Source: Lactifluus volemus (lineage: Eukaryota > Basidiomycota > Agaricomycetes > Russulales > Russulaceae). Taken from it: DNA of 64,000 bases. Numbering within the stretch: the first letter of the stretch is position 1; every line of letters starts with the position of its first letter. A program made the position numbers and the translations under genes. The DNA lies in contig WTXI01000009.1 of NCBI GenBank assembly GCA_022376515.1, forward strand, positions 124,001 to 188,000. The letters run 5' to 3'. Under the pieces are notes generated by a model. It worked only from the letters and a program-made list of their open reading frames with translations, made no database searches and was not told where the DNA came from. Below, in pieces: positions 1 to 64,000 of this stretch.

Positions 1-433
1 GTCTGGCCCACCCGAGTCTTTCTTCACTTTGCTATGTCCGGGTCAGGCTATACTTTGTATACGGCGCCGTCGGATGGAATGAATACTAATTAAACTCCAC
101 TAGAAGTCCGAATAGGGCGGGTCGGCCTACTTGCAAGTTGCCATGCCGCCGGAGAACAGATGGAAATTACCCCGGTGAGATGTGATGGGAACCCACAGCG
201 ACTGCCATTCAAGCTTTGGGGGAATTTTCGGGTGGATACCGTCACGGTGACATTGTACCTGCCACGGGCCGATACTACGCTGTCCGATTTCTGGGAATCG
301 CCGGATCACTGATCCGCAACGTGATTGCTACTACTAGTACTAGTAGTATCAGCGTTCATTGTGATGCTTTCTTGTGATATGTGGCTCCGTCTGATTGGCC
401 TCGGGCTCGTTCGCAAACTGAACGTCACGCCGA
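1..433. other. no gene recognised at left edge
   Basis: Only short open frames without recognisable similarity. A near-perfect palindrome of CTA/TAG triplets lies around 328-348. Nothing else stands out. Confidence 0.4.
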
Positions 434-676
434 TTGACTGAGAATGCGTCCATCGACGACACTGTAGTTCGAGATCAAGTTGAAATCGCAGGCGAGCTGA
501 ATCTTGAGAGCGAAGACGGAAATGAAGTACTGTCCAGGGAGTTCCTTGAAAAGTTTCTGCATGACACGCGTGAACATGCTTTGTCTCTCCGCGAGAGCGC
601 TAGAGCGCTCAACTTCGATATACTCATCAAACGTGGAACATATCCTCCAGCGCAGTACGAATGGATAAAGCAGTAG
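434..676 (+). CDS. possible terminal exon of an unknown gene
   Basis: An open frame of about 80 codons ends in TAG at 674-676. It has no ATG; the first usable codon is TTG, so if coding it would be a downstream exon whose first part is not identified. The peptide is acidic, contains a plausible helical stretch (REFLEKFLHDTREHAL) and ends TYPPAQYEWIKQ. I do not recognise a family. It may be a chance open frame. Confidence 0.22.
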   Translation: MTENASIDDTVVRDQVEIAGELNLESEDGNEVLSREFLEKFLHDTREHALSLRESARALNFDILIKRGTYPPAQYEWIKQ

Positions 677-1858
677 AGAACGAAGTACAAAATGTTATGT
701 ATACGTGCGGGCGGTCACTGCAGACCCGATGAAATGAGTTGCGCTAGATGCTTGTGATAAGAGTCGTTTTTTACGTCGTTACGTTCGATTGTTTTTCCAC
801 TATGACATGATAGATAACCCACGCTGTATTATCTAGCACGATTCCTCACCCTCAGACTAGAGACCGGAGTGCGACAAGTCACAAAGATTCGATGCATCGT
901 GCTTCCGTTGGCTAGCCCAGGAATACGGACCATACGCCGGTGACGATAGAGCTAAGAGCTTGCGCGCGCACGTATGAGTGCAGCACGGAGCGTGCCAGAA
1001 ATAGGTCTCGCTCGCTAGCGTTCGAAATTATGACATGATATGATATGACAAGACCTGGAATGGCATTTCAAGTCGAGGACGATGAGCTCAGCTCCTCCGG
1101 CTCGAAAGCAGGGAGACCACTACTAGTCTATTTCGTGGCCATGCCACTGGCACAGGACACGCACTTTCCCTGTGTTGATGATCCAGTATATATAGTTAGA
1201 GCTAGATGCGGCAATGCGGCAATGAGTCGTTTGCTTACCATGACCACTGGACCCGAAGAGCATAATTGCACATCAGATCGTTTATCAATACAAGGGACTA
1301 CGGTCGTTTAAACAAGCTCCGAAGGTAACTTCGATAGTAGTGGATCTCCTTCAGTTTTCCGACCTGCTGACCTCCGCCGGCTCTTTCGAGCCGCTAGTTC
1401 CGTTAGTTTCCTTTGTCTCCTTTTTTCTTTACTTGTCATCCGAGTCTGAGTCGCCAGAGGCCGCGGGCAATCGTCTGCTGGTTTGTTCAGCTATTGTTGT
1501 CAATGACGACCTGGTCGTCTCACTCACCGCCTAACCTCTCCCGCCCGCCTGTTGCATTCTCCTCTGGCACTGCCTCAGGCTCTGATTCCTCTCCGGCTGC
1601 ACGCTCCGCTGCTGCTTCCTTATTCTCACACCCCAACCCTGCCTCCTCGACCGCTGTACACTCCACCATTGCTTCCCCGACGCTTTCACCCTGTTTGGCG
1701 AGGCAAAAGATACATTCTCCCTTGTTCCCGCAAAGAACACAGCCCTGTGACCTTCCTGCTCCGGGGCACCTTGATGCGTCCTGCGCGATACTTGGTTGCT
1801 CAAGTGTCTGTGTGTCAATCCCTTCCGGTGTATCTTCCTTTGCCTACGCAAGTTTTAA
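677..1858. other. intergenic, low-complexity stretch
   Basis: No supported gene. 1340-1850 has open frames on both strands that are rich in serine and proline or in arginine and glutamine, as expected for biased base composition. Part of this may be 3' untranslated region of the adjacent BTB gene, or hold a missed last exon of it. Confidence 0.35.
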
Positions 1859-3718
1859 TCAGCACGGCACCACACCCAGGCTCTTCTTTATATCGCGGGA
1901 ACTCACCAAGTTTTCTACGTCATCATCCGCTCTCACAGTTAGTCCTGGATCCACAGGTGGTGCTATTGTATTCGCATCCACGGCCTCAGTAACACTCGAG
2001 CTTGAAGCATCCATCCTTAGATCAATACCCTGTTCAGAAACTTCATTTTCTGAGTTAACTGAAGGGACATTGACACCCTTAAACGGGAAAGTCGCTGGGC
2101 AAATAGAACCGTCCAGGTCGTCGACATGGCAGGAATTAGGAATCCCTGGTCTAGTTAGAAGGTCATCGACACCCTGTGCTGAAGAAAGTTTGCCAGCTTG
2201 CGCCGCTTCTACGCGCAGCGCGATTTCAGCGGCGTCGACCGGAACTGTCTGATCCCGGATACTCTCCCGCACCGTAGCCACCACTACCACATCCTCAATC
2301 TTCATTTCCCGCGCCTCGTCCAGGCTAAGAGGCGCTGTCCTTTCGCATAATGCAGACAATGCGGGAAGGATCCAGTGGTCGATCGAATAATTACGAGCAA
2401 GCAGGAGCTGATCGTGTGGAGTTGGGGGCTTGATAGACGCCAGGGCTAGCTTGCGGAGTGAAGCAAAGCCCCAACGGGTGGACAGTTGGAGCACAGATAC
2501 CCACTCTTTGTATGAGAGATCATGCTTTTCAAAATTTCTGCGCATAGATACGTGTCCATCAGTTGACACATCAATGACGGACCGACGAACTTACTCGGGA
2601 TAGATGACAGAGAGGAAGGCTTCAAAGTCTTTGCGTTCGATGTCTCCGAGTGATATGATCGTAGGGAGCGCTTCGTGGTCACGAATGGTGAGTTGGAAAA
2701 AACGAGTGGAGAAGTAGTCCGAGTCCCGAGAGAAGAAGTATCTGTGGATGCAATAGAGCGTGCCCTCAACCTACAATCCAGTCTGTGAATCGGATGTGCA
2801 CGCGGTGGTAGTTAACAGGATGACCCATACCAAAAATGTGATATTTCCGTCTTTGAAGAAATATTTCTCGTGTCGTAGGTATGAGTTGTGTGCGCATGCG
2901 TACGTGCTGGTAGGCGTCCTGCTTTTGACCGTTTTAAATTCTACTTCCATGGCAGGCTTGGCTTGAGACTCGGCAGCACGGTGACTCTCCCGCTTCCCCT
3001 TATTCAAGTTGAGTCCATGTGACAGGAGAGCGGCCAAGGACATCTTGCCAGTAGACCATGCAGTTGCCGTAGCCGATGTCGTAGATATCGAAGACGCCGG
3101 TCCACGGGAAACCAAATTAGCGATGAGTGAGCGTCTTACAGGGCCGCTGAAACCTCCGACGTTTCTGGATTCCGATCTAGGAGAAGCAGAGGTCTTTCTC
3201 GGGGATTTGGCAGGCGGTGCAACAGAACTGCCACGTGGATCAGTAGAAGGAGAAGGAGAGGTTATCCGAGTGACCGAGTCTGCCACGTTCATCTCTGCCA
3301 TGGCCACCTCCGCCGCCTCGTCGATCATCTTGCAAAAAGCCGGATTTTGTGAGGAGGAAGTGGCGGCAACGGTAGCTCGCCCTTCGGCCTGTTTCGCCGC
3401 CTGCACCGGCGACGCTGCCATCCGAGTCTCCCTCGTCCTATCGAGTCTCCCCCTTTCTTCTTCTTTCTTCGCCTTAGCTTCCGCCTTGACCCAAGTATAA
3501 GCATAACCCCCTCTTTTCGCCTTCTCAATAGCAGAATCATCAGGTTCTTTGATCTCAACCTCGAGGGTACTGGCCCTACTGGGAGAGCTTTCCGAGTCCG
3601 AGTCGCGTGTGTTCAAGTTTGGGAGTATGGCATCAATAGAGACAATGGAGGTTCTGCTCGGAAGAACTGGCGAGGGACCAAGCTCGTTTCCGCCCCAAGA
3701 AAGTATATGAGAGGTCAT
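1859..3718 (-). CDS. BTB/POZ-domain protein, tandem copy 1
   Basis: Three exons: 3718-2831, 2770-2595 and 2537-1859, giving 580 residues with all phases closing. The start is chosen as ATG 3718 (MTSHILSW) because the neighbouring paralog begins in the same way. A long serine-rich, charged N-terminal region (about 290 residues) precedes the BTB fold, which starts at KYFFKDGNITFLV, crosses intron 1, and continues with LYCIHRYFFSRDSDYF and ALPTIISLGDIERKDFEAFL. The last exon has the helical continuation WGFASLRKLAL and HWILPALSALCERTAPL seen in Agaricomycete BTB proteins. BTB proteins usually dimerise or serve as cullin-3 adaptors; the role of this family is not known. The intron between the two BTB halves is at the same place in copy 2. 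Confidence 0.8.
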
Positions 3719-4009
3719 GAGAGGGAAAGATAAACGTACATACAGCACGCGACACCTTCACGTTAGTCTAACTTCCATAAATCACTGGCATGAGCCGCTT
3801 TGACACGAGCCGATCAATACAAATACGATCACGTGTCGCGTTTTTCTAATGCCCGCGCTCACCGAGAATTACATTTATTTGAGATCAAGAGAACACGTTG
3901 CTGTGGCACATTCACTATAAAACAAGAGTGCGTGTGTAACCAATACAAGCGATATAACGTACACAAAAAGCTGCTGCTGAATACATCTCAGAAAGAGTCC
4001 TTATTCGAA
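3719..4009. promoter_or_regulatory. short intergenic between tandem BTB genes
   Basis: About 290 bp between the start of BTB copy 1 and the stop of BTB copy 2, both on the minus strand. It must hold the terminator of copy 2 and the promoter of copy 1. No motif was recognised. Confidence 0.4.
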
Positions 4010-5419
4010 TCATTCTGCAAACCATTCATCTGAACCTGACGAATCCCGTCGCGTGGTCTTTATCCTGACCGGCTCCGGACTCGAACCACGCACGCTAATC
4101 GCACGGAGCCTGCGCCACGCAGAAGGATCGTGAGAGTCCATAGGATCGCCGTTGTTAGCCCATGCTGGCGAGTGGGGTGGGACGGTGAGAGTGGGTGATG
4201 GAACGACGAGAATCTTGCCCCATGCCGAATTGTTGGTCCGGGCTGGCTTTTCTCCGAGATGGACCGCGACTGGACTTGCTAGAGGGCCATCACCGCTCTC
4301 AGCGGCGAGCGGATCACCCACTCTCTTCGCTGCAGCTCGCCTCACGTCCACAGGAGAAGCCGAGACAGCCGTCTTTGACTCGTCTTCACTCTCCTCCCCG
4401 GAGGCCTTTGAACCGAGGCTCGCTTCTGTCGTTGACCGACTCGTGAGGCTTTCACCCTCTGCGCTATCCAGCGGCGGACAAGTACCATTGGCTGCGGCAA
4501 GCATTCCAGCTTGCGCTGCCTCAATGCAGTGCTCGATTTCGTTCGAGTCAACTTGAAGCTCGTGATGACGGATGTCCTCCCGTACGGTGGTCACGAGCAC
4601 GACGTCTTCGATGCTCATCTGCCGTGCCTCGTTGAGACTAAGCGGCACCGTTCTCTCGCACAGCGCAGACAGGGCGGAGAGAATCCAATGGTCAACAGAA
4701 TAAGCGCGCGCGAGCAGGAGCTGGTCGAATGGCGTTGGAGGTTCGATAGACCTCAATGCGAGTTTGCGGAGCGAAGCGAAGCCCCAACGAGTGGAAAGGT
4801 GGAGGACCGACTTCCATTGTTCGTACGAGAGACCAAGGTCCCCGAAATCACTGGCAAGTTCGATTATCTCGATAACCCAAAAATGGAGATAAGGTGCTTA
4901 TCGACCCACTCTGGATATATGACAGAAAGAAACGCCTCGAAATCTTTGCGTTCAACATCTCCCAATGATATTATGATGGGCAGAGCTTCGTGTTCGCGCA
5001 TTCCGAGCCGGGTCAGCCTGGTGGAGAAATATACTGAGTCACGAGAGAAGAAATATCTGTGGACACAGAAGAGGGCGCCGCCAACCTGAGATTAGATAGC
5101 AATAAGCTCAGGTGCAGACGATTGAAGAACGACGGACCAGAAACGTGACGTTTCCATCCTTGAAGAAATATTTTTCATGACGTATGAAAGGATCGTCACT
5201 TGCTGGTTGAACAGTGGGAGGCGCCCTGCTTCCTAGGAAACCTGGGAAGACCATGGACTTGACTGGAGAGCGTGAAGGACAGGGTTTCTCAATTGAAGAG
5301 ACACTTGGGGTTTGTGCTGAAAGAATCGAGTCGATTGAGAGGACAGAGGTTGTAACAGACGAAACAGGTGAGATGGAGCGTTCATTACTGGTTGACCAAG
5401 AGACAATATGGGGAGCCAT
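4010..5419 (-). CDS. BTB/POZ-domain protein, tandem copy 2
   Basis: Three exons: 5419-5138, 5085-4910 and 4850-4010, giving 432 residues. Exon 2 is 176 nt in both copies and all intron positions match copy 1. The protein starts MAPHIVSW, has a shorter N-terminal region (about 70 residues), then the BTB core (KYFFKDGNVTFL, CVHRYFFSRDSVYFSTR, IIISLGDVERKDFEAFL) and helices WGFASLRKLALRSIEPP and DHWILSALSALCERTVPL. The serine-rich tail ends SSGSDEWFAE. The two copies share the BTB core closely but differ in the disordered N- and C-terminal parts, as expected for an older tandem duplication. Confidence 0.82.
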
Positions 5420-5665
5420 GACTTGAGAGACAACAACAAACGAGATGAGATAATTGACTTGTGGCACTACTTTCCTAATCCGTTAACCACGGTCTCGAAC
5501 ATTCCACTCAACGCGTCGGTCACTTTTCACGTGATCCCGTGACAAATAGATAACCAAAAACAGAAGGGTTTGTTGAAAACCCAATCTTCGACGACAAACA
5601 AAATATCCTAGTAACAAGAGCAGCTCCCCATTTCATTCCAGCCTCGATCCAACACACCATCCACT

Positions 5666-7550
5666 TTACCAAATGCGAGTCTCCAGCAACAAATCAGAGC
5701 TACCTTCAAGACCAATACAGGCCTTGAGGAAGGTTTCAAGCGCGTTACGCTGGCGCGAGAGCGAGTTGACAACATCCGTACCTGATCGCAACGCGTGTCA
5801 ACCAACCATTATGTAAAGAACGTGAGATAAGAGATAGTGTACACACCAGGCTTGACAAGCGGGGCCTTGAGCATGTACGAGAGCAAACTGAGCACCGGAT
5901 ACAGGGGTTTGAACTCAACATCAGAACTACTGGTAACTTCACGGTATTGGATACGCGTGAGCAGCTCGGCCAAGATGGTGAGATCGATGATGAGGGGCGT
6001 TGCAAGCAACGAGTCCTCGCATTCGTTGAAGATATTGATGGTTGAACGGCCACCGCCCATGATTTCCGAATAATACTCATCAATCGCACGCTTCGAGTCC
6101 CCAACAGCAGGTACGTATTTAATCACGACGATATGGTCCGGGTGCTCGCCCTTGATGGCTTGGGCACCCTTGCCCATGGGGACCCCTTGCGCGATAATAT
6201 ATAAGCGTCAAAGGGAATCAAGAGAATGAAAGATGGTCAATACCTTGCTCGGCTTCAACCTCAGCCTTGGTCTTGTACAACAAGTGATTCGCCGCAACCA
6301 TATCGTCGACGACGCTGCTCTTAGAGATCTCCTTGCTACGGAACTGACGCTGTGAGCTGAGGTTGCGTCCGTCATTGTTGCCGAGGTGATTATAACTCGC
6401 GATTGAGAGCGGCTTGATCCCAGCGTTGACGAGGAACTCTGCCAGTACGCTCTTGAGCTTTGTTTGTCCAGATTTCAGGTCATCACCGCCGATGAATGAC
6501 TTGCGCTGCTCCGCAAGTTCGATGACCCCAGGAACGAACGTATTCTGGGGTGCGCCATTGATGAAAGGCACACCTTCGAGAATGGAGGCGACGGCAAAGA
6601 CGGTACTGGGAGCCACCTCATCATGGGAATTTTTAATTGACGCGAGAATCGCCTCGGCAGTGTCATTGACACCAGGAATGATGTCACTGTATCTCTCGGT
6701 GTTCGCGGTCCAGAATACGATGACTTGATCAAGGTCATTGGTGGCTTTGAACTCGCGAATGTCCTTGCGAATCTGCTCGAGGTGGGCGCCTTTGTTGTTG
6801 CCCGGAATCAGGTTATCAGCACGGTCTTCCTGGTTGGCAGCAATGTAGTCTGGATAGTAGATGGAAGGCAGCGGAGCACCGAACTCTTTCATGTAGGGTG
6901 CGACTTGGCGTTGGAGGTCCCACTCGAGGACAGCGGCGCGCTTCATTGCAACATCGAGGGGAACGCCAGAGATATCCCAGCCACCGAGCACAAGGTCATT
7001 AGGATGGACCATAGGTAGAAGCTCAGAGAGTGGAGCGTAGACATCTTTCCCAGTCGCATCAAGGCCAAGACGAATGGTGCTGGCACGAAGAAGGGACCCA
7101 ATGTAGTTGGGGTGCTGAATGGTTGACTTTGTGTGCCACGCGATGTTGTGACGGTTAGCGAGGATGGTAGCGACTAGGGTGGTGCCATTGTTGCCACCTA
7201 TGCCAACGAGCATTAGGCTAGAATATTGCGCGTCAATACCACGTTAAAGTACGGGTGGGTGAGATGACATACCCAGTCTTGGGGACCTTGCGCTGGGTCC
7301 TGAACTCGAAGCGGGTGACCGACGGTTTAATCACATATCGCCCGCCTTCCTGGACGACGACATCTGCCCCACGGTTGTTGAAGGTGGACGTGATATACTG
7401 ATCCGAATAGATCGTATTCTCTCCTTGAACGATGATGGCGTCAGCGGGACGGCGGGCAGCAGTGGGATGAACAACAGAAGCGAGGGGTGCATCGAGGATT
7501 GACGCAGTGGGACTCGCACTGCCAGAGGAAGGAGTAGTGTTAGGAGCCAT
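5666..7550 (-). CDS. INO1: inositol-3-phosphate synthase
   Basis: Four exons: 7550-7273, 7217-6244, 6185-5847 and 5779/5781-5666, giving 568 residues with all phases closing. The enzyme converts glucose 6-phosphate to 1D-myo-inositol 3-phosphate using NAD, the first step of inositol and phosphatidylinositol synthesis, in the cytosol. Visible family features: N-terminal segment [17 protein letters not shown], the NAD-binding loop [18 protein letters not shown] crossing intron 1, [50 protein letters not shown] and YYSEIMGGG. Length is slightly over the yeast enzyme (533) because of a Ser/Pro/Ala-rich N-terminus. The start ATG 7550 follows a pyrimidine-rich leader. No frame break is seen. Confidence 0.96.
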
Positions 7551-9751
7551 TAAAATTATCGTTGGGAGAGAGATTCAATGAGAGAGGAGGGGCGGTGCAG
7601 CGGTGTGTTTAAAGCCTCTGTGAGGATTGTGTGTGCTTCCGAGTTGGTTCGAGTACATACACAACTAAGGCTGTACCTCGGAGTGAGATGATGAAGCGGA
7701 TCAAAGAATATAAAGCAAACCGGGGGGGGAGGGGTATTTATACACGAATGGGGTGAGTCAAGGTACACGCGGTCACAAAAAAAAAATGCGATATGAAAAA
7801 AAAAAAAAACGATAAACAACTTCCGACCGACCGCTTCCGTGGTTTCAATAAACTTCGTTTTTCCCCACGCTTATGCCTCGTCTCTCAACTCACTCCTACT
7901 ATTACGACTAACTTACACCACCAAGCAAGCAAGCATGACATACTGTAAAACGTCGCTCGCCATGAATTGCAAATTAGCGCCGCCACTTGCGCTCTCGCAC
8001 CTCTTTTTGAACGCCAGAACTCAGAAAACCACGGCTCGCTGCGTAATCAATTTATATTGACGTAATCATAATTATCAGCTCCCTCTACTTTCTGCAATCA
8101 ACTCTTATTTTCGGCCTCAATAGTATCAAAAACGTGGCATTCTGCGTATACCGAAGCTCGTGAAATTACCAGCGTGCGTTCTTATGAGTCAAGTGATTCC
8201 CACTTAACCGATCAAAGTAGCTTCTACGAAATGAGGTCAATCGTACCTTTTTGACGTGAGTCACGTGTAACGGTTACCAAAGAATTGACACACGTCGATT
8301 GCATATAGGACGGGTCATTCTTCCAACACGAGCTGTATTTTTCTGATGCGGACTTGTGTGTGGCAATGACCACAGACGCTAGATTAAATAGAACCTACAC
8401 ACCCCTCGGCGTTCCTGTTGTGAGCGTCTCACGTTACGATGATTTCTGCGGCGCATGCCGTCACGGTGACACCCGCACGATCTTTTGCGAGAACGATCGA
8501 AGTGAGGTGGGAGGTGACGGCCGCGGCCTGTGCGTATAATGGACTTTTTAAGCGTGGGTCATTACTGCGCTTTTTGAAGGCTTGGGAAGTTGGATTACTG
8601 ACACGGCCAGGCCCTGGCCCACTCCTATCTTCTGTATGTACAATGCTTGCTAGGCAGCTCTATTCAAGGAAACAAAAAGAGAGCTGGGCTCGATCAGGTC
8701 TACGTTAACCGGTTCACAGTTGATGAGAAGACTACGATCTGCGACCGAATCTCACCAAACAATATAGGACTTACCGTAATAACGTGCGGCGGCGGGATTT
8801 CTGGGTGCGTGATAACACACGGTACTCTCTGGAGTTGTGAACATCTGGGGCTAAGTCCAAGCATCCATTTGTGCGGTTTTGCTTATTTTGCAGCACGATG
8901 CTCCTTTGAGACGCAAGCAACATGCTGGGTAACTCATAGTATGTAACGAATGAAGATCGCCAATGATGGGTGGTACGGGGAAATTTCAAGGACCAATACT
9001 AAGCGAGCCCTGAGAGATCCCACATGAAAACAAACTATCGCGGAGTATCAGGAAAGAGGGTGGAGCGGTAATAGAGCATTCTAGAGAGACTCCATGGGGA
9101 CAAGATTTCATCATGTATATCTTTGGCGAAGCATGGCTCTGAAGCACTTTTGTAATTCCCCATTCTACTCTCCGCGTTGTTCAAATGACGTTACAACTTT
9201 TGATGGTCCGACCGTTCTGCCAATTAATGGATTGCTTCCGAGCATTTTTCTCTACGACCCGCGGCAGCTTGATAACCGCTTGCAAGACATGGATGCCAGA
9301 TATTAGACAAGCGCTATCATATTCTAGACACCCAAATCACCGTCGGCCTCGCAATTATTACACTTGGGCTAATGTGAAGTACGTCCCTATGACTAACCCT
9401 CAGGAAAGGACGAGGCGCGTAGAGTGAACACATGTATCTGAGAACCTCGAAAGAACTGATAGTCACACCGAGCCATGAATGGTAAGGCGAGGAGCAAGCC
9501 AGAGGGCACGGTCAATGTTGACGGTGTGGTTGCAACCACATCGTGATGGCGTTGGCATACGGTTGGCATTGACCACAAACGTCGAATGCCGGGCCGGGGT
9601 ACCGACGAATTTGTGCTCCTTGTCATCACTGCCAGTGGCAACACCTTGAACAACTCCCTTTCCACTGTTTTGCCTTTGTATTCTCTTCTTTCAAGAAATA
9701 GCCCTGGCCCTCTTCTTCACAAACGCACGAATCCCATAACCTTTAATAGTT
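7551..9751. other. 2.2 kb intergenic between INO1 and the F-box gene
   Basis: Contains the INO1 promoter. Just upstream of the INO1 start (7551-7625) the INO1 strand is pyrimidine rich. Homopolymers follow: G7 near 7722-7729, then A-runs of about 9 and 13 bases at 7775-7812. From 8300 to 9750 there are only short unrelated open frames; no domain was recognised on either strand. Confidence 0.45.
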
Positions 9752-11845
9752 ATGACCTCGTTGCAAAATATACCATACGATCTCCTACTCTCTATCGCCC
9801 AATATCTCGACCTCGTGGACATTTATGCTCTACAACTAGTGCGTATAATCAATATTTTCTCTCTTTCTGTGCAGAGGTGAAACCATTACCGTCTTTCAGA
9901 CATGTAAACACCTCCATTACGCGCTCCTTACCCGTCCTGTTTATCGGGAGATGGCTGTTAGCCTCTTGCGGCGGTGTCGCGCCCTCCCGCTCTATGGTTT
10001 TAGACGTCTTTCAGATCTGTCCACGGACCAACTTGTGGAAGTTGTGAATCGTGCAGCGCAGCTGGAACGTGGTTGGCTTACTCGCACGCCTCGGCCTGCT
10101 GTAAACGCGTTCATACCCCAAGGAGAAGATACCCTTAACGGGATTAGCAAGACCTCCGATGCTACTGGATGGGGTATAAAGTCGAAATACTGGTACAAGA
10201 TAGTCGGAACCCCGCCAGATGAAGAAGTGGATTGGCTTTCCCCCATCACAGCAAGTTACACACTTTGCGCGACGAAAAGTGGCAGGGTGGTTTGTTGGGA
10301 CGTGCACCGTGACGTTGGCATCGCAGAATGGAACCCTGGAGAACGATGGGAGTTGTGGAAATGTAGGGTTGAGTTTGACCAACGTATCGTATACTTTACG
10401 ATGGCTAAAACCCTATGCGGCAAGTAAGTTTTCGTCATATTTTTCCGCTTAATATTTCCGCCGTTATGATGTCTTATGTCTGTTTTGGGAACACCTCACT
10501 TCTAGGGATGACGAGAAGGTTATGCAATTTGAACTCATGCAGATTCATTTCCCAGAACAGAAATCTGACTCGAATGAGCAGATTAGACCCTCCTTCTCCA
10601 ACCTTCGATCGTTCAAAACACTGGGAACTGTAATGAACGTGTTCCTGCTGGACCCAGAAGCACGCTTACTCGCAGGATTCGTGTGGATTAGTCGTTTTAA
10701 CAGCATCGGTCTGTACGTGCTGCTAGATTGGAGCAAGGAAGAATACGTCTTTGTAGATACAGGCATACAATGTGTGAGTTGCTTATCATGTGACGTCACT
10801 TGCCTCACTGATTTATTCTCGTCTTATCGTAGACCAATACGGCAAATTGGTCATGCATCCTGTGCGACGGCTCAATTGTGATTCACTCCGAAGAAGCCAC
10901 CTTCGCGTGTCAGCACTTCTTCCCATTATCTGTCCTCGCCCAACATGTCACACCCTCCAATCCATCTTCCCAATTTGTACCATACATGACCACGCGGCTC
11001 AAGGCTACCCGATCCATCTCTCGCAGTTTTATATTCCCTGTCTTACCCCCCGAGTCCTACGTCCTTCCGTTCCGCCAGCCCATCATCCAAAATGTCCTCA
11101 TCACCGGTCCGGGAAACCAGATTCACCCTATCGTTCTCCCCCAAGAAGCAGATCCTACCCCCCAGGCGACTCGAACAATCCACCGAACCCATGGAGTGAT
11201 CAGCTGTGGTACCCAGAGAGTGCTCACTTTGTGCGGCAATGGTGGCCAACGCTTCCCTCGGTGCCACGGCTAAGCTGCACCGTTGTCCTGCTCGCACAAC
11301 ACCATCCGCAGACTCACGTGACCAAGTACGTGCTCGCGCAGCACTACTTCACCGTACCTCTGGACAAGTCAGGCACGGAAACGGACCCGAAGGACGCGAT
11401 GATGCGTATGTGGTACGTGAGCGTGCCGTTCGAGGTCGTCTGCGTGTCGGACCAGGCTGCAGAAGAGGAGGAGGACGCGTCGGAGGCGCTGCCCCGTCAG
11501 CGACCATTGCTGGCGGTCGACTTTGGGCACGCCGTATGGCTGGAACACGTCCGTGCCGCGGACGACGAGGAGGACGAGGAGCCGTACGAACGTGGCCAGA
11601 TGCGCCTCCGCTTCGTCTCGTTTCCTGGCGTGCGGCTTGAGGGCGACGGTCGCGCGGTGCGAAGCGGGATTGGAAGCGGTGGGGGCTCTGACGGTACGTT
11701 CGAGATGGAAGGCGCGGTGCGGACGCTGGCGATTCCGAAGGAACTTGACTTGCACGATGTCGAAACGATCAACATTGACCAGAGCCAGGGCGCGGTGATA
11801 CTCTCGGTACGGCAGGGAAAGATATTCATACTATGTTACGAGTAA
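9752..11845 (+). CDS. F-box protein, one apparent frame break
   Basis: Exons 9752-9838, 9900-10423, 10506-10773 and 10833-11845. Exon 1 encodes a short F-box (IPYDLLLSIAQYLDLVDIYAL) that continues across intron 1 into TCKHLHYALLTRPVYREMA. F-box proteins bind Skp1 in SCF ubiquitin ligases. The remaining roughly 590 residues look like a beta-rich substrate-recognition region of the kind common in Agaricomycetes, with an acidic loop near 11460-11590. The first three exons close in phase. In exon 4 the conserved-looking frame (VLPFRQPIIQNVL) must shift by one base to join NPWSDQLWYPESAHF; the break lies between about 11130 and 11185, next to runs of five and six C. No GT-AG intron of usable size explains it, so a lost base is likely. 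Confidence 0.75.
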
Positions 11846-12131
11846 TCTCAGGTTCTCCCTTCATTTATCATATTCCACATGTGTTCCTTAATATATGACA
11901 CTCGTACAAGCAAGCCTTTTGTCTATTTTTGGACACATAATCTGGTTTATGTTAACAGATAATATGCGGCATTATCAGTAGTAGTATTCTAGGGCCTAAG
12001 GGAGATTAAAACATCTGCGTTTTTTTCAACGACAGCAAAAATATGCGTAGAGAGAAGAAGCTAGAAAAATACAGAGCGAATGACATTGCTTCCTACGACT
12101 GGCGATAACTCGGAACATTCATTGGCAGGAC
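11846..12131. other. convergent 3' region
   Basis: Between the F-box gene (plus) and a minus-strand membrane protein gene. AT-rich in 11850-12060, consistent with two 3' untranslated regions. No other feature seen. Confidence 0.4.
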
Positions 12132-12785
12132 TCAGACCGGCGATGGAAGGGTCGGTGGTGTAGCATTTTCCATAGGAATGGCTACATCTGAGGGTGGTGA
12201 GCACGCTTTGCGATCATTTCCAAGTCATGGCAGGTGCATACCGTCTATTGGTGTGGGTAACTGAGCATTAAAAGCGCTTTGTGGGATGGGAAGCGAAGCT
12301 AGTCGTTGTTGGTCCACGGCCAGCTTTTGGAGACATTATTAATTATAGCACTGAAAGCGGATACTGGATAATTTGAGCTTACCTCGACCTTGAGCCGAAG
12401 GGCATCGATCCGCGACGAGATGGTATATAGTTTGCATGTTAGGCCGTGCCTAAGGGCAAGCCAGAGTTGCTCCAAGATCCTGGGAGAACGATGGCTTTTC
12501 GTACGTATCCGTGCGAGTTGGCTCACGAGACTGTACGCCGGTGGTCAATGAAGTGACATTCTGTAGGCACAGATATCTGCCATACATTTCGAGGTCCATC
12601 CTAATTTCACTTGCTCCCGGAATCGCATTGAGAGTTTCAGCGTGGGTAAGAAGTCGCTGGTTATCATACAATAACGCCGAAACGGAAGGGACGCAATAAC
12701 ATGGAACCAGGAACCGGACATGAAAGACGAGGCCGTAAAGTCCGACGATAGAGAAGCACAAAGTGAGGATATCGGTAAGATGCAT
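12132..12785 (-). CDS. small membrane protein, tandem copy A
   Basis: Four exons: 12785-12571, 12530-12383, 12323-12242 and 12187-12132, giving 166 residues. The protein starts with one hydrophobic segment (about residues 3-28: DILTLCFSIVGLYGLVFHVRFLV) followed by a charged helical part (SEIRMDLEMYGRYL, SQLARIRTKSHRS, KLYTISSRIDALRLKVE). Intron positions and exon ends were chosen by alignment with copy B: both have exons beginning LAVD and DVAIP. The first intron (40 nt) is shorter than usual here and is the least certain. It ends at TGA right after the DVAIP exon, without the C-terminal hydrophobic domain of copy B. Function unknown; no family recognised. Confidence 0.6.
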
Positions 12786-14480
12786 ATTAGATTGCGAGCT
12801 TGAGAATAAGTTGATCTTGAAGAATTGGCGACAAGTGGCCGATTATGTGGGATTGACTCAGAATCGTGCTGGTTTCAAGTTATTTTATGCTGCCTCGGAG
12901 AACTCGGCCTACTACTTTACACCATTCTGCGCACAGCCTCCGGTGGCAACAGTTTCGGAATAATGGACAAGTAGAGTAAGCTACTGCAATTCAGAAGAGG
13001 TGCGGTGCAAAGAATGTAACCAACATCACTGACCGACATCACCGCGCCAGAGTTCACGTGATACTTTGGAAATACTGGGCTGTGGTATTCCGCACTCAAT
13101 GTGTGACTGAAACAACAACTACGAGTCATGCTATATTTTAGTTTTGACCCTCCTTAATGGCCTGCGGATTGTCTCGAACGTAACGCTTTCATTTTGATGG
13201 CCGGTCACCCCGAGGTTCACGGGTGTTCACATGTTCACAATTTTGGGTTGCACCTTTAGTGGTATCGCTCTTCAAACTTAAGCCTGAAGTGGCACCTACT
13301 GTTCGGCTTTTTACAATACTAGCGGCTTCCTTGATCTGTTTTTTTTTCTTTCAACAGCATGAATCACTTGATGCCTGGGGTTCTCATTCGGATGGTGGGC
13401 CCTTTCCCTTCAATTGTTTAGGTCAAAACCGTAGAGCCAGGTATATCTCGGAAGGATTCCGTTTCATACCTGGGTTTTTTTCTCGATGTAGCTGATGTGT
13501 TGGATCTATGCGGCGTTCTACTAGCTGGGTATGCCGTGACTACGATGGGTCTGTTGAGGCCTTGTCTCAAGCCCTGCAAAATTGTGCCTTGCGCTTCGCA
13601 TTCCCAGACTACTCGTTCTCAAATTCGTTCGAAGGTCGAAATGTACCCGTCTAATCTCTCTTCATTTGAGGCATGCAAAGTCGAGCAAGTGAATCTTCTT
13701 GTCGGTTGTGTCGGTGAACGCCGACCTAAAACGACCTTGAAATGTGTATCTTAGATTCAGGTCTTTAGGGTCTCCTCCACAGCCTGTCTCATCATGGTCT
13801 ATCCAGTAGATCTGCGCCAGCACCCAATCATTGTCTTTAATGCTGCATACATAGGACAGGGCTGTCGAGAAAGGGCCAGTGCCCACTTCGGCTTCTCTTC
13901 TTCTTCTGACTCGACTTGTGCTTATCACGAGGTTCTATCGGTGAGTACGTAGAGTTTTCATCTAAAGGGCGAGCGGGATCATTATTGTTCCACAGTAGTA
14001 CAGAGGCCGAACGCACTCGGAGGGACTCTCTACGTTTGCGATGAATAAACTGTTGCTCCAACACACAGCTGTCCGGAGCATCACGGATGATTTATATGAC
14101 CTATTTTGTCCTTGCTGACGCATTGGGACTGTCATATAAGACCTTTGGTCCATCAGATCGTTTACTTTGTTTCTGGCTGTGTTTCACCAGGACACACATC
14201 ATATTTTAGCTGAGGCATAGAATAACATAGCAAACCTTCCAAGGGCCAAGTTGATCACCCTCAACTCGGGAAAAGGCGAGAGTAACTTATAGGGTCAGAG
14301 CAGTAGCTCACAAATAGATTGGGGACAAGACAGGTTTCTGGTTTGCAGATGAAGCGATGGGACCTGCGGCTGGGTCTGGGCTATTTCTAAATATACAATA
14401 TATATGAGTCAGTACCAAGTTGACGAGTGAACGGGAAGGTGTACTAGTTAGAAAATGAGCTACCAGTAAAGCATAAGAGG
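12786..14480. other. 1.7 kb intergenic between tandem membrane-protein genes
   Basis: Holds the promoter of copy A and the 3' region of copy B. Short open frames on both strands, none with recognisable similarity or paired splice sites. A second reading of the copy B 3' end (14308-14556) cannot be excluded. Confidence 0.35.
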
Positions 14481-15528
14481 TTATCGAGTGGTGCGTGGTC
14501 CTATAAGAGATAGAAGAAATAGAAAGGGGAACACCTTCGGTATCACCCACTGGCATGGGAACACCCTCATTGTTGAATCCTGAACAACAATATCTGCATT
14601 TTGGTCTACTATGCGTTTAAACATGTGGGACAAATGAAACACATTCGTTTTAACAAAAACGGACACTCCATCCACCCAGAAAGTATCTAAAGTTACAGTG
14701 AAATGTTGATCTAATGGGATCAACCCCAATACGGTGATAACCAAGAGAAAGCAAAGCAAGGAATAGCAAGTACGAGCAGTGGCGAAAGCAAGAAACCTAA
14801 AGACAAGTAGTATATCTGTGGCCTGTGGCATTGTAAGGTTAATCAAAAGACGTTGATGATGACGAACATCATGACGTGCGGCCAGTCGTGCCCGAGTCGG
14901 TTCAGTAATGTTGGTTGAGGGAATAGCTACATCTGGAGAGAACTTAATTAGTGAACACCCCTGTGACGGTATCTATTCAATGCATACCAGGTGCAGGTGC
15001 AGGGGTGGGCACCTCAGTACCAGCACTCTGTGAGATGACAAGCAAGGCTAATCTGTGTTCATCCACCGCTAGCTGTGACGCCACCATGTTTCCTATTTAG
15101 GAAGCAAAGGTGAGGGCACGGAAAGAGCATACCTCTACCTTTACCCTGATGACCTCTATTTGCGATGAGAGGACATAAAGCTTCCATGTGAGACCGTGGC
15201 AAACAGCAAGCCTGAGTTGCTGGAAAATCCCATGCGCACGATGGCTCTCCATACGCATCCGTGTGAGTTCGTTCGCGAGCTATATCAGCTAGTGAGGGTG
15301 ACAACGCATAGATACAAGCGTCTCATACATTTCAAGGTCTATCCTTAGCTGGCTCGCCTCTGGAATGGCACCAATAGACTCGGCATGAGCAAGAAGCCGC
15401 TGGGTATCGCTCAGCTGAACCGAAACAGGTTGGATGATGTAGCGGGGAATCAAGAATCGGAGGTATAGTATGAGACCATAAACACCGAGAATGGAAAGAA
15501 AGAGGCTGAAGACGTCAATAAAAGGCAT
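14481..15528 (-). CDS. small membrane protein, tandem copy B
   Basis: Four exons: 15528-15316, 15279-15133, 15072-14988 and 14932-14481, giving 298 residues with all phases closing. The N-terminal hydrophobic segment (FSLFLSILGVYGLILYLRFLI), the helical region (RLLAHAESIGAIPEASQLRID, ELTRMRMESHRAHGIFQQL, KLYVLSSQIEVIRVKVE) and the LAVDEHRLA and DVAIPSTNIT exons match copy A. Copy B continues with about 110 further residues that include two hydrophobic segments (ILLVFRFLAFATARTCYSLL and FLLVITVLGLIPL). The first intron would be only 36 nt. Function unknown. The pair suggests that copy A lost, or copy B gained, the C-terminal membrane domain. Confidence 0.6.
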
Positions 15529-16186
15529 CTCCAGTGAGATGAAAAAACAAAGACAGAGATTGTCAGTGAGTCAGGATGCCGTTGGAGAATTGTATGGACA
15601 GTGTGTGGAGAGACTAGGATGAGCCTCTCGGAGGAGTGGAGCGAACGACGGCTGTGTAAAGGCAGTGCTGTGTATAGCTGATCGCAGACCGCGATGGAAG
15701 CACGTGACACGGGTGACCCAGTTATGGCCTAACAAGAGCTCCCAGGAACAGGACACAGCCTAGCATCCAACAAGAGCAAGAGCTTCCAAGGCCGACATAG
15801 ACTTGTGACGTTCACACGATGAAGGAAAAACTTGCAATTCGAAGAATATTGTCATATAGCGAGAGATATGGTTTCTGTCCAGTGGGGGTGCGGATATACC
15901 TCACTTTACAATGTTGCTTTATACTAGGTCCCATAACTTGGCCAGCAAATCCACGTTCGAGTTTCGACCCATCCAGACTCATACCCAATATTTGCGTTTA
16001 GTCTACTTTTTAAACTCAGCGTATTCTCCGAAATTGTGTCTAGCAGAATAGGAAATCCGAAGCCGGGTGATACCGCATCAGTGGCATCACCAACGCGCAG
16101 GTACAGCGGCGCAGCGACACATCTACAGGTCCATCGATCGTTGGGTTTTAGTGTCGATCATTCCGCCAAGTCTGTCTCTGTATTGC
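15529..16186. other. intergenic
   Basis: Promoter side of membrane-protein copy B. No gene, repeat or motif recognised. Confidence 0.35.
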
Positions 16187-16560
16187 TATCTCGCTCCAAC
16201 ATCCCGGTTCTCCCCTTGGTCCACTAGCATTTCCTGGTGCTCAACACCAAAAGTCATCAAAGTCAAAATGCTCGAATCGTGCTGAGATACTGTACTATTT
16301 GTTAGCGCACTCTTATCAGCACTTCTGAGAGGCTCTCAGCGCCAGAAATGCAGACGATCGCTGGACCAACCAGGACAACAACGCTCGCCATGACACTTGT
16401 GGGATTCAGCTTGAAATTTGGGGAAAAATTGGTCTCCAGGTACTCGGCTCTAACGAGACGGTAAACGGTCAACTACCACACGCACTAGGCGCCGCCGTCT
16501 CGGCGCTGCTCTCATCCCTTCTTCCAGTGTCTGTCGGCTGAGCAGCTCGTGCCCCAGCTC
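16187..16560. repeat. detached copy of the dehydrogenase 3' region (direct duplicate)
   Basis: This stretch aligns along its whole length with 18083-18430 in the same orientation, with small indels and scattered substitutions. Shared landmarks include GATACTGTACTATTTGTTAG, CAGCGCCAGAAATGCAGACG and CTTCTTCCAG followed by GTCTGTCGGCTGAGCAGC. The source includes the last codons of the dehydrogenase gene and its downstream sequence; here that coding end is orphaned. It is a local segmental duplication and not a transposon: no terminal repeats or target-site duplication were noticed. Confidence 0.8.
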
Positions 16561-16933
16561 AGTCCAGTACAAACGAATAGGTGACTTTGAGTGAACATTG
16601 TGAATACATCAAGACTTAGTCTATTCTTACTGCTGTGAGAGACACTCGGTGCGTTGCTTATTACCCTAAGCCAGTCTGGATGTTGCATAAGGTCCAAACT
16701 TAACCTTGAGAGCCTGTGAACCCCTTTGTACTTTTTTGTTTTGATTCTGATGTGTCTAGGTTCTGTCCTTTCCCTGGTACCGTGTTCAACTACATAGCTT
16801 AAGGTTTAGTTCAAGTTGTGCACTCTACCAATACAGCTGCGATTTGAATATTCTTACATAGTACATTCATAGTAGCACAACTGACACGATTTACCTCCAT
16901 CACTAGACGCTGCATATACACACCAGTTCGCTT
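16561..16933. other. intergenic
   Basis: Downstream of the DUF4430-like gene. No feature recognised. Confidence 0.35.
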
Positions 16934-17705
16934 CTACTCCGCGTTTATCTCGAGTGCGTTGGATGCAATGTCGTCATCCCTCCTCGCTTTCAACGTGTGG
17001 TTGCCAACGGGAAGTGTCACTGTAGCCATCCCATATTTATCCGTCATGCTTTCCACAGCACCGTACCTTACAATCGCATGTCGAACTGGCGATCGGTCTG
17101 AACCGTTGATGACGGTGACAACAAATTCGACGTTTGGTGGCACAAATCGAGGTCCTTTCAGTTTAAGTGGTATCGACACTGGTACTGCAGCCAAGATGAG
17201 TGACTCTCTCATAGGCCAACTCGTTTCGATACCTGGTCCAATGAAGGCCTGGGGAATAAGTGCCCACAGAACGCTGTCTCCTTTTTTGATCTGCAGCTGA
17301 CCCCCACCGACGTTCGCGAATTTGAAGTTTACCCAGAGACTCCAGAACGTTTGCCCAACAATCCTCTCAACACCGTTAATTTTTGTGATCTCCAAGTCAT
17401 CAAGGTTGAGGGAATATGTCCTGTCCGATGAGATAGCATTACAAAGTGGGGGCTAAAACGCAATTACTGAAGACTCACCCGTCCCAAATGAAAGGGACGT
17501 TCGGAGGGCGGGATGCATCGTCGAGGGCACTAGTGCAGGTAGGACCCGGAAGTGGATTCTCATTGCCATTGGTTCCGTCGGCGCGACGCGGAGGACCTGT
17601 CTCAGGCTGAACAAAATGGCCTTGTGTTATAACTGGCAGATCAAGTGACGTTTCCGGAACGCCGGTTTCTATCCTAACATTGACTTCGACAGGAGTATTG
17701 GGCAT
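16934..17705 (-). CDS. DUF4430-like beta-domain protein
   Basis: Two exons: 17705-17479 and 17420-16934, giving 237 residues. The first part has the pattern VNVRIE..P..ITQGHFV..DGTN.N..P.PGPTCTSALDDA, then WSLWVNFKFANVGGGQLQIKKGDSVLWAL, which resembles the DUF4430 fold (a ubiquitin-like beta-grasp with W-x-x-x-V-N and G-D-x-V-x-W). The C-terminal 90 residues look like an immunoglobulin-type or carboxypeptidase-regulatory beta domain (FVVTVINGSDRSPVRHAIV, YGMATVTLPVGNHTLKARR). Such proteins are usually extracellular, but no signal peptide is visible from this ATG; an upstream exon may exist around 17740-17780. Exact role unknown. Confidence 0.62.
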
Positions 17706-18082
17706 TCTGTATTGTACAAGTAAGAAGAAGGTAAGCGAGTTGATACCTCAACTCACCTGAGAATGTCGTTCGAGAAATGGTAAGGTTGATGATGGGGGGA
17801 GCTTCACGAGGTCATAGTGGAACTCTCGTGCCATTATATCGGTGACCCGGCCAGGTCACTGAGAATCGCGGCCTCTTGGACAGGCAAACAAAGGCTTACA
17901 GTAGTGCAACACGACGTAATAAGTACTTGCATGGAGAATTCCGATGGAATCAACGGATAATCGATAATCGGATGAGATTGTGGAGGGAGATTGTGAAGGA
18001 CGAGATTGTAAAGGGCGAGGATGGTTGGGCTTTAGCGCTATACTTTAGTGTCGACTACCCTGTTTCCGCACATCTTTGTCTT
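17706..18082. other. intergenic
   Basis: Upstream of the DUF4430-like gene. May hide a signal-peptide exon near 17740-17780, where splice-like GT and AG dinucleotides occur. Nothing else seen. Confidence 0.3.
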
Positions 18083-18430
18083 GTTATCTCGATCCAACAT
18101 CCCGGTTTTTTCCACAATACCTCTTGGTCCATTTCTAGTGCTCAACACCAAAGTCATAGAGGTCAAACTACTGGGATCGTGGTGAGATACTGTACTATTT
18201 GTTAGCACACCTTATCGGCATTCTGAGAATCAGCGCCAGAAATGCAGACGTTCGCTGGACCAGGACAACGCCCGCCGTGACACTTGTGGGATTCTGGGGC
18301 AAAATACAATGCTATTTCCAGGCACTCGGCTCTAATGGGACGGTAACGGTCAACTACCACTCGCAGTTGGCGCCGCTGTCTCGGCGTTGCTCTCACCCCT
18401 TCTTCCAGCGTCTGTCGGCTGAGCAGCCTC
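18083..18430. repeat. source copy of the duplicated 3' region
   Basis: Direct-repeat partner of 16187-16560. It spans the last roughly 27 codons and the downstream flank of the dehydrogenase gene. Confidence 0.8.
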
Positions 18431-19830
18431 CCAGGCTGTCAACTCGCGCTCAAAGTCGTCCCATACCTGCATGCCTAATTTGACTCCACCCAGCTCTCCG
18501 TCATCGGAGCGTGCTAAATCATTGTCAGGCACCTTTGTTTCCTTTCCCCCTTTGGTTTTTTTGTCTTCTACGGGGGATGCAGATGCCGGCATGCGTACTG
18601 GCACGACTGCGCACTCAGCATACAGCGCGCCAGGCTTGAGCACTTCCTCTGATGGACGCCTCTCTGGGTCATCTGATGTGGCCGCGAGGTACTTGAACGG
18701 AGTCGGAAGGAAGAGCGCATGCAGTGTGCACTGCAACGCAGCATTTGGTGACTTTGTAAAGAGGCGGAGAAATGGGTTCAGTAAAATATACCTGAAAATG
18801 CATTTTTTGGTCAGGAATTTCCTTGGGGGAAGGTGCACGACCGAAGATGTTGACTCACAACGTCATTCCTAACCATGAGACGCCACCACGGGAAGAGTCG
18901 GCGGCGAGCAGAGACGCGACTACGTCCGTGCGGCTTATGCCGGGCGACACCGATACGGCCACAATGTTTGAACGTTGAACCTTGTCGCTCACGACTGGTA
19001 TGGACTGGGCATTTATGTCAGTGCGGGGTATTTGTGAGCCCGAAGGAAGAGCGTCCAAGACGCGTTGTAAATGTCGCATGAAAATCGCTGAGCGAAGAGC
19101 ACGCCGGCCTTCTGTTAAGAAAAGCGATGCCGACCCGCGTGACGGACCAGATGGTGAGAACGCGCGCGTCGCTGCAGCGTAAAATGGATTGATGAGGGTG
19201 ACGAGACGTATGTCACGCTCGATGGGTGCAGCCAGGAGCAAAGGGAGGAGTAGCGTGATAAACAGGAAGGTCGCACACGATGCGGTCTGTCGTTGCTTCT
19301 CAAGGTCCGGGCTTTTGTTCGAGGAGAAAAATTGCCAATGGGTGTATACTCATGAGCAAATATGATCACGTCCAGGCGCTGTTCCGACTTGCGGTAGTTT
19401 TCGCAGAAGGAGCGAATAGAAGCAGGCGAGGTGAGGTCGCACTCTTCTGCGTAGACGTTCTCATTGGACGTCGTACTACGGAGTAACGACACCAACGTTG
19501 AAGTAGCGCCGGCGTCAGGATGCTCAGAGGTAAGGGCTATAATGTGTGCACCACGTCGGGCCAGGTGATCCAGGAGGGTTAACCCGTTCGGAGTGAAGGC
19601 TCCCTGAGGCAGGCAAGTTGTGTCAGCCAGTCATGTGAGGAAATACAGGTGGAGATAGACGCAACTGTAATGAGGATGGTACGGCCGTGCAGGTCCCTCT
19701 CCCTATTGGTTTTTCGACCCTGCGAAAATATGTAGATGGTGACGATGCCGATGACAGCTAGGACAGCATGCGTATAGTACTTGACTGGCAGAATGGTAGA
19801 TCCAACAGCATATAGGATTTTGAGCACCAT
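18350..19830 (-). CDS. ENV9-like short-chain dehydrogenase/reductase
   Basis: Exons 19830-19666, 19603-19350, 19311-18859 and 18791-18350, 437 residues as modelled. An N-terminal membrane segment (YYTHAVLAVIGIVTIYIFSQ) precedes a Rossmann fold: the nucleotide-binding motif is split by intron 1 (GRTILIT then GAFTPNGLTLLDHLARRGAHIIALT), followed by DLTSPASIRSF and RLDVIIFAHEY. Later parts are INPFYAAATRAFSPS, a candidate catalytic region, SVSPGISRTD, and an acidic, lysine-rich C-terminal tail. The best match from memory is the fungal ENV9/retinol-dehydrogenase-like group, membrane or lipid-droplet oxidoreductases. The 38-nt second intron is suspicious: without it the conserved-looking HEYTPIGNF stays in frame but one base must be missing near 19305-19312. 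Confidence 0.78.
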
Positions 19831-20062
19831 ACCTCGTTCCCTCCTGAGAAAATAAATCTGTCAGCTTCCTCCTACTACACACCAGAGCTATGGCTGGACT
19901 GGGAAGGAGCATGACGGCGAGCATACGGGCGTTAGATGGCTTATGTAACCCAATATATAAGTTTTCCCGTGACGATCTCAGAAAGCAACTGTCGTTTACA
20001 GTATTGATTATTCGACACTGCTTTAAGCAACGTCCCCACTACGTATGATGTATACACGTGTA
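19831..20062. promoter_or_regulatory. short intergenic between CCT8 and the dehydrogenase
   Basis: About 230 bp separate the CCT8 stop (minus) from the dehydrogenase start (minus). Presumed 3' end of one and promoter of the other; no defined motif. Confidence 0.35.
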
Positions 20063-22108
20063 TCAATCTTCATCCCAATTTCCTGCTTGCTGAGGAATTT
20101 TTGGTCCACCTGCTGGCCTGCTCATGATGATGCTATCCACACTAAGAACCGAGACAGCGGCTTCGGTAGCCAGTCGGATGGCCCAGGTTTTGGCAGCTAA
20201 CGAATCCTCAATACCGCGCTCAGCGGCATTTATTGTTCCATCTGTCTCAGCCTGGGAGGAAGGGGGGAAAACAAAAATAAAAGGTAGTCAGCTGCTGCGA
20301 ATGGATGTCGTGTTCTAATTGCCGCTTACCTCAACGTCGACACCCCAAGACTCACCACCAGCCTTTTCATGCTTGGCCAGCAATCGCGCCACGATTTCGT
20401 TTCCCTCTGCACCACCATGGGCATTCTCGGCAAGGGTACGCGGAATGACTTCCAAAGCCGTTGCGAAGCGTCGGACGGCGTGCTGCGCTAGTCCGCGCAA
20501 GCCTGCACCGTATGTATCTACCCGACACGACAGTGCAAGCTCTGTCGCACCAGCTCCTGGAACGAGGCGTGGGTCTTTCAAAAGGGCCTTCAACGAGCAA
20601 CCCCATCGTCCACGGCTCGCTCGAGATCGTCAAGGTGGTTCTGTGTCGCGCCGCGCAGGACGATCGTTGCCGTGCGTGTTTTGACCCCAGCGCCGTCTGG
20701 TTCCTGTCGCAATACAGTAACGCGATCTCCACCATTTCGATCGTCTCGCAGACATCAACGTAGCCCGCCTCTTCCGGTGTGGGGGCACCGAGACGCGCAA
20801 GTGGTGTTGCCTGCACGACACGGCAAAGGCGCCGCAAATCGAACTTGGACAAGACTTTGAGAACGAGGATTTGGTGCCGGTTGAGATAATGGAGAGCTAG
20901 TTCCCCTACTGTCGTTCCCGCGATGATCACCTTCACTCCAGAGTCGGCAAGCTCTTGAATATCTGCGAACAGCAGTGAGCGAATGAAAGGGATGCGTGCC
21001 TCGTTTGTGTACCGACTTTCTCCATGTGCTTCTCCTCTCCCCTTGTGAAATTTAACATTTCGTCAGCATTTTTGATCAGGACAGTCCCCTTAGTCTCCGT
21101 CTGTGCTGTGTCGATGGGATTCGTAAACACTGCGACCTTGCCTTGTGTGACCTTCTTAACATCACCTGTCCAGGTCCAGTGGTCACACGGGTACCGGAAA
21201 TGCCAGACAGCTACGCACCTTCAGGTTCCCTGCCGAATACCATACCCTGCACGACTTTGCTCCCGGCCAAGCTACCTCCCATGATCTTGACCACCCGGAC
21301 ATTATCAACGTTGAATGTTTTGGCATTTTCTGGCATGATTGACAGGGCAGCTTCGGCTACAAGTCTCGCAAGGATGTCTTCGGACCCATATTGTTTCGAT
21401 GCTATGGCTGGGATGACAGCATGCACGAGAGAAGCCTTTGTCAATGGTGATTGAACCTGGCTGGTTGATAAGGCTAATGTAGGACGTGCCGTAAGGGAAA
21501 ATTGGATCATTGAGATGGGATGGACGTACACTCGAGCTCAGCTAAGGCCTTCGTGCATGCAAGTTCATAACCCTTGATTACTTCACTGGATGAAGTCCCA
21601 TAATTAACAAATTTTCTGCCTTTTTGAGTAGCTCTCCGGCGAAGATCAGTACTGTGTTGGTTGCATCTCCCATCTGGGTCAACGGTTCGTGCGAACGTCC
21701 AGGTACTATATAGATCCTGAACTCACCTCAGCTTCTTGTGCTTGCGAAGCCATGACGAGTAGCTTCGCGGCAGGATGTACAACCTCGATCTCGCGGATGA
21801 TAGTGGCAGCATCGGAGGTCACAAAGAGCCTGCCTAGATGATTGATGACGAGTTTATTTCGACCTGTTCCCGGTTGACTCTTCCGTTAACGCAGAGGAAG
21901 GTGAATCGCGTACCATTGGGCCCAAAGCTTGTTCTAACAAGATTCGATAGTTCTGCGACGGCCTCGATGTTTCGAAGGACCGCGTCCTCGAGGCCAGACA
22001 TTTGCTAGCAAAAATAAAAAATCATTAAAAAAATAAAAGGATGGAGCATGCCTTGTAACCATCCTTGAAGAGTTGGATGTTATTTGCTTTTGGGACTTTC
22101 AATGCCAT
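20063..22108 (-). CDS. CCT8: T-complex protein 1 subunit theta (three apparent frame breaks)
   Basis: Eight exons: 22108-22052, 22004-21914, 21863-21727, 21673-21530, 21473-21219, 21165-21013, 20962-20330 and 20251-20063. The product is one of eight subunits of the cytosolic chaperonin TRiC/CCT, which folds actin and tubulin with ATP. The start MALKVPKANNIQLFKDGYK, KLVINHLGRLFVTSDAAT, GDATN, ASKQYGSEDILARLVAEAAL, TETKGTVLIKNADEML, VLSKFDLRRLCRVV, LKDPRLVPGAGATEL and IIMSRPAGGPKIPQQAGNW are diagnostic. Intron 1 begins with GC (AAG|GCATGC). Three positions each lack one base compared with the conserved reading: about 21590-21596, 20728-20734 and 20590-20597. With three bases restored every phase closes and the protein is 553 residues, normal for the family. 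Confidence 0.93.
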
Positions 22109-23232
22109 TTTACTGAAGGACAATCACCAAGTAAAGCGCGAAACTGAAGCGCGAGGCGATGGTTCACCGGTCCGTATATCCCGGATTCGTTACGTTATCA
22201 TTTACTTTCCAACGTCACGTGTTGGTCTCGAGTGTTCAAAAATTCATCCAACAACCTTGAATAGCTCGTTGTCTTGAACAAAGAAACACCTTGCGCGGAA
22301 CTGGTGGGGGCTGCTCCCGAAGCTCCTGAGCCAGGATCCCAATCTCTGCCCGACCCCGGCCAGTTTTAGGTTTTGTTAACACTCTTTACACTCGGAGATG
22401 AAACGGACCTCCGTTGTCGGGCGACTCCGGTGTCATCCAAGGTTATGTGGTGACTGGACTTTAACTTGGGAAGGAGTCTGATTCCCACCCTTGGTCCTGG
22501 AGACCACCTCAGCTGCTCCAGGGCGGTTGAATGAAACAGGGCTATCAAGCAACGATGGCGTTTATGAGAGACGTTGGCTTATCAGTCAATGATGTATCAG
22601 CTTGAAGACGTATGTATACGCTACGTTCTTGTTTTTTTTTTTTTTTTGGTTCTACTGTACTAGTATCATCACCTCCCACTTCCTGCTGGTCGCAGACAGA
22701 TGACCACTTTCCGCACCTCAAGGAGAGAAGCCTAGCTCCACATCTTTTGCTTCCAGATCCTAGTTTGCGTCTAAAATGCTTCAAGGGTGGCGATGGTATA
22801 GCTGTCCACACATATCGTACGGCAGGCCTGTTCATGGAGATATCCCGATATCTCTAGCGATCTCAGTGCACCGTCAGCCTCTCTGGCTGCTTGCTTCTTC
22901 GCAGCTATTACATTTCAAGCGTAAGTGTCCTTTTGACCCTTTGTATGCGCCAGTGACAGAGTTGATATGACATCAAACTATGTACTACGCCTCCCGCGAT
23001 TCTCCACAATAGCTAAAAAGTCGGTGCAAAGTGTTATGTTCGGTATTGCTTATCCATAACCCGGTAGAGTAGACCATCTGGGTCTAGGAACGGGGACTGG
23101 GACATACGTTTTCGTTGGTCAAGCTCACTGGCACCTGGTCACGTTGTGGCCGTGCACGGTCAATGCTGTACGTTTTTTGAGGGGTCCTTTTCTCGACAAC
23201 TCTCATCACCTTTTCTTCTTTCTGTTGACCCA
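22109..23232. other. intergenic upstream of CCT8
   Basis: CCT8 promoter lies at the left end. The stretch contains a T15 run near 22629-22645. No gene recognised. Confidence 0.35.
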
Positions 23233-24258
23233 ATGTCCCTCGCATCCGTTCTCGTTTCCTACTTCGTACGCAATGGTGTGAGGATAGATGAATTGGCCCT
23301 CGTGCTCGCCGTCTTAGCCATAATCATCTTAATGTCGGGTGTCATCCATCGAGCAGCGGTGAGCTGACCTCCTTTTCCCTCTGGCGACTGTCCTCGATCA
23401 TCACGTCTAGCGTGTAATTGCCTTTCTCTTGATGATACCCACCGCATACATGGATTATTTTGATGCATTTCTTCGTAGGGTTAGTCGGTCTTTCGCTCTC
23501 TGGCTACTAGACGTCTGACCCTAATATTTAGAGGCGGGACGAGTAAGAAAGGCTCTTCGCGAGCACTGAAGGCTGTTCAGGTTATGCTGTCATGCATTAA
23601 CTTCCAGTACGTTGCATAAATTATCGTGTGCATATACTCGTTAAAGTTTTAAAGACCTTGTCAAACACCTCCGCACCATTCATCGTCCGCAAGGGAGAGC
23701 AACATCAATCCGATTTAGCTAGCTAAGCTGAACGTACGGTTTGCTGCGTTAGATGTGAGTGCCATCAAGAGGGTAGAGTAACTTTGGACAAAGGAAAAAA
23801 TAGCCTTTCCGGCATCTCTGGGACATAGGACACAGCGTCCTTTTGTCGCGACTCTTACTCTTGTCAGGTCCCCCCCCCGTTCTGTAGGCAGACTTCTTTG
23901 GATACGTCCTCGATGGTGATTCCTTGGCTGTTTTATTCAAAGTCTTGCATCATTCTCCCACCATCTTTCACCCCTTGATACTCCCCCCCCCATTCTGATC
24001 CGTCATCTTTCTGGGATAGAGCTTCAGTTGGCTACGCTTCTGTAATCGGCAGAGTCTGGTTTACAACGCTTGGTAGCAGTTACTTGCCCTGGTTTCGTTC
24101 AGAGCAGAAGGGTCTTGTTCATGTACCTCATAGATATTTGCTGCAATATGCAACAGGACTCGGAACGGCTAGATATGCCGAGCCTGGGCCTTACTACAGC
24201 TTATCCTGCCTGGTCCCTCTGACAGTTGGAGGTCTTTTACGAGGCGTCATGTACTAAC
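23233..24258 (+). CDS. doubtful multi-exon membrane protein
   Basis: A possible start at ATG 23233 opens a frame MSLASVLVSYF... with a hydrophobic helix (ELALVLAVLAIIILMSGVI) to a GT at 23359. A well-formed AG at 23409-23410 leads in frame to a second hydrophobic stretch (VIAFLLMIPTAYMDYFDAFL), ending at a GT at 23475. Later open stretches that look coding occur near 23890-23990 (FGYVLDGDSLAVLFK) and 24028-24257 (GRVWFTTLGSSYLPWF, ending VMY stop). I could not join them into one closed model, and do not recognise the family. It may be a real, unannotated membrane protein or a chance set of open stretches. Confidence 0.3.
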
Positions 24259-24877
24259 CCAGACGACTCAAGAGTCGCAAAACGCGTTTGGTAGAAATGT
24301 AGATAGCCTGATGGTGGAAGCTTCGAATAAGGGACGAGAACAGGAGACGGAACATCTGCGCCCTACGGTGGGGTTCAGGCCTTCCCATGGGATTGTGCCA
24401 AGCTGACAGACAGATAGGCAGGAGCAGCTTCCGATGTAGATTTGATGCATGACGAAATGGCAGCGTGTGAGCACGTCACTCCGGCCGCAAGAGTCCAAAT
24501 GAGGGCGTCATACACCGCAAACAAACCTCGGTCATCAGGAAAATCGTCCAGGGTAAACGCCAGTGACATCCAGTTGTCATGATGCCTTAATTTGATTCAT
24601 CCCCTAATTATCCTGGCTGGTCCTGGGGTACGCCATACAATGCCTCTTTCGTCTTGTCCATTACCGATGAGACCATCACGTACACCCGACGGACTCGAAG
24701 GCTATATATATATTCTGAATAGTTCCCATCAATACCACTGTGGTCTGAATAGAAAATACAACAGCCCCAGGCGGAAGAGAAACACCAAAGAATCCTCAGA
24801 TAGACGACAAGATGCAAAACCCTTCCATGTCTCATGTAAGGCACTGTCCCACTTCGATTGCCACGACTAAAAAAATG
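24259..24877. other. intergenic
   Basis: Convergent 3' region between the doubtful plus-strand gene and the mitochondrial carrier. A minus-strand frame with ATG at 24569 exists but has no supporting similarity. Confidence 0.35.
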
Positions 24878-26561
24878 TCACACGCCAGTTATTCCCCGCA
24901 AGTATTCTGGGAAATGTGATTCAGCATGTCTGTTAGTTTTTATTGGCGGTTGGACTCACCTCTGGTCAACTCAAATGCCGCAAATGTGCTTCCTGCGGCA
25001 GGGATACTATGATGCAAGTGTCCAGCAGCAGAGTCACGGTGATGTTTCTGAGAGTCAGTCACCTTCGGATGACTGAAAATCGTCAGCTACGAAGCTCGGA
25101 CATATAAAGGGACGATAAACTCACGACAAGGTGTCAGTCCGCGGAATAAACCAGTTCTGAAAGGCAAGGCTTGAGGTACGGGGGGTGATGAGACAAGGGA
25201 ACGGGACGCTCACACTCCAGATTCGGCAACAACGGCCTTTAATTCTCTCGCAATGTACTGCACAGGCGTGCCTTTGGGAGGAGTCATGCGGAGTTGTACA
25301 CGCGACTTTACGACATCTTCAGGAGCAGGGGGGGGGGGGGATGTAAGCTTGACCCTGAGAAGAAGGGAATGCGGCTGCTTCACCTAACGGGTAAGAAGAC
25401 ATCCAGTACGCAATCTGCAGTAGCATTAGGCACCACTACTGGGACCAAATAAGCTAGTGGCTAGACGTACGCCTCCAGTGGCACCGCTGGCCAATAAAGC
25501 CCACACTGGCAAGTTGGGACCATATACACCCGCGAATTCTCTCTTCGAGTATTCGAACGCTTTTGAAAATTGTGAGGTCCGCACCCAGACAAGTATCACG
25601 TAGTACATACCTGCATAAAACCTACAACACGTCGCCACCGTTTAGCCACCCAGTATGGCCAATCAGTCGACAACCGTAATTACGCCCTGGGTCTCACCCT
25701 GCATAAGCCGGAATCTCTCTAGCCACGGTGACCTAGAGAAAAGGCCATAAATTCAATATCACGAAAAACAAGGTTTGGGGGGGTTGCGAAAGAAGAAGAA
25801 AGAAAAACAGGAATGGGGGGGGAGGGGGGGGCGTACCCAATATCCGCGCATGATGCCCTTACGGAATCCCCACTCTGCCCACATCTCCCTCATTACGACG
25901 CGCAAACGTTTATCGGTCGGATTCCCATACTGGCCCTGCATCCGGACCTTGAACATCTCTACCGGACTAGCAAGGATCGCATTGGCAGCGCCTGCCATGG
26001 CACCCGCCGCGGCCGTCTGTTTCAAAGAGAGCTGGCCAAAGGGTGATATGATGCGCTTCGAGGTGCCGTACGCGGCAAAGAGCAACGAGTTGACACCGGC
26101 GATCCCGAGGAGCGGACTGGTCATCCCTTGAAACAAAAAGAAGTTAGGTAGGGGAAACGGGGGGTCACATCTCTTAACGCTAGAAGAGAGCGAGGGAGAA
26201 GGGGAGGGAAGGAAAGGGGTTTGGGTGGTGTAGGGACGAACCTTTGTAAAGTGCCAGAACGCCCTCTTTTCGCACCGTCAGAGTCAGAATGTTCATGGGC
26301 CCTTTCTGGCGGTGCATGCATACTCAGACAAATGAGAAATCCCAACGATAAGCGCAGTACTAACAAACATGCCCTCTGTTGTACGGGTGTACACATGATG
26401 GTGAGGTGGTGAGTGTGACTCATAAAAGTGCGAACTGAACTGGGAGCGATTTGGGCGCGAGTCTTCACAGTATCCAGCGGTTGTCCAACCAGAACTTGGG
26501 CTGCGCCCCCAAAACTACCTGCGATGAGCTCATTACCTGTCTCTAGAATGTTATGAGGCAT
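24878..26561 (-). CDS. mitochondrial carrier (SLC25 family), 13 exons with microexons
   Basis: Exons 26561-26441, 26375-26365, 26305-26242, 26126-25837, 25732-25698, 25621-25611, 25559-25471, 25414-25384, 25316-25214, 25156-25125, 25072-25063, 25006-24960 and 24906-24878 close perfectly to 290 residues, the usual carrier length. The three repeat signatures are visible: GQPLDTVKTRAQ, ASPVEMFKVRMQ and SYPLDVVKSRVQ (P-x-[DE]-x-x-[KR]-x-[KR]). Other family blocks are APKGMFKGPMNIL, GMTSPLLGIAGVNSLLFAAYG, GYWVTVAREIPAYAGFYAAFEY and CLIRSIPAAGSTFAAFELTR. Three exons are only 11, 11 and 10 nt, and each is needed to keep these blocks intact. It most resembles the YMC/carnitine-ornithine-type carriers of the inner mitochondrial membrane; the substrate cannot be told. 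Some introns hold G- or C-runs. Confidence 0.92.
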
Positions 26562-26965
26562 AACGAAATAGGGTTATGGTGGCGAAAGCAACGAGGCATA
26601 AATTGCTCACTCATGCATGCTCACGCGACATCCGCCCCGTCCGTCCACGCATCCGCCATGCACTCGGGATGATAATAAGGAGCCGCCTGCGACAAGCAGA
26701 TAGTGCCCAGTTGCCTACTACAGACAGAGAGATAGAAAGTGAACGTATGTAGGTGACGATGCTAAGTCCAATGCCATGTGAATGGAAACCCTATGAGAGA
26801 ATTGCAGTGTCCGAGATTGCAGTAAGAGTACATCATGCTGCGCGCACGAAGGTATGAGAGCGAAATAAAAAAGAATGGTATACGTTGGTCGGGGGAGCTG
26901 GGATGGTAATAAGTATTTTGGATGACGAGCGCTTATAGCAGCTCGCCAAGACGGCGGAAGCTCGT
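26562..26965. other. short intergenic
   Basis: Carrier promoter and BEM2 3' region. No further feature seen. Confidence 0.35.
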
Positions 26966-29900
26966 TCACATCGCTAGCGGGATGCGGGAGCCTTCTGCTT
27001 CTGCCTCTTCCTCCTCTTCAAGGATGGGTTCGTCAAATTCCTCGTCATCGTACTCTTGATCTTGATCCACCTCTCCGTCCATATCCGCATCGTCGAAAAT
27101 AGTGTGGAACTACAAATGATTAGGTTACATATGAACGGGCCATCAAAGACGTGGTTCATACGTGAGTGACAAGAGCCTTGACCAGTCGGTTGGTATGTTG
27201 CATATTCGACATAATCATAAGAAAATCATTGTGAGGTGCTCGCAGTAGGTTCGGACTAAATACGATGGCCAACGCGTCCGTGGTCATTTGGTTGTGTTCC
27301 TCGTAGTCAGTAACCCTACGATTCAAGTTGATCAGGAAACATGACGTGGTGTGAAGGAATAGCGTTTACTTATCGAGGTGTTCAACAACACGTTTTAGAA
27401 CATCAAAATTATGTCGAGGCAGAGCTTGGATCACTGTTCGGATTCGTTCTATCCTGGTGTTAAAATCCTCGATCTCTGACAACGAAGAAATGTAAGCCAA
27501 AACAAGTAACACAAAGCCGTCAGGGTTGCCTTACGCATCGCTTTGATGATGTCATGGTACGAATACGAAGGGAATGCAGGTTCAGGAAGCACACGGAACC
27601 ACGACTTGATAAGGTCGCAAACCGCGTATATATCGGTTGACGATGTGACGGGCCATAGTCCTTGGCACGACAATCAGATGGGATATCACGGCGACGATGA
27701 GTCTAATTCTACCTCGATTCAGGGCGTCTTTAAGTGCAGTCACCTCCGATGTTGCTCCAGCGATGCGATCTAGCAGAACCCATGAACATCGAGAAGACAA
27801 AAATTTAGGCATGGCCCGCTTACAAATGCCAACTTCAGTTAACCCTCTTGCCTCAACCTCCAACAGGCATTTCTCCAAGAACGATGGGACAGCACCCGGA
27901 GGGACAGAGGAACCTCCTGCCTCGCGCTGGAGTAAAAACTCGAGGTCGACACCAAAGACTGCATGTAACCGTTAATAGGGGCGACAGAAATTTAAAAAAA
28001 AAAGAAAACAAAGAGCGATGACGTACCCGCTGTCGGATCCCTTGACGCTGTCGTTGGTCGGTCGTGTATATGGTCCGCCAACTGAGGCTTCGGCGAGTTT
28101 CCGATATAAGTCAGCCGCCTTTTGGCGGCCGTCTTCGAGACATCATCGATCGTACGGATCCATTTTGTCATCTCTGCTTTTGTCGCTGTCTGCAGGAGAT
28201 AGTGTCCACCATCCTCAGTATCGAGTTGGAACGTGTAAGAGCGCTCATGGTTTGTAAAGTGCGAGATGTGGGCGTCGACGACGCTGAGAACCAGCGCCGG
28301 TTTGTTTGTAGGCGTGAAGTCCAGCTCGGCAGCAGTACGTTTGGTCGCATTGACATCGACGTGGTCCAAGGCAAAAGCGTTCGATATTGGACGCATCAAC
28401 TGCTGGAAGAACGTCGCGGATCCACTTTTCTTCATTCGATGTTGACGTTGCGCGGGCGTATACTGCCGACGGGTGTTCATCGCTTTGGAAAGGTACTCTT
28501 CTCGTTTGTCTATACGATGCTGCTCTTGCTTCCGTTCCTTCTCCAGTCGCTCCCGTAGATTACGGTCGCGTTTGTTCTTTTCCTGCTGAGCCACCACGAG
28601 CCTCTGGAACGGTCGCTGACTACGTTTCGGCTGGTGTCCTACATACGTGTGTGCGGCTTCCCATTGGACATCCTCTCGAATGAGGCGTAGGTCGAACTGA
28701 ATCTTGTTCACTTCTCTCTCAATGGCATTCAAGCATTCGAGTTCGCTCGCGTTGGACTCGCGTCGACGAAGGTTCCGAGAAGTTGACGGTTGGGGAAGCG
28801 AATCAAGGATCAAGTTGCACAATTGCCTGGACAGAACCAATTCGCCTCGCCCAAGCAAACATCCATTAAATGCAGGAGGACTTACCGACGCTTATGGAAG
28901 TTGACAAGACCGCTCGCGTCGGTCGGAGACGTGAACACGTCCGGAAGGCTGAGTACTTCGAGCATGCGCTCCAACGTCCATCCCATATCGGTGATGAGAA
29001 CCGGTAAGTTGCGGGAAGGTCGATCATTATTGGTGCGGACAAACATCGCCACCAAACTGTCCGACGCGACGCGACGCGCATAAGCCACATTGTTCCATGC
29101 CCTGTTGTACATGCGACTCTCTGGGCTGACAATGGCGGAAGTCAAGATGAACTCGACGAATGTCCGGATGCAACGTCTTTCGGCAGAGGGATGTTGCGAG
29201 TGGTCAAAGTCGCTTCGGTCCCGACATATCTCCACGGCTTGCAGCAGAAATTCCATTCTGGCTTGCCGAGTTTGGGAACCGATGCGCGGCTCGATGATTT
29301 TTGATATGAGCCACTTGCGCAGAACGAGGTGTGCACGCAAGCAGCTTCGGAGAGCAGGAGGAAAGAGTCGATACAATGGATCTTGAGATAGTTCAGAAAT
29401 CAAAGGCGATTGCGCTACCTCCATCAAATGAGAGTAGATATTTTGAATCTCCACATCCTCGTTGGCCGAGCTTGAATCACGTGACAAGAACCAACCAGTT
29501 CGATCAACGCTCTGGATTTCCAATAGGTCTGCGGTAGTAAGAAGATCCTGCAGAAGGTTAGCAGCAGCTCTCAAGTTATTGTCAATTTAGCCCACCTCTT
29601 CTGTGACACTTCGGAAGGTTGCTGCTGCCATGTTGTTGAATTCGCTAACGAGTTCACTTGGTGTCATCCTATCGAATTCCGGCAACTCAACAAAGTTCAA
29701 CGTGCCAGCCGGGGCAGTCCGTTCTTCCTGTACCGGAATCTTAGGGATGCTTGGCCTCAAGGTTTGAGAGGCAAACAAGGTTTCCAGCACATGAATGCGG
29801 TCTCTCAGGCTCGTCCAGCTTTCGACCACTGCTGCGTCGTCCCGGTATTGGGACTCGGGCATTGAGTGATCTGACGAACTCTCCAGGAAGGACTTGACCG

Positions 29901-32900
29901 CAAGATAAAGGGCATTATCATCAAGAATGTCCTGGGAGCCGCCACCATTCCTTAACCACTGGCTCAGAACCTCTATGATCTCTTCTCGAACGCAAGCAAC
30001 ATCTACGAGACTTGCGGGGAGTGAGGGGTTGGTGGCCACGGTACTGACATAACGCTTTCGTAGAAGCTGCGAAGCGTTTCATTGAGAGAGCCAGGGGGAC
30101 AACGAGATCGTCTGCGTACCTCGAAGAAAACTAAGGGCGTCACAAAGCTCCGGAAGACCTTCCACCAAATCGACGAAAAGTCTCCGCGGTCGAGTTTAGC
30201 GTCACGCGTCCTGCCATCCTTGAGAGGCATCTCGCCATTGTCATCTGAAATGGAGACTGAAATGCCCGGCAGCCCATGTGTTAGGACGTCTACCAGCCGT
30301 TCAAGCGTACCGGCTTGAACTACAACCCGCACAGGGCGCTCTGTTGGGTGCTCCGGGATCACCAAGCTCGTCCGCGCAGAGATAGAGGGAAGCGAGTTCC
30401 GCCGGGCAAGACTCGCCTTGCGGTCCAGTCCATGCGAAGAACCAGGCCTGGCGCGGATAGACGGAGTGCGTGATATGGCCTTCTCCACCGTCACTCCTAC
30501 GCTCGACTCGATTATTGTGCTCGGGGCCTGGAACGTGCTAGCGACGACGGTCGGGATGAGGGAGTCTCCTTCCCGGGACTGACTAGTAATACAAGTTCTC
30601 CATCAAATACTGGAATGATCGTCCTCCCAATGTCGCGACCAGGCCCTGAGTCGGATGCGCCAAAGCTTCGCCTTCGCTGATAATCGAGGTTGATTTCACC
30701 GCTTCGTATCGCTCGCACGTCTTCCACGTTTAGTTGCTTCGGTCCGCCACTCTCGAAACGACCGCGAAGTAGTTGCGCCCGGTCAATGAAGCTGACGTAG
30801 GGAAGGTGTTCGGGGAAGAGCAAGGGGACTAAACTCGCATTCGCGGACCCCTGGGAGGTATTCGAAAACTTTGTCCAAAAGTGAGACTCGTACAGGCCCA
30901 TTCGGCGAGGCTCCGCTGCCAGGGACATCGTCATGAATTGGTCGATACTGGAAAAAAAAAAAAGAGTCAGCCACTCGCAGCGAGTTGGGGGTGAAAGTAC
31001 ATGCCGAACAAACTTCCTGCCAAAGCCGACGGCACCCCCTTCGGATGAGAGCACGCGCCAAGTATCAAACAAGGTCTGTACGGCCTTGGTCCATCCATCC
31101 ATACCGGCACCCGATTTCCTAGGACACAACGAGAATGAGGTCCGGAACCCCTCGAAATCGTCCTTTGCAGCTCTCAGGAACCGTAGAACACACGAATCGC
31201 CTTCTCCAAGCTTCGCTTTTTCGAAGGACACGCGTATCCTTTCACACGCGTCGCCGCCCCAGAACGTCAATTTGTTTTCGACAGCGTCGTCACTTGCAGC
31301 CTTCACCACCCACGCATCGACCAATGCACGTACAAATGGATCAACACGATGCCACGTTTTGCCAAGCCGCGCCACAGGACGGGAGCACAGGGCGTTGAAG
31401 ATGGCGCGCCATGAGCACTCATCGCCCGTTACTCGGCACAGTTCCCCAATGCGAACCCAAGTAGACACTACCTCCGAACGCGTGTAGGTGCGTGCTGTGC
31501 GCGAGAAGAGGTCACCAGGTGAGGTCGAAGCACGTGCACCGGGGAAGGAGTCAGGCATAAGAACGTGAAGGAGGACAAGCTTGGTGAGCCAGTGCAGACG
31601 CGCTTCACTGCCGAGGAAATGTCCGATTATTGAGCGAGGTTCGGCAGAGTCTTGCAAAGCATGAACTTGACGCTCGATGAGCGTGGGTGTGGACGCCAAG
31701 CAATCATCGGCCGTGAGATTCTCGGGTAGCTCCTCGAGCAGGTGACGATTAAAAAGAAACAAGCTATGAGCGATGTCTTGAACCTTGAAACGAAAAAGGA
31801 CATCCTTTGTGAACCCATCGCGATCCAGCAGCGTCAGTGAGATGTCCTGGCTATTCCCGGATCCGGAAGCCCGATGGCCTGCATCACCCGACGACTTTGA
31901 TGGCGATGGCGTCATACCTGAGGCACGAATCGAATCGATCATTAGCCCCCCTTGCAGCGATATCATCCCATTGTGATCAGGGCGAGGGGAGAAGGTGCCA
32001 ACGTTTGGTGAAATGGCATTCACGTTTGGGGATGAGGACGATTGGAGATGAGGGGAAGGTGTGTATAAAGCTTGCAATGATGCGGAAGCTGGTAACGATG
32101 GTCCACCGAGTCGTTCGCTACTTTTTTGGATAACATCAGGAATGGTTTCGCGCTGAAAGTCACTCCATGCGGCCTCATCTACTGGGTTGCCATGAAATCG
32201 CAAGTACTCCCCCGCCAGCCAAGCCACGCGTGCACGGTCGTCCTCCTTCGTAGCTGCCTCTGCGCCATTCACGAAGTATGTACAACACCGCACGAATTCG
32301 AATTCGAACTTGTCTGCACCGAGAACTAACGGCAGGGCAAAGAGTACCGAGAGCGCGAAATCTTGCCACGCGACTCGACCAGCCTTTCGAGTGGATGATT
32401 GCTGCATATCATCATCGGCCATGGTTCCCTGGAGCGATGCAAACGTCGTAGCAAACACAGTCTCGTGTACGAGTGCCTCGAGATTACCCCTCTCCACGGT
32501 ACCATCAGTACCCAACGCTAAATCCGGGTGCGTCCGTCGACCCCAGAACGCACGTTTTCTCCTCGCTGCGGGAGGCTTTGAATTCAAATTTTTCAAGTCA
32601 ATCACGGTCTCTTCCCCTTGGCTTGTCTCGTTCTCTTCCTCGTCAGCAGGCACAATGCCCACAGGGAACAATTCCTTGATTTCAGCGGCCCGATCACTTG
32701 GTGGTTTGTAAAACTGCAGCTTAGTTCCACGGAGGATAAGTTTGGAAGGTTTCCACCCCTTGGCAACTGAAGGTTGACCATAGGATGTCCCACGGGTGCC
32801 GGGTAAGGTAAAATCCGTTGCCCGGTTCACAAAACCGGAATGAAAGGTGATCTGGGAGACGCGATTCTCGTTGCATGAATCAGGAGGGTCGTGTTCGGAT

Positions 32901-33953
32901 GGTTCTACGATCTGCGGAGGCGGAAGCAGAGGGATATCGCCAATAGGTGCAGGAATGGTATCGTACGTGATTGGATTGGGTGCGTGGACCTTATTGTTGC
33001 TTCCAAAGCCAAACGGAGAAGCTCCACGAATCACAAGGGGAGCCATGCCGACTCTGTCCTTTGCTGGTGGACCGGGATCATAAGCTCGCTCGGAAGCGTT
33101 CGAAGCCTTGCGCGCGGGACTAGGTGGACCGACCTTGGAAGCAGACAATTTTGATGGAAGCTTGGGGGTAAAAGAATGTGAGCGAACGTGGAGCATAGGT
33201 ACACTAGCGCCCGATGGTGGCGTTCCGAGTGAAGGACTGAGAGATACTGGGGAAGAGGGTGCGGAGGATAAATCAGCAGAAGAACTAGCAGCGGGGAGGG
33301 TAGGAAACGGGTGTTGATGATGTAGGGGACTCGTTGGTGAATTGCTAGGGCTGCCTGTACGATATTGTTGTATTTTGTCTTGGAAGGAGCTGGGAAGAGG
33401 GGTGGAGGGGGCCGAGGACTGAACTTGCCAAGCTCCTCGGCCGAGCGGGACCACGGTTTGTGTGAAAGGCTTCGCAGATCGCCAAGGTCAGCCGAGCTTT
33501 TCTTGCCTGAGGATGGAGAGGTGGGTAATCCATCCGTCCCAGACTGTACGCGCGCTAAGGAGAGATCAAATACGGACCTAGAATACCGATGTGGTAAGTG
33601 CGGTTCTGCTATGAAAACAAGATATATACCGACCTGCTGGCACCAGAATTAGGAGATTGGATGTACGGCTCACTCTGCAAGGACGGGAGGATGGGACGGA
33701 GATCGGTAGGATGAGATATTTTAGGTTTGCGGATGAATGAGCTGGTGCTCGACCTGGGTTCAGAAGGAGTAAGGGAGAGAGCGCGAGGACCAGCTTGGTT
33801 TCTGGTGAACCATTTTGCTGGTTTAGAGAGTAGCTGTGAGAATCCAGATGGAGATGACGCGCGAGGAAAGGCGGTAGTGGACGTTGCGCTGGTGGATGAA
33901 GGGTCGTATGGACTGAGAGAGTTGGGTTGCGAGGGATTGCGACGTGAACGCAT
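26966..33953 (-). CDS. BEM2: BEM2-type Rho GTPase-activating protein
   Basis: A very large gene (about 2,100 residues). Exon 1 33953-33634 (MRSRRNPSQPNSLSPYD), exon 2 from 33577 into one long coding stretch, then 29547-28886, 28826-28027, 27958-27824, 27769-27713, 27660-27535, 27475-27370, 27315-27162 and 27109-26966. Order of domains: a disordered Ser/Pro-rich N-terminus; a RasGEF-like region (about 31790-31290, DIAHSLFLFNRHLLEELPENL, WVRIGELCRVTGDECSW); a PH domain (about 28320-28100, NHERSYTFQLDTEDGGHYLL); and RhoGAP (VFGVDLEFLL, VEARGLTEVGIYRIAGAT, LIKSWFRVLPEPAFPSY, HNFDVLKRVVEHLDKV, NQMTTDALAIVFSPNLLR). BEM2 restrains Cdc42/Rho1 at sites of polarised growth. One base appears missing near 33395-33430 and near 30522-30527; near 30003-30050 there is either a third loss or a 38-nt intron. 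Confidence 0.9.
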
Positions 33954-36900
33954 GGCAAAGGAGGGAAGAAGTTGAAGGAGGAAGAGTTGATTAAGTGGGA
34001 AGAGAGAAGAGAGAACGGAAGCGAGCGCGTAGTGAAGAGTGAATTGGGTTAAACGAAGAAATGGGTGAGATGAAGGTGAAAGAGAGAGAATAAGGTGAGC
34101 ATCGAAGGGAAAGAGGAGCGTGCGCGCAAAGGCAGGCAGCGAAGTAACGCGGCCACCCAAACGAATGGAAGAAAAGATGTAATTTCAATTACAGTAAGTG
34201 TTACATATCCCAAGGCGATCACCGGTCACTACACAGTTGCCGTAAGGGACCAGAATTCCAACCCACCAACACACTTCTTCTTCCTCTTCTCTTTTTTTCT
34301 CTCTCTCTCTTTTTTTTCCGACTCGATTCGAAACCGATCAACTTTCTATATTTGGTCTCAGTCTGACTTTTAAAAAATAAATTCCAATTTCCACTTATGT
34401 AACCCCGGGACTCTCTCTGCCATGCGAAACACTTCGTTAAGGAGCCTCGATGCTATTTAATAATAATAATCATATCATCCGATATCCTTCCGAAGTCCCC
34501 TCAAGTTCATATGTCTACTTTTGTCTACTTCCGGGCGTCCAAGCGCCGACATGCTCTCTCGATACTCCATTTAGAGTAAAATCAATCTTAAAAAGTTACT
34601 TGTCCCCCCACGTGCTTGCATTCATCCCTATATCTGTGTCTATCACAGAACATCCTAGTGATATGAACCCGTGAGATAAGTATCGCCATAGATACACCCA
34701 CTGGCAGAACCGTAACTACAGTAGTCTTCTCTCGCTGCCAGAGTGGTCCTGTTCAATCCGTACCTGTGGCATCTGTCAAGAAAATGCCATGCCGTAGGTC
34801 GAGTTAAACGCCCAAATTGCCAGGGATTTGCACTTTGAGAGGCGAGGCGAGGCGGATCCTCCTCGGCCATGCAACGTTTCATTATACATTATTAGCAATA
34901 CTGTACGGTGCAGACGAGACACTCCGAGGTCTGTAATGGTTTCAGTTACGATGACATCTCTTACTCTCTCCCGTCTATGAGTTTTCAATATTTCAATTCA
35001 GGGGCTATTGTCGGAGTTCACGTATGCAAGTGATCCCAGGCTGCCACGGCTCTCGGAAGTCTCGGAAGGAAGACAATCATGAACATGGGAAAAGAAATTC
35101 ATCACAACCCCAGCGCATTCTACTCAAGGAAGCCTCACTGGCGACTTTATTGTGCACGATATAAGGGGAGGCAGCCACCACGGTCGCGGCTCAATTGACG
35201 AGTGACCATGGGCTCACAAATTACACACACTATTACTTCTCACACCCGTCAAGCGTTCTTGGAATCTTGAGTGTGCCCCTCTCGTCTTTGTGCCTAGTTT
35301 GTCAAAACCGGTAAGATGCGGTCTCCGGTAAGTATTAACCAGGATTTGCGAAAGTGCGAAAGATAAGCTCGTATTGTTCTCCAATATGTAAGTTATGTCA
35401 AAGCTCAGGCTGAGGTGCCAAATGTATTTGTGGAGGAGATTACAAATCGCTTCAACACGGTCCGTAGATATTAGTTCGCTTATTCTCACATCCTTCTCCG
35501 CCGACCTATCGAAACCTTCCCCCCCCACCCTCGCAACTTTCCAAGTCTCAAAGCAATCTACTTGTAGTCTTCAGTTCCGTTGCGCGACAGAGACACGCTC
35601 GAACCGTTTCTGTCAGTGTGATGTAGCGAGGAATTCATGTTCTTCCACAAATCTGTGACCTATCGTAAACCCCGGGCAAACTTATACTCCTCCGATCTAG
35701 GTCTGTCATACAATTACTAACTGAGGTGCAGTACTAGTACTAGTACTAGTACTGGTTGGTAACTTTCGCCTGTTACCTTCCAAGCATTTTAGGTTGAAAC
35801 TCCGTATTCTGGTCGAAGTATTCATGTTGACTACAGAACACGCCAAAAACCTTCAAAAAAACGGATATCTCCTTCTGGTCAAGCGGCTCCTCGGTTTAAG
35901 TTTCCTTTCTTTACCGATCTCAGTTTGGAATCGTAAAAAAAAACGGGCGCTGCTGCATTGCAAGGTCGTCAAAGGGATGCACACGCTTCCTTCTGGGAAG
36001 GACCTGAACGGGCGGGTGGCGCGGATGTATCCTTCGTGAACCTTACGCCAGGGTCGACGGACGGCGTTTCTTGAACCCATGTCCAACGGCGCTCTCTGTG
36101 CCCATTCTGTACCGGTGGCATTTTTACCAACATTCTGGGAACATTGGTACCTATTCCGTATCTATAGACGCCAGACCGGTAGCATGCGTCTTATATTGGA
36201 ACGATGTCGCCGCCCACTGCTTTTCACCACTGAAAGCAGGTAGGGGTAAGCAACTGTTCGTGAGTCCCCCCCCACTTTACACATCTTTGCTCAAAGTTGT
36301 CTCACTTCTCACGTGAGGATCTGTGATCATTTCGAATATCGGTCCTCTGTTCCGCGGACAGTGGCGCCGACATATACTCTGCCTTCCTTTGTCAACTGTT
36401 CAGGTGCAACAAGCTGCGCCACCAGAAACTGAAATTTCTCGCTTTTATCAGATGCTACATTCAACTATCTCATAATGCATAACTGGATAACCCTTATGCA
36501 ATATAAGATAGCAGGCTGTACCCGCCGCTCTGGCTCATTTGGAATGGAGTCGGTTTGCAATCTCATCAGAGTTTATCTGGTTCCAAAATATGATGGACTT
36601 ACCACCCACGTAGTTTTCTCATGTATATGAAGATTCCTCTGATTGAATGTTCCCCTCTTGGATGATGTGTTCATAAAACTGAGGGATTGGTTGCTGCACA
36701 AGTCAAATTTATGAGAAAGGGAACGACGAAAGAAGCCCAACAAGGCCTTTGTGAAGAGAAGCGCTCCGATTTATTTTTGACGCGTTGTGCGGTCCATGCA
36801 AACGCTAGGTTATAACGAATTAGGTCTAACTGAGTCAATATCTCACACGAAGGAAATAAACAACATTGTTGCGCAGCAAGACATGGCTGGTAAGGATGAC

Positions 36901-36979
36901 CAAGTTACATTACCCAATTATGCTGCTAAGGGAGAGCGACACCCTCACCACCAAATCTACGGCCTTTGAGAGAACCCCA
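33954..36979. other. 3 kb intergenic between BEM2 and TRK
   Basis: The BEM2 leader (33954-34140) is strongly pyrimidine rich on the minus strand. A CT/T-rich microsatellite-like tract lies at 34275-34320 (plus strand). No gene was recognised from 34.3 to 36.9 kb; all open frames are short and without similarity. The right end is the TRK 3' region. Confidence 0.4.
35731..35753. repeat. GTACTA microsatellite
   Basis: Nearly four perfect tandem units of the self-complementary hexamer GTACTA. It lies in non-coding sequence. Confidence 0.8.
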
Positions 36980-39900
36980 TCAACCGAACGAATGCTGGTG
37001 TATATTCATGGACGGTACACTGCGCGCGCTGAACCTTCGTCTTCTCACTGGACCTGCGGGGTCTGAGGCACCATCCCTGGGGAGTTGCCGGTACTCAAAC
37101 GGAAGGAGGACAGCACGGTCAATAGCAACTGGGAGACCGCGGTGTCGTCCTCGGAGCATGACCAGGCATACAATGAGCTTAGAAAGTGGGCGGAATGTGC
37201 CAGAGAAAGAGTAGTTCGCCTGATGCATTTTTTATTAACATTCGAGAAACGATATTGAAGACGCTCACGAAAGGAACACCGAGGCTCAAGCCAACACCGC
37301 CGTACGCAGAGACCAATTCAAAAACTACAGGTGCCATTAACGCACATGTAGTTGCACATGGTTTCGACCTACCAATTTTAAAAACGTTAAACCATGTCGC
37401 GTTCTGAGGATTCTCAAGCTGGTCACGCTAGGAATGAAATGATTAGATTCGAGGAAAGTGGGAGGCGCAAACACAAACCTCGATTATACAAAGAAGGAAG
37501 ATAGCCAGGCCGAGCCACCACATATCTACTCAATAGTGATAAACTACATTGACCTGCTTATGAGATGGACTCGTACCGAACGCAAGTTGCTTGCGGGCAT
37601 GCATAGCCAAGTAGTTTCCCCAGATAGTCATCCTGCTTCCAGATAGACTAATGTCGTCCTCGCCAACGGAAGAGTCATCCTCGTATATGCCAAGCGATTT
37701 TTCCTCATAGACATTTGTCGAGCGGACGCTGTGCAAGGCCTTTTTGTCAGATGTATATATCAACTTCAGTAGGGACAAACCTCATCGCAATAGGATCTTG
37801 GGGAATGGCGTGTCAGCGGATCGCAACGAGTGAATACAAGACATGCAAAACATACAGACGCTGATATACATCATAATAACGTACAGAACTCTATGGAAGA
37901 GATGAGCGACAAGAGTGGTGATGAGTATGACAACGCACTTCACCGCTGGGACCAGAGCCGACAGGTTTACGATCGCGAAGCCTGCTGCACGCACAGCGGC
38001 GGCCTGCAACATTCCATCTACGACCCGTACACCGACTGGTATTGATTCGATGGCCTTATTTCCCAGATCGAGGAGAAGGAAGAAAAACCAGTCCGTCGTG
38101 CTGTTGATGCACAGTTGGGCCATGGATAGAAAGAAAGCGTAAATTCTCACTTCAAAATGATCAGGACTGTTAAAAGGAACCAGGTTTGATGGGACGGAAA
38201 AAGGTAGATGAAACATCGTCTAGGGTGGTCCAGGAGGAAGTGGAGTGTTTCCTTCAGCTGGGAACGTTTCGGCACCAGCTTTGCGATGACCCACCTGAAT
38301 GCGCGCAAGTCAGCCAGGTTTGAGACAAACCAAAAGAGACACCGACACTAAGAATCGCAAGCTGGTTGTCATGGGTTATATGAGCGGGTGAACTGGTGCA
38401 CAAACAAATAACAGTTAACATACAAGACTGGCTGAGGATGGCCGTAAGCTACATTAACACCAAGTAGTTGTTGCTCACAAATGCAGTGTTTCCGGCAAGG
38501 ACCAAGAAAATCATGACGAAAATCATGGGGTATGCTCTTTGAAAGGGAACCATGGATTGGTCCACCAACGACATTCCGGCGTTCGTATATGCAGACACGA
38601 CTTGGAAAGCCGAGAACCTAGCAGTGATAAGTACGTTTTTGGGGGTGGTATCATCATGGAGCCAAATACCATGCCGGAATTATGGGTCGATGTTGTAGTG
38701 GGGGACGGAAATCGTCCCTCCACCTATGTGATGACATGTAAGGGGCAATGATCGCATAACCGAGTAATTGCACTGAGATGTGATACTATGGAACGGTTGG
38801 GATGAGTCTGGTAGCTGCTTGGATACGCATTTATACGCACGATGCCCACGATCCAAAGCAATGCGTTCAGTGCCCGAAACTCAACACCACCCAACTCTTC
38901 TAACTGCTCATCGGTCACAGACTTGAACACCGAGTTGTGGCTTACGACGGCGTCGAAAGAAATGTACGGAACGGCCCTATCTCCTTCATTATTTCCTCGT
39001 GTAGTCGTGATCGTGGTTGTGCGGGGCATTGTGACAGTACGCCTAAGTTGGCGGTGCACACTAGGTAAGAAACGATGCATGAGTCGGAATATGATATCCC
39101 GTGGGCCAGGAAAGCCGCCAAAGTTGGCATCCGTCGCACGGTGTCCTGCATTTCGGAATGTGTGGATGGTCTCGGACCGATACAAGGGAATCTCGGAGTG
39201 ACTAGAATTAGAGTCTGTTACTTGAGTCAGTAAAGTCACAGATAAGAACTATGAAAAACACACAACCATCATATTCTGTGGTAGAGACATGTCTGGCAGG
39301 GTCCTTGGGAATTATATCAGGGGTAGGACGGCCAAAATGGGAGTCACCCCGCAAAGATTGGCGACGAGGTCGAGGGAAAGACGTAAACTCAATGGTCTGG
39401 GTCCTTGGCGTCGATGAGCGACGCTTTGTCCTCTCTGCATCTACATAAGATGTTGTTGCGCCGAGACTGGAGCGCCGCATCCGCTGGTGAGCTGGGTTGA
39501 GTGAGCCTCCGCTTAAAGTCCATGTAACTAGCAAAGCTTACGGTCAAAAGAAGTGGGCCGAGCCGAAACTGTTACGCCTGACGAATAGAGGCTCTCCCTA
39601 GAAACGCTTTAGTGACAGAGACCGATGCGAAGTTCGGTGTTATCGTGCTTACCAGTGCCGCTTTGGAGGCCTTCCGATACGAGGTTCATGGGGAACAGGA
39701 GGAGTCGGACTTGGAGCTCTACATTCCTGAACTAGAGAGAGTTGCCGCCCCGGGGGTGACGATTCCCAGTTATATGGCGTGTGCGTGGAGGGAACATTAA
39801 TTGTATTCGCTTGGCCCTCACTAATCCAACCGCTTGGATCCACCAACTTGGGAGCATCATCCACGCGGCGGATCATGTGTGGGTGCACCCTCCTAAAATT

Positions 39901-40591
39901 TCGCCTCTGACCCTCTATATTTCCTACTCTTGAAGGACTGTCCTCACGAGACCCGAGCACCATGAACTGATCGGAACCTGTACGAAGTAAGGAAGCGAGA
40001 CGCGTGGCCAAGGTCGGCATTTCTGCTGCTTCTGGATGCTCTGAAACTCTGTTCCGGGTGGCCGCTCGAACGACATTTTCACAATGGGTTGTGAACATGC
40101 GCCTATCATATGAAAGGCGAAGAGGAAGGTGAACGGGGTAATAAACAAGTGCCAGTAGTCCCACGCTTACCTCCTAACATAGACGACAACCCACGAAATT
40201 AAGACCTAGCCTCCCGATGAGAAACAAGTCCTCTGTTCGAGGAATCTCACATACCGGATTCCTAAACACATCTGAAGAAAGAGGATTGCTTGCTGCCAGC
40301 CAGTGAGTGAGGAAAGATCGACACTCGCGAGACCGCAAACGGCCATTGCGCTGACGGAGTTGAAGAGTGCATCAATATATGCGATATGAAAGTGACTATT
40401 ACTGGCATAAAATATTCCAGAAAATGCAAGTGGTGTGAACGTGCTGTCGGGGGAGAGAAAGTGATTAGAATCCGATGCTTCTACACGAAGTCAGACCACG
40501 AACAAGTAAAGGATGTGCAAACGATAAAAATTGAGATTACGGCGAAGGAAGGAATACACTGTTGAGAGAGCGTCTCGTCGGAAAGTGACAT
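36980..40591 (-). CDS. TRK-family potassium transporter
   Basis: A multi-exon gene whose pieces follow the TRK order. N-terminal RNLNFYRLHILYF-TFTPLAFSGIFYAS; P-loop 1 SVSAMAVCGLASVDLSSLTGWQQAI; SWVVVYVRR; a long hydrophilic loop (about 40100-39200) including TRTQTIEFTSF; ISFDAVVSHNS and EQLEELGGVEFRALNALLWIV; YHISVQLLGYAIIAPYM; P-loop 2 VVSAYTNAGMSLVDQSMVPF; HFLLDHPRRCFIYLFPSHQTW; P-loop 3 AVRAAGFAIVNLSALVPAVK; STNVYEEKSLGIYEDD; P-loop 4 ELVSAYGGVGLSLGVPF; and VMLRGRHRGLPVAIDRAV near the stop. It imports K+ across the plasma membrane. One base seems to be missing near 40257-40262 and 39537-39545, and the joins near 38330 and 38145 are not resolved. The start is uncertain. Confidence 0.88.
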
Positions 40592-40706
40592 GCCCTGATC
40601 AAGTTAAGTTACCCCTATACGATTTATAAATCACGTGAAACGAGACAGCTTATTTGAATCTTACGGCATTGTTGATATATACCTCGGCATATCCCAGCTC
40701 GCAAGC
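40592..40706. promoter_or_regulatory. bidirectional promoter of TRK and MED31
   Basis: Only about 115 bp lie between the divergent starts of the TRK gene (minus) and MED31 (plus), so the two must share regulatory sequence. No specific binding site was identified. Confidence 0.55.
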
Positions 40707-41206
40707 ATGGCCGAGTCCGAGTCTGTGAAGCAGGATGCAGAGGACGAGAGAGTCAAAAACCGCAAGCGTTTCGAACTTGAACTCGAGTTTGTACAAGCAT
40801 TGGCGAACCCGTTCTATCTCCATTCTTTGGCGCAGCAGGGTATTCTCTACCAACCTACGTTTATCAACTATCTCAAATATTTGCAATATTGGAAGGAGAA
40901 AGACTATGCCAGGTTCATCCTGTGAGCACAACTGTCTCTATATATACGTCTCATTCAATCACACCAAGTTATCCGCATGCCCTGCATCATCTTGACCTCC
41001 TTCAACATCCAGAATTCCGTTCGGAAATCATGAAAGACGAGTGGAGAGAGCATCTCAACCAGAAACAGTTTGACCATTGGCGTACATGGTGTGTGCACCT
41101 CACCTTTTTGACGTTTTACTCTGTCCACTGGACGTTGGTCCACAGGCGAGAACCCCGCCATCTCAACCCACCCCTGAGGGCACCGAGGAACAAGACGGTT
41201 CAGTAA
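40707..41206 (+). CDS. MED31: Mediator complex subunit 31 (SOH1)
   Basis: Three exons: 40707-40921, 40969-41088 and 41146-41206, giving 131 residues with phases closing. The family core is plain: [28 protein letters not shown], then [33 protein letters not shown], then [16 protein letters not shown]31 sits in the Mediator middle module and bridges transcription factors and RNA polymerase II in the nucleus. The start is the ATG directly before AESES; an upstream in-frame ATG exists at 40635 but the homologous protein starts near the chosen one. The C-terminal tail is short and basic. Confidence 0.96.
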
Positions 41207-41848
41207 GGGATGCAAATTGAGAACTGGCTGGAAGGGGCAAGGTCTAGATTCGATTCGCGAAGGCAGAATCATGTTGAGAACCCCCTCTTACTCGATTTGT
41301 TGCCAGGGTTCTGGCTGTGCAGACGCATTACCATCGTTCTGTATTTCACATGTAGCCTCTTATCGCGGCGATCGCATCATCAGGATTGCGGTCAGCTGTT
41401 CTGAACATTCAGATTTTCACACTACACCTTCTTCCCAGTCGTTCCTACGCGTCACGTACAGAAGAGTTGCGTCATTTTATCATACCGGGGTGCAGGCTCG
41501 GAGCAAGGCGCAGGGTCGAGATGCCTGACTGAAAGTGACGGAACTCAAATCTATCAGGTTCGTGATCATGGTGGGTTGGGCTGCTACTGCACAGAGAATG
41601 GCACCCGTCTATCCCTGCTAGGGACAAGGCTTTTGATGGCTGATATTATGACTTACTGTAAGATCATGACCGCAACTTTGGCGTCCGTGTAAACAGAGAC
41701 GCGTATCGACAAACACGGCTATATACAAGAGAAGAGCTTCCATGCCGACTCGAAGCATCGTGTCTATGATCCATCATCATCCCCGTCGTGAATGTTCCTC
41801 ATCCTATCGTTCTGATCCTTAGGGACTAGTCCCCACGCGTCGCTTCCT
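41207..41848. other. convergent 3' region of MED31 and PPM1
   Basis: About 640 bp without a recognised gene. Confidence 0.4.
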
Positions 41849-43059
41849 TCATGCGACCAGCTTCAGGAAACTTGACGCCCCAGAAATGGCGTAGTGGTCC
41901 AGCACCAGTTCGAGTTCCTCCACCTCGTCGAGCAGCTCGAGTCGTGAGAGTCGCTGTAACTCCTGAGGTTCGATATACCTACGCCTGATCTCACGCAACG
42001 TCAACGCCTGCGCCTTGGTGAAGCCTAGATTAAGGAACCGGCGCGAGAGGGAAGCAAGATCGGGGTGTGATCTGCCCCTGGGAGCGACACGTTTCGCGAC
42101 TGTCATCAATGTTCGTGATCAGTTCAGATAGTATAGGAAGGAGAGAACGTTACCTTCAAATTATTCAACATGACACGTCCAAAGGCGTCATTCAGCTTGA
42201 ACATCTCGTACACAATTCCGCCGAGAAGGCCACCGCCAGGTGCAGAAAAGTAGTCGACAAACCATTGAATAAGGGCATTGGATGCCGTTGGGTTCATGTA
42301 TGCGAGAACGCACTCGAAGAGAAGCAGCGTAGGAAGTGCGGGAGAGAGCAGTGGCTCATCACCGGATCCCAGAAGCGTCGCCAATGAAGTGGCCGGGGGT
42401 GTTCGGAGATCCACAGGAAAGAGATTGTACACTGGTGCACGTAGCGTGGTCCCTCCTCCACCTGTAAGGGATTGCAAGTACCATATAAGAGTGACGATTT
42501 CGCAAAACAAAAAAAAAGGCAAAAGAGGAGATGATAACCGACCGACAGAAATGGCATCCGGATGATTGGCCAATGCGGCACTCAACACCCTACTCTTCCG
42601 TATCGACATGGCCTTGCGCGACGTGTTTTCAGCAAAGTCAATTTCGATGTATCGATGTAGCTGCCCCGCGTGTGGTCCATTCTGGCTAACAATAATCAAT
42701 TCTCGTTTTCATACTTCTTGCTTTCGGATAAAAGCCCAGAAAAACAGGATACCCACAGCGAGACGCCAAAAACGGGTGTCGCTTCCCGCGCCGAGGCTCA
42801 CAATTTGTACTTTACGCTCTCCAGTAAGTCGGAACCAGTTCTCGAGAAGATCGTCGATCCCCCGGGCGCGGAGATAGGTGCCTATGTTGATTAACGGCGA
42901 GCGTGGTTGGTGTAGATGGGCACGGGGGACAAGGGGGGCGATATAGCGATCAACGAGGTAACCCTTTTGTACGGCGGAGAGACGTGCGATGGCAGCGTCA
43001 TTGTCAGTCGAGCGAATTGGTGCATCAGGATCAGCGTTCCCGGTCGGTGACTCGAGCAT
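41849..43059 (-). CDS. PPM1: leucine carboxyl methyltransferase 1
   Basis: Four exons: 43059-42757, 42681-42543, 42461-42154 and 42099-41849. The enzyme methylates the C-terminal leucine of the PP2A catalytic subunit with S-adenosylmethionine. Visible motifs: YLVDRYIAPLVP, INIGTYLRARGID, the SAM-binding loop IVSLGAGSDTRFWRL, HRYIEIDFAE, LLFECVLAYMNP, and the C-terminal FLNLGFTKAQALTLREIRRRYI and SRLELLDEVEELELVLDHY. Exon 4 enters as SRNVSLPGADHTP and must then gain one base to join DLASLSRRFLNLG; the break is at a C-run at 42061-42066. With that base the protein is 333 residues, close to the yeast enzyme. Confidence 0.92.
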
Positions 43060-43180
43060 GGCAATGGATCAAGACAAAGTGATGACATCATGTACATTGA
43101 CCAACATAGAAAAACAAACACGTATGTAAGGTTAACATAACATCTCGGAAAACATTGCGTCATTGTTACGTTCTCGATAA

Positions 43181-44698
43181 TCAGGCTGTACCATTGCGGC
43201 GCGTGCTACTTGCCACCCAACGGTTCGCAGATATTTCTAGCGGGACCACAGGGTCAAACGGAGGGCCATGGGTAGGAATTTGTATGGTGGGGCCTGCACT
43301 GCCCACGACGCTCGCACGGTTGGAGTCATTGCCACCACGCTTTTGGCGTGTGCGGTCACGGCCCGTACCGCCCTGACTGATTGTGCGCACCATTACGGGA
43401 GGGCGACCACTAAGTGGACCACTACTAACGGACGCAGAGCGGCTGCCACCGGAAGCAAGAAAACGTTCTTCATTCGACATCTTGCTCGCCGACGTTGAGA
43501 ATTGTCCCATCTGGAAACCAGTGCCAGCGTTCTTGCCCATAGAACCAGGTATGAAACCGAGGCCAATCGATGCAGCCCGTGCGGGGGCTGTCGTGTTATT
43601 TGATGCACGATGCCGACCATGCGACATCGGATGAGAGGTGTCTCTTCGTTCAAGTCCGATGTTTTCCAGGGGTAGGAGGTTATCAGGTTTCTCCTTGCAG
43701 ATGTTCATGAACTGTAATAAGAAGTCGCGATCATACCTAGCAGAGAAATATGTTGTAAAAGCAAAAATACAATGACATCCGTGGGACTTACCGGAATTTT
43801 CCCTTCTGTGTGTTAATATTGAGCTCAGCTTTGGGGCACTTGATGCCCTCAGGATAGGTAATACAGTTGATGTCTTCAATGTATCGCGCGGTGGCAAGCA
43901 CGGAAGGACAAGCGGGAGCCTTCTTGGCGTGGAGAATATGTGGGATGGCATGCAGTTGGCTTGGAATGCCATGAGAGGAAGTTGTCGAAGGTGTTAATGG
44001 TGCTATAGCCAAAGCTGCCGCAGTTGCTACATGCGCGGTCTTAGCCGCAATTCCGAAACGCTCTCCCGGATGCCAAAGTGCCTCAGATGCCGTTTCCATT
44101 GTCATGAGCGCTAAATCCCGCTGCTGTCGAAGAACAGATTGTGCAGCCTGGAAATAGTTCCATATATCGGGGATGCTGTCTATTTGCACGTCCGGGTACT
44201 TCAACTCGAGAAATTCCTGCAGTCGCGCCGCTTGATTACCCGAGAAGGCGCCAAGGAACCACCTCGCTTGTTCCAATGTCGAGAGTCGATCCTCTTGATA
44301 AGAAATGTCGAGATCACCATGAACTTTCGGTAAAATGCGCCAAGATCCTCGACACTTTCCATTTCGCATCGTGCTCGCTCGTTGACGAGCGCACTTAAGT
44401 CCCAAGTTGTGTATCTGAGGGTGTCAGTCGCTTCGGGGTAGAATGCATGAACCTCGGCTTTGAATGCCTCGTAGGAACGTGTAGGGTCGTCCCACGACGC
44501 TGCGCATTGCCAGAGCTCTCGCACGTCCGCCGAAACGTAACGTACTGCCGACTGTTTGCGTTGTGCGGCATCCGACACCCTATGTCTCTCGAATAGGTAC
44601 TCCAGCTCTTTGAAATAGCCCGCTAGCTCATGGGGGTTGTCCTCGTTGAACCATGGCGCTGATACATCATTTCGGGTGGGTAAGTCGTAGTCCGGCAT
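43181..44698 (-). CDS. Gag-like domain fused to the eIF4E-binding module of eIF4G (fusion copy 1)
   Basis: Two exons: 44698-43792 and 43736-43181, 487 residues after restoring one base near 44290-44293 (the sibling at 51.9 kb has that base). Residues 1 to about 205 are Gag-like: PTRNDVSAPWFNEDNPHELAGYF, LEYLFERHRVSDAAQRK, FKAEVHAFYPEATDTLRY, LGAFYRKFMVISTFLIK and DRLSTLEQARWFLGAFSG. This resembles the Gag of Agaricomycete Ty3/gypsy-type elements. The rest copies eIF4G: ITYPEGIKCPK, NTQKGKFR, and after the intron the eIF4E-binding motif YDRDFLLQF (Y-x4-L-phi). It stops (GTA-stop) just before the point where MIF4G would start, so there is no MIF4G or MA3. The intron sits exactly where eIF4G has one. 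No pol genes or LTRs were seen. Confidence 0.78.
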
Positions 44699-46040
44699 TG
44701 TAATTACAGCGAAAATTCGATGGAGAACGCTGTCGTGGGTCTTCGTGAAATGTGAGCGCACCGTGCGAGAGGGTTGGTAGAGAACCTGCCGAGCTCTCCA
44801 CGATTCCCAGGTGGCTGTGTATTGTGGCCAAAGGGGTTGATTTGAACGTGTTGGTAGTGATGAATGACCGCGTGCCCCTCCTGGTATCGCAGGTACAATA
44901 ATCCAAAATGCAGTTGTGCAAAGACACAAGTCTCCCAGCTGAGATGTATATTCCAGCCTCCAAGATGCAGTGATTAGCATCATTCTGAATTCAAGCACCG
45001 TCGACGCGGACTCACTCCTGGATGATGCAGTTCCTGGGGACCTTAAAGTGTCGGATCGCTGGGTGAAGATTCTTCCAAGCTAGGGTATTCCGACTGAAAG
45101 GAAGGAAAAGGGCGGGGAGAGCACCCCACGTGGTAGTGAAATTTCCCTTGTACTGCGCCGCAGTGTGCTAGACATGGATGGTGGATATTGGACGGCGTCC
45201 ATGCTGAAGCGCTGAAATGACGCGGGCATTCCAGAGCTTGGAAGGGCTTTCCCACGCTCACGAGCACCTTGAAGGAACAAGCAAGGAACTTCAACACAGT
45301 ACAAGAGATCATCGATCATCACGCATGAAAGGGAGACCAAAATATAGACTGTAAACCTAAGCGCAAATCTGCGAACCAGGAGACACACATTACGACATAC
45401 GCAAACACAAAGAACCGAGAATAATTGAACGATCCATAAGTTAAAAGAAGGGATGACAACAAAGCCTATATCCTACCCCAATCGCGCTGCTAGTGGAAAC
45501 ATGAACGCAGAGCAGCCCGCAGATACTGGCAGTCTGGATGCTGTGATTTTTGTCGGCCTTTCATTTGTACTTTTGTTGTTCAAAATATCTCAATGCAGTC
45601 GTAATACGGTGGCCACTGGCCAGCCGCAAATTAGTGTCATCACTCTCTTTGTGTGCTAGGCCATGGCATCCAGACAACTTGACTCCCAGTTCCACTGCCA
45701 GTGGCCACACACTCAGAAATACGCGTCTCTGCGGCGGTGGAGGCTTCAATAGGCACCCACCCATGTTGATTATAATAATGATGGGCACAATTCTTACACG
45801 GGAGGCAAAAGCGATGAGATAAGGACCAGGGAGATGGCTAGCCCAAAGGTGCACCTCGTACTTGACCCTGCTAAGTGGCCGGGGAAAGAACGAGAACGTT
45901 ATGATATCATAGCGCGCATCAAAATTCAATTGATGTCGCACGTTCATCCCTAATTCAGAACATGTTACGATATACAGAGAAAGCCAAGAAGATACAGATA
46001 CTAAAAAAACATGGGTTTGAGCAACATTGTGGCGTGATGG
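44699..46040. other. intergenic between fusion copies 1 and 2
   Basis: The right part of the copy 1 leader and promoter is at 44699-45200. No gene recognised at 45.2-46.0 kb; open frames there are short and unrelated. Confidence 0.4.
45030..45200 (-). promoter_or_regulatory. promoter/leader block shared with fusion copy 3
   Basis: Resembles 52550-52700, which lies at the same distance upstream of fusion copy 3. The most exact shared piece is TGCGCCGCAGTGTGCTAG; around it similar spacing of purine-rich blocks is seen. This suggests that the Gag-fusion genes were duplicated with their promoters. Confidence 0.55.
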
Positions 46041-46151
46041 TGATCTCATGACGAAAAAGTGAAGAAAAGAAAAGGGCGCTTTGTCGATCCGTACGGCCAG
46101 CTAGTGCAAAGGAAACTTTGATACGAAGGAGATGCAAACAAACCCACCACG

Positions 46152-49002
46152 CTACAACAGTCTATGAAGTTTATCACGGTCCATCGTCTTCTCCGCGATC
46201 CGTGCAAGCCGGTCCTCATCTTCGTCTAAACCAGACCCTTTCAGTAACATCACGAAGTACGACCATGCCTTCGGTATATCAACCGCCAGATCGTCCAGAA
46301 GCTCCGCCAATCCATTGAATCCTTCCTCGAAGGCTGACCCACTGCACAGATCCTTCTCTCGTACACGGATGAACAGCTCGCTCACCAGGCTCACATCGGG
46401 GTCCTTCATCTCGATGCATTTCATCACGAGAGTGTCCACCAGACGGTGCCGATGTTCCGTTGGAAGGCCAGAAAAGTATGACTCTGCCTCGTCGAGCAGG
46501 CGAACATTGAAGAACTCCTTGACATCTTCTTCGATCTTCGCCTTAGCATCCGCTTCCGACATGGGACCCATAGCAGGCGTGCTGGCATCTTCTAAAGTCT
46601 CATCATCCGAACCCTCGGACACAGCAGGCGTCGATTCCTCTCCAACCGGCCGACTTCGTGGTAGCAAATGGAGTTTCCGTCGCTGTGGTGGTGGCTCAGG
46701 AGGGCCACTGGCTGCAAGATCCACGCTAGGTTTCCTAGTACTCGGCGGATGACTGCTCTTTGAAATGAAGGTTCTACTGGAGCATCGGAACTCTGAAGCA
46801 TCGAAAACATGTTGGAGCTTGTCGAAGGCGTGTGTGACATTGACGAGTCACGGTTCTTGGGATCTACCTTCTTGCCGGCAAAGATGCTACTAGGATCGAA
46901 CGTCATCGCCTTGTTGATTTTCCCAAACTGCGACAGGTCTGCCTTCTGTTGGGTGCGAGCAGTGCCTGTGCCGGCAACGGGCCATCCATCAGAGAGAGCA
47001 ACTTCGGTGACATCCCTGTTGCCACCACGGCGAGCATTCTGCCGTATATGAGATTCCTTCTCCTGGGCAAGCCTCTCTTTGGCATACTGTACGATAACTG
47101 GTTGGTCAAAGTTCTGAGGTCTGAGAAGAGACAAGAAACATACCGCTGAGTGTACTTGGGCAATCGTCGTGGGCATCGCGACTGTATTTCGAGGAACCCA
47201 TTTACGTTCGCGGAGTTCGAATATTTCCTGAATCAGCACGTCAGTCTTAGACTTGCAAAGGGCGGTAGCACGAACCTGGAGCATAGATATCATGTATTCA
47301 TTGACGTGCTTGTTTTTCGTCCATTCCCGCATGCGCGAAAAGTAGACGTCGATATGCGCCCGGGCTTTAACCGTGTCGAGTAATCTACCAATTGTCCACA
47401 GGAGCGTGCACAATGCCTCGACCTCTTCCTCCTGAGGGTTTTCGACATTGCTGACGAGCTTTTTGATGCACTCGTGCATGATACGTTCCGTCAGAATTTG
47501 CGCCTTGAACAATTCCCCCATGAAACGTATTAGTCCCAATCTGCGACGTTTTGCACCGGCTGCCGCATAGTCTTCGTCCGAGTACAGCCCAGAGTCCCCG
47601 CCAGCCTTAGTCTTCTCGTTGGCCTCCTTCACAGCCTGGGCTTCGGCTGCCCTAGCTGCAGCGGAAATTGTAGTCATTTCCTCCCTAACGACCCACCCTC
47701 GCTCGAAGTCCTCTTGACAGCAATTAAGCAGGTACTTGCGGAATAACTGACCACCTGCGAATGGCTTTCCCTCTGCGTTCTTGATGCCGTCATCCTTGAC
47801 CTTGGGGCTGATCCCTTCCATCGTTTTCCGACATAGCCGCGCGTACATTTCCGAAAATGTCGCTTCATTGGTAGCCTTCTCGAAAATGAGCTTGACGACC
47901 TGGTTAAGTGTCCGGCCATCCTTCTCCTTTTCTGACATGTTAGCCCATACGATGATTTGATCAGAAGTTGATTCGAATCGCTCCATGGTGAGTTTATTTA
48001 ATAGAGCCTTGAGTTTACGTTCCATGATTTCGGGTGACTCGCCGCCAAGGCCAGAACCACTGAGAGGTGGGCCAGTGGCTGCCCAATGGTTCACAGGCAC
48101 CTCAAGCGGAGAGAAGGGTGGGCCCGAAGAACCCACGGAAGTAACTGATGCAGCAAGATTTGCGCTATCCACAATACTCGTATGGTGAGAATCGTTTGCG
48201 CTGGACTCTCGGCGCCTGCTTTTTGTGTGTTCCGTAATGGAGTAGTGACCACCAGGCGATTCACAAGCGGCTTGTGATGTCGACGCCGCGACCGAAAACG
48301 TGGAGGAAGATGCTGAGGATGTAGGAGGATGTGATATAGTGGAAGCTGTCGCAGTCGGTGCCCGCGCCATCGTTGCATTCCGCTTTTCCGGATGCCGAGG
48401 CGCTTCGGATGCCAATACTTCTGTCGCGTGCGTCGAGTACAACTGAGGCAGAAGCGATTGTGCCTCCTTAAAGATGTCCCCTATGCCTAGGGAGTTGGGG
48501 TATCTTGATTCAAGTCGTTGTTGCAGGTGAACGGCTTGATCACCTGAGAATGCATCTAGAAACCGTCTCGTTTGTTCCAATGTCGAAAGTCGATCCCTTT
48601 TGACAAGAAAAGTCGAAATGACCATGAACTTCCGGTAGAATGTGCCAAGACATTCTACACCCTGCATTTCACCTTGTGCTCGCTCGTTGACAAGGGCATC
48701 TAAGTCCCGAGTTGTTAACCTGAAGGCGTCGGTCACCTCAGGATAGAAGGTGTAAACTTCAGCTTTAAAGTCGTCATAGGAACGTGTGTGATCGTCCCAT
48801 GCAACTGCGCACTGCCAAAGTTCTCGCACGTTCACAGAAACATAACGCACTGCCGACCGTTTACGTTCCGTCGCATCGTAAACGCTATACCTCTCGAATA
48901 GGTACTCCAGGTCCTCAAAATAGTTTCCAGCTCACGGGGATTGTCCTCGTCAAAACGTGGCGCGGACACGTCATTTCGTGTGGGTAAGTGGCAGCTTGGC
49001 AT
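46152..49002 (-). CDS. Gag-like domain fused to eIF4G MIF4G and MA3 domains (fusion copy 2)
   Basis: Start ATG 49002 (MPSCHLPTRNDVSAPRFDEDNP). One base is missing near 48924-48929 and one near 46766-46769; with these and two introns removed (47275-47228 and 47143-47087) the product is 915 residues. Residues 1 to about 200 are Gag-like (RSAVRYVSVNVRELW, FLGTFYRKFMVISTFLVKRD-type block, STLEQTRRFLDAFSG). A Ser/Thr-rich linker follows, then MIF4G (LLNKLTMERFESTSDQIIVW, GGQLFRKYLLNCCQEDFERGW, RFMGELFKAQILTERIMHECI) and MA3 (EFFNVRLLDEAESYFSGLP, WSYFVMLLKGSGLDEDEDR). No eIF4E-binding motif is present. Both introns match eIF4G introns but are 48 and 57 nt, so the frame stays open even if they are retained. 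The last 600 bp and the 3' flank are almost identical to eIF4G. Confidence 0.8.
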
Positions 49003-49798
49003 TGTGACTATAAGAGGGGGAGATGAGGCGAATCGACGAGGAAGACATGTAACGCAGTCGTGAGGCTTCACTGTATCACGGCTCGTGATCGTGCCGGTAT
49101 TGAGACGACTTCTTTGCTGATGGAATCACTGTTACGATGTGTCAGGTTGTCGAGGGGGGATTAGGGTTGTAGTGGTGGGTGGTGATGGCGGCGATAATCG
49201 TGATGAATAAATCCTGGTGCGCTTGCCTTCCTCGTAGGGCAGACAGTTCAGAAATTGAGAGGCTGTACACAAATACAACGTGCGCTTCTGCCACTCTTAT
49301 GATGATCACCAGAATATCGAGCGAGGAATGCAAGTCCTCGGGAGCATCGGAACTGGGCAAGACTCGAAGACCAGGTGTGGACATCATGGCAGTATTTTCC
49401 CACAGTGCATGTGAGCCATGAGAAAGAAGACCAACACTAAGAGCAGGCTAGGATAGTTCCTCATGCCTCACATCCTCTCGTCAGGAGCCAGGAACTTCGA
49501 GGTATGAGAACTTGGGAAAGTACGAAGACGAACTTACCAAGCTCGAGAGAAATAAACATCCTTGTGTCATTTCCTTGCCGTTTTTCACGGTAAGAAAATG
49601 AAAAATTTCGGTGTTAGAATAGATCTTGCGGAAACAGAACGTAAATTTAAGCTATTCCGACTGGTATCCAAAAGTAGAGAGCTAGAAATACTTCATCAAC
49701 AGTAGAGTGACCGTCAATTTGAGGTCAGACGTGATGTGCTAGCAAACATTCGTCAAGTAACAGCCCGTTAAGCTTCTCATTGTTCCTCGTCTTTTCAC
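49003..49798. other. intergenic between fusion copies 2 and 3
   Basis: Promoter side of copy 2 and 3' side of copy 3. No further feature recognised. Confidence 0.4.
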
Positions 49799-52368
49799 CT
49801 ATCCGTTCACGACGCTCCTCTCTTTGTCCAAGCCCGAGCCCTTCAATAGAATAGCGAAGTACGACCAAGCCGCCGGTATATCACGCGCGAGGTCGCCTAG
49901 AATCTCCGCCAGTCTACTAAACCCTTCCTCAAAGATCCGGGGATTACACAGACCCTTCTCTCGTACACGGACGAATAGGTCGCCAACCAGCCTCACGTCG
50001 GGCTCCTTCATCTCAATGGATTTCGCCACTAGAATTTCCACAAGGAGATGACGATGTTCCGTTGGAAGGCTAGAAAAATACGACTCGGCCTCGTCGAGCA
50101 CGCGAATGCTGAAGAACGCTCTGACGTCCTGATCGATCTTGATCTTGGCATCTGCTTCTGACATGCCAGCTCCGGCAGGTTCCCCGTCGAGGCCAATCTC
50201 GGACGCGGCAGGCTTGATGAATTGAGACGTTTTCCAATAGACTTGGTTCGTGGTGACAGTTTGAGCTTCCGCCGCTGTGGTGCAAGCACCTGGGACCCAG
50301 AGTCTTCGGGATCACCCTTCTTGCTGGAAGAAACAGCGACAGCGTCGATCGTCCCGAACTGCAGTGGCCAGCCTGCCTTTGGTTGTGTTCCACTAACCGT
50401 CGTGGGCGTTGCAATGGTATTACGAGGAACCCATTGACGTTCGCGGAGTTCGATTACATCCTGGGTTAGCGCGTCAGTCAGGGTTGTCGGGGACGTCATA
50501 GACGGTAGCACAAACCACGAGCTTGAACACCAGTCGCCCGTTGACGTTCTTGTTTTGCGACAATTCTTGTATGTGCGAAAAATACACATCAAGTTGCGCG
50601 TGAGCTTTAGGCGTGTCAAGCAGACTACCGGTTGCAGTCAGGAACATGGCCAGGCTCTCGATCTCATCCTCCTCAGGGTTTTCCACGTTACGGAGGAGCT
50701 TTTTAATGCACTCATGCGCGATACGCTCCGTCAATATTTGCAATTTGAAAAGCTCCCCCATGAAAACGATGAGTCCCAATTCGCGACGTTTTGCCTTGGC
50801 TGCGGCGTGATGGTCATTGGAATGTAACCCGGATACCTCGTCTACTTCATTCTTCTCCTTGGCTTCCTTGACGTCTTGGACATCGGTTGTCCCAGTATTG
50901 AACCACCCTCGTTCGAAATCCTCTTGACAACGATTGACCAAATACTTCCGGAATAACTGGCCGCCTGTGCACGGTTTGCGCTTGGCCGTAAGCGTGCGGT
51001 GGTCTTTCACCATGGGACTGACTTTCTCCAGCATCGTGCGACACAAGCGCGCGTACAGCCCAGGAAACATTGCATCATTAGTCGCGTTCTCGAAAATGAC
51101 CTTGATAACTTGGGTCAACGTCCGCCCGTCAGTTTCCCTTTCAGACTTGTTCGCCCACACGACGATTTGGTCCGAGATCGAGTCGAAACGTCCCGTGGTG
51201 AGCTTGTTCAATAGAGTCTTGACTTTACGCTCGACCATTTCGGGTGACTCGGCGTCAAGGCTGGGATCATGGCTTATGCTAGTCGCCACCCAGCGGTTCG
51301 GAGACATCGGTAGCGGAATGACGGGTTCCATCGGAAGGTCCGTCGGAGGGTCTTCCGTATCCATGGTAGAAATTGGCACGGCAGGACCCGCGTTACTAAT
51401 GGTGGTCGTGTGGATTGAGTTGTCTGCAATGCGCTTTTCGCCCCTGCGGTCACGACTCGTGCCACCTTGACTGATAGTTTGTTCCATCACAGGAGGGTGG
51501 TCACTAAGTGGTCCATTAGCGGCTGGTGACGTTGATGCTGCTGAAAAAACTGTTGTCGAGATTGTCGACTCGGAACACTTGTCAGACGGTCCCATCGCAG
51601 TTTCAGGCGTCAGCGGTGCCGCCACTGGAGCCAAAATGACGGAGGAAGCTGTCGAAGGTGTAGGGGGTGACTGGGCCGAGGCTGGTGAGGCTGGCGCGCG
51701 GGCCTTTGTCGCATTTTTTGCTTTTCTGGACGCCGGGGTGCTTGAAGAGGCGGAGGCGCTGTTACTCCAGCCACGCGTGAAGAGTACTGCTGCCGTAGAA
51801 GAACGAATTGAGCTTCCTCAAGGATATCCGCCAAGTCTGGAATGTCGTCGAAATGGGCTTTGGGGTTCTTCAACTCGAGTCGTTGTTGCAGGTGGGTGAT
51901 TTGATTGCCAGTGAACCCACTTAGGAACCATCTCGCTTGTTCCAATGTCGAGAGTCGATCCCTCTTGATAAGAAACGTCGAAATCACTATGAACTTCCGG
52001 TAAAATATGCCAAGATCCTCGACACTTTCCATTTCGCACTGTGCACGCTCGTTAACGAGCGCATTTAAGTCCCAGGTTGTGTATCGGAAGGTGTCGCTCG
52101 CCTCCGGGTAGAATGCGTGAACTTCAGCTTTGAAGGCCTCGTAGGAACGTGTAGGATCGCCCCACGCCGCTGCACATTGCCAAAGCTCTTGTACGTCCAC
52201 CGCAACGTAACGTACTGCGGACTGTTTGCGTTGCGTGGCATCCGACACCCTATGTCTCTCGAATAGGTACTCCAGTTCCTCGAAATAGCCTGCTAGCCCG
52301 CGGGGATTTTCCTTGTCGAAACGTGGTGCTGAGGCGTCATTTGGTGTCGGTAGGTCGTAGACTGGCAT
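49799..52368 (-). CDS. Gag-like domain fused to eIF4G MIF4G and MA3 domains (fusion copy 3)
   Basis: Start ATG 52368 (MPVYDLPTPNDASAPRFDKENP). One intron, 50518-50461 (58 nt). One base is missing in a run of six T (plus strand) at 51714-51719, one at 50230-50234; with both restored the length closes to 837 residues. The Gag-like part is intact (RGLAGYFEELEYLFERHRVSD, KAEVHAFYPEASDTFRYTTWD, SIEDLG-like IFYRKFIVISTFLIKRDRL). MIF4G (LLNKLTTGRFDSISDQIVVW, GQLFRKYLVNRCQEDFERGW, GELFKLQILTERIAHECIKKL) and MA3 (FFSIRVLDEAESYFSSLP, WSYFAILLKGSGLDKE) are clear but more diverged from eIF4G than copy 2. About 70 residues between them are deleted relative to eIF4G. There is no eIF4E-binding motif. Confidence 0.8.
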
Positions 52369-53836
52369 CGTGATTCGTTTCGCGGGTTGTGGTCGTGCTG
52401 ACGATTGCTTTCGCCGTCAGTCGCTGTGACGTGTCGTGTGAGCAAAGGACTTGCTTGAATGCAGCAGTAGGGGTAATGAATAAACCCGCGCGAGTCGGTG
52501 GTATCGCAGGTACGGTAGTCTGAAAAACAACACCGCAAGGACGGTATTCCCCAAAATGCTGCCAGTGGATTGAGGAGTGAAGGTATTTCTGGCGTTAGGA
52601 TATTGCGATTGGAAGAAATGGATCGTGGTGGGACAGGGCGCGCACGGTAGTATAAAACCTACTTGTGCTGCGCCGCAGTGTGCTAGGACTGGACATGAAG
52701 AGTCGATAAGACATTCGTCTACTACATTTGACATTAGACGCCGAGAATGTGAAAAACGCATTTTTGTAAGGTGGCGCGCACTGGCAACATGTTCAACGAA
52801 ATACAACGTGCCCTTCTCGGGCTCAGGGCACAAAGCCGACGGGTAGCAGGAAAACAAGCATACGTAGAAAGTGGGTTCTCCTACAAGGAACCTACAGGCC
52901 CGAAGAAGATCGATCCCTGTGGCTTGGGAGAGTGCCCCAAACCCAGGGTAACTTACTGCGTAGCAGGGCTTTCAATACAAAGGGAAAGCGTCAAAGATCT
53001 TTGTAGATATAAAGGGTGGGAGGATATAAAACCCATCAAAGAATCGCGTATATACATGTGAAGGGATACGCCAAAATCGAGATTTAAACATAAGAGTACT
53101 AATGCCAAACACGCCAAACAAAAACCTCCTCAAATTCACAACAGGCATAAAAGCCAGCATAAGCCAATGGCCCAAGTATCGGTGACTGGAAGAAAGAAAT
53201 GACGACTCGGATGGGGGAAGTGCGAAAAGGGTAAAGAGTGCATATGTTCGTTCTGAAGTGCAACCTTGTCGATGTGCACTTCATGTTCTACCCCAATCAG
53301 CCTAAGCATGGGCGATGCCTGCGCAGTCGCCAAACTAGGATTAAGAAACGGTGCCAGAGGAAGGCAAGAACGAGCTACGGCACAGCGCTACGGAATGACA
53401 GGTTGCGCGACTTGGACAGAAAAGGCACCGGGATGCAGGAGACACCGGACAGTGTCCAACAGTCGTTGTCCCGGTTCGACATTGTATTGCCGCAGCGCTG
53501 CAGTCCGAGTCCGTTCTGGCTACGCATTATTGACGACTTTTCGGAACCTACTGCGGAGGTGCGCAATAACGGAGTCTGGTGGTCTTATCGGATGCACAAA
53601 TTAGAGTTAGTGAAGTGAAAGTTAAGTCATCAAACACGACGTCGCGGTCTATGGGTCCCGTAAAGAAGAAACATGTTGTCAATATACATACGAGCCCCAT
53701 GCAACAAAAGGGGAAGGCACCAATGCTAGGAAGTTGAAAATAAGTAACAGTGTGCTGTGATGGTAACGAATATGGGAAGAAAGAAAACGGGGAGGATATA
53801 GAATAAGGGTGCTTTATTGAATCGTACAGTAAGCTA
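52369..53836. other. intergenic between fusion copy 3 and eIF4G
   Basis: Copy 3 promoter at 52369-52700 and the eIF4G 3' region at the right. Nothing recognised between. Confidence 0.4.
52550..52700 (-). promoter_or_regulatory. promoter/leader block shared with fusion copy 1
   Basis: Partner of 45030-45200; see there. Contains TGCGCCGCAGTGTGCTAG upstream of the copy 3 start. Confidence 0.55.
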
Positions 53837-53873
53837 GTGAAGGGGAAACGAAGCAGATGCAAGCAAACCCACG

Positions 53874-56800
53874 CTACAACAGTCTATGAAGTTTATCACG
53901 GTCCATCGTCTTCTCCGCGATCCGTGCAAGCCGGTCCTCATCTTCGTCTAAACCAGACCCTTTCAGTAACATCACGAAGTATGACCATGCCTTCGGTATA
54001 TCAACCGCCAGATCGTCCAGAAGCTCCGCCAATCCATTGAATCCTTCCTCGAAGGCTGACCCACTGCATAGATCCTTCTCTCGTACACGGATGAACAGCT
54101 CGCTCACCAGGCTCACGTCGGGGTCCTTCATCTCGATGCATTTCATCACGAGAGTGTCCACCAGACGGTGCCGATGTTCCGTTGGAAGGCCAGAAAAGTA
54201 TGACTCTGCCTCGTCGAGCAGGCGAACATTGAAGAACTCCTTGACGTCTTCTTCGATCTTCGCCTTAGCATCCGCTTCCGACATGGGACCTATAGCAGGC
54301 GTGCTGGCATCTCCTGAAGTCTCATCATCCGAACCCTCGGACACGGCCGGCGTAGAAACTTCCTCTCCAACTGGCCGACTTCGTGGTAGCAAATGGAGTT
54401 TCCGTCGCTGTGGTGGTGGCTCAGGAGGGCCACTGGCTGCGAGATCTACGCTGGGTTTCCTACTCGGCGGACGGCTGCTCTTTGAAATGGAAGGTTCCAC
54501 GGGAGCATCGGAGCTCTGGAGCATCGAAAACATGTTGGAGCTTGTCGAAGGCGTGCGTGACATTGACGAGTCACGGTTCTTGGGATCTACCTTCTTGCCG
54601 GCAAAGATGCTACTAGGACCGAATGTCATCGGGGCAGTTGCCTTGTTGATCTTCCCGAATTGCGACAGGTCTGCCTTCTGTTGCGGGCGAGCAGTGCCTG
54701 TGCCGGCAACGGACCATCCATCAGGGAGAGCAACTTCAGTGGCATCTCTGTTGCCACCACGGCGAGATCCGCCACGAGACATGCTAGCATTCTGCCGCAT
54801 ATAGGAGTCCTTTTCCTGGGCGAGCTTCTCTTTGGCATCCTATAGGCAGACAGTCAAAGGGGAACCGGTCATGAAGTGTGAGAAGAGACATACTGCTGCG
54901 TGTACTTGGGCAATTGTCGTGGGCGCCGCGACTGTATTTCGAGGAACCCATTTACGGTCGCGGAGTTCGATCACATCCTGAGTTACGCGCGTTAAGAGTG
55001 GGTTGAACACATAAAGTCACGATAGCACGAACCTGGAGCATAAACATCATGCGTGCGTTGACGTTCTTGTTTTTCGTCAACTCTCGCATGCGCGAAAAGT
55101 ACACATCGAGGTGCGCTCGGGCTTTAACGGTGTCAAGCAGACTACCGACCGTCGTCAGGAGCTTGCATAAGCTCTCGATCTCTTCCTCTTCAGGGTTTTC
55201 CACGTTTCCAAGGAGTTTCTTGATACACTCGTGCATGATACGTTCCGTAAGCATCTGCAACTTGAAAAGCTCCCCGATGAAACGAATCAGCCCCAATCCG
55301 CGACGTTTCGCCTTGGATGCAGCGTAATATTCGTCCGAGTACAATTCAGAATCCTCGCCTGCCTTGGTATTTTCGTTGGCCTCCTTCACAGCCAGATCTT
55401 CGGTTGCCTTGGTTGCGGCGGCGGCAGCGGTCGCTTCCTTGGCGACCCACCCTCGTTCGAAGTCCTCCTGGCAGCGATTAAGCAAGTACTTGCGGAATAA
55501 CTGACCACCTGCGAATGGCTTGCCCTCCGCATTCTTGATGCCATCGTCCTGGACCTTGGGACTGATCTGTTCCATCATTTTCCGACATAGCCGCGCGTAC
55601 ATCTCAGAAAACGTCGCTTCATCAGTAGCCTTCTCGAAAACGAGCTTGATGACTTGGATGAGTGTCCGGCCGTCCTTCTCCTTTTCTGACTTGTTGCCCA
55701 TGCGATGATTTGATCAGAAATTGAGTCGAATCGCTCCATGGTGAGCTTGTTCAATAGACCCTTGACTTTACGCTCTACAATTTCGGGCGACTCGTGGTCA
55801 AGACCGGAACCATTGCGGCGCGTGCTACTTGCCACCCAACGGTTCGCAGAAATTTCTAGCGGGACCACAGGGTCAAACGGAGGGCCCATCGTAGGAATTT
55901 GTATGGTGGGGCCTGCACTGCCCACGACGCTCGCACGGTTGGAGTCATTGCCACCACGCTTTTGGCGTGTGCGGTCACGGCCCGTACCGCCCTGACTGAT
56001 TGTGCGCACCATTACGGAGGGCGACCACTAAGTGGACCACTACTAACGGACGCAGAGCGGCTGCCACCGGAAGCAAGAAAACGTTCTTCACTCGACATCT
56101 TGCTCGCCGACGTTGAGAATTGTCCCATCTGGAAACCAGTGCCAGCGTTCTTGCCCATAGAACCAGGTATGAAACCGAGGCCAATCGATGCAGCCCGTGC
56201 GGGGGCTGTCGTGCTATTTGATGCACGATTCCGACCAGAGCCACCTCGCGACATTGTGTGAGATGTATCGCTTGGTTCAAGTCCGATGACATCCAAGGGT
56301 GGGAGGTTATCAGGTTTCTCCTTGCAGATATTCATGAACTGTAGTAAGAAGTCGCGATCATACCTAACAGGGAAACATGTTAAAAAACAAGAATACGAGA
56401 ACATGTATCTATAGGACATACCGGAATTTTCCTTTCTGCGTGTTGACATTGAGTTCGACCTTGGGGCTTTTGATACCCTCGGGATAGGTGATACGATTGA
56501 TGTCTTCAATGTGTCGCGCGGTGGCAAGGGCGGAAGGCAAAGATGGAGCGACGTTGGTAGTTATGGTTGTCTGGAGGTTGAGCGGGCCAGGACGTTTCCG
56601 CGTATGCTCTGGAGATGGAAGAGAGGTGTCGATACGAAGTGACTCCTTCTCTAAAGGCTTAGCTGGTAAATCTGCGAGGAGATGTGACGGAACCTGAGCA
56701 GAAACGTTTTTGCTGGCTGGAGCTGACTCTTCAGGAGTTGGAGCGGCGGGCTGTAACACATCATCCTCGATCTCGCCTTCTTCCGACAGGGAATCCGGCT

Positions 56801-58821
56801 GTGCGTCAGAAACCTCATCAGAGGCGCACGTGAGGTGTCGACAGTCTCAGTAGCTTTGAGAGCCTCCTCAGCTTCTTTACGCAGTCGCTCGGCTTCCTCG
56901 TTTGCGCGGGCTTCCTCTGCTTCCTGAAGCTTGCGTAATTGTTCCTGCTCCACCCGCTCTCTTTCTGCCTTTTCCTCAGCTTCGCGCTGGGCGCGAATCT
57001 TCTCCAGACGCAGGCGCTCTCTTTCGCGCTCCTCCATTGCAGCACGTTCTTCGGCTTCTTTGCGTTCCGCTTCTTCACGAGCGGCACGCTCCTCAGCTTC
57101 CTTGCGCTCTTTTTCTTCCTGGGCCGCCCGTTCTTCGACTTCCTTACGCTCCCTCTCTGCGCAGGCCGCTTCCTCCTTTGCCTTGCGTTCTTCCGCAAGC
57201 TTGCGGAGCTCTTGCTCTTCCATCAGGCGACGGGCTGTGTCTTCATCAGTGGCCTTAGCTACGGCCTCGCTCATTTTGTTATTCTCCTCCCCGTCGCCTT
57301 CTTTTGCCCTTTCCTCAGCAAGACGTTTTTTGTTCTGTTCCTCGCTCTCAAGCCGAATAGGCGCGCGTTTAATTTCTTTTTTGGTGAGCGCAGGAGAGGG
57401 TGGAACTGGAGGGGCGGCTGTAGGGGTTCGCTTCACTGTCTCAAAATTAACCTCTTGTCCAGAAGGATTCTTGATCGAGATTTTCTTATTCGGGACGAAA
57501 GCACCAGCGTTGGCACTGAGTGATGTCGAACGGTTGGAAACAGAAGGCGTAGGCGGGGGTGATGTGACGGCGGGCGGAGGATGGGGAGCAGATGTGTGAG
57601 GAGGATGGTGAATAGGTGGGATGGCATGTGATTGAGTAGGGGTGCCCGGTACCTGTTGCAATGGTATTGGCGGGTTTCTTGGGGACATAGGCAAACCCGC
57701 GGACGGCGGAGCCGGGCCTGGCGGATGATGCGGCGGCGGCGGCTGGTGCTGAGGTGGGATCAGGTGCCCTGCCCACTGCGGTGAATAAAACTGTTCTGGA
57801 GAGACGAATGAAGGGGGATACTACAACGGCATAAATGTCAGGCGCTGACGTCATCGAGACAGCGGAGTAAAAGTAAACGCACGTAGTAATTTGCCCACAT
57901 GGTATGTGGAGGAGGTAGGCCACTAGGCGGGCCAGGAGGCGGATGGGGTGTCAGTCTCGGACTAGACAAAGCTGGAGGGGCGGGACCAGCGCTAGGACCG
58001 CCAGAACCAGCTTGCGGCCGACCACTGACACCAGCAACACCGCTTTGGCCATTTGCCATGGGACGTGGATAGACCGGGGACCGAGGGGCAGAAGGGTTAC
58101 CATTTTGTCCCTGGCGTAGAGTAGCGTTCGGCGCGAAGGCGGATGAATACGGCTGACCCTGACTGGGGGCTTGGGAAGGTAATGACGCGGATCGCGATGC
58201 GGGGGAAGCAGCCTCAGGGGTGGGTGCGGGTGCGGGCTGGGTAGATGGGCCTTGAAAGAGCTTTGCGACACTGAACTTTTGAACAGGCGGTGTCGTGGAT
58301 GTAGGTACAGCGGAAGCCTGAGACGACGAGGTAGGAGTGGAGGAAAGTTGTGGCTGTCGGTTGGTGGCGGCAGACTGTGTTGAGTCAGAGACACCATTCT
58401 GGACGGCAACGGAGCCGAAGGATCTGACACCCTCTGCAGGTATTACTGCTGGTGCAGATGCTGGCGAAGAGGATATAGGTGCCGAGGCATCATCTATTGA
58501 GCCAAAGGTCACAGCTGATCCTAGGCAACGAAATTTTCAGGAAGGGGCAGTTGAGGAAGATGGGTCAGGATTACCTTGCGTCACTGCGTTTCGTGGGATG
58601 CCGACGCCATCCCTTATGGATACCCCCCGACCAAGAGCACTCGGACGGCGGGAATGAGTTGCATGATAGCTGGTAGCGGAAATGGGGGTAGGTGGGGCAG
58701 GAGATTGTGAGCGTGGAGTAGTGGTCGCGCTGTTTTGTTGTGGAGGGCCCCGTGCCCAAGCAGACTTTGACGGAAGCTGGGAAGGATTCTTCGGTGTTGA
58801 AGCTGTTGCAGATCTGCTCAT
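53874..58821 (-). CDS. eukaryotic translation initiation factor 4G, full length
   Basis: Six exons: 58821-58575, 58520-57883, 57790-56422, 56363-55033, 54977-54894 and 54839-53874. With one base restored near 56819-56830, 56015-56020 and 55695-55699 every phase closes, giving 1,545 residues. eIF4G is the scaffold joining cap-bound eIF4E, eIF4A, PABP and eIF3. A Ser/Pro/Gln-rich N-terminus (SKSAWARGPPQQN) is followed by a highly charged helix of about 190 residues with repeating ERKEAEERAA units. Then come ITYPEGIKSPK and the eIF4E-binding motif YDRDFLLQF (about residue 753), MIF4G (about 940-1195: LLNKLTMERFDSISDQIIAW, GQLFRKYLLNRCQEDFERGW, GELFKLQMLTERIMHECIKKL), a linker (SQFGKINKATAPMTFGPSSIF) and C-terminal MA3 (VRLLDEAESYFSGLP, MLLKGSGLDEDEDR). 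It is the likely parent of the three fusions. Confidence 0.93.
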
Positions 58822-59841
58822 TCTAAGAAGAGGGCGTCAGCAGGGGGCCTGTCAGGGTTATGATGTTTGGAAGAAACAATGCCGGGATTCGGAAATCGAC
58901 TCGTACAATATGAATACAGGATAATTTCAATATATGGGCACCCCCATAGACATAATGAAGGCGATGAAATACGGAGAGGGACAGAATAGGTAAGAGTGAG
59001 TAGGGTGGATTGGGGCACACGCCACGGTACCGAGGTGGCTGTTTCCAGAGGGAGAAGAAAGAGACGGTCTCCGAAAACGAAGATCCCGCCTGGTTTCGAG
59101 TAGTGGTAAATGTACTCACGAATGAGGACGAGTATCGCCTGTTGGGATAGGGGAAAGATCTGAGTTTTTGCAAAAGCGGTGTGTGTGGTCTAGTACGCGC
59201 TCAGGTGGTCTTTTCGAAAAATGACCTGCCAGCAGGCGAACTAACTAGCAAAGTAATTCGACAGAGGCGAAAAAAAAATATGGGAGAAGGGGGGTGGGAA
59301 GAGGGGAGAGGGGGAGAGGGGAAGGATGGACGAGCGAGTCCAATCCAGAGTCTGTCCTGGGGACGTGCAGAAAGAGCTCTACTTTCAAAGCCGAAATCCA
59401 GAAAAATACTGGGCTAGATGGACCCCTGTCACCTCCCATCCCGCTTTATTACATTCACTCGTCCTCGATTACTGCGCATATACTACGCTGTACGCAGCCC
59501 TTTTGTACTTTATTTTACTTCTCTTGCTTTATTTTTGGTTTGACCCTGACTCACAGCCCACGGTTCCGCATTATAGAGGACCCCACAGACCCAGCCATAC
59601 AAAAGGGTAAACTCTCACGGGGCCTCTGCCCTCCTCTTCCATGGATACACGCACAGTCTCACCTCGAGGCTCAAGGCACTGTCAATTTACCTCGAGTCGA
59701 GCCATCTGGTTTAAAATATAATCAATAATTCCAGGTTTTTGACTATTTTTCGGATCTCTGAAGATCCGGTCCGGTTATATACGCGTATGCGACAAGACGA
59801 AACGGGCACTGCGCCCGACAAAGGACCTCCCTGCCTGCAAA
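58822..59841. other. divergent region between eIF4G and the arrestin gene
   Basis: About 1 kb between divergent starts, so it holds both promoters. A purine-rich G/A tract (plus strand) lies at 59265-59330. No gene recognised. Confidence 0.4.
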
Positions 59842-62284
59842 ATGACAGCAAGTTCCAAGTCGCAGAAAAATACCCTCTCTATAACCCTCACCGAGTCCGT
59901 CGTTTTCCTTCGCGTGGTAGACTTTTCCACTCGACGGGGTACATCCCAAGAAAATGCATCTTCATCTATGCTACGCGGCCTCTTAACCTTGAATATAGTA
60001 AAGCCGATTCGTATCTCGAGCATTCAAGTCGAGCTCATCGGCCAGTCTGTTGTCATCTGGACGGAAGGTATATTTACTCTTTTCGATCACGTCCTGCATT
60101 GGAAATTGATTTACAAGACCGTAGGGCCAAGCCATCGCTATCAAGCAGAGATACCGGAAAAGAAAAAGCTCTTCTCCGCTACCCAGACCTTCTTCCGGGC
60201 GCCTCGTAGCCAGCCTGCCCGACGCGCCCTCTCCGTTGAACCGGGCCTGTCCTACTACGCTGATGAAGACGAGTTGATTGACTATCGTCTCCCTTCCCCG
60301 CCCTCACTAACACGAGACCGGCGCCCAGCCTACCCATACCATTCCTCCGATTCACCTCGAGGTAGAGAACGGGTTCGTCGCCTTAGCGTAGATGAAACCA
60401 TCTTCCAGCGCGAACCCCTTCAAGAGGTGCGCTCACCCTCCCCAACTCCCTTTGATACTCAATCACCCGAGGGAGATGCTTCTACACTTCCATCCAATCC
60501 GTTCACAAATGGCCTACATACACCTGTCATACATTCCTCCTCGCGAGCCACGCCCAGGCAGTTGACGCCTGCCATCTCACCTCCTAGGTCTCCGCGAGAC
60601 TCCCCTCACGAGAATCGATCCTTCCTACGTATGCTTCTTACCCGCATCTTGCCCGCATTCGTCTCATCCCATCCTGCGTTGATGTAGGCCCGCCATCTGT
60701 GTCCCTTTCCCCGTCTGCGTCCTCGCAAGCAGGATCTCGGTCCCCCCCTGCCTCACCTCTTTCGGTTTCCGCTCCCCCGAGTGTCTCCTTTGGTGACAGT
60801 GGAGAGAACTCGCCTGTGCGCCAACGTTCGCAGAGTCGGGGGCGTATGGGTGCGCGTTTTAGCTTGGCCAGTGTTTCTAGCTCGATACTTGAAGTGATGC
60901 GTAGCGTCAGTGGTACCTCCAGGGAACGTCACCAGTCAAATCGGGGAAGGAATGACCACTTTCACTCACTTCACCACCCGCTTGGAAACGTCGACGAGGT
61001 TAGTGGCTCAGATTTAAACAACTACGAGCGTTCCGAAGATGGATGGCAACTGTTCAAGAAGGGTATGGTCCTCATTCTTAGCATATATTCTTCGTGCCGA
61101 GTGATCAAATTACAGGGACATACACCTACCCTATTTCTTTTTCCATTCCCTCTTACTTGCCTCCCACCATACATTGCGAGCATGGCTCTGTCACATGGCA
61201 CTTAAAGGCCGAAGTTCATCGCCCAGGCGTATTTACGCAGAAACTCACTGCCTCGGGCGATGTCATTTTCGTCGTGTCGCCGAGTGATGACAACACGGAA
61301 GATACCGAAGTTGTCTTCATCGAACGGTTTGGAAGGACCAATTTCAGTATATGCTCTCTGTTTCTGGCCGGGTATTCCCCATCGGCGGCGCCATACCCAT
61401 TACGCTCCGCTTGTCACCTGTGGACAAAGTCAAGATTTACAGGATTTTAGCACAGCTCGAAGGTCACTCATCTTCTTTCTCCGAGATTACTCAGGTCATC
61501 ACCTAACTGTTACCAGAGCGGGTGGACTACTACTTCACCTTCACGCCAATGACCTGTCGCACGGAGGTGGGACGGTCGTTAACGCTTCTTTCCATTCGGT
61601 CCTCGGAGAAACATACCCCCATTCTCCCACTCCCCCAGACAATGATGACATTGGCAGAGTCTCCCCTACACGTCCTCATGGGCTCAAATGACAACCCGTC
61701 AGAGTTCACAGCGAACTTGATGGGTCCTGGCCCATGGACCTTCCAGATGGCGTTGGTGGTACCAAGTGCGTGTGGGAAGTTGCACTGTTCAAACAAGAAT
61801 ATGCGTGCACCGATCCGGATATCTCATTCTCTCAAGATAGTGATTCGCGCCGAGGAAAGCAACGAGAGCCAGGTAGACCCACAGACAGGGAGACCGAGAC
61901 AGTTCGATATTGTGATGACAGTGCCCGTGCACATCCTTTCGGTGCGTGTCTGACCTACAAAACATAGTCGTCATCCTGACGGAATGGGGCTAGTCTTTGT
62001 CAAATGAGCAGCACACTGTACTACCACGATACTTTGAGACATCGCCGCCACCCACTCCATGTACCTGTTGCGGGAACCACGTGCATTCAATATCCTACAG
62101 GCATTATTCCCTCGTACCACAGAATCCGACCACTGCAGGTCCACTCGAGCTGCTCGAATTGCCAGAGCAGCCGTTATCCGAAGCGGACGCGCTCTACGAA
62201 CGCAATGTGACCTTTGAACGGCTGATCACGGGGCAGCAGAGCGAGGATGGTGTAGTACCACCGGCTTACAGTGTGACGTTATGA
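59842..62284 (+). CDS. alpha-arrestin (Rsp5 adaptor type)
   Basis: Exons start at 59842 with ATG (MTASSKSQKNTLSITLTESVVFL). A possible intron 60068-60148 (81 nt) is in frame. Certain introns: 61063-61115, one near 61462-61515, and 61942-61993. The N-arrestin strands (VVDFSTRR, RGLLTLNIVKPIRISSIQVELIG) lead to a long Ser/Pro-rich insertion. The C-arrestin half follows: TYTYPISFSIPSYLPPTI, GSVTWHLKAEVHRPG, VSGRVFPIGGAIPITLRLSPVDKVKIYRI and FDIVMTVPVHILS. The C-terminus carries PPAY (P-P-x-Y), the WW-domain ligand used to recruit Rsp5/Nedd4 ubiquitin ligase for permease endocytosis. One base appears lost at 60600-60670 and another near 61333-61340. Confidence 0.85.
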
Positions 62285-62378
62285 ACTTATGATTATGATA
62301 CTTAAGACGTCCCCCAGATCCTATCTTCATTATAATAAGATCATTCTGATTCATTCATGATGGGAATTGAACGAGACA
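62285..62378. other. arrestin 3' flank
   Basis: Short AT-rich stretch directly after the arrestin stop; probable 3' untranslated region. Confidence 0.35.
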
Positions 62379-62756
62379 AGCTAGAGAGACTTATTGTCAG
62401 CTAGAGGGACTTATTGTCAGCTAGCGAGACTTATTGTCAGCTCATCGTCAGTTAGTGAGACTTATCGTCAGCTAGCGAGACTCCTTGTCAGCTAGCGAGG
62501 CTTATTGTCAGCTCATCGTCAGCTAGTGAGACTTATCGTCAACTAGTGAGACTCCTTGTCAGCTAGCGAGGCTTATTGTCAGCTGGCGAGGCTTATTGTC
62601 AACTCATCGTCAGCTAGTGAGACTTATCATCAACTAGTGAGACTTATCGTCAACTAGTGAGACTTATCGTCAGCTAGCGAGACTCCTTGTCAACTAGCGA
62701 GGCTCATCGTCAGCTAGCGAGGCTCATTATCAGCTAGCGAGACTTATTGTCCACTA
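62379..62756. repeat. 20-bp minisatellite
   Basis: About 18 imperfect tandem copies of a unit near AGCTAGYGAGRCTTATYGTC, with variants (CTCCTTGTC, CTCATCGTC) and a few shortened units (AGCTCATCGTC). It begins about 95 bp after the arrestin stop codon. It has no long open frame and looks non-coding. Confidence 0.92.
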
Positions 62757-63183
62757 CCGAATTTGAATGGCAAACAACAAAATCGCGGCGCCTATTGACA
62801 CAGGCTGAGAGTGTTTGAAATTTACTGTATTGTTTACGGTCGCACACAGCCCTAGAGAAACAATAAGCTCGAGCCGAGCAATGCACCGTACATTGCATTC
62901 GTGGTACAGGGCCTCGGCGCCGGTTGCCCGGTTGCCATTTAGTGATCCCCAGATATGATGATGAGCGCGGTGTTGGCATTGGCGTTGTTGGTAACGACAA
63001 CGACATTGACCAGGGCGCTGAAGCGGCGCACAGAATGGGTTGGAATCCCTCGGATCCTTGGGTCCATCGGTGTCACGGATGTCCCAGGAGTAAGGTTAGT
63101 ATTATGGTACAAATATACAGTCTGACAATTGTCGGCATTGTCGTGGCGGTCGCAGCGACTATGCCAAAAAACCTGTAATGATA
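62757..63183. other. intergenic
   Basis: Between the minisatellite and the TMEM70-like gene. Short open frames only. Confidence 0.35.
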
Positions 63184-64000
63184 CTACCGAATGGGAGTGG
63201 CCAACAACTCCTCGTGCACGTTGAAATGTCTATCAAAATAAAATAAAAATTCAGTGGAGAAACCTAGCACACATCCTTTAAGTGACTCACGTCTCGACGT
63301 ATCCTTCGGCTCGACAGGACCCCTCACCATTCTCGCCCCAAGTGACGATCCACCGACCGAGCACGTTACCCGCAGCGTCCAATGTTTCCGCGACGGTCTC
63401 CTCCTCCCCTGGTCGCACGCCCCCAGCGTCCTCAGGTGGGAGCTGCACGCTTCGCGCAAGTTCCCAGCGCGCAAACGCACGCGACGTATCGCCCAGAAAC
63501 GCAGGATCGTACACGCGTGTTGCGCGGGGGGCTAACGTCAGCGACAACGTCGTGAGTTCGATCCCGGCGGGCGCATTCTCATTGTGCGAGTGCGTCGTCT
63601 GCTGCTGCGGGTGATGTTGACTAGATGGTGGTGATGACGATGCAGCGTTCGTGGTGTGAGTGGCGGCGACGGGTGCTACTGGCGACGGTGGTGGTGGTGG
63701 GTACGCTGCTGTTAGACGACGTAGTGTGGTGACGTATGGCCTGCCGCACCACGCGACGAGCGCGGTGGAGACGCCCGAAGTGGCGAGAGCAGTTGTGGCG
63801 AGGCCAACGCGGGCTGCAGATGGGAGGGAGGATTCGATGATGAAGATGAATGGGGAGAGGGAGGTTGCTAGTGCGAGAGATGAAAGCGAGAATATTTTGA
63901 GCCTGCGGAAGGTCTGCGCGAGAGGGCCGACGTAGATGATCGAAAGGTCGTCACCATCAACATTTTTCGAACTGCGCGTTGCGTCTGCGGCTGGAACGGT
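63184..64000 (-). CDS. TMEM70-like mitochondrial membrane protein, 5' end outside the window
   Basis: Two exons seen: from the window edge to 63291, and 63229-63184. The frame is open to base 64000, so the start is missing. Near the visible N-terminus LSIIYVGPLAQTFRRLKIFSL leads into two hydrophobic segments (LALATSLSPFIFIIE and GLATTALATSGVSTALVAW) ending CGRPYVTTLRRL, the layout of the TMEM70/TMEM186/TMEM223 group of mitochondrial inner-membrane assembly factors. A low-complexity stretch (polyproline, then Ser, His and Gln) is inserted after it. The C-terminal part is ATRVYDPAFLGDTSR to HFNVHEELLATPIR. Family placement is from memory of the pattern. Confidence 0.65.

Follow-up and report, generated by a model that had tools for sequence, protein, structure and literature searches.

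Ty3-type Gag–eIF4G fusion genes beside the parental eIF4G of Lactifluus volemus, with a possible role in the control of protein synthesis

The translation factor DAP5 (eIF4G2, also p97 or NAT1) carries a C-terminal W2 domain. On the side of the retroelements, domestications of Gag are many and fusions of Gag to host proteins are few. SCAN domains are described as forming dimers that are related to the capsid CTD (PMC3720700, PMC7231272), and a Bel-Pao gag-PEX14 fusion in fungi goes back to Wang and Han 2021, as cited in PMC10799480, where host-TE fusions are screened by means of Pfam TE domains. We found no earlier case of a capsid joined to a translation-initiation scaffold; the matches listed in our literature searches contain no description of a Gag-eIF4G fusion, and Wang and Han 2021 may include such a case.

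We analyzed a window of 64,000 nucleotides from Lactifluus volemus, the minus strand of which carries, in the order P, B, C and D, one full eIF4G gene (P) and three genes with a Gag domain. A first-pass annotation had proposed that three of four adjacent minus-strand genes open with the same Gag-like domain joined to parts of eIF4G. The coordinates and the DNA identity of the shared N-terminal domain, which spans about 200 residues, bear this out: it is 84% identical between B and D, 78% between B and C and 77% between C and D (over 473-515 bases). That the fusion family of Lactifluus is real we regard as very probable.

The parental full-length eIF4G, gene P (53877..58821, minus strand), comprises an N-terminal region, the eIF4E-binding block, the eIF4A-binding HEAT domain MIF4G (Pfam E 2.4e-42) and MA3 (E 1e-10), with PF12152 above its cut-off, and retains 155 of the 156 MIF4G columns that are invariant among 20 canonical eIF4Gs. 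Gene B (52368-49820, minus strand) starts with a Gag/capsid domain of 200 amino acids (51769..52368), recognized by its ATG-started open frame, Ty3-type Gag homology and a capsid-like model. A linker, MIF4G (51298-50516, E 1.7e-36) and MA3 (50173-49820, E 1.5e-8) follow in 49820..51768, as seen from Pfam, dN/dS and alignment. In gene C (49002-46155, minus strand) the Gag/capsid domain and the start of the linker occupy 48383..49002, delimited by alignment, dN/dS and the unbroken C-type ortholog P0002, and the remaining linker, MIF4G (48091-47276, E 1.7e-42) and MA3 (46574-46155, E 5.3e-11) occupy 46155..48382 on the same kinds of evidence as in B. The MIF4G of C matches 2vso_E in a PDB sequence search (E 3.3e-37), and its MA3 agrees with that of P in 139 of 140 residues, with a dS of 0.04 that reflects recent conversion. 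The annotated L. volemus protein for gene C (P0004) begins within MIF4G.

Both B, after position 50516, and C retain sequence at the place of the MIF4G intron of P in the alignment, which indicates a copy made at the DNA level. The eIF4E-binding block (YX4L(hydrophobic)) is present in P and D and missing from all five MIF4G-bearing fusions, so that B- and C-type genes lack this feature of eIF4G. No W2 domain occurs in the frames of B and C, where MIF4G and MA3 are the sole Pfam models to pass the cut-off. The DAP5-like architecture suggested earlier therefore holds for B and C, which keep MIF4G and MA3 and lack the eIF4E block. The fusion content proposed for the genes as a group stands for these two and has to be narrowed for D, which consists of Gag and the eIF4E-binding block only.

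Gene D (44698-43181, minus strand) ends before MIF4G, of which Pfam and alignment find nothing apart from some 45 bases that may be left over from it. Its Gag/capsid domain (44121..44698) was placed by alignment and by the unbroken D-type ortholog P0122, identical to the Gag of D in 172 of 189 residues. The part in 43181..44120 contains a linker, the eIF4E-binding block detected by PF12152 (43913-43791, then an intron and YDRDFLLQF at 43735) and a Ser/Gly-rich stretch. Two PDB chains that bear the names eIF4G and eIF4F p150, 6fbz_B (E 3.5e-8) and 1rf8_B (E 0.0012), match the peptide of this block, and the region is 90% DNA-identical to P 56549-55809. Between P and D the dN/dS is 0.17 in the first exon (41 codons) and 0.47 in the second (112 codons, mostly recently converted), the first 45 codons of which give 0.31.

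By homology and predicted fold the N-terminal domain of the array is a Ty3-type Gag capsid (CA). A Retrotrans_gag match, expected at the outset, was absent from the Pfam scans, and neither Pfam, PHROGs nor PDB sequence searches returned a Gag family for the domain; one alignment did match eIF4G chains in the PDB, because some of its rows were fusions, and also a single ribosome recycling factor (E 0.59). The concern that the domain might fail to match any Gag did not materialize, as sensitive searches match the Gag of retroelement ORFs of the same genome. The domain was matched at 25 places, four of them the array's own pieces and 21 elsewhere with E-values from 5.8e-14 to 3.1e-4 and 20-26% identity. 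Nine of these 21 lie in open frames of at least 1,900 amino acids, eight of the nine being without a stop in the matched stretch. One such ORF that was checked (C24, 2017 amino acids) contains RVT_1, RNase H, Integrase_H2C2 and rve models, the last of these under its curated cut-off. Chance similarity to Gag was rejected on the strength of these matches. Identity above 30% was found in the genome search at this one locus only, and the search showed no closely related element in this genome.

The AF2 model of the domain (pLDDT 85) predicts a two-lobed helical CA fold. Among the matches listed, 50 of 50 structural neighbors of the model (VIA) were retro-capsids or Gag-derived proteins, including Copia, PEG10, Ty1 and Ty3 capsids, Arc, PNMA2 and the CA-CTD of Ty1 p22. 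Foldseek alone was weak (E 0.74), and against viral models it gave nothing at E <= 0.001, with a herpesvirus protein and an unnamed entry in the top rows and a few Gag proteins lower. The CCHC zinc-knuckle pattern is present in none of the eight Gag-bearing proteins scanned, and the RNA binding attributed to Gag in the first-pass annotation need not carry over. The Pfam-scanned fusions are also free of pol domains. As CCHC is absent and eIF4G sequence follows in place of pol, we speak of a Gag-derived domain and not of a retroelement.

Comparison of paralogs within this one genome indicates purifying selection on the Gag part, with dN/dS of 0.15-0.22 (C vs B 0.22, C vs D 0.15; null 0/1000). 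Gag and MIF4G both evolve at a dN/dS of about 0.2 at dS 0.6-1.3, and Gag is conserved as much as MIF4G or more in six of six pairs. Against P, values are 0.21 for MIF4G and 0.21 for MA3 of B, and 0.19 for MIF4G of C. Unbroken Gag-eIF4G ORFs were found in independent sequences (P0002, P0006, P0008, P0011, P0014, P0122), so that B, C and D each have an unbroken ortholog elsewhere. L. subvellereus also has a protein (P0125) with Gag joined to N-terminal sequence of eIF4G. A fusion beside the parental eIF4G, its occurrence in more than one species and purifying selection, all put forward in the first-pass annotation, are supported. The MIF4G domains of the fusions nest within the clade of named Russulaceae rows (support 98/97) in a tree of 28 of 30 rows, P0117 and P0104 having been dropped for want of an anchor; P0128 was dropped from the Gag tree. 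L005, a weaker MIF4G match, gave no match in the PDB search.

The best explanation overall, inferred origin and mechanism included, is in our judgment a co-opted Ty3-type Gag family, a reading we consider about evenly balanced. A piece of Gag that had neither zinc knuckle nor protease nor pol would have been joined in DNA to a copy of the neighboring eIF4G gene, after which local duplications, deletions within the copies and gene conversion could have produced the tandem family. With a shade less assurance, we propose that Gag self-association is combined with multivalent B/C and D regulators. The Gag domain would serve as a self-association module, like SCAN in zinc-finger proteins. B and C would be multivalent, eIF4E-independent MIF4G/MA3 scaffolds of the DAP5 kind, which would either activate particular mRNAs or be competitors of eIF4G for eIF4A/eIF3, and D would bind eIF4E multivalently, in competition with eIF4G, in the manner of a 4E-BP. 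Since the Gag domain is common to all three, B, C and D may co-assemble. The fusion genes may control protein synthesis by clustering. A long shot is a split eIF4F on a domesticated capsid, with D as the eIF4E-binding half and B/C as the MIF4G-MA3 half; if true, mixed Gag assemblies, from dimers to capsid-like shells, would either reconstitute the cap-binding complex on particular mRNAs or sequester it there, and would amount to a translation-initiation particle of retroelement-capsid origin.

The co-opted-capsid explanation has to be weighed against a Gag that is an inert or localising N-terminus, the genes acting without assembly as truncated eIF4G paralogs, either DAP5-like or dominant-negative. 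We consider this unlikely, at roughly one chance in five. In Lactarius hatsudake and L. deliciosus (P0021, P0108) as well as in Russula brevipes (P0025), eIF4G relatives are annotated that have neither the N-terminal part nor Gag; provided that these gene models are correct, truncation may be tolerable by itself, but the conservation of Gag relative to MIF4G in all six pairs speaks against an inert domain. Marginally less probable is a restriction factor, the Gag domain of which co-assembles with retroelement Gag; its eIF4G part would either poison the assembly of particles or draw translation factors into them, and so curb transposition or a mycovirus. A domesticated Gag CA-CTD (DRT2) is described as restricting Ty1' in yeast (PMC10951436), Ty1 p22 is among the structural neighbors, and the family is tandem in a genome with many Ty3-type elements. 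However, the identity of only 20-26% to the present elements makes co-assembly with them unlikely and, together with the strong conservation of Gag, leaves the arms-race version, action against retroelements as once suggested, unsupported.

That the genes are functionless chimeric duplicates, expressed or silent, in which a Gag remnant chanced beside eIF4G copies, is improbable. The frames of all four genes are broken by small indels in this assembly according to the alignments, with one-base breaks near 56020 and 55697 in P, near Gag codon 25 and near 46768 in C and near 44292 in D, while the nine long Ty3-type frames stay open; D lacks MIF4G, and MA3 of C was recently converted. The TCP-1 (chaperonin) gene of the same window, read by eye, shows three frame switches in the same direction, and the breaks in the array therefore look like assembly indel errors. 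A pseudogene array was rejected on these grounds together with low dN/dS and unbroken orthologs. A retroelement that captured eIF4G sequence, a mobile element instead of a host family, has only the Gag homology in its favor and was rejected as very improbable given the missing pol, the intron-place sequence in B and C, the single locus and the adjoining parent gene.

Should the capsid form multimers, these genes would couple assembly to initiation, and whether parts of eIF4G can act in clusters would be open to direct test. As no Pfam model matched its Gag type, the family shows that a host-TE fusion can escape Pfam-TE screens, and P0004 illustrates that such fusions can escape annotation too.

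Among known systems, Arc, PEG10 and PNMA2 are likewise domesticated capsids and structural neighbors of the Gag model; we know of none that is fused to a translation factor. B and C resemble DAP5 in having MIF4G and MA3 and no eIF4E site. They differ in the Gag capsid and would work like DAP5 without being members, since Pfam finds no W2; their origin is separate, because the fusion MIF4Gs sit inside the Russulaceae clade. DRT2 and Ty1 p22 of yeast are also host-retained pieces of Gag capsid but, as described in PMC10951436 and PMC4599808, are of Ty1-family origin, have no host-domain fusion and act on close relatives. The gag-PEX14 gene, as far as PMC10799480 presents it, is a host-Gag fusion in fungi as well, with another superfamily and another host partner. 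The SCAN zinc-finger proteins, with their Gmr1-like Gag CA, share with the array an LTR-element capsid domain fused to a host regulator and an expanded family; SCAN is a CTD-type lobe in tetrapod transcription factors, whereas the Lactifluus array has both lobes, eIF4G as the partner and a fungus as the host.

The window lies on a contig of 1,016,287 bases (C618) in an assembly of 62.4 Mb, and its minus strand carries the full eIF4G gene P (58821-53877) together with the genes B (52368-49820), C (49002-46155) and D (44698-43181), of which C corresponds to the L. volemus protein P0004. Self-comparison shows a Gag block shared by B, C and D; MIF4G/MA3 blocks recur in P, B and C, and the eIF4E-binding block in P and D. 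A whole-genome search gave eight MIF4G matches, namely C, P and B at 149-129 bits and five weaker ones (96-25 bits) spread over four other contigs. Among the four weaker matches that were searched, that on C478 and one of two on C606 match UPF2 chains, that on C596 matches CWC22, and that on C113 gave no PDB match. Genome-wide, the PF12152 matches were confined to P and D, and those of MA3 to P, B, C and contig C596. Within the reach of these searches, the assembly therefore has P, B, C and D as its full set of eIF4G genes. Immediately beyond D follows a leucine carboxyl methyltransferase-like gene (43068-42124, minus strand; PF04072 in two adjacent frames), and Pfam places a myo-inositol-1-phosphate synthase gene (PF07994, PF01658) at 7243-6221 plus flanking exons, also on the minus strand.

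The Gag-eIF4G fusions are real and present beyond one genome. The joining of Gag to eIF4G parts, proposed in the first-pass annotation, is borne out by P0002, P0006, P0008, P0011 and P0014, each one unbroken protein running from Gag into MIF4G; these are the five with a Gag domain among the 120 proteins listed of 761 matches (blastp, 1e-5). P0011 is virtually identical to gene B (Gag 99.5%, MIF4G 100% over 245 columns), and P0122 runs from Gag to the start of the eIF4E-binding block, stopping at the intron preceding YDRDFLLQF. The Gag tree, which settles pairings within the B, C and D groups and not the order among them, pairs B with P0011/P0014, C with P0002 and D with P0122 (bootstrap 97-100). 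A search for the architecture in related genomes had also been suggested, and L. subvellereus has a fusion in P0125, with Gag joined to eIF4G N-terminal sequence. This species has a second Gag protein, P0123, and a MIF4G-MA3 protein, P0036; as the contig recorded for each of the three has a length of 291,219 bases, they presumably lie together. No Lactarius or Russula fusion occurred among the matches listed (120 of 761 in one search), the best-sharing 7,993 and 7,995 candidates being scored. Relatives of eIF4G from Lactarius hatsudake, Lactarius deliciosus and Russula brevipes (P0021, P0108, P0025) are annotated without N-terminal part, eIF4E block and Gag; they may be DAP5-like truncations that arose independently, or else artefacts of the gene models. 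The single annotated protein P0003 of Mycena filopes carries MIF4G twice in tandem but the YDRDFLLQF motif once, an arrangement that is either real or a gene-model fusion.

In this assembly P, B, C and D contain small frame breaks. Compared with sister copies six single bases are missing (two each in P and C, one each in B and D), and B has two further break sites, of which one falls in a run of A bases across which P0011 stays in frame and the other is ambiguous. A TCP-1 gene (PF00118; 21727-20066, minus strand), which we take to be theta/CCT8-like, shows by eye three frame switches that share a direction and leave no space for an intron. Because known eukaryotes cannot do without either TCP-1 subunits or eIF4G, and both are broken here, this suggests indel errors of the assembly; counting against it, nine of 21 Ty3-type matches in the same assembly lie in open frames of at least 1,900 aa.

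In the dN/dS test that the first-pass annotation had suggested, the Gag domain proves to be under purifying selection. Its dN/dS between window copies (NG86) is well below 1, with 0.22 for B-C, 0.21 for B-D and 0.15 for C-D (no upper 95% bound exceeds 0.34). In a gapless B-D block of 136 Gag codons omega is 0.15, with 11, 12 and 34 changes at codon positions 1, 2 and 3, and none of 1000 random placements of these changes was as low (mean 0.74). For MIF4G the values are 0.19 (P-C), 0.21 (P-B) and 0.21 (C-B), and for MA3 0.21 (P-B); those with P as partner are pulled down by its own constraint, B-C comparing fusion with fusion. Identities of Gag, linker and MIF4G are 0.90, 0.80 and 0.87 for the B type (P0011 standing for B) and 0.88, 0.78 and 0.84 for the C type. 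In all six pairs tried, which are not independent, Gag was at least as conserved as MIF4G, and MIF4G more than the linker. D and P0122 share 0.91 in Gag, 0.74 in the linker and 0.97 in the first part of the eIF4E block. Of 156 MIF4G columns invariant in 20 canonical eIF4Gs the fusions keep 112-130, P 155 and P0036 148. Judged by these comparisons, the fusion MIF4G is under constraint yet no longer canonical.

In P0125 Gag is joined to the eIF4G N-terminal sequence GTPTQSHAIPP..., which P also has. This junction recurs in shorter form in D and P0122. B, C and relatives have a second junction point immediately before MIF4G. Since the linker after Gag is similar across all fusions, a single Gag-linker origin is favoured. 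One clade for the eight tested rows of the MIF4G tree is rejected (p-AU 0.0004), and gene conversion with P, or re-joining, would therefore have to be added. Recent conversion between P and C fits their MA3 ends (54296-53877 and 46574-46155, minus strand): the last 400 coding bases are 98-99% identical, with one difference in 140 residues and dS 0.04, whereas MIF4G is far more divergent (dS 0.67). P0131 is a Gag-like protein without fusion partner that shares about 40% identity with the Gag of the fusions. None of the elements found in the genome of the window comes as close, which makes P0131 a candidate for the Gag donor lineage.

Host-Gag fusions are already known, one of them in fungi (PEX14; PMC10799480). 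The fungal screen described there is based on Pfam TE domains, and its main text contains no mention of eIF4G, MIF4G, Lactifluus or Russula. The Retrotrans_gag-like Pfam match predicted for our Gag did not materialize, and because no Pfam model matched this domain, a screen of that design would probably overlook the fusions. A Gag-eIF4G fusion was not found among the literature matches listed, most subscription papers and Wang and Han 2021 being outside reach.

The fusions could possibly act as a restriction factor, for which DRT2 provides a precedent (PMC10951436), but no element close to the fused Gag was found in this genome. The simplest mechanism would be that the capsid-derived Gag domain serves as a self-association module. 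B and C keep MIF4G and MA3 without the eIF4E block, and could upon self-association form multivalent, eIF4E-independent scaffolds. D keeps the eIF4E block (matching 6fbz_B and 1rf8_B) without MIF4G and might become a multivalent eIF4E binder. The predicted model of one fusion has two folded modules with a long disordered tether between them. A capsid-derived self-association module is described for SCAN proteins in PMC3720700 and PMC7231272, and the Gag-eIF4G fusions would resemble them in associating through such a module.
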